Source: Deltaproteobacteria bacterium
GTDB taxonomy: Bacteria; Desulfobacterota; Binatia; DP-6
Length of the DNA: 36,600 bases
Reading direction: 5' to 3'
Assembly (NCBI GenBank): GCA_005879585.1
Contig: VBKG01000341.1
Span: forward strand, 1-36,600
Each line of letters starts with the position of its first letter. Within the stretch, counting starts at the first letter, position 1. The notes beneath the pieces are model-generated. The model saw only the letters and a list, made by a program, of their open reading frames with translations, had not been told where the DNA came from and did not search any database. A program made the position numbers and the translations under genes. Positions 1 through 36,600 of the stretch are shown piece after piece.

Positions 1-1
1 G

Positions 2-394
2 AGCGCCCGCATCTACGCGCTCCAGGCTGGTAACCAGATGCTGCTCACCAGCGTGCCGCACGACGGCACGCTCGAGCTCACCATCAAGGGCACCGCCTGC
101 CATGGCGGCAACCCGCCGTGTCCCAACGGCCAGTACCTCTACGACTACGAATTCTGGGTGAACGATCCGAACACGCCTGGCGGTTCCGCGCGCCCGAACG
201 GCCTGCAGATCCTGCTGAACGGAAACTATCAGCCGCCCGTCGGGTCGCCCACGAGCGCCGATCCGAACAACACGTATCTGGTGCGCATCCCGGTCCAAGC
301 GGGAGACCCCGTCACGGCGCTCGACCAGGACGACTTCTCGTCCGACAACACGGGCTACCTCGACGTCGACATGAACCTGATCTGCGGCCCGTAG
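2..394 (+). CDS. C-terminal part of an unrecognised protein (5' end outside window)
   Basis: The frame is open from base 2 and ends with TAG at 392-394, so this is the last 130 residues of a longer protein. I do not recognise the family. The visible part is rich in Gly, Pro, Asn and Asp and poor in Lys. It contains two Cys (CHGGNPPCPNG) near its start and one close to the C-terminus (LICGP), and it has no membrane segment. This composition and the spaced cysteines look like a secreted or periplasmic beta-rich domain, but that is inference. The next start codon follows 4 bases after the stop, so the two genes are probably co-transcribed. Confidence 0.6.
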   Translation, partial: SARIYALQAGNQMLLTSVPHDGTLELTIKGTACHGGNPPCPNGQYLYDYEFWVNDPNTPGGSARPNGLQILLNGNYQPPVGSPTSADPNNTYLVRIPVQAGDPVTALDQDDFSSDNTGYLDVDMNLICGP

Positions 395-398
395 GGTC

Positions 399-665
399 GT
401 GGCCGGGATCGCGCCTGGCATCGATCTCGACGCCGACGATCTTCCGGCGGGGATTGCCGCTGCCGAGGAGAAGACGTCCGCCACCGTGACGGTGGACGAG
501 GTCGGAAAGATGCTGCGCTGCGGCGACGCGACGGTTCGCCGCCTGATCCAGAGCGGCGTCCTGCGGCCGGTGAAGGAAGGCGGCAAGCTTCGCGTCCGGC
601 GGAGCGAGGTGCTGTCGCTCCGCGCCGGCGTCCTGCCGCCGACGTCCGAGCGCCCGGGCGAATAA
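399..665 (+). CDS. Small excisionase/MerR-like helix-turn-helix protein
   Basis: An 88-residue protein starting at GTG 399, four bases after the previous stop. Residues about 30-73 read as a winged helix-turn-helix of the excisionase/HTH_17 type. 'TVDEVGKMLRCGDATVRRLI' supplies the two helices, and the stretch through 'SGVLRPV' and 'GKLRVRRSEVL' supplies the wing and the final helix. Proteins of this family bind DNA as recombination directionality factors or as small regulators. The acidic N-terminal 25 residues are not part of the fold. No integrase or attachment site is visible nearby, so a host regulatory role is as likely as a phage relic. A clean intrinsic terminator follows directly. 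Confidence 0.7.
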   Translation: MAGIAPGIDLDADDLPAGIAAAEEKTSATVTVDEVGKMLRCGDATVRRLIQSGVLRPVKEGGKLRVRRSEVLSLRAGVLPPTSERPGE

Positions 666-670
666 GCCGC

Positions 671-690
671 GCGGCCCTCCGGCCGCTTTT
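671..690 (+). terminator. Intrinsic terminator
   Basis: Perfect 6-bp stem GCGGCC / GGCCGC with a CTCC loop, followed immediately by TTTT, starting 5 bases after the TAA of the HTH gene. It is the cleanest rho-independent terminator in the window. Confidence 0.8.
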
Positions 691-823
691 GTACCCGGCG
701 CGGCCTCCGACGTCCGAAACCGTGCGGCTGAAATGCGTCACAGCCCGAAAAATCGTGGTCTGACGGGCCGCGGCCGCGCGGCACGGAACTCGCTCTCCCG
801 CCCCCCTGAGGGGAGGGGCTGGG

Positions 824-967
824 ATGACGCAGACGAAAGGCCATCAGACGAAGACCCTGAAGCCGCGCCGTCGCGTGATCGCGATCGGCAAGCGGGTGAA
901 CGGTCGCTGGCAGGTCCGCACGAGTCTCTGGCGCTACCTCGCAGCGACGGCGCTGTCCGCTCAGTGA
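824..967 (+). CDS. Small basic protein of 47 residues, hypothetical
   Basis: ATG at 824 with a strong purine-rich ribosome-binding stretch (GGGGAGGGG) just upstream, ending TGA 965-967. The product is strongly basic in its first 36 residues (KGHQTKTLKPRRR...GKRVNGRWQVR) and ends in a short hydrophobic tail (WRYLAATALSAQ). I do not recognise a family. The reading frame lies between the terminator of the HTH gene and the convergent gshB, and its last 7 bases overlap the end of gshB on the other strand. The evidence is the ribosome-binding site and a plausible composition, without homology, so it could be a chance ORF in GC-rich DNA. Confidence 0.4.
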   Translation: MTQTKGHQTKTLKPRRRVIAIGKRVNGRWQVRTSLWRYLAATALSAQ

Positions 968-1938
968 GCCGCCGTCCGGCGATCGAGCGTTGCGGCGCGC
1001 TGTTCGACGAAGTCGAGCACGCGCGCTTCGAGGCAGACGCCGTCGAGGCGGTCGATCTCCTGGATACCCGTGGGGCTCGTGACGTTCACCTCCGTCAGTA
1101 GCCCGCCGATCACGTCCAGACCGACGAAGTAGAGGCCGTCCGCCAGGAGGCGCTCGGCCATCTGGCGGCAGATCTCGCGGTCGCGCGCGTCGACCGGCGC
1201 GCGCTCCACCCGCCCGCCGACGTGGATGTTGCCCCGATGCTCGTCCTCGCGCGGGATGCGACGCACGGCGCCGAGGGGCTCGCCGGCGAGGACGATGAGT
1301 CGCTTGTCGCCCTCCTCGCGCACCGCCGCCAGGTAGCGCTGCGCCATCACGGGACGTATCCCGTTGGCCGTCGACAGCTCGAGGATCGCATTCAGATTGC
1401 GGTCGCCGCGGTGCAGATGGAAGACGCCCGCCCCGCCGCAGCCGTCGAGCGGCTTCACGATCATCTCCCCGCCGAGCTTCTCCATGAACGTCTTGAGCCG
1501 CACGGGATCCGCGGTAACGAGGCTCTCGGGCGTGATGTCCGGAAAGCGGAGCGCGTAGAGCTTCTCGTTCGCCTCGCGTAGCCCGCGCGGATCGTTCACG
1601 ACGAACGTCGTGCGCGGATCCACGAGACCGAGGATCTGCGTGGCGAAGTAGTAGGCGAGGTCGAAGGGCGGATCCTTCCGCATGAACACTACGTCGAACC
1701 ACGCGAGCGGCGCCGTTCGCTCCTCGTGGAGGGTGTAGGGCGGGGCGGTGCGCTGCACGCGCACCCGCCGGACGCGCGCTGCGGGCCGCGCGTGCTCGAC
1801 GAAGAGATCGCCGATACCGCAGTGGTACTGCTCGTGGTCGCGGCGGTCGCCCTCGAGCATGAAGGCGAAGGTCGTGTCCTTGTCGACGAGGATGCCCGCG
1901 AGGGGATCCATCACGTACAGCACGCGGAGGGTGGCCAC
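961..1938 (-). CDS. gshB: Glutathione synthase
   Basis: A 325-residue ATP-grasp ligase joining gamma-glutamylcysteine and glycine in the second step of glutathione synthesis, in the cytoplasm. The full set of GshB blocks is present: N-terminal 'YVMDPLAGI', 'FMRKDPPFDLAYYFAT', 'NDPRGLREANEKLYAL', the glycine-rich loop 'MIVKPLDGCGGAGVF', 'GDKRLIVLAGEPLGAVRR', and the C-terminal metal/ATP segment 'TEVNVTSPTGIQEI'. Length is normal for the bacterial enzyme (about 315-325). It is the last gene of a minus-strand run prmA-rsmE-gshB, 55 bases after rsmE. No gshA is in the window. Presence of GshB implies a thiol pool of the proteobacterial type. Confidence 0.95.
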   Translation of the reverse strand: MATLRVLYVMDPLAGILVDKDTTFAFMLEGDRRDHEQYHCGIGDLFVEHARPAARVRRVRVQRTAPPYTLHEERTAPLAWFDVVFMRKDPPFDLAYYFATQILGLVDPRTTFVVNDPRGLREANEKLYALRFPDITPESLVTADPVRLKTFMEKLGGEMIVKPLDGCGGAGVFHLHRGDRNLNAILELSTANGIRPVMAQRYLAAVREEGDKRLIVLAGEPLGAVRRIPREDEHRGNIHVGGRVERAPVDARDREICRQMAERLLADGLYFVGLDVIGGLLTEVNVTSPTGIQEIDRLDGVCLEARVLDFVEQRAATLDRRTAAH

Positions 1939-1993
1939 CGGCGCGGATGCTATGCCCGGGCATGCGGTGCGGCAAGACGATGTCGCGCGCGCG

Positions 1994-2698
1994 TCACCCG
2001 AGGTCGCCCCATCGCTGGAGGCAGAGCGTGGCGGCGACGATGGCCGCGGTCTCCGCGCGGAGGATGCGCGGGGCGAGTCGGAGCGCCGTGAAGCCGAGGG
2101 CGCGCGCGTCCTCGACCTCTTCGGAGGCGAAGCCGCCTTCGGGGCCGACGACCGCGATCGCGGCGTCGCTGTGAGCGGGGAGGTCGGCGAGACGGGCGGT
2201 TCGCTCGGCTTCCCAGAAGATGAGCCGGAGACCGGACCATGGCTGGCGGACGAGGTCGGCGAGGGCGACGGGGGCGTCGACGGACGGGACCGCGGTCCGT
2301 CCCGACTGCTTCGCGGCGGCGACTGCGATTCGCCTCCAGCGTTCCGGATGGCCGGCGCCGATCGTGTGGCGCGACAGAACGGGCGCGATGCGGGCGACGC
2401 CGATCTCCGTTGCCTTCTCGACCACGAGGTCCATCTTGGCGCCCTTGAGCAGCGCGGGAGCGAGGACGAGTGCCATGCGAGGCTCGCGCTCGGGCCGCGC
2501 AGTGCTCAGGATGGCCGCCGACGCCTCGCGGCCGCCGAGCCGCTCGAGCCGGACCTCGTGCTCGGCCCCGTGCTCGTCGAAGACGACGAGGACGGCCCCC
2601 GGCCGGAGGCGCAGCGTCCTCAAGTGCCGGAGCTCGGCGCCCGTGATGCGCACGCGGCCGCCGGCGGTATCGGCGCTCGGAACGAAGAGGCGCAGCAC
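1994..2698 (-). CDS. rsmE: 16S rRNA m3U1498 methyltransferase RsmE
   Basis: A 234-residue SPOUT methyltransferase that N3-methylates U1498 of 16S rRNA in the small subunit. The N-terminal PUA-like part begins 'LRLFVPS' and includes 'GAELRHLRTLRLRPG'. The C-terminal trefoil knot has 'KATEIGVARIAPV', 'VVGPEGGFASEEVE' (about 183-196) and 'RILRAETAAI' (about 211-220), which form the SAM pocket. GTG 2698 is chosen as start because it overlaps the TAG stop of prmA (TAGTG) and gives the usual length. The frame stays open far upstream, but that part is a shadow of prmA. RsmE next to PrmA is a common arrangement and suggests coupled translation. Confidence 0.93.
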   Translation of the reverse strand: MLRLFVPSADTAGGRVRITGAELRHLRTLRLRPGAVLVVFDEHGAEHEVRLERLGGREASAAILSTARPEREPRMALVLAPALLKGAKMDLVVEKATEIGVARIAPVLSRHTIGAGHPERWRRIAVAAAKQSGRTAVPSVDAPVALADLVRQPWSGLRLIFWEAERTARLADLPAHSDAAIAVVGPEGGFASEEVEDARALGFTALRLAPRILRAETAAIVAATLCLQRWGDLG

Positions 2699-3546
2699 TA
2701 CGGGGTCCGCGCCAGCGCGAGGGTCCGCCAGCGGTCGTCGGAACGGACGCGGGCGGTTCGCCACCCTGCGAAGGCGGCGGTCACGACCTCGATCTGGGTG
2801 TCGAGGAGTCCGGAGATCACGAGGCGACCGTCGTTCGCCGTCACGCTCGCGAGCGCCGCGGCATCGTGCACGAGCGCGTCGGCGAGGAGGTTCGCGACGA
2901 CGAGGTCGAACCGGGCGCGGCAGGCGTCCGCCCGGCCGCAGAACAGCCGCACCTCGCGCGCTCCGTTGCAGTCGAGGTTGGCGCGCGCCCGCGGCAGGAC
3001 CGCGGCGTCGACGTCGAGCGCCACCACGGACGGCACGCCGAGCCGCGCGAGCGCCGCCGCCAGCAGCCCCGAGCCGGTGCCGACGTCGAGCGCCGACTGC
3101 ACCCCGCCCCCCGCGACCGTGGCTTCGATCTCCTCGAGACACATCCGCGTCGTGGCGTGCTGGCCGGTGCCGAAGGCCTGGCCCGGCTCGATGACGATCA
3201 CCTCGCGTCCTTGGGCCTCCGGCACGTCCCACGGCGGGGCGACGGCGAGGCGGCGCCCGATGAAGACCGGAGGGTGGTGTCGCCGGTAGACCGCCTCCCA
3301 GTCGACGTCGCCGAGCGGCGCGCTCTCGACCGCGGCGTCGGGGATCGGTGCGAGATAAGCGGCGAGTGCCGCCGCGACGCGTGCGTGCGTGGTCGCCGGC
3401 ACGTGCGCCTCGACCACGACGCGGCCTGGCGTCGGTCCTTCGATGTCGCGGACGACGGCCGGCGCGCCCTCTGCGAGCAGGAAGTCGGCGAGCGACTCGG
3501 CACTTGCGGTCGGAACGGCGACGCGCAGGCGGAGCCAGCTCACCAT
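2698..3546 (-). CDS. prmA: Ribosomal protein L11 methyltransferase PrmA
   Basis: A 282-residue SAM-dependent enzyme that trimethylates ribosomal protein L11. The N-terminal substrate-recognition domain (about 1-75) is followed by the linker and the class I Rossmann methyltransferase core. 'PGQAFGTGQHATTRMCLE' (121-138) is the PrmA hallmark, 'ALDVGTGSGLLAAALA' (152-167) is the SAM loop, and 'LVVANLLADAL' (215-225) and 'ISGLLDTQ' follow. Start ATG at 3546. It heads the minus-strand operon with rsmE and gshB and is divergent from the glycerophosphodiesterase gene, with about 50 bases between the starts. I see no convincing minus-strand promoter there. Confidence 0.95.
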   Translation of the reverse strand: MVSWLRLRVAVPTASAESLADFLLAEGAPAVVRDIEGPTPGRVVVEAHVPATTHARVAAALAAYLAPIPDAAVESAPLGDVDWEAVYRRHHPPVFIGRRLAVAPPWDVPEAQGREVIVIEPGQAFGTGQHATTRMCLEEIEATVAGGGVQSALDVGTGSGLLAAALARLGVPSVVALDVDAAVLPRARANLDCNGAREVRLFCGRADACRARFDLVVANLLADALVHDAAALASVTANDGRLVISGLLDTQIEVVTAAFAGWRTARVRSDDRWRTLALARTP

Positions 3547-3572
3547 GTGGCGTCGTATGCCAGGTGGATCGG

Positions 3573-3601
3573 TTGACGGGAAGTTATGCGCCCCTTATGG
3601 G
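3573..3601 (+). promoter_or_regulatory. Candidate sigma70 promoter of the phosphodiesterase gene
   Basis: TTGACG (3573-3578), a 17-base spacer, then TATGGG (3596-3601). The -10 box covers the upstream ATG start candidate (3597-3599). The expected transcription start falls at about 3608-3609, exactly on the in-frame GTG at 3609. The -10 matches consensus only in its first three bases, so this is a moderate call. Confidence 0.4.
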
Positions 3602-4367
3602 GGAGCGCGTGCGTTGTCTGGTGATCGCCCATCGCGGAGCCAGCGGAACGCACCCCGAGAACACCATCGCGGCGTTCCGCCGCGCGGTCGACGTCGGCGC
3701 CGGCATGATCGAGCTCGACGTGCAGCTCACGCGCGACCGCCACGTGGTGGTGATCCACGACGCGACGCTCGACCGGACGACGGACGGTCGGGGGCCGGTC
3801 TCGGCCGTCACCCTGGCCGAGCTCCGCCGGCTCGACGCCGGGGGGTGGTTCGCCCCCGGCTTCGCGGGCGAACGCGTGCCGACGCTCGCCGAGGTGCTGG
3901 CGGCGGTGCCCGTTCCGGTGAACGTCGAGCTCAAGCCCGCGCGGGACGACGACGGGCTCGAGCGCTGCGCGCTCGGCGAAGTCGAGGAAGCCGGGGCAAT
4001 CGGCCGCGTCGTGTTCTCCTCGTTCGCGGCGGCGGCCCTCGAGCGCCTGCGGGCCGAGGCCCCGTCCGCCGACGTCGCCGTGCTGTGGGAACACGATCCG
4101 GTGCCCCACGCGATTCTCCTTGCGGAGCGCGTCAATGCGAGAGCCTTGCATCTCCGCAAGGACGCCGCGACGCCCGCGGCGTTGTCCGCGGCGAGGGCTG
4201 CTGGCCTCGCCGTGCGCGTGTGGACGGTGAATGCACAAGCCGATTTCGACCGCCTCGTCGCGGCCGGCGCCGACGGCGTGTTCACCGACTTTCCGGAGCG
4301 ATTCTTGCACAATGCGCCCGCTGGTGCGGCAAGGGCGGGCACACCTCCGCGAACCGACCTTGACTGA
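3597..4367 (+). CDS. Glycerophosphodiester phosphodiesterase
   Basis: A GDPD-family TIM-barrel enzyme of about 250 residues. It hydrolyses glycerophosphodiesters (deacylated phospholipids) to glycerol 3-phosphate and an alcohol. Hallmarks are 'IAHRGASGTHPENTIAAF' with the catalytic HRG...PENT, 'IELDVQLTRD' (metal-binding Glu and Asp), 'VVIHDATLDRTTDGRG' (second catalytic His) and 'NVELKP'. The C-terminal part 'VRVWTVNAQADFDRLVAAGA' followed by 'DGVFTDFPERF' closes the barrel. No signal peptide is evident, so it is probably cytoplasmic (UgpQ-like). The start is uncertain. ATG 3597 is given, but an in-frame GTG at 3609 fits the candidate promoter better and also has GGAG three bases upstream. 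The gene stands alone between prmA and rpsU. Confidence 0.9.
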   Translation: MGERVRCLVIAHRGASGTHPENTIAAFRRAVDVGAGMIELDVQLTRDRHVVVIHDATLDRTTDGRGPVSAVTLAELRRLDAGGWFAPGFAGERVPTLAEVLAAVPVPVNVELKPARDDDGLERCALGEVEEAGAIGRVVFSSFAAAALERLRAEAPSADVAVLWEHDPVPHAILLAERVNARALHLRKDAATPAALSAARAAGLAVRVWTVNAQADFDRLVAAGADGVFTDFPERFLHNAPAGAARAGTPPRTDLD

Positions 4368-4387
4368 CCATGGCTTTTGCTTAATGG
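4360..4387 (+). promoter_or_regulatory. Candidate promoter of the rpsU-dnaG-rpoD operon
   Basis: TTGACT (4360-4365), overlapping the stop codon of the preceding gene, a 16-base spacer rich in T, then TAATGG (4382-4387). Transcription would begin near 4394, giving an rpsU leader of roughly 58 bases. It is the only AT-enriched patch between the two genes. The -10 match is weak. Confidence 0.4.
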
Positions 4388-4451
4388 TCCCCTCTTCGCT
4401 CGTCCACCGCGGCGCCGCCGTCGCGTTGGGGGAAGCCCGGAGAGGGGGTGA

Positions 4452-4661
4452 ATGCAGCACATGGCAGGGGTTCGGGTCAAAGACAACGAGCCCATTGAAA
4501 GCGCGATCCGTCGGTTCAAGAAACAGTGTGAGAAAGCCGGCATTCTCGCGGAACTACGGAAGCGTGAGCACTACGAGAAGCCGAGCGTCAGGCGCAAGAA
4601 GAAGGCGATGGCAGCCCGCAAGCGGGCGCTGCGCCGCGCCGCTCGTACGACGCCCGCATAG
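4452..4661 (+). CDS. rpsU: Small-subunit ribosomal protein S21
   Basis: A 69-residue protein of the 30S subunit involved in mRNA binding and initiation. The family core '[20 protein letters not shown]' is present, then '[20 protein letters not shown]' and a basic tail '[17 protein letters not shown]'. ATG 4452 lies 9 bases after GGAG (4439-4442). An in-frame ATG at 4461 would give the more usual N-terminus ([13 protein letters not shown]) and also has a purine run AGGGGG upstream, so the start is not settled. It opens the macromolecular-synthesis operon, with cvpA, dnaG and rpoD following on the same strand. Confidence 0.96.
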
Positions 4662-4718
4662 GCCTCCCGTCGCGTCGGGCTGGGGTCCACCTGCCCCGGC
4701 CGGGCGGGGAGGGTGTCC

Positions 4719-5240
4719 GTGAACCAGGTGGATGCGCTGGTCGTCGTCCTCCTGGTTCCCTTCACGCTCCGCGGATGGGTGCGTGGCTTCTGCCGCGAGA
4801 GCGTCGGCCTCGCGGGCTTGCTCGCCGGCGGCCTCGCCGCCGCGGCCTGGGGTCCGGCGCTCGGCGCGACGCTCGCGGCGCGCCACCTGATGCGGCCGGT
4901 GCTCGCAGAAGCGATCGGCTGCGCCGGGCTCTTCGTCGCCGTGAACCTGGTCACGCACGTGCTCGGCGCGCTCGCCGACCGCATCGCCCGCGCGCTGTTT
5001 CTCGGCGGCGTCAACCGGGTGGCCGGGGCGGTCTTCGGCCTCGCCAAGGGCGCCGCGCTCGTCGGCTTCGCGCTCCTCGTGGCCGAGCGCGTCGTCCCGT
5101 CCGGGACGCTCACCCAGGTGATCGCGGCATCGCGTCTCGGCCGCCCGCTCACCGAGCTCGCCACGGGCGTGGTCGGCGTCGGACGGACGCTCAACCCCAC
5201 CGGCCCGGCGAGCCCGGGCGCGGGCAACCACCAGGCGTGA
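4719..5240 (+). CDS. CvpA family inner-membrane protein
   Basis: A 173-residue polytopic membrane protein. The N-terminus 'MNQVDALVVVLLVPFTLRGW' then 'VRGFCRESVGLAGLLAGG' is the CvpA pattern: a first helix, the conserved RG-x-RG-x3-E loop, and a second helix. Two further hydrophobic segments follow ('AIGCAGLFVAVNLVTHVLGA' and 'FGLAKGAALVGFALLVAERV'). GTG 4719 is preferred over GTG 4713 because GGGGAGG (4707-4712) then sits 6 bases upstream. CvpA proteins are linked to colicin V production and envelope stress tolerance, with no firm biochemical role. It lies 57 bases after rpsU and ends 8 bases before dnaG, so it is part of this operon. Confidence 0.85.
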   Translation: MNQVDALVVVLLVPFTLRGWVRGFCRESVGLAGLLAGGLAAAAWGPALGATLAARHLMRPVLAEAIGCAGLFVAVNLVTHVLGALADRIARALFLGGVNRVAGAVFGLAKGAALVGFALLVAERVVPSGTLTQVIAASRLGRPLTELATGVVGVGRTLNPTGPASPGAGNHQA

Positions 5241-5248
5241 GGGCGGGC

Positions 5249-6991
5249 ATGGCCGGCCGTATCCGCGACGACGCCATCCGCACCATCCGCGAGCGCGCGA
5301 GCCTCGTGGAAGTCGTCTCGGATGTCGTGGCGCTGCGCCGCCGGGGGCGGAGCTTCGTCGGGCTCTGTCCGTTCCATGCCGAGAAGACGCCGTCGTTCAC
5401 GGTGAGCGAGGAGCGCGGCTTCTTCCACTGCTTCGGCTGCGGCGAGCACGGCGACGTGTTCGCCTTCGTGATGCGGATCGAGTCGCAGCCGTTCCCCGAC
5501 GCGGTGCGCCGCGTGGCGTCGCGCTTCGGCCTCCCGGTGCCCGAGGACGACGGGGGAGGCCGTCCGCGGGGGGAGCCCCTCGTCGCGGTCAACGCGGCCG
5601 CTGCGGTGTTCTTCCAGTCCGAGCTCGCCGGCGCAGGCGGCACGCGGGCGCGTGCGTACCTGGCCGAGCGCGGGGTGGGCGAGGAAGCCGTCCGCCGGTT
5701 CGGCCTCGGATATGCCCCGCCGAACGGCGAGGCGCTCGTTCGCCATCTCCGCGGTCGGGGCTTCCCGATCGAGGACTGTCTGACGGCCGGCCTCGTCCTC
5801 CGCCGCGACCGGCCCGGCGCGAGCGGCGGGCTGCTCGACCGCTTCCGCGACCGCCTCATGTTCCCGATCGCAGATCCCACCAGCCGAATCGTCGCCTTCG
5901 GCGGTCGCATCCTGCCCGGCCGTCCCGTCTCCGACGATCCGCCGCCCAAGTACCTCAACTCGCCCGAGTCCCCGCTCTTCCGGAAGGGCCACACGGTGTA
6001 TGGCCTCTGCCATGCACGCGACGCGATCCGGCAAGCCGGCCGCGTGATCGTCGTCGAGGGCTACCTCGACGTGATCGCGCTTGCGGAGGCGGGCGTCGCC
6101 GAGGTCGTCGCGCCGCTCGGCACGGCGCTCACCGTCGACCAGCTGCGGGTCCTCCGGCGCTTCACCGAACGCGTCATCGCGTGCTTCGACGGCGACACGG
6201 CGGGCCGGCGCGCCGCGGCGCGCAGCTTCGCGGTCTTCGTCGAGGCGGGGCTCTGGGGCCAGGGGGCTTTCCTGCCCGCGGGCGACGATCCGGACAGCTA
6301 CGTACGCGCCAACGGCGTCGCCGCGCTCGAGCGCTGCCTCGCGGCCGCGGTGCCGCTCGTGGACGCGTACGTGACCGATCTCGCCGGGCCCGACGCTGGA
6401 GCGGTCGGGCGGCGGGCCGAGGCGGCCCGCGAGGTCGCGCGCATCCTGAAGAAGGTGCGCAACCCCTTCGAGCACGACGTCCTTGCCCGCCTCGCAGCCG
6501 CACGGCTCGGCGTCCGCGAGGAGATGCTCCGCAGCGAGGGGGCGGTGGAGCCTCCCGAGCACGTTCCGGCTGCGAGCGGACCGGGGGGACCGGAGGCGCT
6601 CCTCGTGGAGCTCATGGCGGCGGACCCGAGCTTCGTCGAGCGGGTCCGGGCCGGCGGCCTCATCGGCGACTTCCAGCATCCCGACTGGCGCCGGACCGCC
6701 GAGGCGATTGCGGCGGCGGATGCCGCCGACCCGGCCGCACTCGTCCAGTCGCTGCCGCGGGCACTCCGCGACCGCGTCGCCGCGCGGATGATCGCCGACG
6801 ACCCCGACGACCGATCGGCGCGGGAACGTGCGTTCGCCGATTGCGTCGCGGCGATCCGTCGCCGGCGGGAGACCGATGCGCAGCGGCGCGCGCGTGAGGA
6901 GATGCGCGCCGCCGAGGCGCGGGGCGACGAGCCGGCGGCGCGCGCCGCCCGCCAGCAGTGGCAGGAGCTGACCGAGAAGAGCCGCACCTGA
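5249..6991 (+). CDS. dnaG: DNA primase DnaG
   Basis: A 580-residue primase that makes RNA primers at the replication fork with the replicative helicase. The CHC2 zinc finger is intact (C40, H43, C61, C64 in 'LCPFHAEKTPSF...FHCFGCGEHGD'). The TOPRIM catalytic core has the Glu of 'VVEGYLDVIAL' (E270) and the acidic pair of 'CFDGDTAGRRAA' (D314, D316). The remaining C-terminal part (about 430-580) is Arg- and Ala-rich and corresponds to the helicase-interaction domain. ATG 5249 is chosen because of the GAGGG just upstream and the normal N-terminus 'IRDDAIRTIRERASLVEVV'. Its place between cvpA and rpoD is the classic macromolecular-synthesis operon. Confidence 0.97.
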   Translation: MAGRIRDDAIRTIRERASLVEVVSDVVALRRRGRSFVGLCPFHAEKTPSFTVSEERGFFHCFGCGEHGDVFAFVMRIESQPFPDAVRRVASRFGLPVPEDDGGGRPRGEPLVAVNAAAAVFFQSELAGAGGTRARAYLAERGVGEEAVRRFGLGYAPPNGEALVRHLRGRGFPIEDCLTAGLVLRRDRPGASGGLLDRFRDRLMFPIADPTSRIVAFGGRILPGRPVSDDPPPKYLNSPESPLFRKGHTVYGLCHARDAIRQAGRVIVVEGYLDVIALAEAGVAEVVAPLGTALTVDQLRVLRRFTERVIACFDGDTAGRRAAARSFAVFVEAGLWGQGAFLPAGDDPDSYVRANGVAALERCLAAAVPLVDAYVTDLAGPDAGAVGRRAEAAREVARILKKVRNPFEHDVLARLAAARLGVREEMLRSEGAVEPPEHVPAASGPGGPEALLVELMAADPSFVERVRAGGLIGDFQHPDWRRTAEAIAAADAADPAALVQSLPRALRDRVAARMIADDPDDRSARERAFADCVAAIRRRRETDAQRRAREEMRAAEARGDEPAARAARQQWQELTEKSRT

Positions 6992-7048
6992 AGTCCAGCA
7001 GCCGCGTAGCACACACGATGCGCACACCAACGGAGAAGGCTTCCACAG

Positions 7049-8704
7049 ATGAGCAGGAATCAGGTAGCGAAGCAGTCGACGCACCACGCCGATGACGGCG
7101 CCCTCGAGCGTCTCGACGGCGTGGTCGCCATGCTCGGGACGCTCGACGCGGAGGACGACGACGTCGCGGTGCCGCAACCGGACGGCCGCCACGCCGAAGA
7201 GGACATCCGCGAACCGACACCGGTCGCCGCCGAGCCCGAGCCGGCCGCCAACGTCGATCCGGTGCGCATGTATCTCCGCCAGATGGCGTCGGTCGCGCTG
7301 CTCACGCGCGACGGCGAGGTGGAGATCGCGCGTCGCATCGAGGACGGCGAGCGGGACATGGTTCGTGGCGCCCTCGGCTGTCCCTACGCGCTGCATCGCG
7401 TCCTCGCGCTCGGCGAGCGGCTACGGGCCGGCGAGGTGAAGCTCCGCGACCTCGTGCGCGACGAGGCCGAGGAGGAGGGCGAGCCGGTCGAGGACGACGA
7501 GACCCACCGTCGCCGGTTCCTGCGGCAGCTCGCGACCATCCGCCATCTCGCGGAGCAATGCGATGCGCTCACCGACGGGTCGACCGGCCGGCAGGCGCAC
7601 GATAGGCGAAGCGCCGACCGCCGCGCGCGGCTCCGGCGCGACCAGGCACGCCTCCTCTCGGCCCTCTGCCGGCTCGGACTGAACCGCCGGCAGATCGAGC
7701 AGATCATGGGCGACCTCGATCGCGCGGCCGCGAGCGCCGCGATACTCGGCACGAAGCTGCGGGCGATCGAAAACGAGACCGGGCGCCGGATCGCGGACCT
7801 TCTGCGCGACACGGGGCGGGCGGGCGCGACCACCCGCCGCGGCAAGCACCTGCTGGCGACCGCCGAGCAGGCGCGCGGCATCCAGCGGGAGCTCCGCGCC
7901 ATCGAGCGCGAGACCGGGCTCTCCGCCGCGGCGCTCCGCCGCCAGATGGCCGCGGTACACGAGGCGGAGCGACGCGCGCGTGGCGCCAAGCAGGAGCTGA
8001 TCCAGGCGAACCTGCGCCTCGTCGTGTCGATCGCCAAGCGCTACATGCACCGGGGGCTGCAGTTCCTGGACCTCATCCAGGAAGGCAACATGGGCCTCAT
8101 GCGCGCGGTCGACAAGTTCGAGTACCGGCGGGGCTACAAGTTCTCCACGTACGCGACGTGGTGGATCCGCCAGGCAATCACCCGCGCGATCGCGGACCAG
8201 GCGCGTACGATCCGCATCCCGGTCCACATGGTCGAGACCATGAACAAGCTCGTGCGGGTGTCGCGCGTGCTGGTTCAGGAGGTGGGGCGCGAGCCGACGC
8301 CGGAGGAGCTCGCCGTCCGGATGGACATGACGGCCGACAAGGTCCGCAAGGTGCTTCGCATCGCCCGCGAGCCGATCTCGCTCGAGACACCGATCGGCGA
8401 GGATGAAGACAGCCAGCTCGGCGACTTCATCGAGGACAAGTCCGCGATCGCCCCGGCCGACGCGGTCGTCAGCCGGAACCTCTCCGATCAGACGCGCAAG
8501 GTGCTGGCGACGCTCAGCCCGCGCGAGGAGCAGGTGCTGCGGCTGCGCTTCGGCATCGGCGAGCGCAACGACCACACCCTCGAGGAGGTGGGACTCCGCT
8601 TCGCCGTCACGCGCGAGCGGATCCGCCAGATCGAGGCGAAGGCCCTCCGCAAGCTGCGACACCCGAGCCGGTCGCGGCACCTCAAGGGTTTTTACGAGGG
8701 TTGA
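7049..8704 (+). CDS. rpoD: Primary sigma factor RpoD (sigma70)
   Basis: A 551-residue housekeeping sigma factor. Region 1.2 begins at '[20 protein letters not shown]'. A variable non-conserved region follows (about 110-300, Arg-rich). Then come region 2 ('[20 protein letters not shown]', '[20 protein letters not shown]' with the -10-recognising segment), region 3 ('[15 protein letters not shown]') and region 4.2 ('[20 protein letters not shown]'), which reads the -35 box. The first 70 residues are short, acidic and do not resemble region 1.1. It follows dnaG by 57 bases. GGAG about 12 bases before the ATG is a weak ribosome-binding site. Confidence 0.97.
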
Positions 8705-8716
8705 GCGTCGCGAGGC

Positions 8717-8745
8717 TTGCAGAACGAACGCTAGGGTGCTTCACT
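8717..8745 (+). promoter_or_regulatory. Possible tRNA promoter
   Basis: TTGCAG (8717-8722), a 17-base spacer and TTCACT (8740-8745). This puts a start near 8752, nine bases before the mature tRNA. Both boxes are only partial matches, and the tRNA could equally be processed from the rpoD transcript. Confidence 0.25.
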
Positions 8746-8760
8746 CGCTGACCGCCTGGT

Positions 8761-8837
8761 GGGCCCATAGCTCAGGCGGTTAGAGCTGCCGGCTCATAAC
8801 CGGTCGGTCGTGCGTTCGAGTCGCACTGGGCCCACCA
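8761..8837 (+). tRNA. tRNA with CAU anticodon (Ile2 or elongator Met)
   Basis: A complete 77-base cloverleaf with encoded CCA. The acceptor stem GGGCCCA pairs with TGGGCCC. The D-stem is GCTC/GAGC, the anticodon stem GCCGG/CCGGT has loop CTCATAA (anticodon CAT at 8795-8797), and the T-stem GTGCG/CGCAC has loop TTCGAGT. The fully paired position 1-72 excludes initiator tRNA. The variable region CGGTC recalls tRNA-Ile2, whose C34 is modified to lysidine, but elongator tRNA-Met cannot be excluded by eye. Confidence 0.93.
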
Positions 8838-8887
8838 TCGTCGAGGCGGGCCCATCGACGCTGGGAGACAACGGAGGGACGTCAGAC

Positions 8888-9613
8888 TTGGCGACGCAGA
8901 TCGACCTACTCGCGAACGTCCAGATCATCGACCAGAGCATCCGGGCGAAGACGCTCGCCGTAGAGGAAGCCCAGGGCCGGGTCGCGGCCCTCGAGGAGGC
9001 GGTGCAGACGCAGAGCGCGGCCGCCGCCGCGGCGCGCGGGGAGCTCGCCGGCGTGAGCGCCCGGCAGCAGGAGCTGGAGACGCGACTCTCCGCCAACGAG
9101 ACCAAGCTGAAGGATCGTCGCATGCGGCTGGCCCGCATCCGGAGCGACAAGGACCTCGGCGTCGCGCGGCGGGAAGTGGACCTGCTGAAGGAGGAGACCG
9201 GCACCATCGAGACCGAGCTGATCGGCGTTCTCGAGCAGGTGGACGCGGCCAGCGCGAAGCTGCGCGGCATCGACGAGGAGCTGGCGCGGCTGCGCGCCGC
9301 CATGGAGACCGAGGCGGCCGAGCTCCGCGAGACGGTCGCGCGCCTCTCCGGCGAGATCGAGCGCGAGCGCAGCGTCCGCGGGGCGCTGGTCGAGGGGCTC
9401 GACGGCAACCTCCGGCGGAAGTACGAGATGATCTTCTCGCGCCGCGGTGGGGTTGCGGTGGTCGAGATCCGCGAAGGGACGTGCCAGGGCTGCCGGATGC
9501 GCGTTCCGCCGCAGCTCTTCAACGAGATCCAGCGCAACGAGCAGGTGATCCTCTGCCCGAGCTGCCAGCGGATGCTATACTGGCGGGCCGATAGGGCGGA
9601 GGCGAGCGAGTAG
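8888..9613 (+). CDS. Coiled-coil zinc-ribbon protein (C4-type, zf-RING_7 family)
   Basis: A 241-residue protein. About the first 170 residues form a long antiparallel coiled coil rich in Ala, Glu and Arg ('LKEETGTIETELIGVLEQVD'). The C-terminus carries a four-cysteine zinc ribbon: 'CQGCRMRVPP' and, 19 residues on, 'CPSCQRMLYW'. TTG 8888 is the start because GGAGGG (8873-8878) sits 9 bases upstream; the frame continues back into the tRNA, which cannot be coding. The family is widespread and often described only as a putative nucleic-acid-binding protein; its biochemical role is unknown to me. It lies between the tRNA and rnpB, 20 bases before the RNase P RNA. Confidence 0.85.
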   Translation: MATQIDLLANVQIIDQSIRAKTLAVEEAQGRVAALEEAVQTQSAAAAAARGELAGVSARQQELETRLSANETKLKDRRMRLARIRSDKDLGVARREVDLLKEETGTIETELIGVLEQVDAASAKLRGIDEELARLRAAMETEAAELRETVARLSGEIERERSVRGALVEGLDGNLRRKYEMIFSRRGGVAVVEIREGTCQGCRMRVPPQLFNEIQRNEQVILCPSCQRMLYWRADRAEASE

Positions 9614-9633
9614 GCGGGCGGCAGTTCGCCGTG

Positions 9634-10025
9634 CGCCGGAGGAGGTCGAGCAGCCGCCCGTCGCACCGCGGCGGGAGGAAAGTCCGGACTCCATAGGGCA
9701 GGGTGGCCGCTAACGGCGGCCTCGAGCAATCGGGGGAAAGTGCCACAGAAAAGAGACCGCCCCGGACCGAAGGCCCGGAGCAAGGGTGAAAAGGCGAGGT
9801 AAGAGCTCGCCAGATCCGTTCGAGAGAACGGATGCTCGGCAAACCCCACCCGGAGCAAGACCGAGTAGGAGGGAGATCCGGCCACCTCGGCCGGGTGCGG
9901 GTGGTCCGCCCGTTCCCTCGGGTCGGTCGCTCGATCCCTCGGGTAACCGGGGGACCAGACGAATGGCTGCTGCCCCCGCTTCCTGAGCGGGGGAACAGAA
10001 TCCGGCTTACAGACCTCCTCCGGCG
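9634..10025 (+). ncRNA. rnpB: RNase P RNA, bacterial type A
   Basis: Catalytic RNA that matures tRNA 5' ends. The P4 5' strand and its surroundings are unmistakable ('GAGGAAAGTCCGGACTCCAT', then AGGGCAGGGTG), and its partner 'ACAGAATCCGGCTTACAGA' lies near the 3' end. P1 is a perfect 14-bp helix: 9634-9647 pairs with 10012-10025. The conserved 'AAGGGTGAAAAGG', 'GGTAAGAGCTC' and 'CCCACCCGGAGCAAG' blocks are in order, and P18 has a GTAA tetraloop. The length of about 392 nt is typical of type A. The strong P1 helix followed by TTTT (10028-10031) may serve as transcript end. The start and end are set from the P1 pairing. Confidence 0.95.
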
Positions 10026-10207
10026 TGTTTTGCTAGAAGGCTTGGTCACACGGATGACCAAACCGACGCATCGCCCTCGGGGTCGAGTTGGACGAAATTG
10101 TACGGGTGCTGATCCATACGCTGCCGCGGGCCATCGGGCCGAGGCTCGTGTCGAGCTGCCCTGCGTCGACGTTCACCCTCCAACATTTTTTTCTCACTGC
10201 ATTTGCC

Positions 10208-10237
10208 TTGACAGCGAGTGGGGACCGGCGGTATACG
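10208..10237 (+). promoter_or_regulatory. Main promoter of the dcw cluster
   Basis: A consensus -35 box TTGACA (10208-10213), an 18-base spacer and TATACG (10232-10237). A start near 10243-10245 is expected, about 45 bases before mraZ. It is the strongest promoter-like sequence in the window. The stretch between rnpB and this promoter (10026-10207) holds only a 6-bp hairpin (TTGGTC/GACCAA, 10042-10061) and a T-rich run near 10187-10194. I see no gene in it. Confidence 0.65.
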
Positions 10238-10249
10238 CGCAAGCAGCTG

Positions 10250-10295
10250 TGGGGCAGGGTGGGGCGTGGCGGCTTGGGAGTAAGTTCAGGTGGGG
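10250..10295 (+). promoter_or_regulatory. TGGGR repeats, probable MraZ operator
   Basis: TGGGG at 10250-10254 and 10260-10264 are exactly 10 bp apart (TGGGG-N5-TGGGG). Further copies are TGGGA 10275-10279 and TGGGG 10291-10295, and another TGGGG lies at 10219-10223 between the promoter boxes. MraZ of E. coli is known to bind TGGGN repeats with 5-base spacers upstream of its own gene. The first pair has that spacing; the later ones are out of phase. The position just downstream of the expected transcription start fits autorepression. Confidence 0.55.
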
Positions 10296-10769
10296 AATCC
10301 CGCCCCGGCGAATGGGATGTTTCGGGGGAACTTCGAGCACGTGGTGGACGACAAGGGGCGGGTGGCCATCCCAGCCCGCTTCAGGGAGGCGCTCTCGGGT
10401 CTCCACGAGGAGCGCCTTGTCGTCACCAAGTTCGGACACCGCGGCCGGCGGTGCCTGGACGCCTATCCGCTCGGCACCTGGCGTCGGTTCGAGCGGCGCA
10501 TCCTGTCGAAGAACCGGTTCCACCAGCGGGTCATCGCCTTCTCGAACTACTACGTGGGAGGCGCCCAGGAGTGTCAGCTCGACGGCCAGGGCCGCATCCT
10601 CATCCCGGACGATCTCCGCAAGTACGCCCGCCTCGGCCGCGCGGCGATGTTCGCGGGTGACATCGACAAGTTTCGCATCTGGAACACGGAGACGTGGCAG
10701 GAGGTCTTCGAGAAGGACGAGCACTTCGTGCTCGACAACCCGGAGCTCCTGGCAGAGCTCGAGCTGTGA
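10290..10769 (+). CDS. mraZ: Transcriptional regulator MraZ
   Basis: The first gene of the dcw cluster, a DNA-binding protein with two tandem AbrB-like half-domains, each with the family signature: 'FEHVVDDKGRVAIPARFRE' near the N-terminus and 'ECQLDGQGRILIPDDLRK' in the second half. It forms ring-shaped oligomers and represses its own operon. Two starts are possible. GTG 10290 has GGGAG nine bases upstream and gives 159 residues. ATG 10317 gives the usual N-terminus 'MFRGNF' but has no ribosome-binding site. The longer form is listed. rsmH follows after 44 bases. Confidence 0.94.
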   Translation: MGNPAPANGMFRGNFEHVVDDKGRVAIPARFREALSGLHEERLVVTKFGHRGRRCLDAYPLGTWRRFERRILSKNRFHQRVIAFSNYYVGGAQECQLDGQGRILIPDDLRKYARLGRAAMFAGDIDKFRIWNTETWQEVFEKDEHFVLDNPELLAELEL

Positions 10770-10813
10770 TTAGGTGACTGCAGACCGCCACAGGGCGGAG
10801 GTGGGACGGGACG

Positions 10814-11824
10814 GTGGGGGCGGCGAGCGCTATGGCCGGGCGTCGCACGCTGAACGGACCACCAAGGTCGAAGGACGAGAAGGGCACCGGGTCGGTGGGC
10901 GCATCCCACGTGCCGGTGATGATGGGGGAAGTGGTGGAGTGGCTGCGCCCCCGACCGGGTGCCCATCTCGTCGACGCGACCGTCGGGCTCGGCGGACACG
11001 CGGCGGCCCTGCTCGGCGCCGCGCCCGGCGCTGAGCTCGTCGGGCTCGATCGCGATCCCCGGGCCCTCGCGGCGGCGCGCGAGCGCCTGAGTCGCGACGC
11101 GGACCGCGTCGAGCTGCGCCAGGCGACCTTCGCCGACACCGCGGCGATCCTCCGCGAGAAGGGATGGGACGGGGCCGACGCGGTGCTGCTCGACCTCGGC
11201 GTCAGCTCGCTCCAGCTGGACACACCCGAGCGCGGGTTCGCCTTCCAGCGCGAGGGCCCGCTCGACATGCGCATGGACCCGGGCGGCGCGCTCACCGCCG
11301 CCGACCTCGTGAACGAGTGGCCGGAGGCGGAGCTCGTCCGGGTCATCGCGGAGTACGGCGAGGAGCGGCGGGCGCGGGCCGTCGCGCGCGCGATCGTGCG
11401 GGCCCGTCCGCTCGCGACGACGCGCCACCTCGCCGAGGTCGTCACCCGGGCGGTCGGTGGGCCACGCCTCGCCCTTCATCCCGCCACCCGTACGTTCCAG
11501 GCCCTCCGCATCGCGGTGAACGATGAGCTCGGCGCGCTCGACCGGTTCCTGGCCGACGGATACGCCGTCCTCCGTCCCGGAGGACGGATGGCGATCCTGT
11601 CGTACCACTCGCTCGAGGATCGACGCGTGAAGGAGGCGTTCCGGCGCTGGGCTGCGGCCTGCCTCTGTCCGCCGGCGCTGCCGCGCTGCATGTGCGGATG
11701 GAGCGCGAAGGTCCGGCTCGCGACCCGCCGGCCCGTTCGTCCCGGTGCGGCCGAGGTCGCGCGGAACCCGCGGGCGCGCAGCGCAAAGCTGCGGGTCGTC
11801 GAGCGGCTCGAGGGGAGCCGGTGA
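10814..11824 (+). CDS. rsmH: 16S rRNA m4C1402 methyltransferase RsmH
   Basis: Also called MraW. It N4-methylates C1402 in the ribosomal decoding centre. SAM-binding 'LVDATVGLGGHAAALL' (52-67) and 'VGLDRDPRALAAARERL' are followed by 'LLDLGVSSLQLDTPERGF', 'DMRMDP', 'ATRTFQALRIAVNDEL' and 'SYHSLEDRRVKEAFR', which together define the family. A Cys-rich patch 'CLCPPALPRCMCGW' near the C-terminus corresponds to the family's CxCP segment. The N-terminus has about 30 non-conserved residues. GTG 10814 (GGAGG 12 bases upstream) and ATG 10832 are both possible. The stop overlaps the ftsL start (GTGA). Confidence 0.95.
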   Translation: MGAASAMAGRRTLNGPPRSKDEKGTGSVGASHVPVMMGEVVEWLRPRPGAHLVDATVGLGGHAAALLGAAPGAELVGLDRDPRALAAARERLSRDADRVELRQATFADTAAILREKGWDGADAVLLDLGVSSLQLDTPERGFAFQREGPLDMRMDPGGALTAADLVNEWPEAELVRVIAEYGEERRARAVARAIVRARPLATTRHLAEVVTRAVGGPRLALHPATRTFQALRIAVNDELGALDRFLADGYAVLRPGGRMAILSYHSLEDRRVKEAFRRWAAACLCPPALPRCMCGWSAKVRLATRRPVRPGAAEVARNPRARSAKLRVVERLEGSR

Positions 11825-12183
11825 GGGCTGCCGGGGCCGCCTCGCGGCACCCCGAGCTGCGCATCCGGCGGCCCCTCGTGCGCCCCTCCGCGGACGCGGC
11901 TCGTATGTTCCGGCTGATGCGAGGGCTGCCGCGGCACACGGTCCTGCTCGGGGCCGTGCTGGTCGTCCTCTGCGTCGCCCGCGTGTGGCTTCGGCTGCAG
12001 ACGGTGAAGCTCGGCTACGAGCTGTCGTCGGCGCGCCAGATGCAGCTGCGACTCGAGCACGAGCGCCAGGAGCTCGACGTCGAGATCGCGACGCTGCGCG
12101 ACCCCGCGCGCATCGCGGACATCGCGCGCCACCGGCTCGGCATGCGGGATGCCGAGAAGGGGCAGGTGGTGACGCTGCCGTGA
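11821..12183 (+). CDS. ftsL: Cell division protein FtsL
   Basis: A 120-residue bitopic membrane protein of the divisome core (FtsQ-FtsB-FtsL type). A basic cytoplasmic tail is followed by one transmembrane helix ('TVLLGAVLVVLCVARVW', about 40-56). The periplasmic part starts with a coiled coil ('MQLRLEHERQELDVEIATLR') and ends with the usual 'IADIARHRLGMRDAEKGQVV'. GTG 11821 is chosen because it overlaps the rsmH stop (GTGA) and follows GAGGGGAG. Sequence conservation in FtsL is low, so the call rests on topology, the C-terminal motif and position between rsmH and ftsI. Confidence 0.9.
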   Translation: MRAAGAASRHPELRIRRPLVRPSADAARMFRLMRGLPRHTVLLGAVLVVLCVARVWLRLQTVKLGYELSSARQMQLRLEHERQELDVEIATLRDPARIADIARHRLGMRDAEKGQVVTLP

Positions 12184-14156
12184 AGCGCGCCCGGTCGCGG
12201 CGCATGATCGTCGCGGGAGGCATCTTCACGGTCCTCTTCGCGCTCGTCGCGCTGCGGGCGCTCGATCTGGCCGTGCTCCGCGGACCCGCCCTTGCCCGGC
12301 TGGCAGCCATGCAGCACCATCAGCGCATCGAGCTGCTTCCTCACCGAGGGCCCATTGTCGACCGCTCCGGGGACCCGCTGGCCCTGTCGGTCGACGTCCC
12401 GTCGATCTACGTTCGGCCGCGGGAACTGCGCGCGGCCGGGGCCGACGCTCGCCTCCCCGCGCTCGCCACCGCGCTGCACATGCCGCCGCGCGCGCTACGG
12501 GCGAAGCTCGCGAGCAGCCAGCCGTTCGTCTGGCTCAAGCGCCAGGCCCTGCCGCGCGAGGCGGAGACGGTCGCGCGGCTCGAGCTCCCGGGGGTCTACA
12601 CGGTCACCGAAGGCCGGCGGTTCTACCCGCACGGCAACCTGGCGGCCCACGTGCTCGGCTTCGTCGGCGTCGACTCCCAGGGGCTCGAAGGGCTCGAGCA
12701 GCGCTATGACCGGGTCATCCGCGGCGAGCCGCAGTACCTGGAGTTCGATCGCGATGCGCGCGGCCGCGAGATGTTCACCGGCGGCGTCGGCGCTGCCCCG
12801 GACCAGGGAAACCGCCTCGAGCTGACGCTCGATGCCGCCATCCAGGAGGCGACCGAGCGCGAGCTCCAGAGCGGCGTCGCCGCGGCGCGCGCAGTGGGTG
12901 GTGCGGCCGTCGTGCTCGACCCGGCCACCGGCGAGGTCCTCGCCCTCGCCAACGTCCCCACCTACAACCCGAACGAGCCCGGCGACGCGGCCGATAGGCG
13001 CTGGCGCGACCGGGTGCGCAACCGGGCGATCACCGACCCGTACGAGCCCGGCTCCACCTTCAAGGCGGTGCTCGCGGCGGCGGCGATCGAGGAGCATCTC
13101 GTGACGCCGGGAGAGCTCTTCTTCTGCGAGCACGGGCGGTTCCAGGCGGGCGGCCGGACGATCCACGACGCGCACCCCTACGGCTGGCTGTCCTTCGCCG
13201 AGGTGATCCAGTTCTCGAGCAACATCGGGGCGACCAAGGTGGGCGAGCGTCTCGGCCGCGACCGCTATCACCGCTACCTGCGCGCGTTCGGGTTCGGGAA
13301 CCGGACGGGGATCGAGCTGCCGGGCGAGACGCCCGGCATCATGCGGCCCGTCGAGAGCTGGAGCCGCATCGACCTCGCGACCCTGAGCTTCGGACAGGGC
13401 GTCTCGGTCACGCCGCTGCAGATGTCGACCGCGTTCGCCGCGATCGCCAACGGCGGCACGCTGCTCCGACCCTACGTCGTGCGGCGGATCGTCGCTCCGG
13501 GCGGCGAGGTGGTGCTCGAGAACGAGCCCACGGCCGTGCGGCGGGTCATCAGCACCCGCAGCGCGCGCACCACCACCGAGCTGCTTCGACGCGTGGTCGA
13601 AGAGGAAGGCGGCACGGGAACGAAGGCCCGGCTCGAGGAGTTCCCGGTCGCAGGCAAGACGGGGACGGCCCAGAAGGTCGACCCGACCACCGGCGGGTAC
13701 TCGTCGAAGCGCATCGGCTCCTTCGCGGGATTCGTCCCGGCGGACGAGCCGCGCGCGGTCATCCTCGTGCTGATCGACGAGCCGTCGACGTCGAGCTACG
13801 GCGGCGTGGTCGCCGCGCCGGTCTTCCGGGCGATCGCCGCCGCGGTGCTGAAGCGTCTCGGGGTCGAGCCGCCGGCGCCTACGGTCGTGGCACGGGCGCC
13901 CGGAGCCGCCCCGGCGACGCCGCGGGCGAAGCCGGCGAGCCGCGAAGCCGCGACCCCGGCGAACGCCGAGACGCCGAGCTTCCTCGGCCTCTCGCTGCGC
14001 GAGGCGCTCGCGCGCGCTCAGGCGTCCGGCTGGCAGGTGCGGGTCACCGGCACCGGCTACGTCGCCGCGCAGGAGCCGATGCCGGGGACGCCGCTCCTCT
14101 CCGTCCACCAGCTGGCGCTCCGTCTGGCCCCGGCCGAGGCCGTCGCGTCGCCCTGA
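12180..14156 (+). CDS. ftsI: Septal peptidoglycan transpeptidase FtsI (PBP3-like) with C-terminal PASTA domain
   Basis: A 658-residue class B penicillin-binding protein that crosslinks septal peptidoglycan with FtsW. The N-terminal membrane anchor is 'MIVAGGIFTVLFALVALRAL'. Then comes the dimerisation domain ('RGPIVDRSGDPLALSVDVPS', 'RRFYPHGNLAAHVLGFVG') and the transpeptidase domain. The active-site triad is complete: S292-T-F-K295 (PGSTFK), S346-S-N348, and K493-T-G495. After an Ala/Pro-rich linker the C-terminus (about 595-655) forms one PASTA repeat ('SFLGLSLREALARAQASGWQ'). GTG 12180 overlaps the ftsL stop. The PASTA tail makes it longer than E. coli FtsI and resembles SpoVD-type proteins. 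Confidence 0.95.
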   Translation: MKRARSRRMIVAGGIFTVLFALVALRALDLAVLRGPALARLAAMQHHQRIELLPHRGPIVDRSGDPLALSVDVPSIYVRPRELRAAGADARLPALATALHMPPRALRAKLASSQPFVWLKRQALPREAETVARLELPGVYTVTEGRRFYPHGNLAAHVLGFVGVDSQGLEGLEQRYDRVIRGEPQYLEFDRDARGREMFTGGVGAAPDQGNRLELTLDAAIQEATERELQSGVAAARAVGGAAVVLDPATGEVLALANVPTYNPNEPGDAADRRWRDRVRNRAITDPYEPGSTFKAVLAAAAIEEHLVTPGELFFCEHGRFQAGGRTIHDAHPYGWLSFAEVIQFSSNIGATKVGERLGRDRYHRYLRAFGFGNRTGIELPGETPGIMRPVESWSRIDLATLSFGQGVSVTPLQMSTAFAAIANGGTLLRPYVVRRIVAPGGEVVLENEPTAVRRVISTRSARTTTELLRRVVEEEGGTGTKARLEEFPVAGKTGTAQKVDPTTGGYSSKRIGSFAGFVPADEPRAVILVLIDEPSTSSYGGVVAAPVFRAIAAAVLKRLGVEPPAPTVVARAPGAAPATPRAKPASREAATPANAETPSFLGLSLREALARAQASGWQVRVTGTGYVAAQEPMPGTPLLSVHQLALRLAPAEAVASP

Positions 14157-15661
14157 TGCGGCTCGGCGCGCTCATCGACGACCTCGACGCGGCCGTCGGC
14201 GACATCGACGTCGCAGGAATCGCGACGGACTCGCGCGAGGTCTGTCCTGGCGAGGTCTTCTTCGCCCTCCCCGGGCTCCGCACCGACGGCCGCCGCCACC
14301 TGGCCGAGGCCGTGGTGCGCGGCGCCCGGGCGATCGTCGCCGAGGGACCAGCGGTCGACGCCAAGGTCCCCGTCGTCCTCGTGCGCGGTGTCCGTCGCGT
14401 GCTGGCCGCGGCGGCCGCCCGCTTCGCCGGCGATCCGAGCGCCGGCCTCGTTCTCGTCGGCGTCACCGGCACCAACGGCAAGACGAGCACCACGTTCATC
14501 CTCGAGTCGATCTGGCGCGCGGCCGGCCTCGAGACCGGCGTGATCGGTACGGTCGGCTATCGCGGTGCCGGCCGGCTCGATCGGCCGGCGCCGCTCACGA
14601 CGCCCGAGGCGCCCGCCCTCCAGGCGCTGCTCGCCGAGATGCGTCACGCCGGCGCGACGCACGTGGCGATGGAGGTGTCGTCGCACGCGCTCGCCCAGGA
14701 GCGCGTGCTCGGCTGCCGCTTCGACGCCGTCGTGTTCACCAACCTCACCCGCGACCATCTCGACTTCCACGGCGACGCCGAGAGCTACTACCGCGCCAAG
14801 GCGCGGCTCTTCCTCGAGCACCTCGCGGCGAGCGGCAAGCCGGAGGCCGTGGCGGTGGTGAACGTCGACGATCCCGCCGGGGCGCGGCTCGCGGGCGAGG
14901 TCCGGACGCGCTGCGTGCGGGTCGGCGCCGGCGAGACGGCGGATGTCCGCCCGCTCGACGTCGAGACGACGCTCACGGGGACGCGCGGCGTGCTCGCGTT
15001 CGGCGGCGCGCCGCTGCCGTTCTGCACACGCCTCGTCGGCGCGCCCCAGGTGGAGAACCTCCTCGGCGCCGCCGCCGCGGCCTGGGCGCTCGGCATCGCG
15101 CCCGAGGCGGTGGCCGCGGGGCTTGCGGCGGTCACGGCGCCCCCCGGGCGTCTCGAGCGGTTCGACGGCCCCGGCTTTACCGTCATGGTCGACTACGCCC
15201 ACACACCAGACGCCCTGGCCCGAGCGCTGACGGTGCTGCGGCCGCTGACCCCCGGCCGCCTGATCGCCGTCTTCGGCTGTGGCGGCGATCGTGACCCGGG
15301 CAAGCGCCCGCTGATGGGAGAGGCCGCGGCCCGCCTGAGCGACGTCGTGGTCCTCACCTCGGACAATCCCCGCACCGAGGACCCGGGGCGTATCCTCGAC
15401 GCGATCGAGGCCGGGGTCGTGCAGGCCGGCCTCGGCCCTCTCGGCGAGCATGGTCGGGGCTATCTCGTCCAGGCGGACCGCCGGGCGGCGATCGCGCTCG
15501 CGATCCGGCTCGCGCGCCCCGGTGACCTCGTCCTGGTTGCGGGCAAGGGGCACGAGGACTACCAGATCGTGGGTCACGAGAAGCATCACCTGGACGACCG
15601 GGAGGAGGTGCGCCGCGCCCTCGGGTCCGGGGACGCGGAACGGCTCGAGGAGGGGCGGTGA
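14156..15661 (+). CDS. murE: UDP-MurNAc-tripeptide synthetase MurE (meso-DAP adding)
   Basis: A 501-residue Mur ligase adding the third stem-peptide residue in the cytoplasm. It has the N-terminal UDP-binding domain ('ATDSREVCPGEVFFAL'), the ATP loop 'GVTGTNGKTSTTFILE' (102-117), 'MEVSSHALAQERV', 'FTNLTRDHLDFHG' and the central-domain Lys in 'YYRAKARLF'. The C-terminal domain carries 'VDYAHTPDALARAL', 'FGCGGDRDPGKRPLMG' and 'SDNPRTEDP'. The DNPR motif (403-406) is the accepted marker for meso-diaminopimelate rather than lysine specificity. The last block is 'KGHEDYQ'. ATG 14156 shares its A with the ftsI stop (TGATG). Confidence 0.96.
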   Translation: MRLGALIDDLDAAVGDIDVAGIATDSREVCPGEVFFALPGLRTDGRRHLAEAVVRGARAIVAEGPAVDAKVPVVLVRGVRRVLAAAAARFAGDPSAGLVLVGVTGTNGKTSTTFILESIWRAAGLETGVIGTVGYRGAGRLDRPAPLTTPEAPALQALLAEMRHAGATHVAMEVSSHALAQERVLGCRFDAVVFTNLTRDHLDFHGDAESYYRAKARLFLEHLAASGKPEAVAVVNVDDPAGARLAGEVRTRCVRVGAGETADVRPLDVETTLTGTRGVLAFGGAPLPFCTRLVGAPQVENLLGAAAAAWALGIAPEAVAAGLAAVTAPPGRLERFDGPGFTVMVDYAHTPDALARALTVLRPLTPGRLIAVFGCGGDRDPGKRPLMGEAAARLSDVVVLTSDNPRTEDPGRILDAIEAGVVQAGLGPLGEHGRGYLVQADRRAAIALAIRLARPGDLVLVAGKGHEDYQIVGHEKHHLDDREEVRRALGSGDAERLEEGR

Positions 15662-17091
15662 TCACGTCCGAGGACAGGGACAGGCCGGGCGCCGGCGCGG
15701 TCTTCACGCTCGAGGAGGTTCTCGCGGCGACGGGTGGGACCCTGTCGGCGCTCGGCCACGCGACGCGCTTTCCCGGCGTCACGACCGACAGCCGGGCGCT
15801 CGGGGCGGGTGAGCTGTTCGTCGCCATCCGCGGCGACACGCACGACGGGCACGCCTTCGTCGCCGACGCGGCCGGGCGGGGCGCCGGGGCGGTCGTCGTG
15901 GAGCAGCCGCTCGAGCGTGCGGCGCCCGGCTGCGGGGTGATCCTCGTCCGCGACACGCTCGCGGCGCTCGGCCACCTGGCCGCCTTCCATCGCCGCCGGC
16001 GCCGGCCGCGCGTCGTCGCGATCACCGGCAGCAACGGCAAGACGACCACCAAGGAGATGCTCGCCGCGATCCTCGAGCGCGCGCCGGGCGCGGGCCGGGT
16101 GCTCCGCACCACCGGCACGCAGAACAACCTGGTCGGCCTGCCGCTGACGCTCCTTCGCCTGGCGGACACCGACGCCATCGCGGTCGTGGAGCTCGGCATG
16201 AACGGGCCCGGCGAGATCTGGCGGCTCGCCGAGATCGCCGAGCCCGACATCGGGGTCATCACGTGCGTCGCACCGGCACACCTCGAGCGGCTCGGCTCGA
16301 TCCACGGCGTTGCCGAGGCCAAGGCGGAGCTCTACCGGCGGCTCCGGCCGTCGGCCACCGCGGTCGTGAACGCGGACGACCCGCTGGTGGTGGCCGCGGC
16401 CGACGCCTTCCCCGGGCGAAAGGTGCCCTTCGGCACGGGCGGCGGCCTGCCCGTTGCGGCCGCGGGCATCGCCGACCGCGGCCTCGAGGGAATCGACTTC
16501 CAGCTGGTCGTCGAGCGGCGCGAGGCGCCCGTGCGGCTCGCCGTCCCCGGTCGGCACAACGTGACGAACGCGCTCGCGGCGGCTGCCGCAGCCCACGTGC
16601 TCGGCGTCGAGCTCGAGGTCGTCCGCGCCGGGCTCGAGGCCTTCCAGCCGCCCGGCATGCGCATGGAGGTGACCCAGCTGCCGAGCGGCGTGACCGTGCT
16701 GAACGACGCCTACAACGCGAACCCGGCCTCGATGGCGGCGGCGCTCCGGACGCTCGCGACGAGCCGCGGCCGGCGCCGGCTCGCCGTCCTCGGGGAGATG
16801 CGCGAGCTCGGCGCCGAGGCGGCGTGCGCGCACCGCGATCTCGGAACGACCGCGGCCGCCGCCAACCTGGACGCGCTCTTCGTGCTCGGCGAGCACGCCG
16901 CGGAGGTGCGCGCGGGGGCCGAGGCGGCCGGGATGGCGCCGGATCGCATCGTCGTGGCGCAGAGCCACGACGACCTCGCGGCGCAGCTACGGGCGCAGTG
17001 CCGGCCCGGCGACCTCGTCCTCCTCAAGGGCTCGCGCGGCGCGGCGATGGAGGAGGTGCTTCGCCGGCTCGAGACGGAGCGCAGGCCGTGA
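15658..17091 (+). CDS. murF: UDP-MurNAc-tripeptide D-Ala-D-Ala ligase MurF
   Basis: A 477-residue Mur ligase attaching D-alanyl-D-alanine and completing the UDP-MurNAc-pentapeptide. The N-terminal domain ('[20 protein letters not shown]') is followed by the ATP loop '[18 protein letters not shown]' (around 122-139), '[15 protein letters not shown]', '[11 protein letters not shown]' and the C-terminal '[15 protein letters not shown]', all typical of MurF. The last block is '[14 protein letters not shown]'. GTG 15658 overlaps the murE stop (GTGA). No ddl gene is present in this cluster, so the D-Ala-D-Ala substrate must come from an enzyme encoded elsewhere. Confidence 0.96.
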
Positions 17092-18167
17092 TGCTCTACC
17101 TGCTCCTCTACCCGCTACACACCAGCTTCGCGCCGCTGAACGTCTTCCGGTACATCACGTTCCGCACCCTCCTCGCCGGTCTCACGGCGCTCAGCCTGTC
17201 GCTCCTCCTCGGCCCGACACTCATCCGGCGGCTCATCCGCCTGCAGATCGGCCAGTCGATCCGCTCCGACGGGCCTGCCGCCCATTCCGTGAAGGCCGGC
17301 ACGCCGACCATGGGCGGGACGCTCATCATCTTCTCCCTGCTGCTCGCCACGCTGCTGCTCGCCGACCTGCACGACTGGTACGTGTGGGTCGCCGTGCTCG
17401 TGACGCTCGGCCACGGCCTCATCGGCTTCTTCGACGACTACGCGAAGGTTCGCCGCCGAACGTCGGCCGGCCTTCCCGGGAAGCTCAGGCTGGCGGGAGA
17501 GTTCGGCATCGCGGTGGCCGCGGCGGCCGCGCTCTACGGGTTCTCGGAGCACGGCGGACAGCTCACCATGCCGTTCTTCAAGGACGTCCGTCCCGATCTC
17601 GGGCTCTGGTACATCCCGTTCGGGGCGCTGGTCATCGTCGGGGCCGCGAACGCAGTCAACCTGACGGATGGGCTCGACGGCCTCGCGATCGGCCCCGTCA
17701 TGATCGCGGGCGGCACCCTCGGGGTGTTCGCGTACACCGCCGGCCACGCCAAGATCGCCGAATACCTGCAGATCCCGTTCGTGCCGGGCGCCGGGGAGCT
17801 CGCCGTGTTCTGCGGCGCGCTCGCTGCCGCCGGACTCGGCTTCCTCTGGTTCAACGCGTATCCCGCGCAGATGTTCATGGGGGACGTCGGCTCGCTCGCG
17901 CTCGGGGCGGCACTCGGCGTCGTCGCCCTGATCACGCGCCAGGAACTCGTCCTCGTGCTCCTCGGCGGCGTCTTCGTGATCGAGGCGCTGTCGGTCATCG
18001 GTCAGGTGGTCTCGTACAAGCTCCGACGCAAGCGCATCTTCCGCATGGCGCCGATCCACCATCACTTCGAGCTCCTCGGGTGGCCCGAGCCGCAGATCAT
18101 CGTGCGGTTCTGGATCGTGTCGATCGTCTGCGCGCTGCTCGCGTTGTCGACGCTGAAGCTGCGCTGA
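17091..18167 (+). CDS. mraY: Phospho-MurNAc-pentapeptide transferase MraY
   Basis: A 358-residue inner-membrane enzyme that moves phospho-MurNAc-pentapeptide to undecaprenyl phosphate, forming lipid I. It has about ten hydrophobic segments. Catalytic and binding motifs are '[12 protein letters not shown]', '[20 protein letters not shown]' with the aspartate pair, '[15 protein letters not shown]', '[12 protein letters not shown]' and '[16 protein letters not shown]' (the HHH motif). Length matches the family. ATG 17091 shares its A with the murF stop. The N-terminus '[20 protein letters not shown]' followed by 'ITFRT' is the expected first helix. Confidence 0.97.
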
Positions 18168-19501
18168 TGGCCTGTCCGCGCCAGGCGCTCGTCCTGGGGT
18201 TCCAGCGTACCGGCCAGGCGGTCGCCCGGACCCTCGCGGCGCGCGGCGTCGGCGTGCGGGCCGCCGACCGGAGGGGGGCGGCGGACCTCGGCATCGCCGC
18301 CGACGCCTGGACGGGCGTCGAGCTGCGGCTCGGCGAGGAGGGCCTCGATCTGCTCAGCGGCGTCGACCTCGTCGTCCCGAGTCCCGGGATCGCGCGCGAC
18401 GTGCCGCTCCTGGCGACGGCCCTCCGCCGCGGCATTCCGGTCCGGAGCGAGATCGAGGTCGCCGCGGGGCTGCTCCGCTGTCCCGTGGTCGCGATCACCG
18501 GCACCAACGGCAAGAGCACGACGACGAGCCTCGCCGGCCTGGCCCTCGTCCGCACGGGTCGGCGGACCTTCGTGGGGGGGAACCTCGGCACGCCGCTCAT
18601 CACCGCCGTCGGGACCGACGCCGAGGTGGCCGTCGCCGAGGTGTCGAGCTTCCAGCTCGAATGGGTGGAGCGCTTTCGGCCCAGGATCGGCTGCCTCCTG
18701 AACGTCACCCCCGATCATCTCGACCGCCACGGGTCGTTCGAGGGGTACGTCGCGGCCAAGGCCCGCCTGTTCGCACGTCAGGAGGCGGACGACTTCGCGG
18801 TCCTGAACCGCGACGACCCGGCGACGTGGGACCTCGCGGGCCGCCTCGCAGCGCAGGTCGTCTCGTTCGGCATGGCCCCCGGCCCGAACGGGGCCATCGG
18901 CGTGGACGGCGGCATCGCGCTCCGGCTCCCCGCGGGAGGCGAGGAGCGATACGACCTCGTTCGGACCCGCCTCGTCGGGCGCCACAACCTCGAGAACCTG
19001 CTCGCCGCCGTCACCGTCGCGCGGCTCGCGGGGGCCACACCGCAGGGGGTGCAGCAGGCGATCGACGAGCTCGAGCCGCTTCCCCACCGCATGACGCGGG
19101 TCGCCATCCGCGGCGGCGTCGAGTGGTTCGACGATTCCAAGGCGACCAACGTGGGTGCGGCGGTGCGGAGCCTGGAGTCGTGCGGCGGCCCCGTCGTGCT
19201 GCTCGCGGGCGGCGTCGACAAGGGCGGCAGCTACGTGCCGCTCGCGCAGGCGGCCGCCGGGCGGGTTCGCCTGGCGCTCGTCTTCGGCGCGGCGCGCGAC
19301 GCGATCGCCGCCGCGCTCGCCGCGCGCGGCGTCCCGGTCGAGCCCGTCCCGTCCCTCGAAGCGGCGGCCCAGGCGGCGGCGGTGCACGCGCGCCCGGGTG
19401 ACGTCGTGCTGCTCGCACCCGCCTGCTCGAGCTTCGACATGTTCACGGACTACGCGGCGCGCGGCCGGGCCTTCCGCGCCGCGATCGAGGCGCTCCGATG
19501 A
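18167..19501 (+). CDS. murD: UDP-MurNAc-L-alanine D-glutamate ligase MurD
   Basis: A 444-residue Mur ligase adding D-glutamate. The N-terminal domain is 'ALVLGFQRTGQAVARTLAAR' followed by 'VDLVVPSPGI'. The ATP loop is 'AITGTNGKSTTTSLAGL'. Then come 'GGNLGTPL', 'EVSSFQLEW', 'NVTPDHLDRH', 'GRHNLENLLAA', 'HRMTRVAIRGGVEWFDDSKA' followed by 'TNVGA', and 'SPACSSFD' in the form 'APACSSFDMFTDYAARGRAF'. The first glycine motif is slightly unusual (GFQRTG instead of GxGxSG), but the rest is canonical. ATG 18167 shares its A with the mraY stop, and the stop overlaps ftsW. Confidence 0.95.
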   Translation: MACPRQALVLGFQRTGQAVARTLAARGVGVRAADRRGAADLGIAADAWTGVELRLGEEGLDLLSGVDLVVPSPGIARDVPLLATALRRGIPVRSEIEVAAGLLRCPVVAITGTNGKSTTTSLAGLALVRTGRRTFVGGNLGTPLITAVGTDAEVAVAEVSSFQLEWVERFRPRIGCLLNVTPDHLDRHGSFEGYVAAKARLFARQEADDFAVLNRDDPATWDLAGRLAAQVVSFGMAPGPNGAIGVDGGIALRLPAGGEERYDLVRTRLVGRHNLENLLAAVTVARLAGATPQGVQQAIDELEPLPHRMTRVAIRGGVEWFDDSKATNVGAAVRSLESCGGPVVLLAGGVDKGGSYVPLAQAAAGRVRLALVFGAARDAIAAALAARGVPVEPVPSLEAAAQAAAVHARPGDVVLLAPACSSFDMFTDYAARGRAFRAAIEALR

Positions 19502-20673
19502 GCGCCGTCGCGACGGCACGGCAGGCCGTGCCGGCGGCGCCGGTGTTCCGCGGGCCGCTCGCTGGCCAGCGCCCGCGGGTCGTCGGGGGCCTCCGCGGCG
19601 ACCCGTGGCTCGTCGCTGCCGTCGCCGCGTTGCTCGGCCTCGGCATCGTGATGGTCTTCAACGTGAGCTACTTCTACGGGCAGGAGCGGCTCGGCGACTC
19701 GCTCTACTTCTTCCGGCGCCATCTGCTCGCCGTCGCGCTCGGGACGGCGGCGTGCATCGTCGCCTCCCGGCAATCATCGGACCGGTTCCGGCGGATGGCG
19801 TATCCCCTCCTCGGCCTGAGCGTGCTGGGCCTCGTCCTGGTGCTCGTTCCCGGCATCGGGCTCGTACGGGGCGGGGCGCGGCGCTGGGTCCATCTCGGAC
19901 CGCTCAGCCTGCAGCCGTCGGAGGCGGTGAAGATCGCGCTCGTCCTCTACCTCGCCCGCTCGCTCACGAAGAAGGGCGAGCGCGTCCGCGAGTTCAGCAT
20001 GGGGATCGTGCCCCACTGCCTCGTGGCCACGGTCCTCGCGGGCCTGCTGCTGTACGAGCCGGACTTCGGCACCGCGGCGCTCGCGATGGGACTCCTCTTC
20101 CTCATGCTCTTCGCCGGCGGCGTTCGCACGTTGCACCTCGCCATGCTGGTGTTGGTCGCCCTGCCGCTCGTCGGCTGGCAGATCACGCGGGAGGGCTACC
20201 GGGTGAGGCGCCTCATGGCTTTTCTCAATCCGGCGCGCGACCCGCACGGCGTGGGTTTTCAGCTGACGCAGTCGTTCATCGCCTTCGGGTCCGGGGGACT
20301 CTGGGGCGTCGGCCTCGGGGAGAGCCGGCAGAAGATGTTCTATCTGCCCGAGGCGCACACGGACTTCATCTTCTCGGTCGTCGGGGAGGAGCTCGGCCTC
20401 GCCGGCGGGCTGCTGGTGCTCGGGCTCTTCGGCGTGATCGCCGCGCGCGGGCTCCGCACCGCGCTCCGCCATCCCGACGCTTTCGGGAGCCTCGCTGCCT
20501 TCGGGATCACGGCCGCGCTCGTGCTCCAGGCGCTCGTCAACGCGGGGGTCGTCCTCGGCTGCCTGCCGACGAAGGGGCTGGCGCTGCCCTTCCTCTCCTA
20601 CGGCGGGTCGGCGATGATCGCCGCGCTGGCGGAGGTGGGCGTGCTGCTGGCGCTCGCGCGCGAGGCCGGATGA
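19498..20673 (+). CDS. ftsW: SEDS peptidoglycan glycosyltransferase FtsW
   Basis: A 391-residue SEDS-family membrane protein that polymerises lipid II at the septum together with FtsI. It has about ten transmembrane helices. Family motifs are 'GARRWVHLGPLSLQPSEAVK', 'LLLYEPDFGTAALAMGLLFL' (catalytic Asp region), 'SRQKMFYLPEAHTDFIFSVV' followed by 'GEELGL', and 'LPTKGLALPFLSYGGSAMIA'. The N-terminal 30 residues are a cytoplasmic extension with no conserved pattern. ATG 19498 overlaps the murD stop (ATGA). Position between murD and murG supports FtsW rather than RodA. Confidence 0.96.
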   Translation: MSAVATARQAVPAAPVFRGPLAGQRPRVVGGLRGDPWLVAAVAALLGLGIVMVFNVSYFYGQERLGDSLYFFRRHLLAVALGTAACIVASRQSSDRFRRMAYPLLGLSVLGLVLVLVPGIGLVRGGARRWVHLGPLSLQPSEAVKIALVLYLARSLTKKGERVREFSMGIVPHCLVATVLAGLLLYEPDFGTAALAMGLLFLMLFAGGVRTLHLAMLVLVALPLVGWQITREGYRVRRLMAFLNPARDPHGVGFQLTQSFIAFGSGGLWGVGLGESRQKMFYLPEAHTDFIFSVVGEELGLAGGLLVLGLFGVIAARGLRTALRHPDAFGSLAAFGITAALVLQALVNAGVVLGCLPTKGLALPFLSYGGSAMIAALAEVGVLLALAREAG

Positions 20674-21797
20674 TCGGCGCGTCGCAGGGCGCCCGGCCGG
20701 ACGCCGCGCGGCGCGGCGGCGTGGTGGTCGCCGGGGGCGGCACGGGGGGACACCTCTATCCGGGCCTCGCGCTCGCCGATGCGCTGGCGGACCAGGGGTT
20801 CGACGTGACGTTCGTCGGCACCCCGAGCGGCATCGAGGCGCGCGCCGTGCCGGCCGCGGGATATCCGCTCCGCCTGCTGCCCGCGCGCCAGCTGCGCGGC
20901 GGCGGCGCCGGCCGGGCGGTTGCGGGCCTGGCCGCGGTGGCGCGCGGCGCGATGCGCGGCCGGGGGCTCCTGGCCGAGCTGCGTCCCTGCCTCGTGGTCG
21001 GTGTCGGTGGCTACGCGTCGGTTGCGGTCGTGATCGCGGCGCGGCTCGCGCACCTGCCGATCGTGCTGCTCGAGCAGAACGTCGTACCGGGGGCGGCCAA
21101 TCGCCTCCTCGGACGTCTCGCCGCGCGGGTGTGCGTCGGCTTTGCAGAGTCGACGCACTTCTTCCCGCCCGGCCGCGCCGTGCATACGGGCAATCCGGTG
21201 CGACGGCAGATCGTCCGCGGCGCGGCGCGAACGTCGCACGCCCGGCCGGGTCTCCTCGTCTTCGGCGGCAGCGCGGGCGCGCATCGCCTGAACGTCGCGA
21301 CGATCGACGCGCTTCGGACCCTCGGACCCGCGGCGCGCGCGCTCGACGTGACGCATCAGACCGGCGCCGCGGACGTCGACGAGGTACGCGCCGCGTACGC
21401 GGCGCTCGGCCTGCCGGCACGCGTCGAGCCCTTCATCACCGACATGGCGGGCGCGTACGCGACGGCCGACGTCGTCATCTCGCGGGCGGGCGCGATGAGC
21501 TGCGCCGAGGTCACCGCCGTCGGTCTGCCGGCGATCCTCGTGCCGTATCCGCACGCCGCCGACGACCATCAGCGACGCAACGCCGAGGTGCTGGTCGAGG
21601 CGGGCGCGGCGGAGATGATCCTCGACCGCGACTGCGAGGGGCCGCGTCTCGCCGCCGCGATCCGCAAGCTCATGGAAGATCCGTTGCGGCGTGCCGCGAT
21701 GGCGACCCGCGCCCGCGCGTTCGGCCGGCCGGATGCTGCGGAGCGGGTTGCCGCCGAGTGCGTGGGGTTGATCGGGGCCGGCGGGGGAGCTGCATGA
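20670..21797 (+). CDS. murG: UDP-GlcNAc transferase MurG (lipid II synthase)
   Basis: A 375-residue GT-B glycosyltransferase on the inner face of the membrane that adds GlcNAc to lipid I to make lipid II. The N-terminal domain has the loop 'VVAGGGTGGHLYPGLALADA' and 'VGVGGYASVAVVIAARL'; then 'LLEQNVVPGAANRLLGRLA' and 'HTGNPVRRQI'. The C-terminal UDP-GlcNAc site has 'LLVFGGSAGAHRLN', 'FITDMAGAYATADVVISRAG' followed by 'AMSCAEVTAVGLPAILVPYP' and 'ADDHQRRNAEVL'. ATG 20670 overlaps the ftsW stop (ATGA). It is the last member of the tightly overlapping run; a 115-base gap follows. Confidence 0.96.
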   Translation: MIGASQGARPDAARRGGVVVAGGGTGGHLYPGLALADALADQGFDVTFVGTPSGIEARAVPAAGYPLRLLPARQLRGGGAGRAVAGLAAVARGAMRGRGLLAELRPCLVVGVGGYASVAVVIAARLAHLPIVLLEQNVVPGAANRLLGRLAARVCVGFAESTHFFPPGRAVHTGNPVRRQIVRGAARTSHARPGLLVFGGSAGAHRLNVATIDALRTLGPAARALDVTHQTGAADVDEVRAAYAALGLPARVEPFITDMAGAYATADVVISRAGAMSCAEVTAVGLPAILVPYPHAADDHQRRNAEVLVEAGAAEMILDRDCEGPRLAAAIRKLMEDPLRRAAMATRARAFGRPDAAERVAAECVGLIGAGGGAA

Positions 21798-21819
21798 GCT
21801 AGAATTATCGCCGTCCCAC

Positions 21820-21846
21820 TTGAAGAGCGCGCCGGGCTTCTGTAAT
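21820..21846 (+). promoter_or_regulatory. Candidate internal promoter before murC
   Basis: TTGAAG (21820-21825), a short 15-base spacer and TGTAAT (21841-21846), which matches five of six -10 consensus bases. A second -10-like TAGAAT lies at 21800-21805 without a -35. TTGAAG also forms an inverted repeat with CTTCAA at 21849-21854. This is the largest gap before ftsA in the dcw cluster, which raises the prior for a promoter, but the spacer is suboptimal. Confidence 0.35.
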
Positions 21847-21912
21847 GGCTTCAATGTGGTGGGCTTGGAGTGGGGCGCGTGGTCCGGGCGGTCGCGCCAC
21901 GGAGCAAGCGCA

Positions 21913-23313
21913 GTGAGCGGGCGGAAGCGACGGGTACATTTCGTCGGCATCGGCGGCATCGGCATGAGCGGCATCGCCGAGGTGCTGCTGACGCTCGGCT
22001 ACGACGTGTCCGGATCCGACCTCGTCGACGGCGAGACGACGCGGCGACTCGCGCGTCTCGGCGCGCGGATCGACATCGGGCCGCACGACGCCGCGCGGAT
22101 CACCGAAGACATCGACGTGCTCGTCATCTCGAGCGCGGTCACGTTCGCGAACCCCGAGGCGAGCCGCGCGCGGGAGCTGAAGATCCCCGTCGTGCCCCGC
22201 GCCGAGATGCTCGCCGAGCTCATGCGCATGAAGTACGGCGTCGCGGTGGCGGGCACGCACGGCAAGACGACGACGACCTCGCTGGTGGCGGCCGTCCTGC
22301 GCGAGGCGGGGCGCGACCCGACGGTGGTCGTCGGCGGCAAGCTCCGGACGCTCGGTACCAACGCGCGGCTCGGCCAGGGCGAGTTCCTGGTCGCCGAGGC
22401 GGACGAGAGCGACGGCACCTTCCTCCTGCTCTCGCCCATCATCGCGGTCGTCACCAACATCGACCGCGAGCATCTCGACTACTACCGCGACATGGACCGG
22501 GTGCGCGACGCGTACCTGCAGTTCATCCACCGCGTGCCGTTCTACGGTCTCGCGGTCCTTTGCCTCGACAACGTCACCGTGCGCGCGCTGGTGCCGCACA
22601 TCCGCAAGCGCTTCGTCACCTACGGGACGTCGCCGGACGCCGATTGGCAGGCGCGCGAGCTGCGCGTCGAGGGGCTCGAGACCGTGTTCGAGGTATGGCG
22701 CGGTGAGCGACGTCTGGGTGCCGTTCGGCTCCGCATGCCGGGCCGTCATCACGCGCTCAACGCGCTCGCCGCGCTCGCGGTCGCTGCCGACCTCGAGATC
22801 CCGTTCCGCATCGCGGCGCATGCGCTCGAGGAATTCGGCGGCATCCACCGCCGCTTCGAGGTGAAAGGCGAGGAGCAGGACGTCCTCGTCGTGGACGACT
22901 ACGCGCACCATCCCGAGGAGATCCGCGCCACGCTGCGCGCCGCGCGCGAGGGCTTCGGCCGCCGGGTCGTTGCGGCGTTCCAGCCCCATCGCTACACGCG
23001 CACGCGCGATCTCTTCGCCGAGTTCCTCGAGGCGTTCGACGACGCCGACGTCCTCCTCCTGACCGACATCTACCCGGCAGGGGAGGAGCGCCTCGACGGC
23101 GTCGCCGGCGAGGAGCTGTTTCACGCGCTCAAGCGCCGGGGCCACCTCGACGTGCGCTGGGTCCCGGCGCGCGAGCAGGTGGCGGAAGCGTTGATCGGGA
23201 CGGCGCGCCACGGCGATCTCGTGCTGACCCTCGGTGCCGGCGACATCCATCGGACGGCGGACGAGCTGCTGGCGCTCCTGAAGGCCGGGCTGCCGCTGCG
23301 CCTCGTCCAGTAG
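21913..23313 (+). CDS. murC: UDP-MurNAc L-alanine ligase MurC
   Basis: A 466-residue Mur ligase adding L-alanine to UDP-MurNAc, the first amino-acid addition. The dinucleotide-like N-terminus is 'HFVGIGGIGMSGIAEVLL', followed by 'GSDLVDGETTRRL' and 'SSAVTFANPE'. The ATP loop is 'VAGTHGKTTTTSLVAAVL' (around 112-129). Then 'VVGGKLRTLGTNARLGQGEF' followed by 'LVAEADESDGTFLLL', 'VTNIDREHLDYY', 'PGRHHALNALAALAVA', 'RRFEVKGE', 'DDYAHHPEEIRATL' and 'FQPHRYTRTRDL' complete the MurC set. GTG 21913 is the start because GGAG lies 8 bases upstream and the protein then begins just before the Gly-rich loop. The upstream extension of the frame is not conserved. Confidence 0.95.
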   Translation: MSGRKRRVHFVGIGGIGMSGIAEVLLTLGYDVSGSDLVDGETTRRLARLGARIDIGPHDAARITEDIDVLVISSAVTFANPEASRARELKIPVVPRAEMLAELMRMKYGVAVAGTHGKTTTTSLVAAVLREAGRDPTVVVGGKLRTLGTNARLGQGEFLVAEADESDGTFLLLSPIIAVVTNIDREHLDYYRDMDRVRDAYLQFIHRVPFYGLAVLCLDNVTVRALVPHIRKRFVTYGTSPDADWQARELRVEGLETVFEVWRGERRLGAVRLRMPGRHHALNALAALAVAADLEIPFRIAAHALEEFGGIHRRFEVKGEEQDVLVVDDYAHHPEEIRATLRAAREGFGRRVVAAFQPHRYTRTRDLFAEFLEAFDDADVLLLTDIYPAGEERLDGVAGEELFHALKRRGHLDVRWVPAREQVAEALIGTARHGDLVLTLGAGDIHRTADELLALLKAGLPLRLVQ

Positions 23314-23321
23314 GCTGAGTC

Positions 23322-24245
23322 ATGGAGCTCCCGCCCCCGCTCGCCGAAACGATTGCCGCGCGCCTCGGGGTGCGTGCGTGCCGGAGCGAGCCGCTCGCCC
23401 GCCATACGTCGTTTCGGATCGGTGGCCCGGCGGATCTGCTGGTCGTCCCCGAGACCGTCGACGAGCTCGCCTTCGTCCTGCGCGCCGCGTCCGCGTGCGG
23501 CGCCACCGTGACGATGCTCGGCGGCGGCTCGAACGTGCTCGTCGGCGACGGCGGCGTGCGCGGCGTGGTGGTGAAGCTCGGCCGCGGGTTCGCGCGCGTC
23601 GAATGGCACGACGGCGAGGGCGGGGCGGAGGTCCGGGCCGGGGCCGGGGCGAACCTCGGGCGCCTCGCCCGCACCGCCGCCAGCAGGGGGCTCGCGGGCC
23701 TCGAGCACGCGGAGGGCATTCCGGGCACCGTCGGCGGCGCACTGTTCATGAACGCCGGCGCCTACGGCGGCGACGTCGCGAGCGCCGCGGTCGCGGTCGA
23801 AGGGCTCGACGGTCGGGGAGAGTTGGTCGTGCTGCCGCGCGCGGCGCTCGCCTTCCGCTACCGGGGTACGGCGCTGCCGCCGCGCTTCGTGGTGACGGCG
23901 GTGCGCTTCGCGCTCCGCGCCGAGGCACCGGACGCCGTCCGTGGCCGGCTGGAAGACGTTCGGCGGCGGCGCGTGGCGAGCCAGCCGCACGGCCGCGCCA
24001 ACGCGGGCTCGATGTTCAAGAATCCCGCCGGCGACCACGCCGGCCGGCTGATCGATGTCGCGGGACTGAAGGGGGCCCGCATCGGGCGCGCGCGCATTTC
24101 GGAGCGACATGCGAACTTCATCGTCAACGAGGGTGGGGCGTCGGCCGGAGACGTGAAGGGCCTGATGGATCTCGCCCAGCGGGTGGTGTGGGAGCGAAGC
24201 GGGGTATGGCTGGAGCCCGAGGTCCGGTTCGTCGGCAGCTGGTGA
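23322..24245 (+). CDS. murB: UDP-N-acetylenolpyruvoylglucosamine reductase MurB
   Basis: A 307-residue FAD enzyme reducing UDP-GlcNAc-enolpyruvate to UDP-MurNAc with NADPH. FAD-binding blocks are 'TSFRIGGPADLLVVPE' (29-44), 'LGGGSNVLVGDGG' (66-78) and 'EGIPGTVGGALFMNAGAYGG' (131-150). The catalytic serine is S230 in 'NAGSMFKNP', and the catalytic glutamate is E300 in 'WLEPEVRFVG'. It has the length of the MurB type found in Bacillus rather than the longer E. coli form. It starts 8 bases after murC, and its stop overlaps the ftsQ start (GTGA). Confidence 0.95.
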   Translation: MELPPPLAETIAARLGVRACRSEPLARHTSFRIGGPADLLVVPETVDELAFVLRAASACGATVTMLGGGSNVLVGDGGVRGVVVKLGRGFARVEWHDGEGGAEVRAGAGANLGRLARTAASRGLAGLEHAEGIPGTVGGALFMNAGAYGGDVASAAVAVEGLDGRGELVVLPRAALAFRYRGTALPPRFVVTAVRFALRAEAPDAVRGRLEDVRRRRVASQPHGRANAGSMFKNPAGDHAGRLIDVAGLKGARIGRARISERHANFIVNEGGASAGDVKGLMDLAQRVVWERSGVWLEPEVRFVGSW

Positions 24246-25078
24246 ACCGGCTGTTCGGCGCGCGCAACCGGCGTCGCCGGCCGCTCGCCGTTCGCCACCA
24301 CGCGCGACTCCGCGCGGCCGTCGGCGCCGGCGTCGCGACCGTCCTCGTGATCGGGGCCGGGGTGGCGCTCTGGCCGCTGCTCCACGAGGCCGTCCGGAGC
24401 CATCCGTACTTCGCGGTGCACGAGGTGGTGGTGCGCAGCCACCGCCGCCTTGCCCCCGACGCGCTCCGCGCCGCCGCCGGCATCGAGGCGGGCACGAGCA
24501 TCTGGGACGTCGACGTGCCCGCGGCCGAGGATCGCCTGCGCCACCAGCCGTGGGTACGCGCCGCGCGCGTTCGGCGGGAGCTGCCTCATCGCGTCGTCAT
24601 CCAGGTCCGCGAGTACCGGCCCGCGGCCATCCTGGCGCTCGCCGGTCACCTCTACTACGTCGCCCCGAACGGGCGCGTCTTCGCCGACGTTGCGCCGGAG
24701 GATCCGCACGACCTGCCGTACCTGACCGGGCTCACCCAGGCGGACGTCGGCGGACGGGAGGCCTTCGGGCCGCGGGCGATCCGGCGCGCGCTGGCGCTCC
24801 TGCGGGCGGCCGCCCACGTCCCGGGCGGCGTTCGCGCCGTCTCGGAGGTCCACGTCGACCGGTCCCGCGGGCTCGTGCTCCTCCCCGTTCGGCCGACGGT
24901 GCCGATCGAGGTGGGATGGACGGAGTTCGCCGCGCGCCTGGCGCTCCTGCCCCCGGTCCTGGCGACGTGGAACGGGCGGGAGGACGCGCTCGGCGGCATC
25001 TCTCTCCTCTTCGATGGCGAGGTGATCGTCCGCACGCGGCCGGGCAGAGCGGCCGGCCGCCGCCCGACCAGGGCCTGA
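24242..25078 (+). CDS. ftsQ: Cell division protein FtsQ
   Basis: A 278-residue bitopic divisome protein. A basic cytoplasmic N-terminus ('NRLFGARNRRRRPLAVRHHA') precedes one transmembrane helix ('VGAGVATVLVIGAGVALW'). The periplasmic POTRA domain is clear: 'YFAVHEVVVRSHRRLAPDAL', 'GTSIWDVDVPAAEDRLRHQP', 'WVRAARVRRELPHRVVIQVR'. The following FtsQ domain contains 'ANG'-like 'APNGRVFADV' and 'DLPYLTG'. GTG 24242 overlaps the murB stop. FtsQ binds FtsL and FtsB and passes the activation signal to FtsWI. ftsA follows after 5 bases. Confidence 0.93.
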   Translation: MNRLFGARNRRRRPLAVRHHARLRAAVGAGVATVLVIGAGVALWPLLHEAVRSHPYFAVHEVVVRSHRRLAPDALRAAAGIEAGTSIWDVDVPAAEDRLRHQPWVRAARVRRELPHRVVIQVREYRPAAILALAGHLYYVAPNGRVFADVAPEDPHDLPYLTGLTQADVGGREAFGPRAIRRALALLRAAAHVPGGVRAVSEVHVDRSRGLVLLPVRPTVPIEVGWTEFAARLALLPPVLATWNGREDALGGISLLFDGEVIVRTRPGRAAGRRPTRA

Positions 25079-25083
25079 AAGGC

Positions 25084-26325
25084 ATGGCACGCATGCGGAA
25101 GCGCAATCCCTTGGTCGTCGGGCTGGACGTTGGCACCTATAAGATCGGGGTGATCGTCGCCGAGCTCACCGAGAGTGGCGTCGAGATCACCGGCATCGGC
25201 ACGGCCGTCTCGCGCGGCCTCAAGAAAGGCGTCGTCGTCAACATCGACGCCACCGTGGAGTCGATCCGGCGCGCCGTCGACGAGGCCGAGCTGATGGCGG
25301 GCTGCGAGATCCGCAGCGTCACCGCGGGAGTCGCGGGGTGCCACCTGAAGGGCGTCAACATGCACGGCGTCGTCGCCGTGAAGAGCCGCGAGGTGGGGCC
25401 GGGCGACGTCGAGCGCGTGATCGACACGGCGCGCGCGATCCCGCTGCCTGCCGATCGCGAGGTGCTGCACGTCCTGCCCCAGGAGTTCATCGTCGACGAC
25501 CAGGACGGCATCAAGGAGCCCGTCGGCATGGCGGGCGTGCGGCTCGAGGCGCGCGTCCACATCGTGACCGGCTCGATCAGCACGGGACAGAACCTGGTGA
25601 AGTGCTGCAACCGCGCGGGCCTCCACGTGCGCGACGTGCTCGGCGGACCCCTCGCGGCGGCCGAGGCGGTCCTCACGCCCGAGGAGCGCGAGCTCGGGGT
25701 GGCGCTGGTCGACCTCGGGGCCGGCACGACGTCGGTCAGCGTCGTCCATGCCGGCGCGCTTCGTCACACGGCGGTGCTGCCGGTCGGCGGCGGTCACGTC
25801 ACCAACGACCTCGCGGCGGCGCTGCGCACGCCGTTCGGGGAGGCCGAGCGGCTGAAGCAGCGCCATGGGTCGGCGGTGGTGCAGACGGCGTCGGTGGAGC
25901 AGACGATCGAGGTCGCCGGCCTCGGTGGCCGGTCGCCGTATCTGCTCTCGCGCCGCGCGCTCGCCGACGTCATCGAGCCGCGCGCCGAGGAGATGCTGCT
26001 GCTCGTGAAACGCGAGATCGAGCGCGCGGGCTGCGACGGTCTCCTCACTTCGGGCGTCGTCCTGACCGGCGGCGGTGCGACGCTCGCGGGGCTCACCGAG
26101 CTCGCCGACCACGTGTTTCACGTTCCAGTGCGGCTCGGGGTGCCGCTTCATCTCACGGGTTTGGTTGACGCGGTAGCGAGTCCCATGTATTCGACCGCAG
26201 TAGGTCTCGTGCTGCACGGGCTGAGACAGCAGAGCTCGGGAGCGGCACGCAGCGGAGACGGCGTGCGCGGACAGATCGGGGTGGTGCGGCAGCGGATGGT
26301 CGAGTGGCTGCGCGAGTTCTTCTAA
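25084..26325 (+). CDS. ftsA: Cell division protein FtsA
   Basis: A 413-residue actin-like ATPase that tethers FtsZ to the inner membrane and recruits later division proteins. The phosphate-1 loop is '[18 protein letters not shown]', followed by '[20 protein letters not shown]' and the 1C domain region ('[20 protein letters not shown]', '[20 protein letters not shown]' followed by 'GMAG'). Phosphate-2 is '[16 protein letters not shown]', and the adenosine loop is '[18 protein letters not shown]'. The extreme C-terminus '[12 protein letters not shown]' is an amphipathic membrane-targeting helix. ATG 25084 follows the ftsQ stop by 5 bases with GAAAGG upstream. Confidence 0.96.
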
Positions 26326-26328
26326 CGC

Positions 26329-26356
26329 CACGCGCGGGGCACAAAGGCACGCGCGG
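26329..26356 (+). repeat. Direct repeat in the ftsA-ftsZ spacer
   Basis: CACGCGCGG occurs at 26329-26337 and again at 26348-26356, 19 bp apart, in the 86-base gap before ftsZ. The copies sit 56-83 bases upstream of the ftsZ start. It may be a regulatory site; it is short and GC-rich, so chance is possible. Confidence 0.4.
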
Positions 26357-26411
26357 CAAAACGTCCGGAGCAGCGGGGACCGAGCCGGGTGGTGGAACAG
26401 GAGGGGCGGCG

Positions 26412-27590
26412 ATGATGGAGTTCGTCGATGCCGGCGAGGGGGCGCGGATCAAGGTGGTGGGAGTCGGCGGGGGTGGCGGCAACGCGGTGAACACGATGAT
26501 CTCGGCCGGATTGCCGGGCGTCGACTTCATCGCGGCCAACACCGACGCGCAGGCACTCCGCGCCAACCTTTCTCCCGTGAAGTTGCAGCTCGGCGAGCAG
26601 GCCACCCGCGGCCTCGGGGCCGGCGGCAACCCCGCGGTCGGCAAGCACGCCGCGGAGGAGGACGTCGAGCGGCTCCGCCAGCATCTCGCCGGAGCCGACA
26701 TGATCTTCATCACGGCCGGCATGGGCGGCGGGACGGGCACCGGGGCCGCGCCGGTCATCGCCCGGGTGGCGAAGGAGCTCGGCTCGCTCACCGTCGGGGT
26801 GGTGACCAAGCCCTTCATCTTCGAGGGCAAGCGCCGCATGAAGCAGGCCGACGACGGCATGCGGGAGCTCAAGGCGAACGTCGACACGCTGATCGCCATT
26901 CCCAATCAGCGCCTGCTCTCGGTCTCCGGCACCAAGTCCACGTTCGTCGAGAGCTTCAAGAAGGCTGATGACGTGCTCCTCCAGGCCGTGCGCGGCATCT
27001 CGGACCTGATAACGGTTCACGGACTCATCAACCTCGACTTCGCCGACGTGCGCACGATCATGTCCGAGATGGGCATGGCGATGATGGGCGCGGCGATCTC
27101 GCAGGGCGAGAATCGCGCCGTCGAGGCGGCCCAGAAGGCGATCTCGAGCCCGCTTCTCGAGGACGTGTCGATCCAGGGCGCGCGGGGCGTGCTCATCAAC
27201 ATCACCGGCGGCCCGGACCTCACGCTGCACGAGGTCAACGAAGCAGCGACGCTCATCCAGGAGGAGGCCGACGACGACGCCAACATCATCTTCGGTGCCG
27301 TCATCGACGAGTCGATGGGCGACGAGATGCGCATCACCGTGATTGCAACCGGCTTCGGCGAGCGCATCGAGCGGAGCACGGCGCGCGGCTCGGAGGCGCG
27401 GGGTGTGCATGCCGCCGGGCGGCCGGTTCGGCGCCACGGTCTCGTGAGCGACGACGAGCTCGACGTGCCCACGTGGCAGCGTCGCCGGAAGGACGGGCCC
27501 GCGGCGGACAGCGCGCGCGCCGCGGCGCCGCCGAGTGACGAGGGGGACGAGTTCGAAACGCCGACGTTCCTTCGTCGGGGCGCCGAGTAG
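26412..27590 (+). CDS. ftsZ: Cell division GTPase FtsZ
   Basis: A 392-residue tubulin homologue forming the Z ring. The N-terminal GTPase domain has '[18 protein letters not shown]' (13-30), '[11 protein letters not shown]', the tubulin signature '[20 protein letters not shown]' (104-123) and 'PNQRLL'. The T7 loop with catalytic aspartates is '[20 protein letters not shown]' (207-226). The C-terminal domain ends near 316. A linker of about 30 residues leads to two copies of the conserved tail peptide, '[11 protein letters not shown]' (348-358) and '[11 protein letters not shown]' (379-389). ATG 26412 has AGGAGG 7 bases upstream, the best ribosome-binding site in the cluster and consistent with the need for high FtsZ synthesis. 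Confidence 0.97.
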
Positions 27591-27610
27591 AGCGGGTTCC
27601 GGGCGTCGGT

Positions 27611-27743
27611 TCGCGGGAGCGGGGACGCCGGCGCGCCTCGCGGTCCTCGCCGCACGCACGACTCGTATAAGTAGCGTCCCCCCGAAGCTGCGCGCTCGTG
27701 CGGCGGCTGCGGGCTCGGCTCGCCGGCGTCCCCGCTCCCGCGA
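27611..27743. repeat. 133-nt inverted-repeat element downstream of ftsZ
   Basis: A perfect 23-bp inverted repeat: 27611-27633 is the reverse complement of 27721-27743. Inside it a second perfect 9-bp inverted repeat pairs 27648-27656 (CGCCGCACG) with 27697-27705. A 40-nt apical part contains a TATAAG. The whole can fold as one long interrupted hairpin. No T-run follows on the plus strand and no clear target-site duplication flanks it. It could be a structured RNA, a transcript end stabiliser or a MITE/REP-like repeat. The remaining bases between ftsZ and the next gene (27591-27840) show no gene. Confidence 0.8.
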
Positions 27744-27840
27744 TGCGCGGCGCGGGCGCACCCTACTCGACGTCGCGGCCCCCCAGCTTTTCCCAGAAAT
27801 GAGGTTTCTCGTCGGCTTGAGGCCGTCTTGGGGCCGGGGT

Positions 27841-29580
27841 ATGCACCGTGAGTTGCCCCGGAACGTGCCACGAATGGACGAGCGCCGTCTCACGCGTTTG
27901 GCGGCGGAGCGGCGCCTCTTTGTGCCGGGGCCAAGCGGGGGCTTGTCGGTGTGCCTCGTGTACCCGAACACGTATCCGGTCGCGATGGCGAACCTCGGGT
28001 TCCAGGCGGTGTTCCGGATCTTGTCGGAGGATCCGCGGGTCGCTTGCGATCGGGCGTTTCTGCCGGACGGGGACGCGGCGGGATGGCCGCGGACGTTGCG
28101 GTCGTTCGAGCAGGAGCGGCCGGTGGGCGACTTCGACGTGGTGGCGTTCTCGATCTCGTTCGAGACGGACTACCTGAACGTGCTGCAGTGCCTTCGGCTC
28201 GCGGGTATTCCGTGGCGGAGCCGGCAGCGGGGGGCGCGGGCGCCGCTCGTCGTTGCGGGCGGGCCTGCCACGTTCCTCAATCCCGAGCCGCTCGCGGAGT
28301 TCGTCGATCTGTTCTTGATCGGCGAGGCGGAGGAGATGCTCGGGGAGTTCGTCGACCGCGTGCTCGCCAGGCCGCGTGGGCGCGAGGCCGTGCTCGAGCG
28401 GGCGGAGGAGGTGGCCGGGGCGTACCGGCCCGAGCGGCATCATCCGGTGTACGACGAGCGCGGCGACCTCGTGGGCGTTCGCTACGACGGGGCGGGCGAC
28501 CGCCGCGTCGTCCGCCGCTTCGTCGCCGATCTCGACCGGTTCGCGACCAACTCCGAGGTGCTCGCTCCCGAGGCGGTGTTCGGCGACATGTACCTGGTCG
28601 AGACGAGCCGCGGCTGCGAGTGGGGATGCCGGTTCTGCGCGGCGGGCTTCATGTACCGGCCGGTCCGCTACCGGAGCCTCCGGACGCTTCGCGACAGCGT
28701 CGCGCGGGGCCTCGAGGCGCGCAGCACGATCGGCCTCGTGGGAGCGGAGATGGCGAGCCTGCCCGGCGTGTCGGCGCTCTGTCAGGACATCGCCGCCGCG
28801 GGCGGCCGCCCCTCGCCGTCGTCGCTCAAGGCCGACGTGATCACGCCGGCGCTCGCCGCCGCCCTCGGCCGCGGCGGGAACCGGTCGGTCACCGTCGCGC
28901 CGGAGGCCGGCTCGGAGCGCATGCGCCGGGTGATCAACAAGAACCTGACCGAGCCCGAGATCCTGCGCGCGGCGGAATGGCTCGTCGGCGCGGGCGTCGA
29001 GAGTCTCAAGCTCTACTTCATGGTCGGGCTCCCCACCGAGACCGCGGCCGACGTCGCCGGCATCGTCGCGCTCACGGCTAGCGTGCGCGCGCGGCTCGCG
29101 GGCGCGCGCGTGGGCCGCGTCCTCGTGTCGATCAACCCCTTCGTCCCGAAGCCGTGGACGCCGTTCCAGTGGGATCCGATGGAGGCGATTCCGCCGCTCC
29201 GGGCGAAGCTCGCCGCGCTCGGGCGCGAGCTCGCCGCGCTCGGCGGCGTCGACGTGGAGATCGAGAGCCCGCGCGAGGCGTATCTCCAGACGCTGCTCTC
29301 CCGCGGCGACCGGCGCATCGCGCCGATCCTCGAGCTCCTCGCGGCCGAGCCCGACGCCTGGTGGACGACGCTCCGGCGGCTGCGCGGCGGACGCGGCGAG
29401 ACCGTCGATCCGGATCGCTTCGTCCATCGCGCCTATCCGCTCGACGCGGTGCTGCCGTGGGACTTCATCGACCACTCGGTCGATAAGCGGTACCTCGTTG
29501 CCGAGCGGCGAAAGGCGGTTGCGGAGATCGAGACGCCGCCCTGCGACACCGCCACCTGCCATACCTGCGGCAGCTGCTGA
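27841..29580 (+). CDS. B12-binding-like radical SAM protein (TIGR03960-like)
   Basis: A protein of about 579 residues. The N-terminal region resembles a B12-binding fold ('VCLVYPNTYPVAMANLGFQA', 'DVVAFSISFETDYLNVLQCL', 'VVAGGPATFLNPEPLAEFVD'). The radical SAM domain has the cluster motif C259-x3-C263-x2-C266 ('SRGCEWGCRFCAAGFMYRP'), and later 'TVAPEAGSERMRRVINKNLT' and 'ESLKLYFMVGLPTE'. The C-terminus ends with four cysteines in C-x4-C-x2-C-x2-C. This family is common near dcw or ribosomal genes in deltaproteobacteria, with no proven reaction that I know of. The start is uncertain: ATG 27841 is given, but ATG 27799 and ATG 27874 are in frame and none has a good ribosome-binding site. Confidence 0.8.
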   Translation: MHRELPRNVPRMDERRLTRLAAERRLFVPGPSGGLSVCLVYPNTYPVAMANLGFQAVFRILSEDPRVACDRAFLPDGDAAGWPRTLRSFEQERPVGDFDVVAFSISFETDYLNVLQCLRLAGIPWRSRQRGARAPLVVAGGPATFLNPEPLAEFVDLFLIGEAEEMLGEFVDRVLARPRGREAVLERAEEVAGAYRPERHHPVYDERGDLVGVRYDGAGDRRVVRRFVADLDRFATNSEVLAPEAVFGDMYLVETSRGCEWGCRFCAAGFMYRPVRYRSLRTLRDSVARGLEARSTIGLVGAEMASLPGVSALCQDIAAAGGRPSPSSLKADVITPALAAALGRGGNRSVTVAPEAGSERMRRVINKNLTEPEILRAAEWLVGAGVESLKLYFMVGLPTETAADVAGIVALTASVRARLAGARVGRVLVSINPFVPKPWTPFQWDPMEAIPPLRAKLAALGRELAALGGVDVEIESPREAYLQTLLSRGDRRIAPILELLAAEPDAWWTTLRRLRGGRGETVDPDRFVHRAYPLDAVLPWDFIDHSVDKRYLVAERRKAVAEIETPPCDTATCHTCGSC

Positions 29581-29586
29581 GGCAAC

Positions 29587-29997
29587 GTGGTCGTCGGGCT
29601 CGGGGTCGACGTCTGCGACATCGCGCGCATCCGGCGCGCCCTCGAGCGACCGACGGGCGAGCGCTTCAAGGCCCGCATCTTCACACCGGGGGAGCGGGCT
29701 TACTGCGAGCAGCGGCGCCGCGGTCGTTTCGCGAGCTACGCCGCGCGCTTCGCGGCCAAGGAGGCTGCGATGAAGGCCCTCGGCACCGGCTGGGCCGACG
29801 GCATCCGCTGGCAAGACGTCGAGGTGGTCCGTCCGCCGAATGGCCCGCCCGCCCTCGTGCTGCATGGACGTGCGGCGGCCATCGCACGGCGCCGTGGCAT
29901 CCGCCGCTGGCTCCTGGCACTCAGCCACGGCGACGCGAGCGCGGTCGCCTCCGTGATCGCCGAGGACACCGCGACCGGACGGCGACGGGCGCGCTGA
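29587..29997 (+). CDS. acpS: Holo-[acyl-carrier-protein] synthase AcpS
   Basis: A 136-residue phosphopantetheinyl transferase that activates acyl carrier protein with the 4'-phosphopantetheine of CoA. Metal-binding D8 lies in 'GLGVDVCDIARIRRAL', and K58-E59 in 'ARFAAKEAAMKALGTGWADG' are the other catalytic residues. 'IFTPGERAYC' is the usual linker, and 'LALSHGDASAVASVIAE' is the C-terminal block. GTG 29587 follows the radical SAM stop by 6 bases, with GAGG overlapping that stop, so the two are one transcription unit. Length is normal for AcpS. Confidence 0.95.
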   Translation: MVVGLGVDVCDIARIRRALERPTGERFKARIFTPGERAYCEQRRRGRFASYAARFAAKEAAMKALGTGWADGIRWQDVEVVRPPNGPPALVLHGRAAAIARRRGIRRWLLALSHGDASAVASVIAEDTATGRRRAR

Positions 29998-30004
29998 GCC
30001 GCGC

Positions 30005-30265
30005 TCAGGGCAACCGGGCCGGCGCGGGCGTTGCGCCGTCACGGCGCGGCAGCAGGATGAGGATCGTCACCGCCCAGAGCCCGGCGACCAGACCGAGCAC
30101 CGTCCAGAGGCCCTTCGGATAGCCGTTGTTGTGCGCGACGAGCCGGCACATGATCGCATCGCAGACGTGCAGGACGATCGCGGTCCCCGCGAGCGTGCCG
30201 AAGTCGAGGTCGGGCGCGACGAATCGGAGAGCCGTCCAGTAGGAAAGGAAGACGGCCGCCGTCAT
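30005..30265 (-). CDS. Small two-helix membrane protein, hypothetical
   Basis: An 86-residue protein with two probable transmembrane helices ('LAGTAIVLHVCDAIMCRLVA' and 'GLWTVLGLVAGLWAVTILIL') joined by a polar turn 'HNNGYPKG', then a basic Pro-rich tail. I do not recognise a named family. The start ATG at 30265 has a strong ribosome-binding site (AGGAGGG about 4 bases upstream), which supports it as real. It converges with acpS (7 bases between stops) and is divergent from the phasin-like gene, sharing a roughly 90-base intergenic region with it. Confidence 0.7.
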   Translation of the reverse strand: MTAAVFLSYWTALRFVAPDLDFGTLAGTAIVLHVCDAIMCRLVAHNNGYPKGLWTVLGLVAGLWAVTILILLPRRDGATPAPARLP

Positions 30266-30289
30266 GCGCCCTCCTTCCGGCGGGCATCT

Positions 30290-30317
30290 TTGATTTTGGA
30301 GAGCCCGTCTCTATACT
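30290..30317 (+). promoter_or_regulatory. Sigma70-type promoter of the phasin-like gene
   Basis: TTGATT (30290-30295), a 16-base spacer, then TATACT (30312-30317, five of six consensus bases). A start near 30324 gives a leader of about 35 bases containing GGAG before the GTG start. The surroundings are AT-rich compared with the genome. Confidence 0.6.
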
Positions 30318-30358
30318 CCGACGCCTCGCATCCGCTCGCTTCGCATCGTGGAGATACC

Positions 30359-30691
30359 GTGATCAGCCGACTGTGTAGCCTCGGCGGGGAAGCGCTCGGC
30401 ACGCTCGCCGCGAGCCTGTTCGCGAGCCCGCGCTTCGCGGACGCCTTCGGGCGCGCCGTGCAGGCGGCGCTCGATGCGAAGGGGCGCATCGACCGGAACG
30501 TCCAGACGGTACTCGGTCTGATGAACCTGCCGTCGCGCGCCGACCTGGCGCGGATCGCCACCAAGCTCGAGGCGGTGCAGGGAAGCCTGGTCAACCTGAA
30601 CCTCAAGGTCGACCGGCTGCTCGCCGTGAGCAAGCCGCGTCGGCGGACGAGCCGGAAGTCCGCCGCGGCCAGCCAGGACGCGCACGAGTAG
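30359..30691 (+). CDS. Small phasin/PhaE-like coiled-coil protein
   Basis: A 110-residue protein starting at GTG 30359 with GGAG 5 bases upstream. The first half is amphipathic ('LGTLAASLFASPRFADAFGR', 'AVQAALDAKGRIDRNVQTVL'). Then comes 'GLMNLPSRADLARIATKLEA', a pattern seen in phasins and PhaE-type proteins (short NLPSRAD hinge followed by a coiled coil), and a heptad-like 'SLVNLNLKVDRLLAV'. The tail is basic ('KPRRRTSRKSAAA'), as in granule proteins that also touch DNA. A role at polyhydroxyalkanoate or lipid granule surfaces is an inference from this pattern; no PHA synthase is visible. The gene ends 6 bases from the convergent ATPase gene. Confidence 0.55.
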   Translation: MISRLCSLGGEALGTLAASLFASPRFADAFGRAVQAALDAKGRIDRNVQTVLGLMNLPSRADLARIATKLEAVQGSLVNLNLKVDRLLAVSKPRRRTSRKSAAASQDAHE

Positions 30692-30697
30692 CGTCGG

Positions 30698-31831
30698 TCA
30701 TCCGCCCAGCCGGCCGACGGACGGCGAGCCGGTCGCGGCCGGCGGGAAGAGGTGTCGCGCGATCGTGGTGACGTCGTCGAGGCCGCCGAGGTCGCCGGCG
30801 AGGAGCGGCACTTCGGCGACGACCGGCGCCCCGGCGCGCGCGACCAGCGGGGCGAGCACGGCCTCCTGACGTGCGGCGAGCGCCGCGAGCTCGCCATGCG
30901 CGCGCCGGAGGCGCACCATGAGTGGCGCCGCGAGGCCGTCGGGCAGCGGGCCGGCGGGCGCGAGCAGGGCGCGCGGCAGCATTCGGTTCACGATGATGCC
31001 GCCGACCGGCAACCGGAGGCCGGCGAGCGCCTGTGCGAGCCGCGCATTCTCTTCGACGAGCCGGGGCTCGGGCGCGGTGACGAGCACGAGGGCCGTGTCC
31101 GCGGCGTGCAGGAGCGCGTCAGCGGCTGCCACCCGCGCACGCAACGCACCCGTCAGCCCTTCGATGGCGCGGACGAAGTCCCCGACCTCGCGCACCAGCT
31201 CGAGGCCGGTGAAGCGCTCGAGGCCACGCAGCACGGCGCTCAGCACGTAGTGCGCGACGCGCGACCCGGCGCCGGGCAGGATGACCGTCGGATCCTTCAG
31301 GATCGCGAACGCCCGCGAATCGAGCAGCGCGAGCAACCGGCGTGGCGCGTCGAGGAAGTCGACCACGTGTCGCGCGGGCGGCGTGTCGACGACGAGCAGG
31401 TCGTATCCCCCATCCTGCGCGAGCCGGAAGACGGTCTCGACCGCGGTGTACTCGGCGGTACCCGCGAGCGTGCCGGAGAGATTCTGGTAGAGCCGGTTCT
31501 CGAGCACGGCGCGCGCCTGCTCGGGCGTCGCCGCGAGCCCCCGCACGACCTCGTCGAAGGTGCGCCGCACGTCGAGGAGGACGGCGTCGAGATGAATCCC
31601 AGCACCGAGGGGAACGCGCCGCGGGCGAGCGTCGAGCGTCCCGAGACCGAGCGCGTCCTTCAGGCGCGGTGCCGGATCGACGGTCAGCACGGCGGTGCGG
31701 CGGCCGCGCCGGGCCGCACCCACGGCGAGCGCGGCCGCCGTCGTCGTCTTTCCGACGCCGCCGCTACCGACGCAGAAGAGGATGCGCCGCCCCTCGAGCA
31801 ACCCCTCGAGTGTCGTCATCGCCCGGGTCAC
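30698..31831 (-). CDS. ArsA/Get3-like ATPase, subunit B type (no signature lysine)
   Basis: A 377-residue SIMIBI-class P-loop ATPase of the ArsA/Get3 family. Its Walker A is 'CVGSGGVGKTTTAAALA', with S23 where ArsA and Get3 have the signature lysine that reaches across the dimer. It keeps a 'TVDPAPRLKDALGLG' segment corresponding to the switch I DPA motif, and the switch II 'LVVDTPPARHVVDFLDAP'. No arsenite-binding Cys cluster is obvious, and no arsenic gene is near, so anion transport is unlikely. GTG 31831 overlaps the stop of the upstream ATPase gene (GTGA), so the two are translated together and probably form a heterodimer. It resembles the second protein of the paired Get3-like ATPases known in mycobacteria. 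Confidence 0.85.
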   Translation of the reverse strand: MTRAMTTLEGLLEGRRILFCVGSGGVGKTTTAAALAVGAARRGRRTAVLTVDPAPRLKDALGLGTLDARPRRVPLGAGIHLDAVLLDVRRTFDEVVRGLAATPEQARAVLENRLYQNLSGTLAGTAEYTAVETVFRLAQDGGYDLLVVDTPPARHVVDFLDAPRRLLALLDSRAFAILKDPTVILPGAGSRVAHYVLSAVLRGLERFTGLELVREVGDFVRAIEGLTGALRARVAAADALLHAADTALVLVTAPEPRLVEENARLAQALAGLRLPVGGIIVNRMLPRALLAPAGPLPDGLAAPLMVRLRRAHGELAALAARQEAVLAPLVARAGAPVVAEVPLLAGDLGGLDDVTTIARHLFPPAATGSPSVGRLGG

Positions 31832-32763
31832 GCCGCCCGCGTCGCGGCGGCCGCGAGATCCGACGCGAGCCGCGCCACGCCGCCGGCCGCCTCCGGTCCC
31901 GCGAACAGAAACGGGAGCCGGATGACCGGCGTCCGCAGCGCGCGCCGCAGCGTCGCGACCTGCGCGAGGGCACGGCGGCGATGCTCGACCTGATGGCGGG
32001 CGGCGAGCACCCAGGGATGGCCCGCGGCGGCCCCTTCCAGCCGCGCGAGGGCAGCCTCATCGTCGGGGCCGAAGCGCCGCGGTGGCAGTGCGTTCACGAT
32101 CGGTGGCGCGACGGGCAGCCCGAGGCGTCCGACGAGCTCGCCGTGCAGCTCGATCGTCTCGCGCACGGCGAGCTCCTCCGGCGTCGTGACGAGGCAGACG
32201 AGCGTCCGCGTCGCATCGCCGAGGAGCTCGTCGACGCGTCGGAGCACCTGCGCAACCGGTCCGATCCGCGCGAACGTCCCGAGGGTCCGCGGGGCGGCGA
32301 GGAGCGGCAGGGAGTGGCCGGATGCCGGGGCGTCGACGAGCACGACGTCGTAGGCGCGCCGTCCGAGGTGACGCTCCTCCACCCAGCCGAGCAGCCGGTG
32401 CAGCACCAGGAACTCCGGCAACCCCGGCGCGGCCGCGGCGAGGACCTGGAACGACGTGCTCTCCAGCAACCGTCGCGCGAACATGCCGAAGCGGAAGACG
32501 CCGTGCACGAAGTCGGCGAGCGCGTCGTCGGGCTCGAGCGTCGCCGCCTGGAGGCGCGGCGCCACGAGCCTCGGGGTCGCTTTCAACCCATCGAACCCGA
32601 GCAGCGGCCCGAGGCCGCCGTGTGCCACCTCGACCGCGAGCACGCGTCGGCCCGCACCCGCGAGGGCGCGCGCGAGCGCGGCCGTCACGGCGCTCTTTCC
32701 GACGCCACCCTTTCCCGTGACGATGACCAGGCGCTGGGCGGCGAGCGGAAGCCGGGCCGGCAC
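31828..32763 (-). CDS. ArsA/Get3-like ATPase, subunit A type (with signature lysine)
   Basis: A 311-residue member of the same family. Walker A 'VTGKGGVGKSAVTAALARAL' includes the signature lysine (K18). At the position of the DPA switch I motif it has 'AVEVAHGGLGPLLGF', without the usual Asp-Pro. Switch II is 'VVLVDAPASGHSLPLLAAPR'. Start choice: GTG 32763 lies 6 bases after a -10 box whose -35 TTGACA contains the alternative TTG start (32799). A start inside its own -35 is implausible, so the shorter form is given. It is the first gene of the minus-strand operon and is divergent from the acyltransferase-glpK-hydrolase operon. Confidence 0.85.
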   Translation of the reverse strand: MPARLPLAAQRLVIVTGKGGVGKSAVTAALARALAGAGRRVLAVEVAHGGLGPLLGFDGLKATPRLVAPRLQAATLEPDDALADFVHGVFRFGMFARRLLESTSFQVLAAAAPGLPEFLVLHRLLGWVEERHLGRRAYDVVLVDAPASGHSLPLLAAPRTLGTFARIGPVAQVLRRVDELLGDATRTLVCLVTTPEELAVRETIELHGELVGRLGLPVAPPIVNALPPRRFGPDDEAALARLEGAAAGHPWVLAARHQVEHRRRALAQVATLRRALRTPVIRLPFLFAGPEAAGGVARLASDLAAAATRAA

Positions 32764-32769
32764 GGGAGG

Positions 32770-32799
32770 GTCATAGCTGCGGGTCGCGCGAACTGTCAA
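32770..32799 (-). promoter_or_regulatory. Promoter of the ATPase pair, probably leaderless
   Basis: On the minus strand: TTGACA (32799-32794, perfect -35), an 18-base spacer and TATGAC (32775-32770). Six bases follow and then GTG at 32763, so transcription should begin at or next to the start codon. Confidence 0.6.
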
Positions 32800-32822
32800 T
32801 TTGCAAGCCGCGCAATTTGACA
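32794..32822. promoter_or_regulatory. Palindromic operator-like site between divergent promoters
   Basis: TGTCAATTTGC (32794-32804) and GCAATTTGACA (32812-32822) form an inverted repeat with 10 of 11 positions paired and a 7-base centre. Both -35 boxes are part of it. CAATTTG also occurs as a direct repeat (32797-32803 and 32813-32819, 16 bp apart). This AT-rich patch stands out in GC-rich DNA and suggests a shared regulator of both operons. Confidence 0.5.
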
Positions 32823-32845
32823 GGCGGGGGGGGGTCCCCTAGCTT
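32817..32845 (+). promoter_or_regulatory. Promoter of the acyltransferase-glpK operon, probably leaderless
   Basis: TTGACA (32817-32822, perfect -35), a 17-base spacer containing a G8 run, then TAGCTT (32840-32845). Six bases later comes the GTG start at 32852. The -10 is weak (three of six), but the geometry mirrors that of the divergent promoter. Confidence 0.5.
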
Positions 32846-32851
32846 CCGCAC

Positions 32852-33826
32852 GTGTCCGAACCGGAGGTCCGGCATCTGCGCGTCGTGCGCGCCCGCCGTG
32901 CGCGACAGCTGCGCCAGGCTACCGCGGCGGCCGGCCGTCCGTTGCGGGAACGGCTCGGCGCACTCGAGCGCGAGATCGACGCGGCGCTCGCGGCGGACGC
33001 GATCCCCGGTGCGGCGGGATTGCGCGCGCTCGACGTCGCGCTCGACGAGCTGCTCGCCGCGTTCGCGAGTCTCCGGCGCGGTATCGGCGCGGAGGCGGTC
33101 GGCGCCACGGTCCTGCGCGGACTCTACCGGCTGTGGTGGCGCGTCGATGCCGTCGGAATCGAGCGCGTCCCGGCGCACGGGCGCGTCCTGCTCGTCGTCA
33201 ATCGCGCCGGCGTGCTGCTGCCGTACGAAGCGCTGATGGTCGCGATGGCGCTCGCGCTCGATCATCCCACCGGCCGCAACGCGTGGCCGCTGGTCGACGA
33301 CTGGGTCGTCCGGCTGCGCCTCGGCCGCACGCTCGGGGCGCTCGGCGCCACCCCCGGTGTGATGCGACGGCTCCTCGAGCGCGACGAGGCGGTGATCGTC
33401 CTGCCCGAAGGGCGCGAGGCGAGCGGCAAAAGCCGGCGGCGCCGCTACCGGCTCGGGGGCTTCGGTCGCGGCAGTTTTGCGCGCGTCGCCATCGAGACCG
33501 GCGCGCCGATCGTCCCGGTCGCGGCCGTCGGCGCCGAGGAGAGCCAGCCGGTCCTCTGGCGTCTCGACGCACTCGGCCGCTGGCTCGGCCTGCCGACGCT
33601 GCCGATCACGCCGACGTTTCCGTGGCTCGGCCCGGCCGGGCTCGTGCCGCTTCCGGCCAAGTGGACGCTCCACGTCGGCGAGCCGCTCGACGTCGCCGCG
33701 CATCACTCCCCCGACGCCGCCCGCGACCCGCGCGTGGTCGCCCTGGTGCGCGACCAGGTCCGCGAACGCCTGCAGGCGCTGGTGAGCGAGGGCGTCCGCC
33801 GCCGCCACGCGATCTTCTTCGCGTAA
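32852..33826 (+). CDS. PlsC-like lysophospholipid acyltransferase homologue with altered active-site motif
   Basis: A 324-residue protein. The C-terminal two thirds (about 85-300) fit the PlsC/LPLAT fold: '[20 protein letters not shown]' (block I), '[20 protein letters not shown]' followed by '[20 protein letters not shown]' and 'VPVAAVG' (blocks III and IV). Family members transfer acyl groups to glycerolipids at the membrane. Block I normally has NHx-type catalytic His and a downstream Asp; here it is N117-R118-A-G-V-L-L-P-Y-E126, so His is Arg and Asp is Glu. The N-terminal 85 residues are helical and Ala/Arg-rich with no known domain. GTG 32852 is the start, 6 bases after the -10 box and without a ribosome-binding site. 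glpK follows 2 bases after the stop. Confidence 0.78.
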
Positions 33827-33828
33827 CC

Positions 33829-35322
33829 GTGGCCTACGTCGTCGCAGTCGACCAGGGGACGACGGGGTCGACCGTGCTCGTCTTCGACCGCCTTGGACGG
33901 GTCGTCGGGCGTGCCTACTCGGAGTTCACGCAACATTATCCACGGCCGGGCTGGGTCGAGCACGACGCGGAGGAGATCTGGCGCGTCACGCTGCGTGTGC
34001 TCCGCCAGGCGTGCCGGCGGGCAGGCGCGCGCGGCCGCGACATCCAGGCGCTCGGCATCACGAACCAGCGGGAGACGACCGTCCTCTGGAGCCGGCGGAC
34101 GGGCCGTCCCGTGCATCGCGCCATCGTCTGGCAGGACCGTCGCACGGCCGCCTACTGCGACGAGCTCCGCGCGCGCGGCGTCGAGCCGCGCGTGCGCGAG
34201 AAGACCGGGCTCGTCCTCGACCCGTATTTCTCGGGCACGAAGCTTCGCTGGCTTCTCGAGAACGTCCGCCGCGCAGCCGAGCAGGCCGCCGCCGGCGAGC
34301 TCTGCTTCGGGACGATCGACTCCTGGCTCGTGTGGAAGCTCACGGGCGGGGCCGTGCATGCCACCGACCCGACGAACGCGTCGCGCACGCTGCTCTACGA
34401 CATCAATCGCCGGGCGTGGGACGAGGAGCTGTGCGCGCTCCTCGGCGTACCGAGCACCGTGCTGCCCGCCGTCCATCCGTCGAGCGGCACGTTCGGGACG
34501 ACGACCGCCGACATCCTGGGCGCGCCCGTCCCGATCGCGGGCATCGCGGGCGACCAGCAGGCGGCGCTGTTCGGCCAGGGCTGCGTCGAGCCGGGCATGG
34601 CGAAGAACACCTACGGCACCGGCTGCTTTCTCCTGCTGAACACCGGAGCGCGGGCGGTGCCTTCGGAGCACGGTCTCGTCACCACCGTCGCCTGTGATGC
34701 CGCCGGGGGGCCCGCCTATGCGCTCGAGGGCTCGGTGTTCATCGCCGGCGCTGCGATCCAGTGGCTGCGCGACGGCCTCGGCCTCGTCAAACGCGCGGCC
34801 GAGTCGGAGCGGCTCGCGAAGAGCGTCGACTCGACGCTCGGCGTCTACCTGGTGCCCGCCTTCGTGGGGCTCGGGGCGCCGCACTGGGACGCCGGGGCGC
34901 GCGGCGCGCTCGTCGGTCTCACGCGCGGCGTGACCGGCGCCCACGTCGTCCGGGCGGCGCTCGAGGCGCTCGCCTACCAGACGCGCGACGTCGCCGATGC
35001 GATGGCCGCCGATGCCGGCGCGCCCCTGCGCTCGCTCCGCGTCGACGGGGGAGCGTCCGCGAACGACTTCCTCATGCAGTTCCAGGCCGACGTGCTCGGC
35101 GTGCCCGTCGATCGCCCGCGGGTGGTGGAGACGACGGCCATGGGGGCCGCGTTCCTGGCCGGTCTGGCGACGGGCTTCTGGCGGTCGCAGGCGGAGCTCG
35201 CGCGTGCGCGTCGGATCGACCGCCGCTTCCGACCGCGCATGGCGGCGGCGAAGCGGGACGCCCTCTATCGAGGATGGCGCGACGCCGTCACCCGGGTGCG
35301 GAGCACTCCGGCGCCCGCATGA
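33829..35322 (+). CDS. glpK: Glycerol kinase
   Basis: A 497-residue FGGY-family kinase converting glycerol and ATP to glycerol 3-phosphate in the cytoplasm. It has the N-terminal phosphate loop '[19 protein letters not shown]', and '[20 protein letters not shown]' (N79-Q-R81-E82, glycerol contact) followed by '[12 protein letters not shown]'. '[20 protein letters not shown]' and '[20 protein letters not shown]' (catalytic D242) are followed by '[14 protein letters not shown]', and the C-terminal '[20 protein letters not shown]' completes the kinase. Length and motifs are those of GlpK rather than xylulokinase. GTG 33829 lies 2 bases after the acyltransferase stop, and the stop overlaps the next start (ATGA), so the three genes form one operon. 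No glpD or glpF is in the window. Confidence 0.95.
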
Positions 35323-36164
35323 CCGGCGATACGGAAGGGACGTTCACCGGCGTGGGCGGCGTCCCCATCTTCTATCAGTGCGCCGCGCCCGCTGCGGAAC
35401 CGCGTGGCGTCGTCCTGATCGCGCACGGCTATGCGGAGCATCTCGGTCGCTACCGGGACTTCGTCGCGCATCTCACGGGACGCGGGTTCGCGGTCGCGGC
35501 GGTCGATCACCGGGGACACGGCCGCTCTGGTGGCCCGCGCGGACACTGCGCGACGTTCGGCGATTTCGTGGCCGACATCCGCACGCTCGCCGACCGCGTG
35601 GAAGGCTGGTGGGCCGGGGTGCCGCGGCTCCTCTTCGGCCACAGCATGGGCGGGCTGATCGCCTTCCTCTATCTCCTGCGCCACCCGGAGACGGTTCGCG
35701 CGGGTGCGCTCTCGGCGCCGGCCTTTCGCGTCCCGGACGCCGCCCCGCGCGCGCTCCAGGTGATCGCGCGTCTGCTCGGCCGCATCGCGCCCCGCGTCGG
35801 GCTGCGCTCGAACCTCGACGAGCGTCTCCTCTCGCGCGATCCCGCCGTCGGTGCCGCCTACGTCGCCGACCCGCTCGTGCACCGGCGAGCGAGTGCGGGC
35901 TTCTACTGCGCGGTGCTCGCCGCGCAGGCGACGGCGCGAGCCGAGGCGGCGCGGCTCACCGTCCCGCTGCTGATCCTCCAGGGCGATGCCGACCGCATCG
36001 TCGACCCGGCGGGCGCCGCCGAGGTGGCCACCCGTATCACGTGCCCGCACGAGCTCGTCACGCTGCTCGGCTACTACCACGAGCTGCTGAACGAGCCCGA
36101 GGAGGAGCGAGCACGCGTGCTGGCGCTGCTCGATCGCTGGTTCGATCGGTGGCTGGCTCCGTAG
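35319..36164 (+). CDS. Alpha/beta hydrolase, monoacylglycerol-lipase-like
   Basis: A 281-residue serine hydrolase of the Hydrolase_4 / monoacylglycerol lipase type. The oxyanion-loop motif '[20 protein letters not shown]' and '[20 protein letters not shown]' are typical of this subgroup. The triad is S109 in '[11 protein letters not shown]', an Asp in '[11 protein letters not shown]' (D223 or D225) and H254 in '[11 protein letters not shown]'. Lysophospholipase activity is the main alternative. No signal peptide is visible. ATG 35319 overlaps the glpK stop. In this operon the natural product glycerol would feed directly into GlpK, which supports a glycerolipid role. Confidence 0.85.
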
Positions 36165-36355
36165 GCCTCGATGGACACGAGTTGTTGGCGTGGGCCAAAG
36201 CGACCGGTGTCACATGGCAGGTCCAGGACCAATCGGCAGTTACGGCCTGGCGCGGGCGCATCGAGAGCTACCTGACGGGTCCGGCTGATGAACCGAATCC
36301 GCAGGAGTGGAGAACGGAGATCGCAATCCTGTTGGCCGAATCACCATGTCGCTAG
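36149..36355 (+). CDS. Short hypothetical ORF of 68 residues, possibly a gene remnant
   Basis: GTG 36149 overlaps the end of the hydrolase gene by 16 bases; TAG at 36353-36355. The product ('HELLAWAKATGVTWQVQDQS', 'AVTAWRGRIESYLTGPADEP', 'NPQEWRTEIAILLAESPCR') has a balanced, protein-like composition, unlike the Arg/Ala-rich shadow frames. Its base composition is less GC-rich than its neighbours. There is no clear ribosome-binding site and I recognise no family. It could be the tail of a broken gene fused in frame to upstream DNA. Confidence 0.4.
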   Translation: MAGSVGLDGHELLAWAKATGVTWQVQDQSAVTAWRGRIESYLTGPADEPNPQEWRTEIAILLAESPCR

Positions 36356-36600
36356 TCGCGACGGGCCCCGGCGACGTCAGTGTTGTGAGCAGAGAAGCCC
36401 GCCTGCAAAGCCGGCGAGTCTTCGAGCGCCTGATCTGCATTCTGCGTACCCCAGGAGTAGGCGTAGTCAAACACGGGATTGGGAACCAGCGGCGCCCACA
36501 CCGCCAAAATCTGTTCTTCCTGGCTCGGGGTCGGTAGAGTGTATTGCCCGCCGCCGTCGTCCGACCAGTTTCCAGCCCCGAACGCCTGATAGACCGGCAC
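36352..36600 (-). CDS. C-terminal part of an unrecognised, possibly secreted protein (5' end outside window)
   Basis: The minus-strand frame is open to the window edge and ends at TAG 36354-36352; 82 residues are visible. 'VYQAFGAGNWSDDGGGQYTL', 'PTPSQEEQILAVWAPLVPNP' and 'VFDYAYSWGTQNADQALEDS' look like the last strands and helices of a TIM-barrel glycoside hydrolase or a related secreted protein, but I cannot assign a family. It has many aromatic and Gly/Asp residues and no Lys. The stop shares the palindrome CTAG (36352-36355) with the convergent small ORF. Confidence 0.55.
   Translation of the reverse strand: MPVYQAFGAGNWSDDGGGQYTLPTPSQEEQILAVWAPLVPNPVFDYAYSWGTQNADQALEDSPALQAGFSAHNTDVAGARRD

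Follow-up and report, generated by a model that had tools for sequence, protein, structure and literature searches.

A palindromic element behind ftsZ is one of many dispersed copies of a REP/MITE-like repeat in a small group of soil bacteria

The presence of a long, perfectly paired palindrome in the non-coding DNA just behind a cell division gene raises the question of what such an element is and how it came to be there. Here we analysed one such element in a window of 36,600 nucleotides (the whole stretch of DNA under study, from a deltaproteobacterial contig). The original prediction had offered three possible roles for it: a 3' stabiliser of the ftsZ mRNA, a structured small RNA, or a MITE/REP-like repeat. 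Using homology searches, covariance modelling and comparison of related genomes, we found that the ftsZ hairpin is one among about 27 dispersed copies, in its own genome, of an undescribed REP/MITE-like palindromic repeat.

The palindromic element at the ftsZ locus

The nested inverted repeats are arranged as had been predicted, with all arms perfect (Table 1). The outer pair is the sole instance in the window of perfect arms of at least 14 bp with a spacer of up to 200 nt, and across simulated windows (order-1 and order-3 Markov models, 40 each) the longest arm did not exceed 16 bp. As RNA, the segment 27600-27755 folds with -115.7 kcal/mol, as compared to -89.5 +/- 4.6 kcal/mol for 200 shuffles (z = -5.7). 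The element had been delimited as a 133-nt palindrome, which is present, but pairing runs on to about 27603-27753 and the element is therefore about 150 nt long. The covariance model of the repeat family (R1, described below) matches 27606-27747 with an E-value of 1.2e-22; the ftsZ stop codon ends 15 nt before the start of this match and the 23-bp outer arm begins 20 nt 3' of it.

Table 1. Features of the ftsZ locus and its palindromic element
Feature	Position in window	Strand	Basis
ftsZ, host gene upstream	26412..27590	+	Pfam Tubulin and FtsZ_C
Whole palindromic element	27603..27753	+	Predicted by folding
Outer arm, 5' side, 23 bp, perfect	27611..27633	+	
Inner core, the family's most conserved sequence (GGTCCTCG ... 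CGTCCCCCCG ... CTGCGG-TCG)	27638..27716	+	Alignments and motif counts
Inner stem, 5' side, 9 bp, perfect	27648..27656	+	
Apical segment, 40 nt: variable patch (TATAAG here), then conserved CGTCCCCCCG	27657..27696	+	
Inner stem, 3' side, 9 bp, perfect	27697..27705	+	
Outer arm, 3' side, 23 bp, perfect	27721..27743	+	
Radical SAM gene, downstream of element	27874..29580	+	Pfam Radical_SAM_N2 and Radical_SAM

The TATAAG noted in the apical segment is found at 27666-27671, but it is not a conserved box, because it lies where the family varies most, with TAAAAG, TAGGCC, GGACTT and other sequences taking its place elsewhere. The reported absence of a T-run was borne out: a consensus scan of 27400-28100 gave no terminator-like site (a G+C-rich hairpin followed by a T-run), and no sigma-70-like promoter was found by consensus scan of the same interval. 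The absence of an ORF holds in so far as our home-made codon-usage gene finder places none inside the element, but longer mechanical ORFs do overlap it. The element had no Rfam match at gathering scores or at E <= 5. Elsewhere in the window, upstream of the dcw genes, lie a tRNA-Met(CAT) at 8761-8837 and a class A RNase P RNA at 9638-10025.

A dispersed family and the places of its copies

BLAST of the element against its own genome (G000) returned many places with 74-86% identity. From 53 copies selected by BLAST, 44 were aligned (alignment A1), leaving out one with Ns and eight that were truncated or folded badly, and R1 was built from this alignment. R1 matched 27 places in G000 at E <= 0.01 and, at E <= 0.001 in the relatives, 29 in G002, 10 in G005, four each in G001 and G004, and two in G006; in G003, which belongs to the same family, there was no match at this threshold. 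All the genomes compared are contig sets, and G002 is very likely a MAG. G000, G001 and G002 are sister species of one genus and G005 belongs to another. The search of the genome and its relatives that had been proposed thus yielded many further copies, so that the mobile-repeat reading was kept. Among 118 evenly sampled genomes of the class, six match R1 at E <= 1e-5, all among the seven genomes of the same family, and the 111 sampled outside the family gave no match at this E-value under stricter filters. As covered by this sample and by four actinobacterial records, the repeat is confined to a small group of soil bacteria. These four records (three Actinomadura, one Amycolatopsis) contain the exact core pattern, which we attribute to chance because R1 gives no significant match there (best E 0.2). 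Weak BLAST matches were also folded at 20 places (11 in G000, four in G003, two each in G004 and G005, one in G001); these, and one more in G003, look like ordinary G+C-rich sequence lacking the architecture of the element, with the exception of L143 and L145, which R1 had already found. Other genomes of the class gave weak BLAST matches as well, but R1 has no match outside the family in the sample above. We found no description of the family in the open-licence literature that we searched; bacterial MITE-like palindromes are nevertheless a known kind of element, and the many dispersed, non-coding copies found here are below 200 bp (about 140-150 nt) and able to fold, as is expected of that kind.

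With our gene finder, 73 of the 76 family matches were placed among genes; two partner copies (G002 C368:5748 and C312:9575) and a core-less hairpin (G002 C209) were left out of this context table. Sixty-five of the placed matches are longer than 110 nt, and 56 of these follow a gene in the sense orientation, with a median distance of 15.5 nt from the stop codon (51/56 within 30 nt). The 65 comprise 34 at convergent junctions, 22 in tandem sense, 6 in tandem antisense and 3 at divergent junctions. At the convergent junctions the sense stop is the nearer one in 28, the farther in 5 and tied in 1. The orientation bias is not absolute (9/65 copies are not in sense), and three of the six in tandem antisense are accompanied by an inverted partner, which in one case is partial. 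When orthologous sites are counted once, 44 of 53 copies are in sense; the sense stop is then nearer rather than farther at 25 versus 5 convergent junctions (p = 0.0003), and the tandem sense to antisense ratio, 14:6, is not significant (p = 0.12). Furthermore, within the same fetched loci, 31/61 junctions with a copy (> 100 nt) are convergent versus 31/304 without, and the tandem gap, excluding the element itself, has a median of 138 nt with a copy versus 10 nt without. Based on this convergent excess and on the wide tandem gaps, copies favour the ends of transcription units, mostly just 3' of the last gene. Selection against operon breakage can explain such a placement equally well as a use for the element at operon ends. 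As a separate observation, wherever two matches of the context table lie close together (seven pairs: L027, L033, L036, L061, L067, L084 and L087), the two copies face each other, with no pair facing away and none in tandem.

A Pfam scan of G000 proteins covered 19 upstream genes (of 21 listed) and the gene downstream of the window copy. The hosts include ftsZ, ribosomal protein L17, an antiporter-like subunit (presumably of nuoN type), ExbD/TolR, a flagellar rod/hook protein, HPPK, SAH hydrolase and a PEP-utilising enzyme that we take to be PtsP-like; wherever a host gene name goes beyond the Pfam title, it is our assumption. No transposase was seen among these 20 proteins adjoining copies, four of which have no Pfam match at all. 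We also considered a host regulon, which was rejected because the scanned G000 proteins are mixed in function.

Conserved core and paired changes in the arms

Within the genus, the centre is the best conserved part of the repeat, and the outer arms vary in sequence but still pair in the majority of copies. An intact CGGTCCTCG motif occurs in 22/26 copies of G000, 15/23 of G002, 9/10 of G005, 1/4 of G004, 0/3 of G001 and 0/1 of G006, and the apical CGTCCCCCCG is present in 25/26, 21/23, 0/10, 3/4, 2/3 and 0/1 of them, respectively, counts that have to be read in the light of R1, which found the copies and favours matches bearing CGGTCCTCG. The lack of CGTCCCCCCG in all ten copies of G005 implies that this other genus has its own apex.

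The covariation analysis that had been suggested for the arms revealed that both the outer and the inner stems change in pairs. In A1, both-sided changes occur in 24 of 32 pairs, and in the inner helix both sides have changed in 8 of 13. Two-sided cells number 198, as compared to 51.6 +/- 5.3 in shuffled alignments and 12-35 with the partners slid, a pairing score that is raised by the selection of well-folding copies for A1. Covariation alone is no proof of a functional RNA, and we would urge this caution more generally. On RNAalifold consensus stems, with changes counted per copy and not per event, A1 without its outermost pair has 5 one-sided (wobble) versus 200 two-sided changes and a G-U share of 0.5%; including the outermost pair, the ratio is 18:200. 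RNase P, treated in the same way, has 35 one-sided versus 33 two-sided changes in the seven family genomes (G-U 7.3%) and 78 versus 202 in 14 members of the class (G-U 9.3%). The gap is much smaller when all pairs of the MFE fold of each copy are taken (G-U 5.4% in the element versus 7.8% in RNase P). At the ten sites shared by G000 and G002, 300 pairs show 31 two-sided changes, 1 wobble and 19 pairs broken in one copy, while 130 pairs of RNase P from the same two species show 2, 4 and 1.

The scarcity of wobble intermediates in the consensus stems suggests that arm pairing is kept at the DNA level. It favours correction of the arms through template switching, or a requirement that the DNA hairpins be perfect, over selection acting solely on the RNA. 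The perfect arms had originally been ascribed to selection or to recent origin; a third cause, not named there, is the correction of one arm by the other while the DNA is replicated, and the few wobble changes speak for it. For RNA hairpins, template switching is described as creating and maintaining stems and as making paired changes in one event, without single-step intermediates (PMC8794818); the same may hold for our repeat. That account deals mainly with stems of rRNAs and microRNAs, and its authors regard their evidence for maintenance as circumstantial (PMC8794818). Copying of whole elements between sites could be another source of paired differences; still, differences between copies must arise before they are copied, and they arose with few wobble pairs in the consensus stems. 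Paired changes with few wobble intermediates thus offer a testable sign of arm correction at the DNA level.

Turnover of copies and possible explanations

Ten sites are common to G000 and G002 and three to G002 and G001, and the L17 site is filled in all three genomes. For 10 G000 copies without a known partner, the orthologous places were located in G001 and/or G002 and read by eye. The site is empty at C327 in both sister genomes, at C107:36064, C8 and C19 in G001, and at C107:57653 in G002. Remnants are left at the C507 site (a 3' half, in G001), at the C285 site (a core-less hairpin, in G001) and at the C157 site (a 5' arm, in G002), and G001 has a different hairpin at the C438 and C157 sites and another copy on the opposite strand at the C118:71199 site. 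Filled and empty sites in relatives are what is seen with MITE-like elements. No clear target-site duplication was visible by eye at the ten sites read, the flanks of which are about 10-20% diverged. Since mobility is here deduced from presence and absence, deletion in the sister species explains some of the sites equally well. In the ten orthologous pairs of G000 and G002, the ortholog is the best match in only one (ranks 1-5 of 23). Orthologous copies thus do not simply group together, implying that their descent has been obscured, either by independent insertion or by copying from one copy to another. Of the seven family genomes, only G000 and G002 have the element behind ftsZ; in G005 and G006 ftsZ stands beside the same downstream gene without the element, and G001, G003 and G004 have other neighbours and no copy there. 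The place behind ftsZ in G001 (L171, native 902-1460) holds MazE/PrlF-like antitoxin and PemK/MazF-like toxin genes on the opposite strand. One gene has an adjoining copy in both G000 and G004, with the copy before the gene in one and behind it in the other.

Of the three roles first put forward, the MITE/REP-like repeat is backed by the many copies and by the filled, empty and decayed sites. We consider it probable that the element belongs to a non-autonomous family of repeats, restricted to this lineage, of the REP/ERIC/YPAL (bacterial MITE-like) type. Its copies would have spread through a mobiliser or by copying between copies, and would survive mainly where no operon is broken. Judging from place and stability, it is probable that each copy becomes part of the 3' UTR transcribed with its upstream gene; there, a hairpin of about -100 kcal/mol would block 3' exonucleases and might act as a U-tract-free pause or stop site. 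The complementarity of the arms would be maintained in the DNA, by hairpin-mediated template switching or through a need for perfect ssDNA hairpins. A bolder form, which we hold only tentatively and think rather unlikely, is a mobile palindrome whose placement or retention behind operon-end stops, in sense, depends on transcription, and which would work as a portable, U-tract-free 3'-end module with arms renewed by template switching, so that they drift fast yet stay perfectly paired.

A role specific to ftsZ, as a 3' stabiliser of its mRNA, does not agree with the lack of an ftsZ copy in five of the seven family genomes and with other copies standing behind unrelated genes. The more general alternative is a cis-acting module selected by the host, namely a portable hairpin for operon ends that would terminate or protect the mRNAs of housekeeping genes, have a dedicated protein bound to its conserved core and be kept because it is useful. 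Copies at transcription-unit ends behind ftsZ, L17, the antiporter-like subunit, ExbD/TolR, HPPK and others, their sense bias, the L17 site filled throughout the genus, and CGGTCCTCG intact in nine of ten copies of another genus (although R1 favours such matches) would all agree with it. We nonetheless judge it unlikely: for none of the 73 matches compared was a junction with the same pair of neighbours recognised in another genus, the hosts have no common theme, a U-tract is absent, several sites are empty in sister species, only two of seven ftsZ 3' ends carry the element, and CGGTCCTCG is intact in just one of four copies in G004 and in none in G001 (0/3) or G006 (0/1). Movement as a REP by a RAYT, an IS200-like Y1 transposase that would use the bulged hairpin as its ssDNA substrate, seems highly unlikely. 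Y1_Tnp matches do exist in G000 (6), G001 (7) and G002 (5), inverted pairs of copies occur as in REP doublets, and compensatory changes are known for REPINs, as described in PMC3116915; but G004 and G005, both 99% complete and both with copies, have no Y1_Tnp match, five of the six matches in G000 are on copy-free contigs, and the sixth (C107:21766) is 14 kb from the nearest copy, so that none of the G000 matches is flanked by copies. The element is also far longer than the 20-40 bp of REPs. Hardly credible at all is the idea that the element encodes a structured small RNA acting in trans: strong folding and covariation would fit, but the copies are dispersed, a sigma-70-like site and an Rfam match are both lacking, and wobble changes in the consensus stems are fewer than in RNase P of the same genomes.

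The proposed repeat family comes closest to ERIC and YPAL in its shape, and its placement is most like that of REPs. ERIC (IRU/RU-1, 127 bp) and YPAL (RU-2, 168 bp) are described as non-coding enterobacterial repeats that contain inverted repeats and are scattered between genes; transcripts of neighbouring genes include ERIC, with an orientation that matters for mRNA decay, and for YPAL both filled and empty sites are known and the sequence is not rich in A+T (PMC2229807). Our family resembles them, as there described, in size, non-coding nature, inverted repeats and dispersal, and has filled and empty sites like YPAL. It occurs in another lineage, the likeness being in the features described, and differs in its sense bias to transcription-unit ends, in having variable arms with a kept core, and in that no target-site duplication was recognised by eye. 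REPs lie mostly between convergent or co-directional ORFs, often less than 20 bp from 3' ends (PMC3733652), and ribosome stalling is reported for those within 15 nt of a stop codon (PMC12306157). Placement near the 3' ends of convergent or co-directional ORFs is what we found too, and further likenesses to REP, BIME and REPIN elements are inverted pairs and compensatory arm changes, the latter as described in PMC3116915. REPs are 20-40 bp palindromes with an unpaired GTAG or CGTC tag at one end. The repeat differs in its length of about 150 nt, in numbering no more than about 30 copies in a genome and in having no link to a RAYT across the family; a common tag was not noticed by eye at its aligned ends. 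attC sites have conserved end boxes and a variable centre, and the repeat shows the opposite pattern, with a conserved centre and variable ends.

This work adds an undescribed repeat family for an uncultured soil lineage. Two sister species with ten shared sites, and several empty ones, also make an unusually clean setting in which to ask why palindromic repeats gather 3' of stop codons.

As a minor observation, hairpins that have only the outer arms of the family and no core occur at L100:2973-3067 (G002 C209) and at about 1355-1420 of L131 (G001 C98). These are probably internal deletions, and possibly an arm-only form of the repeat.
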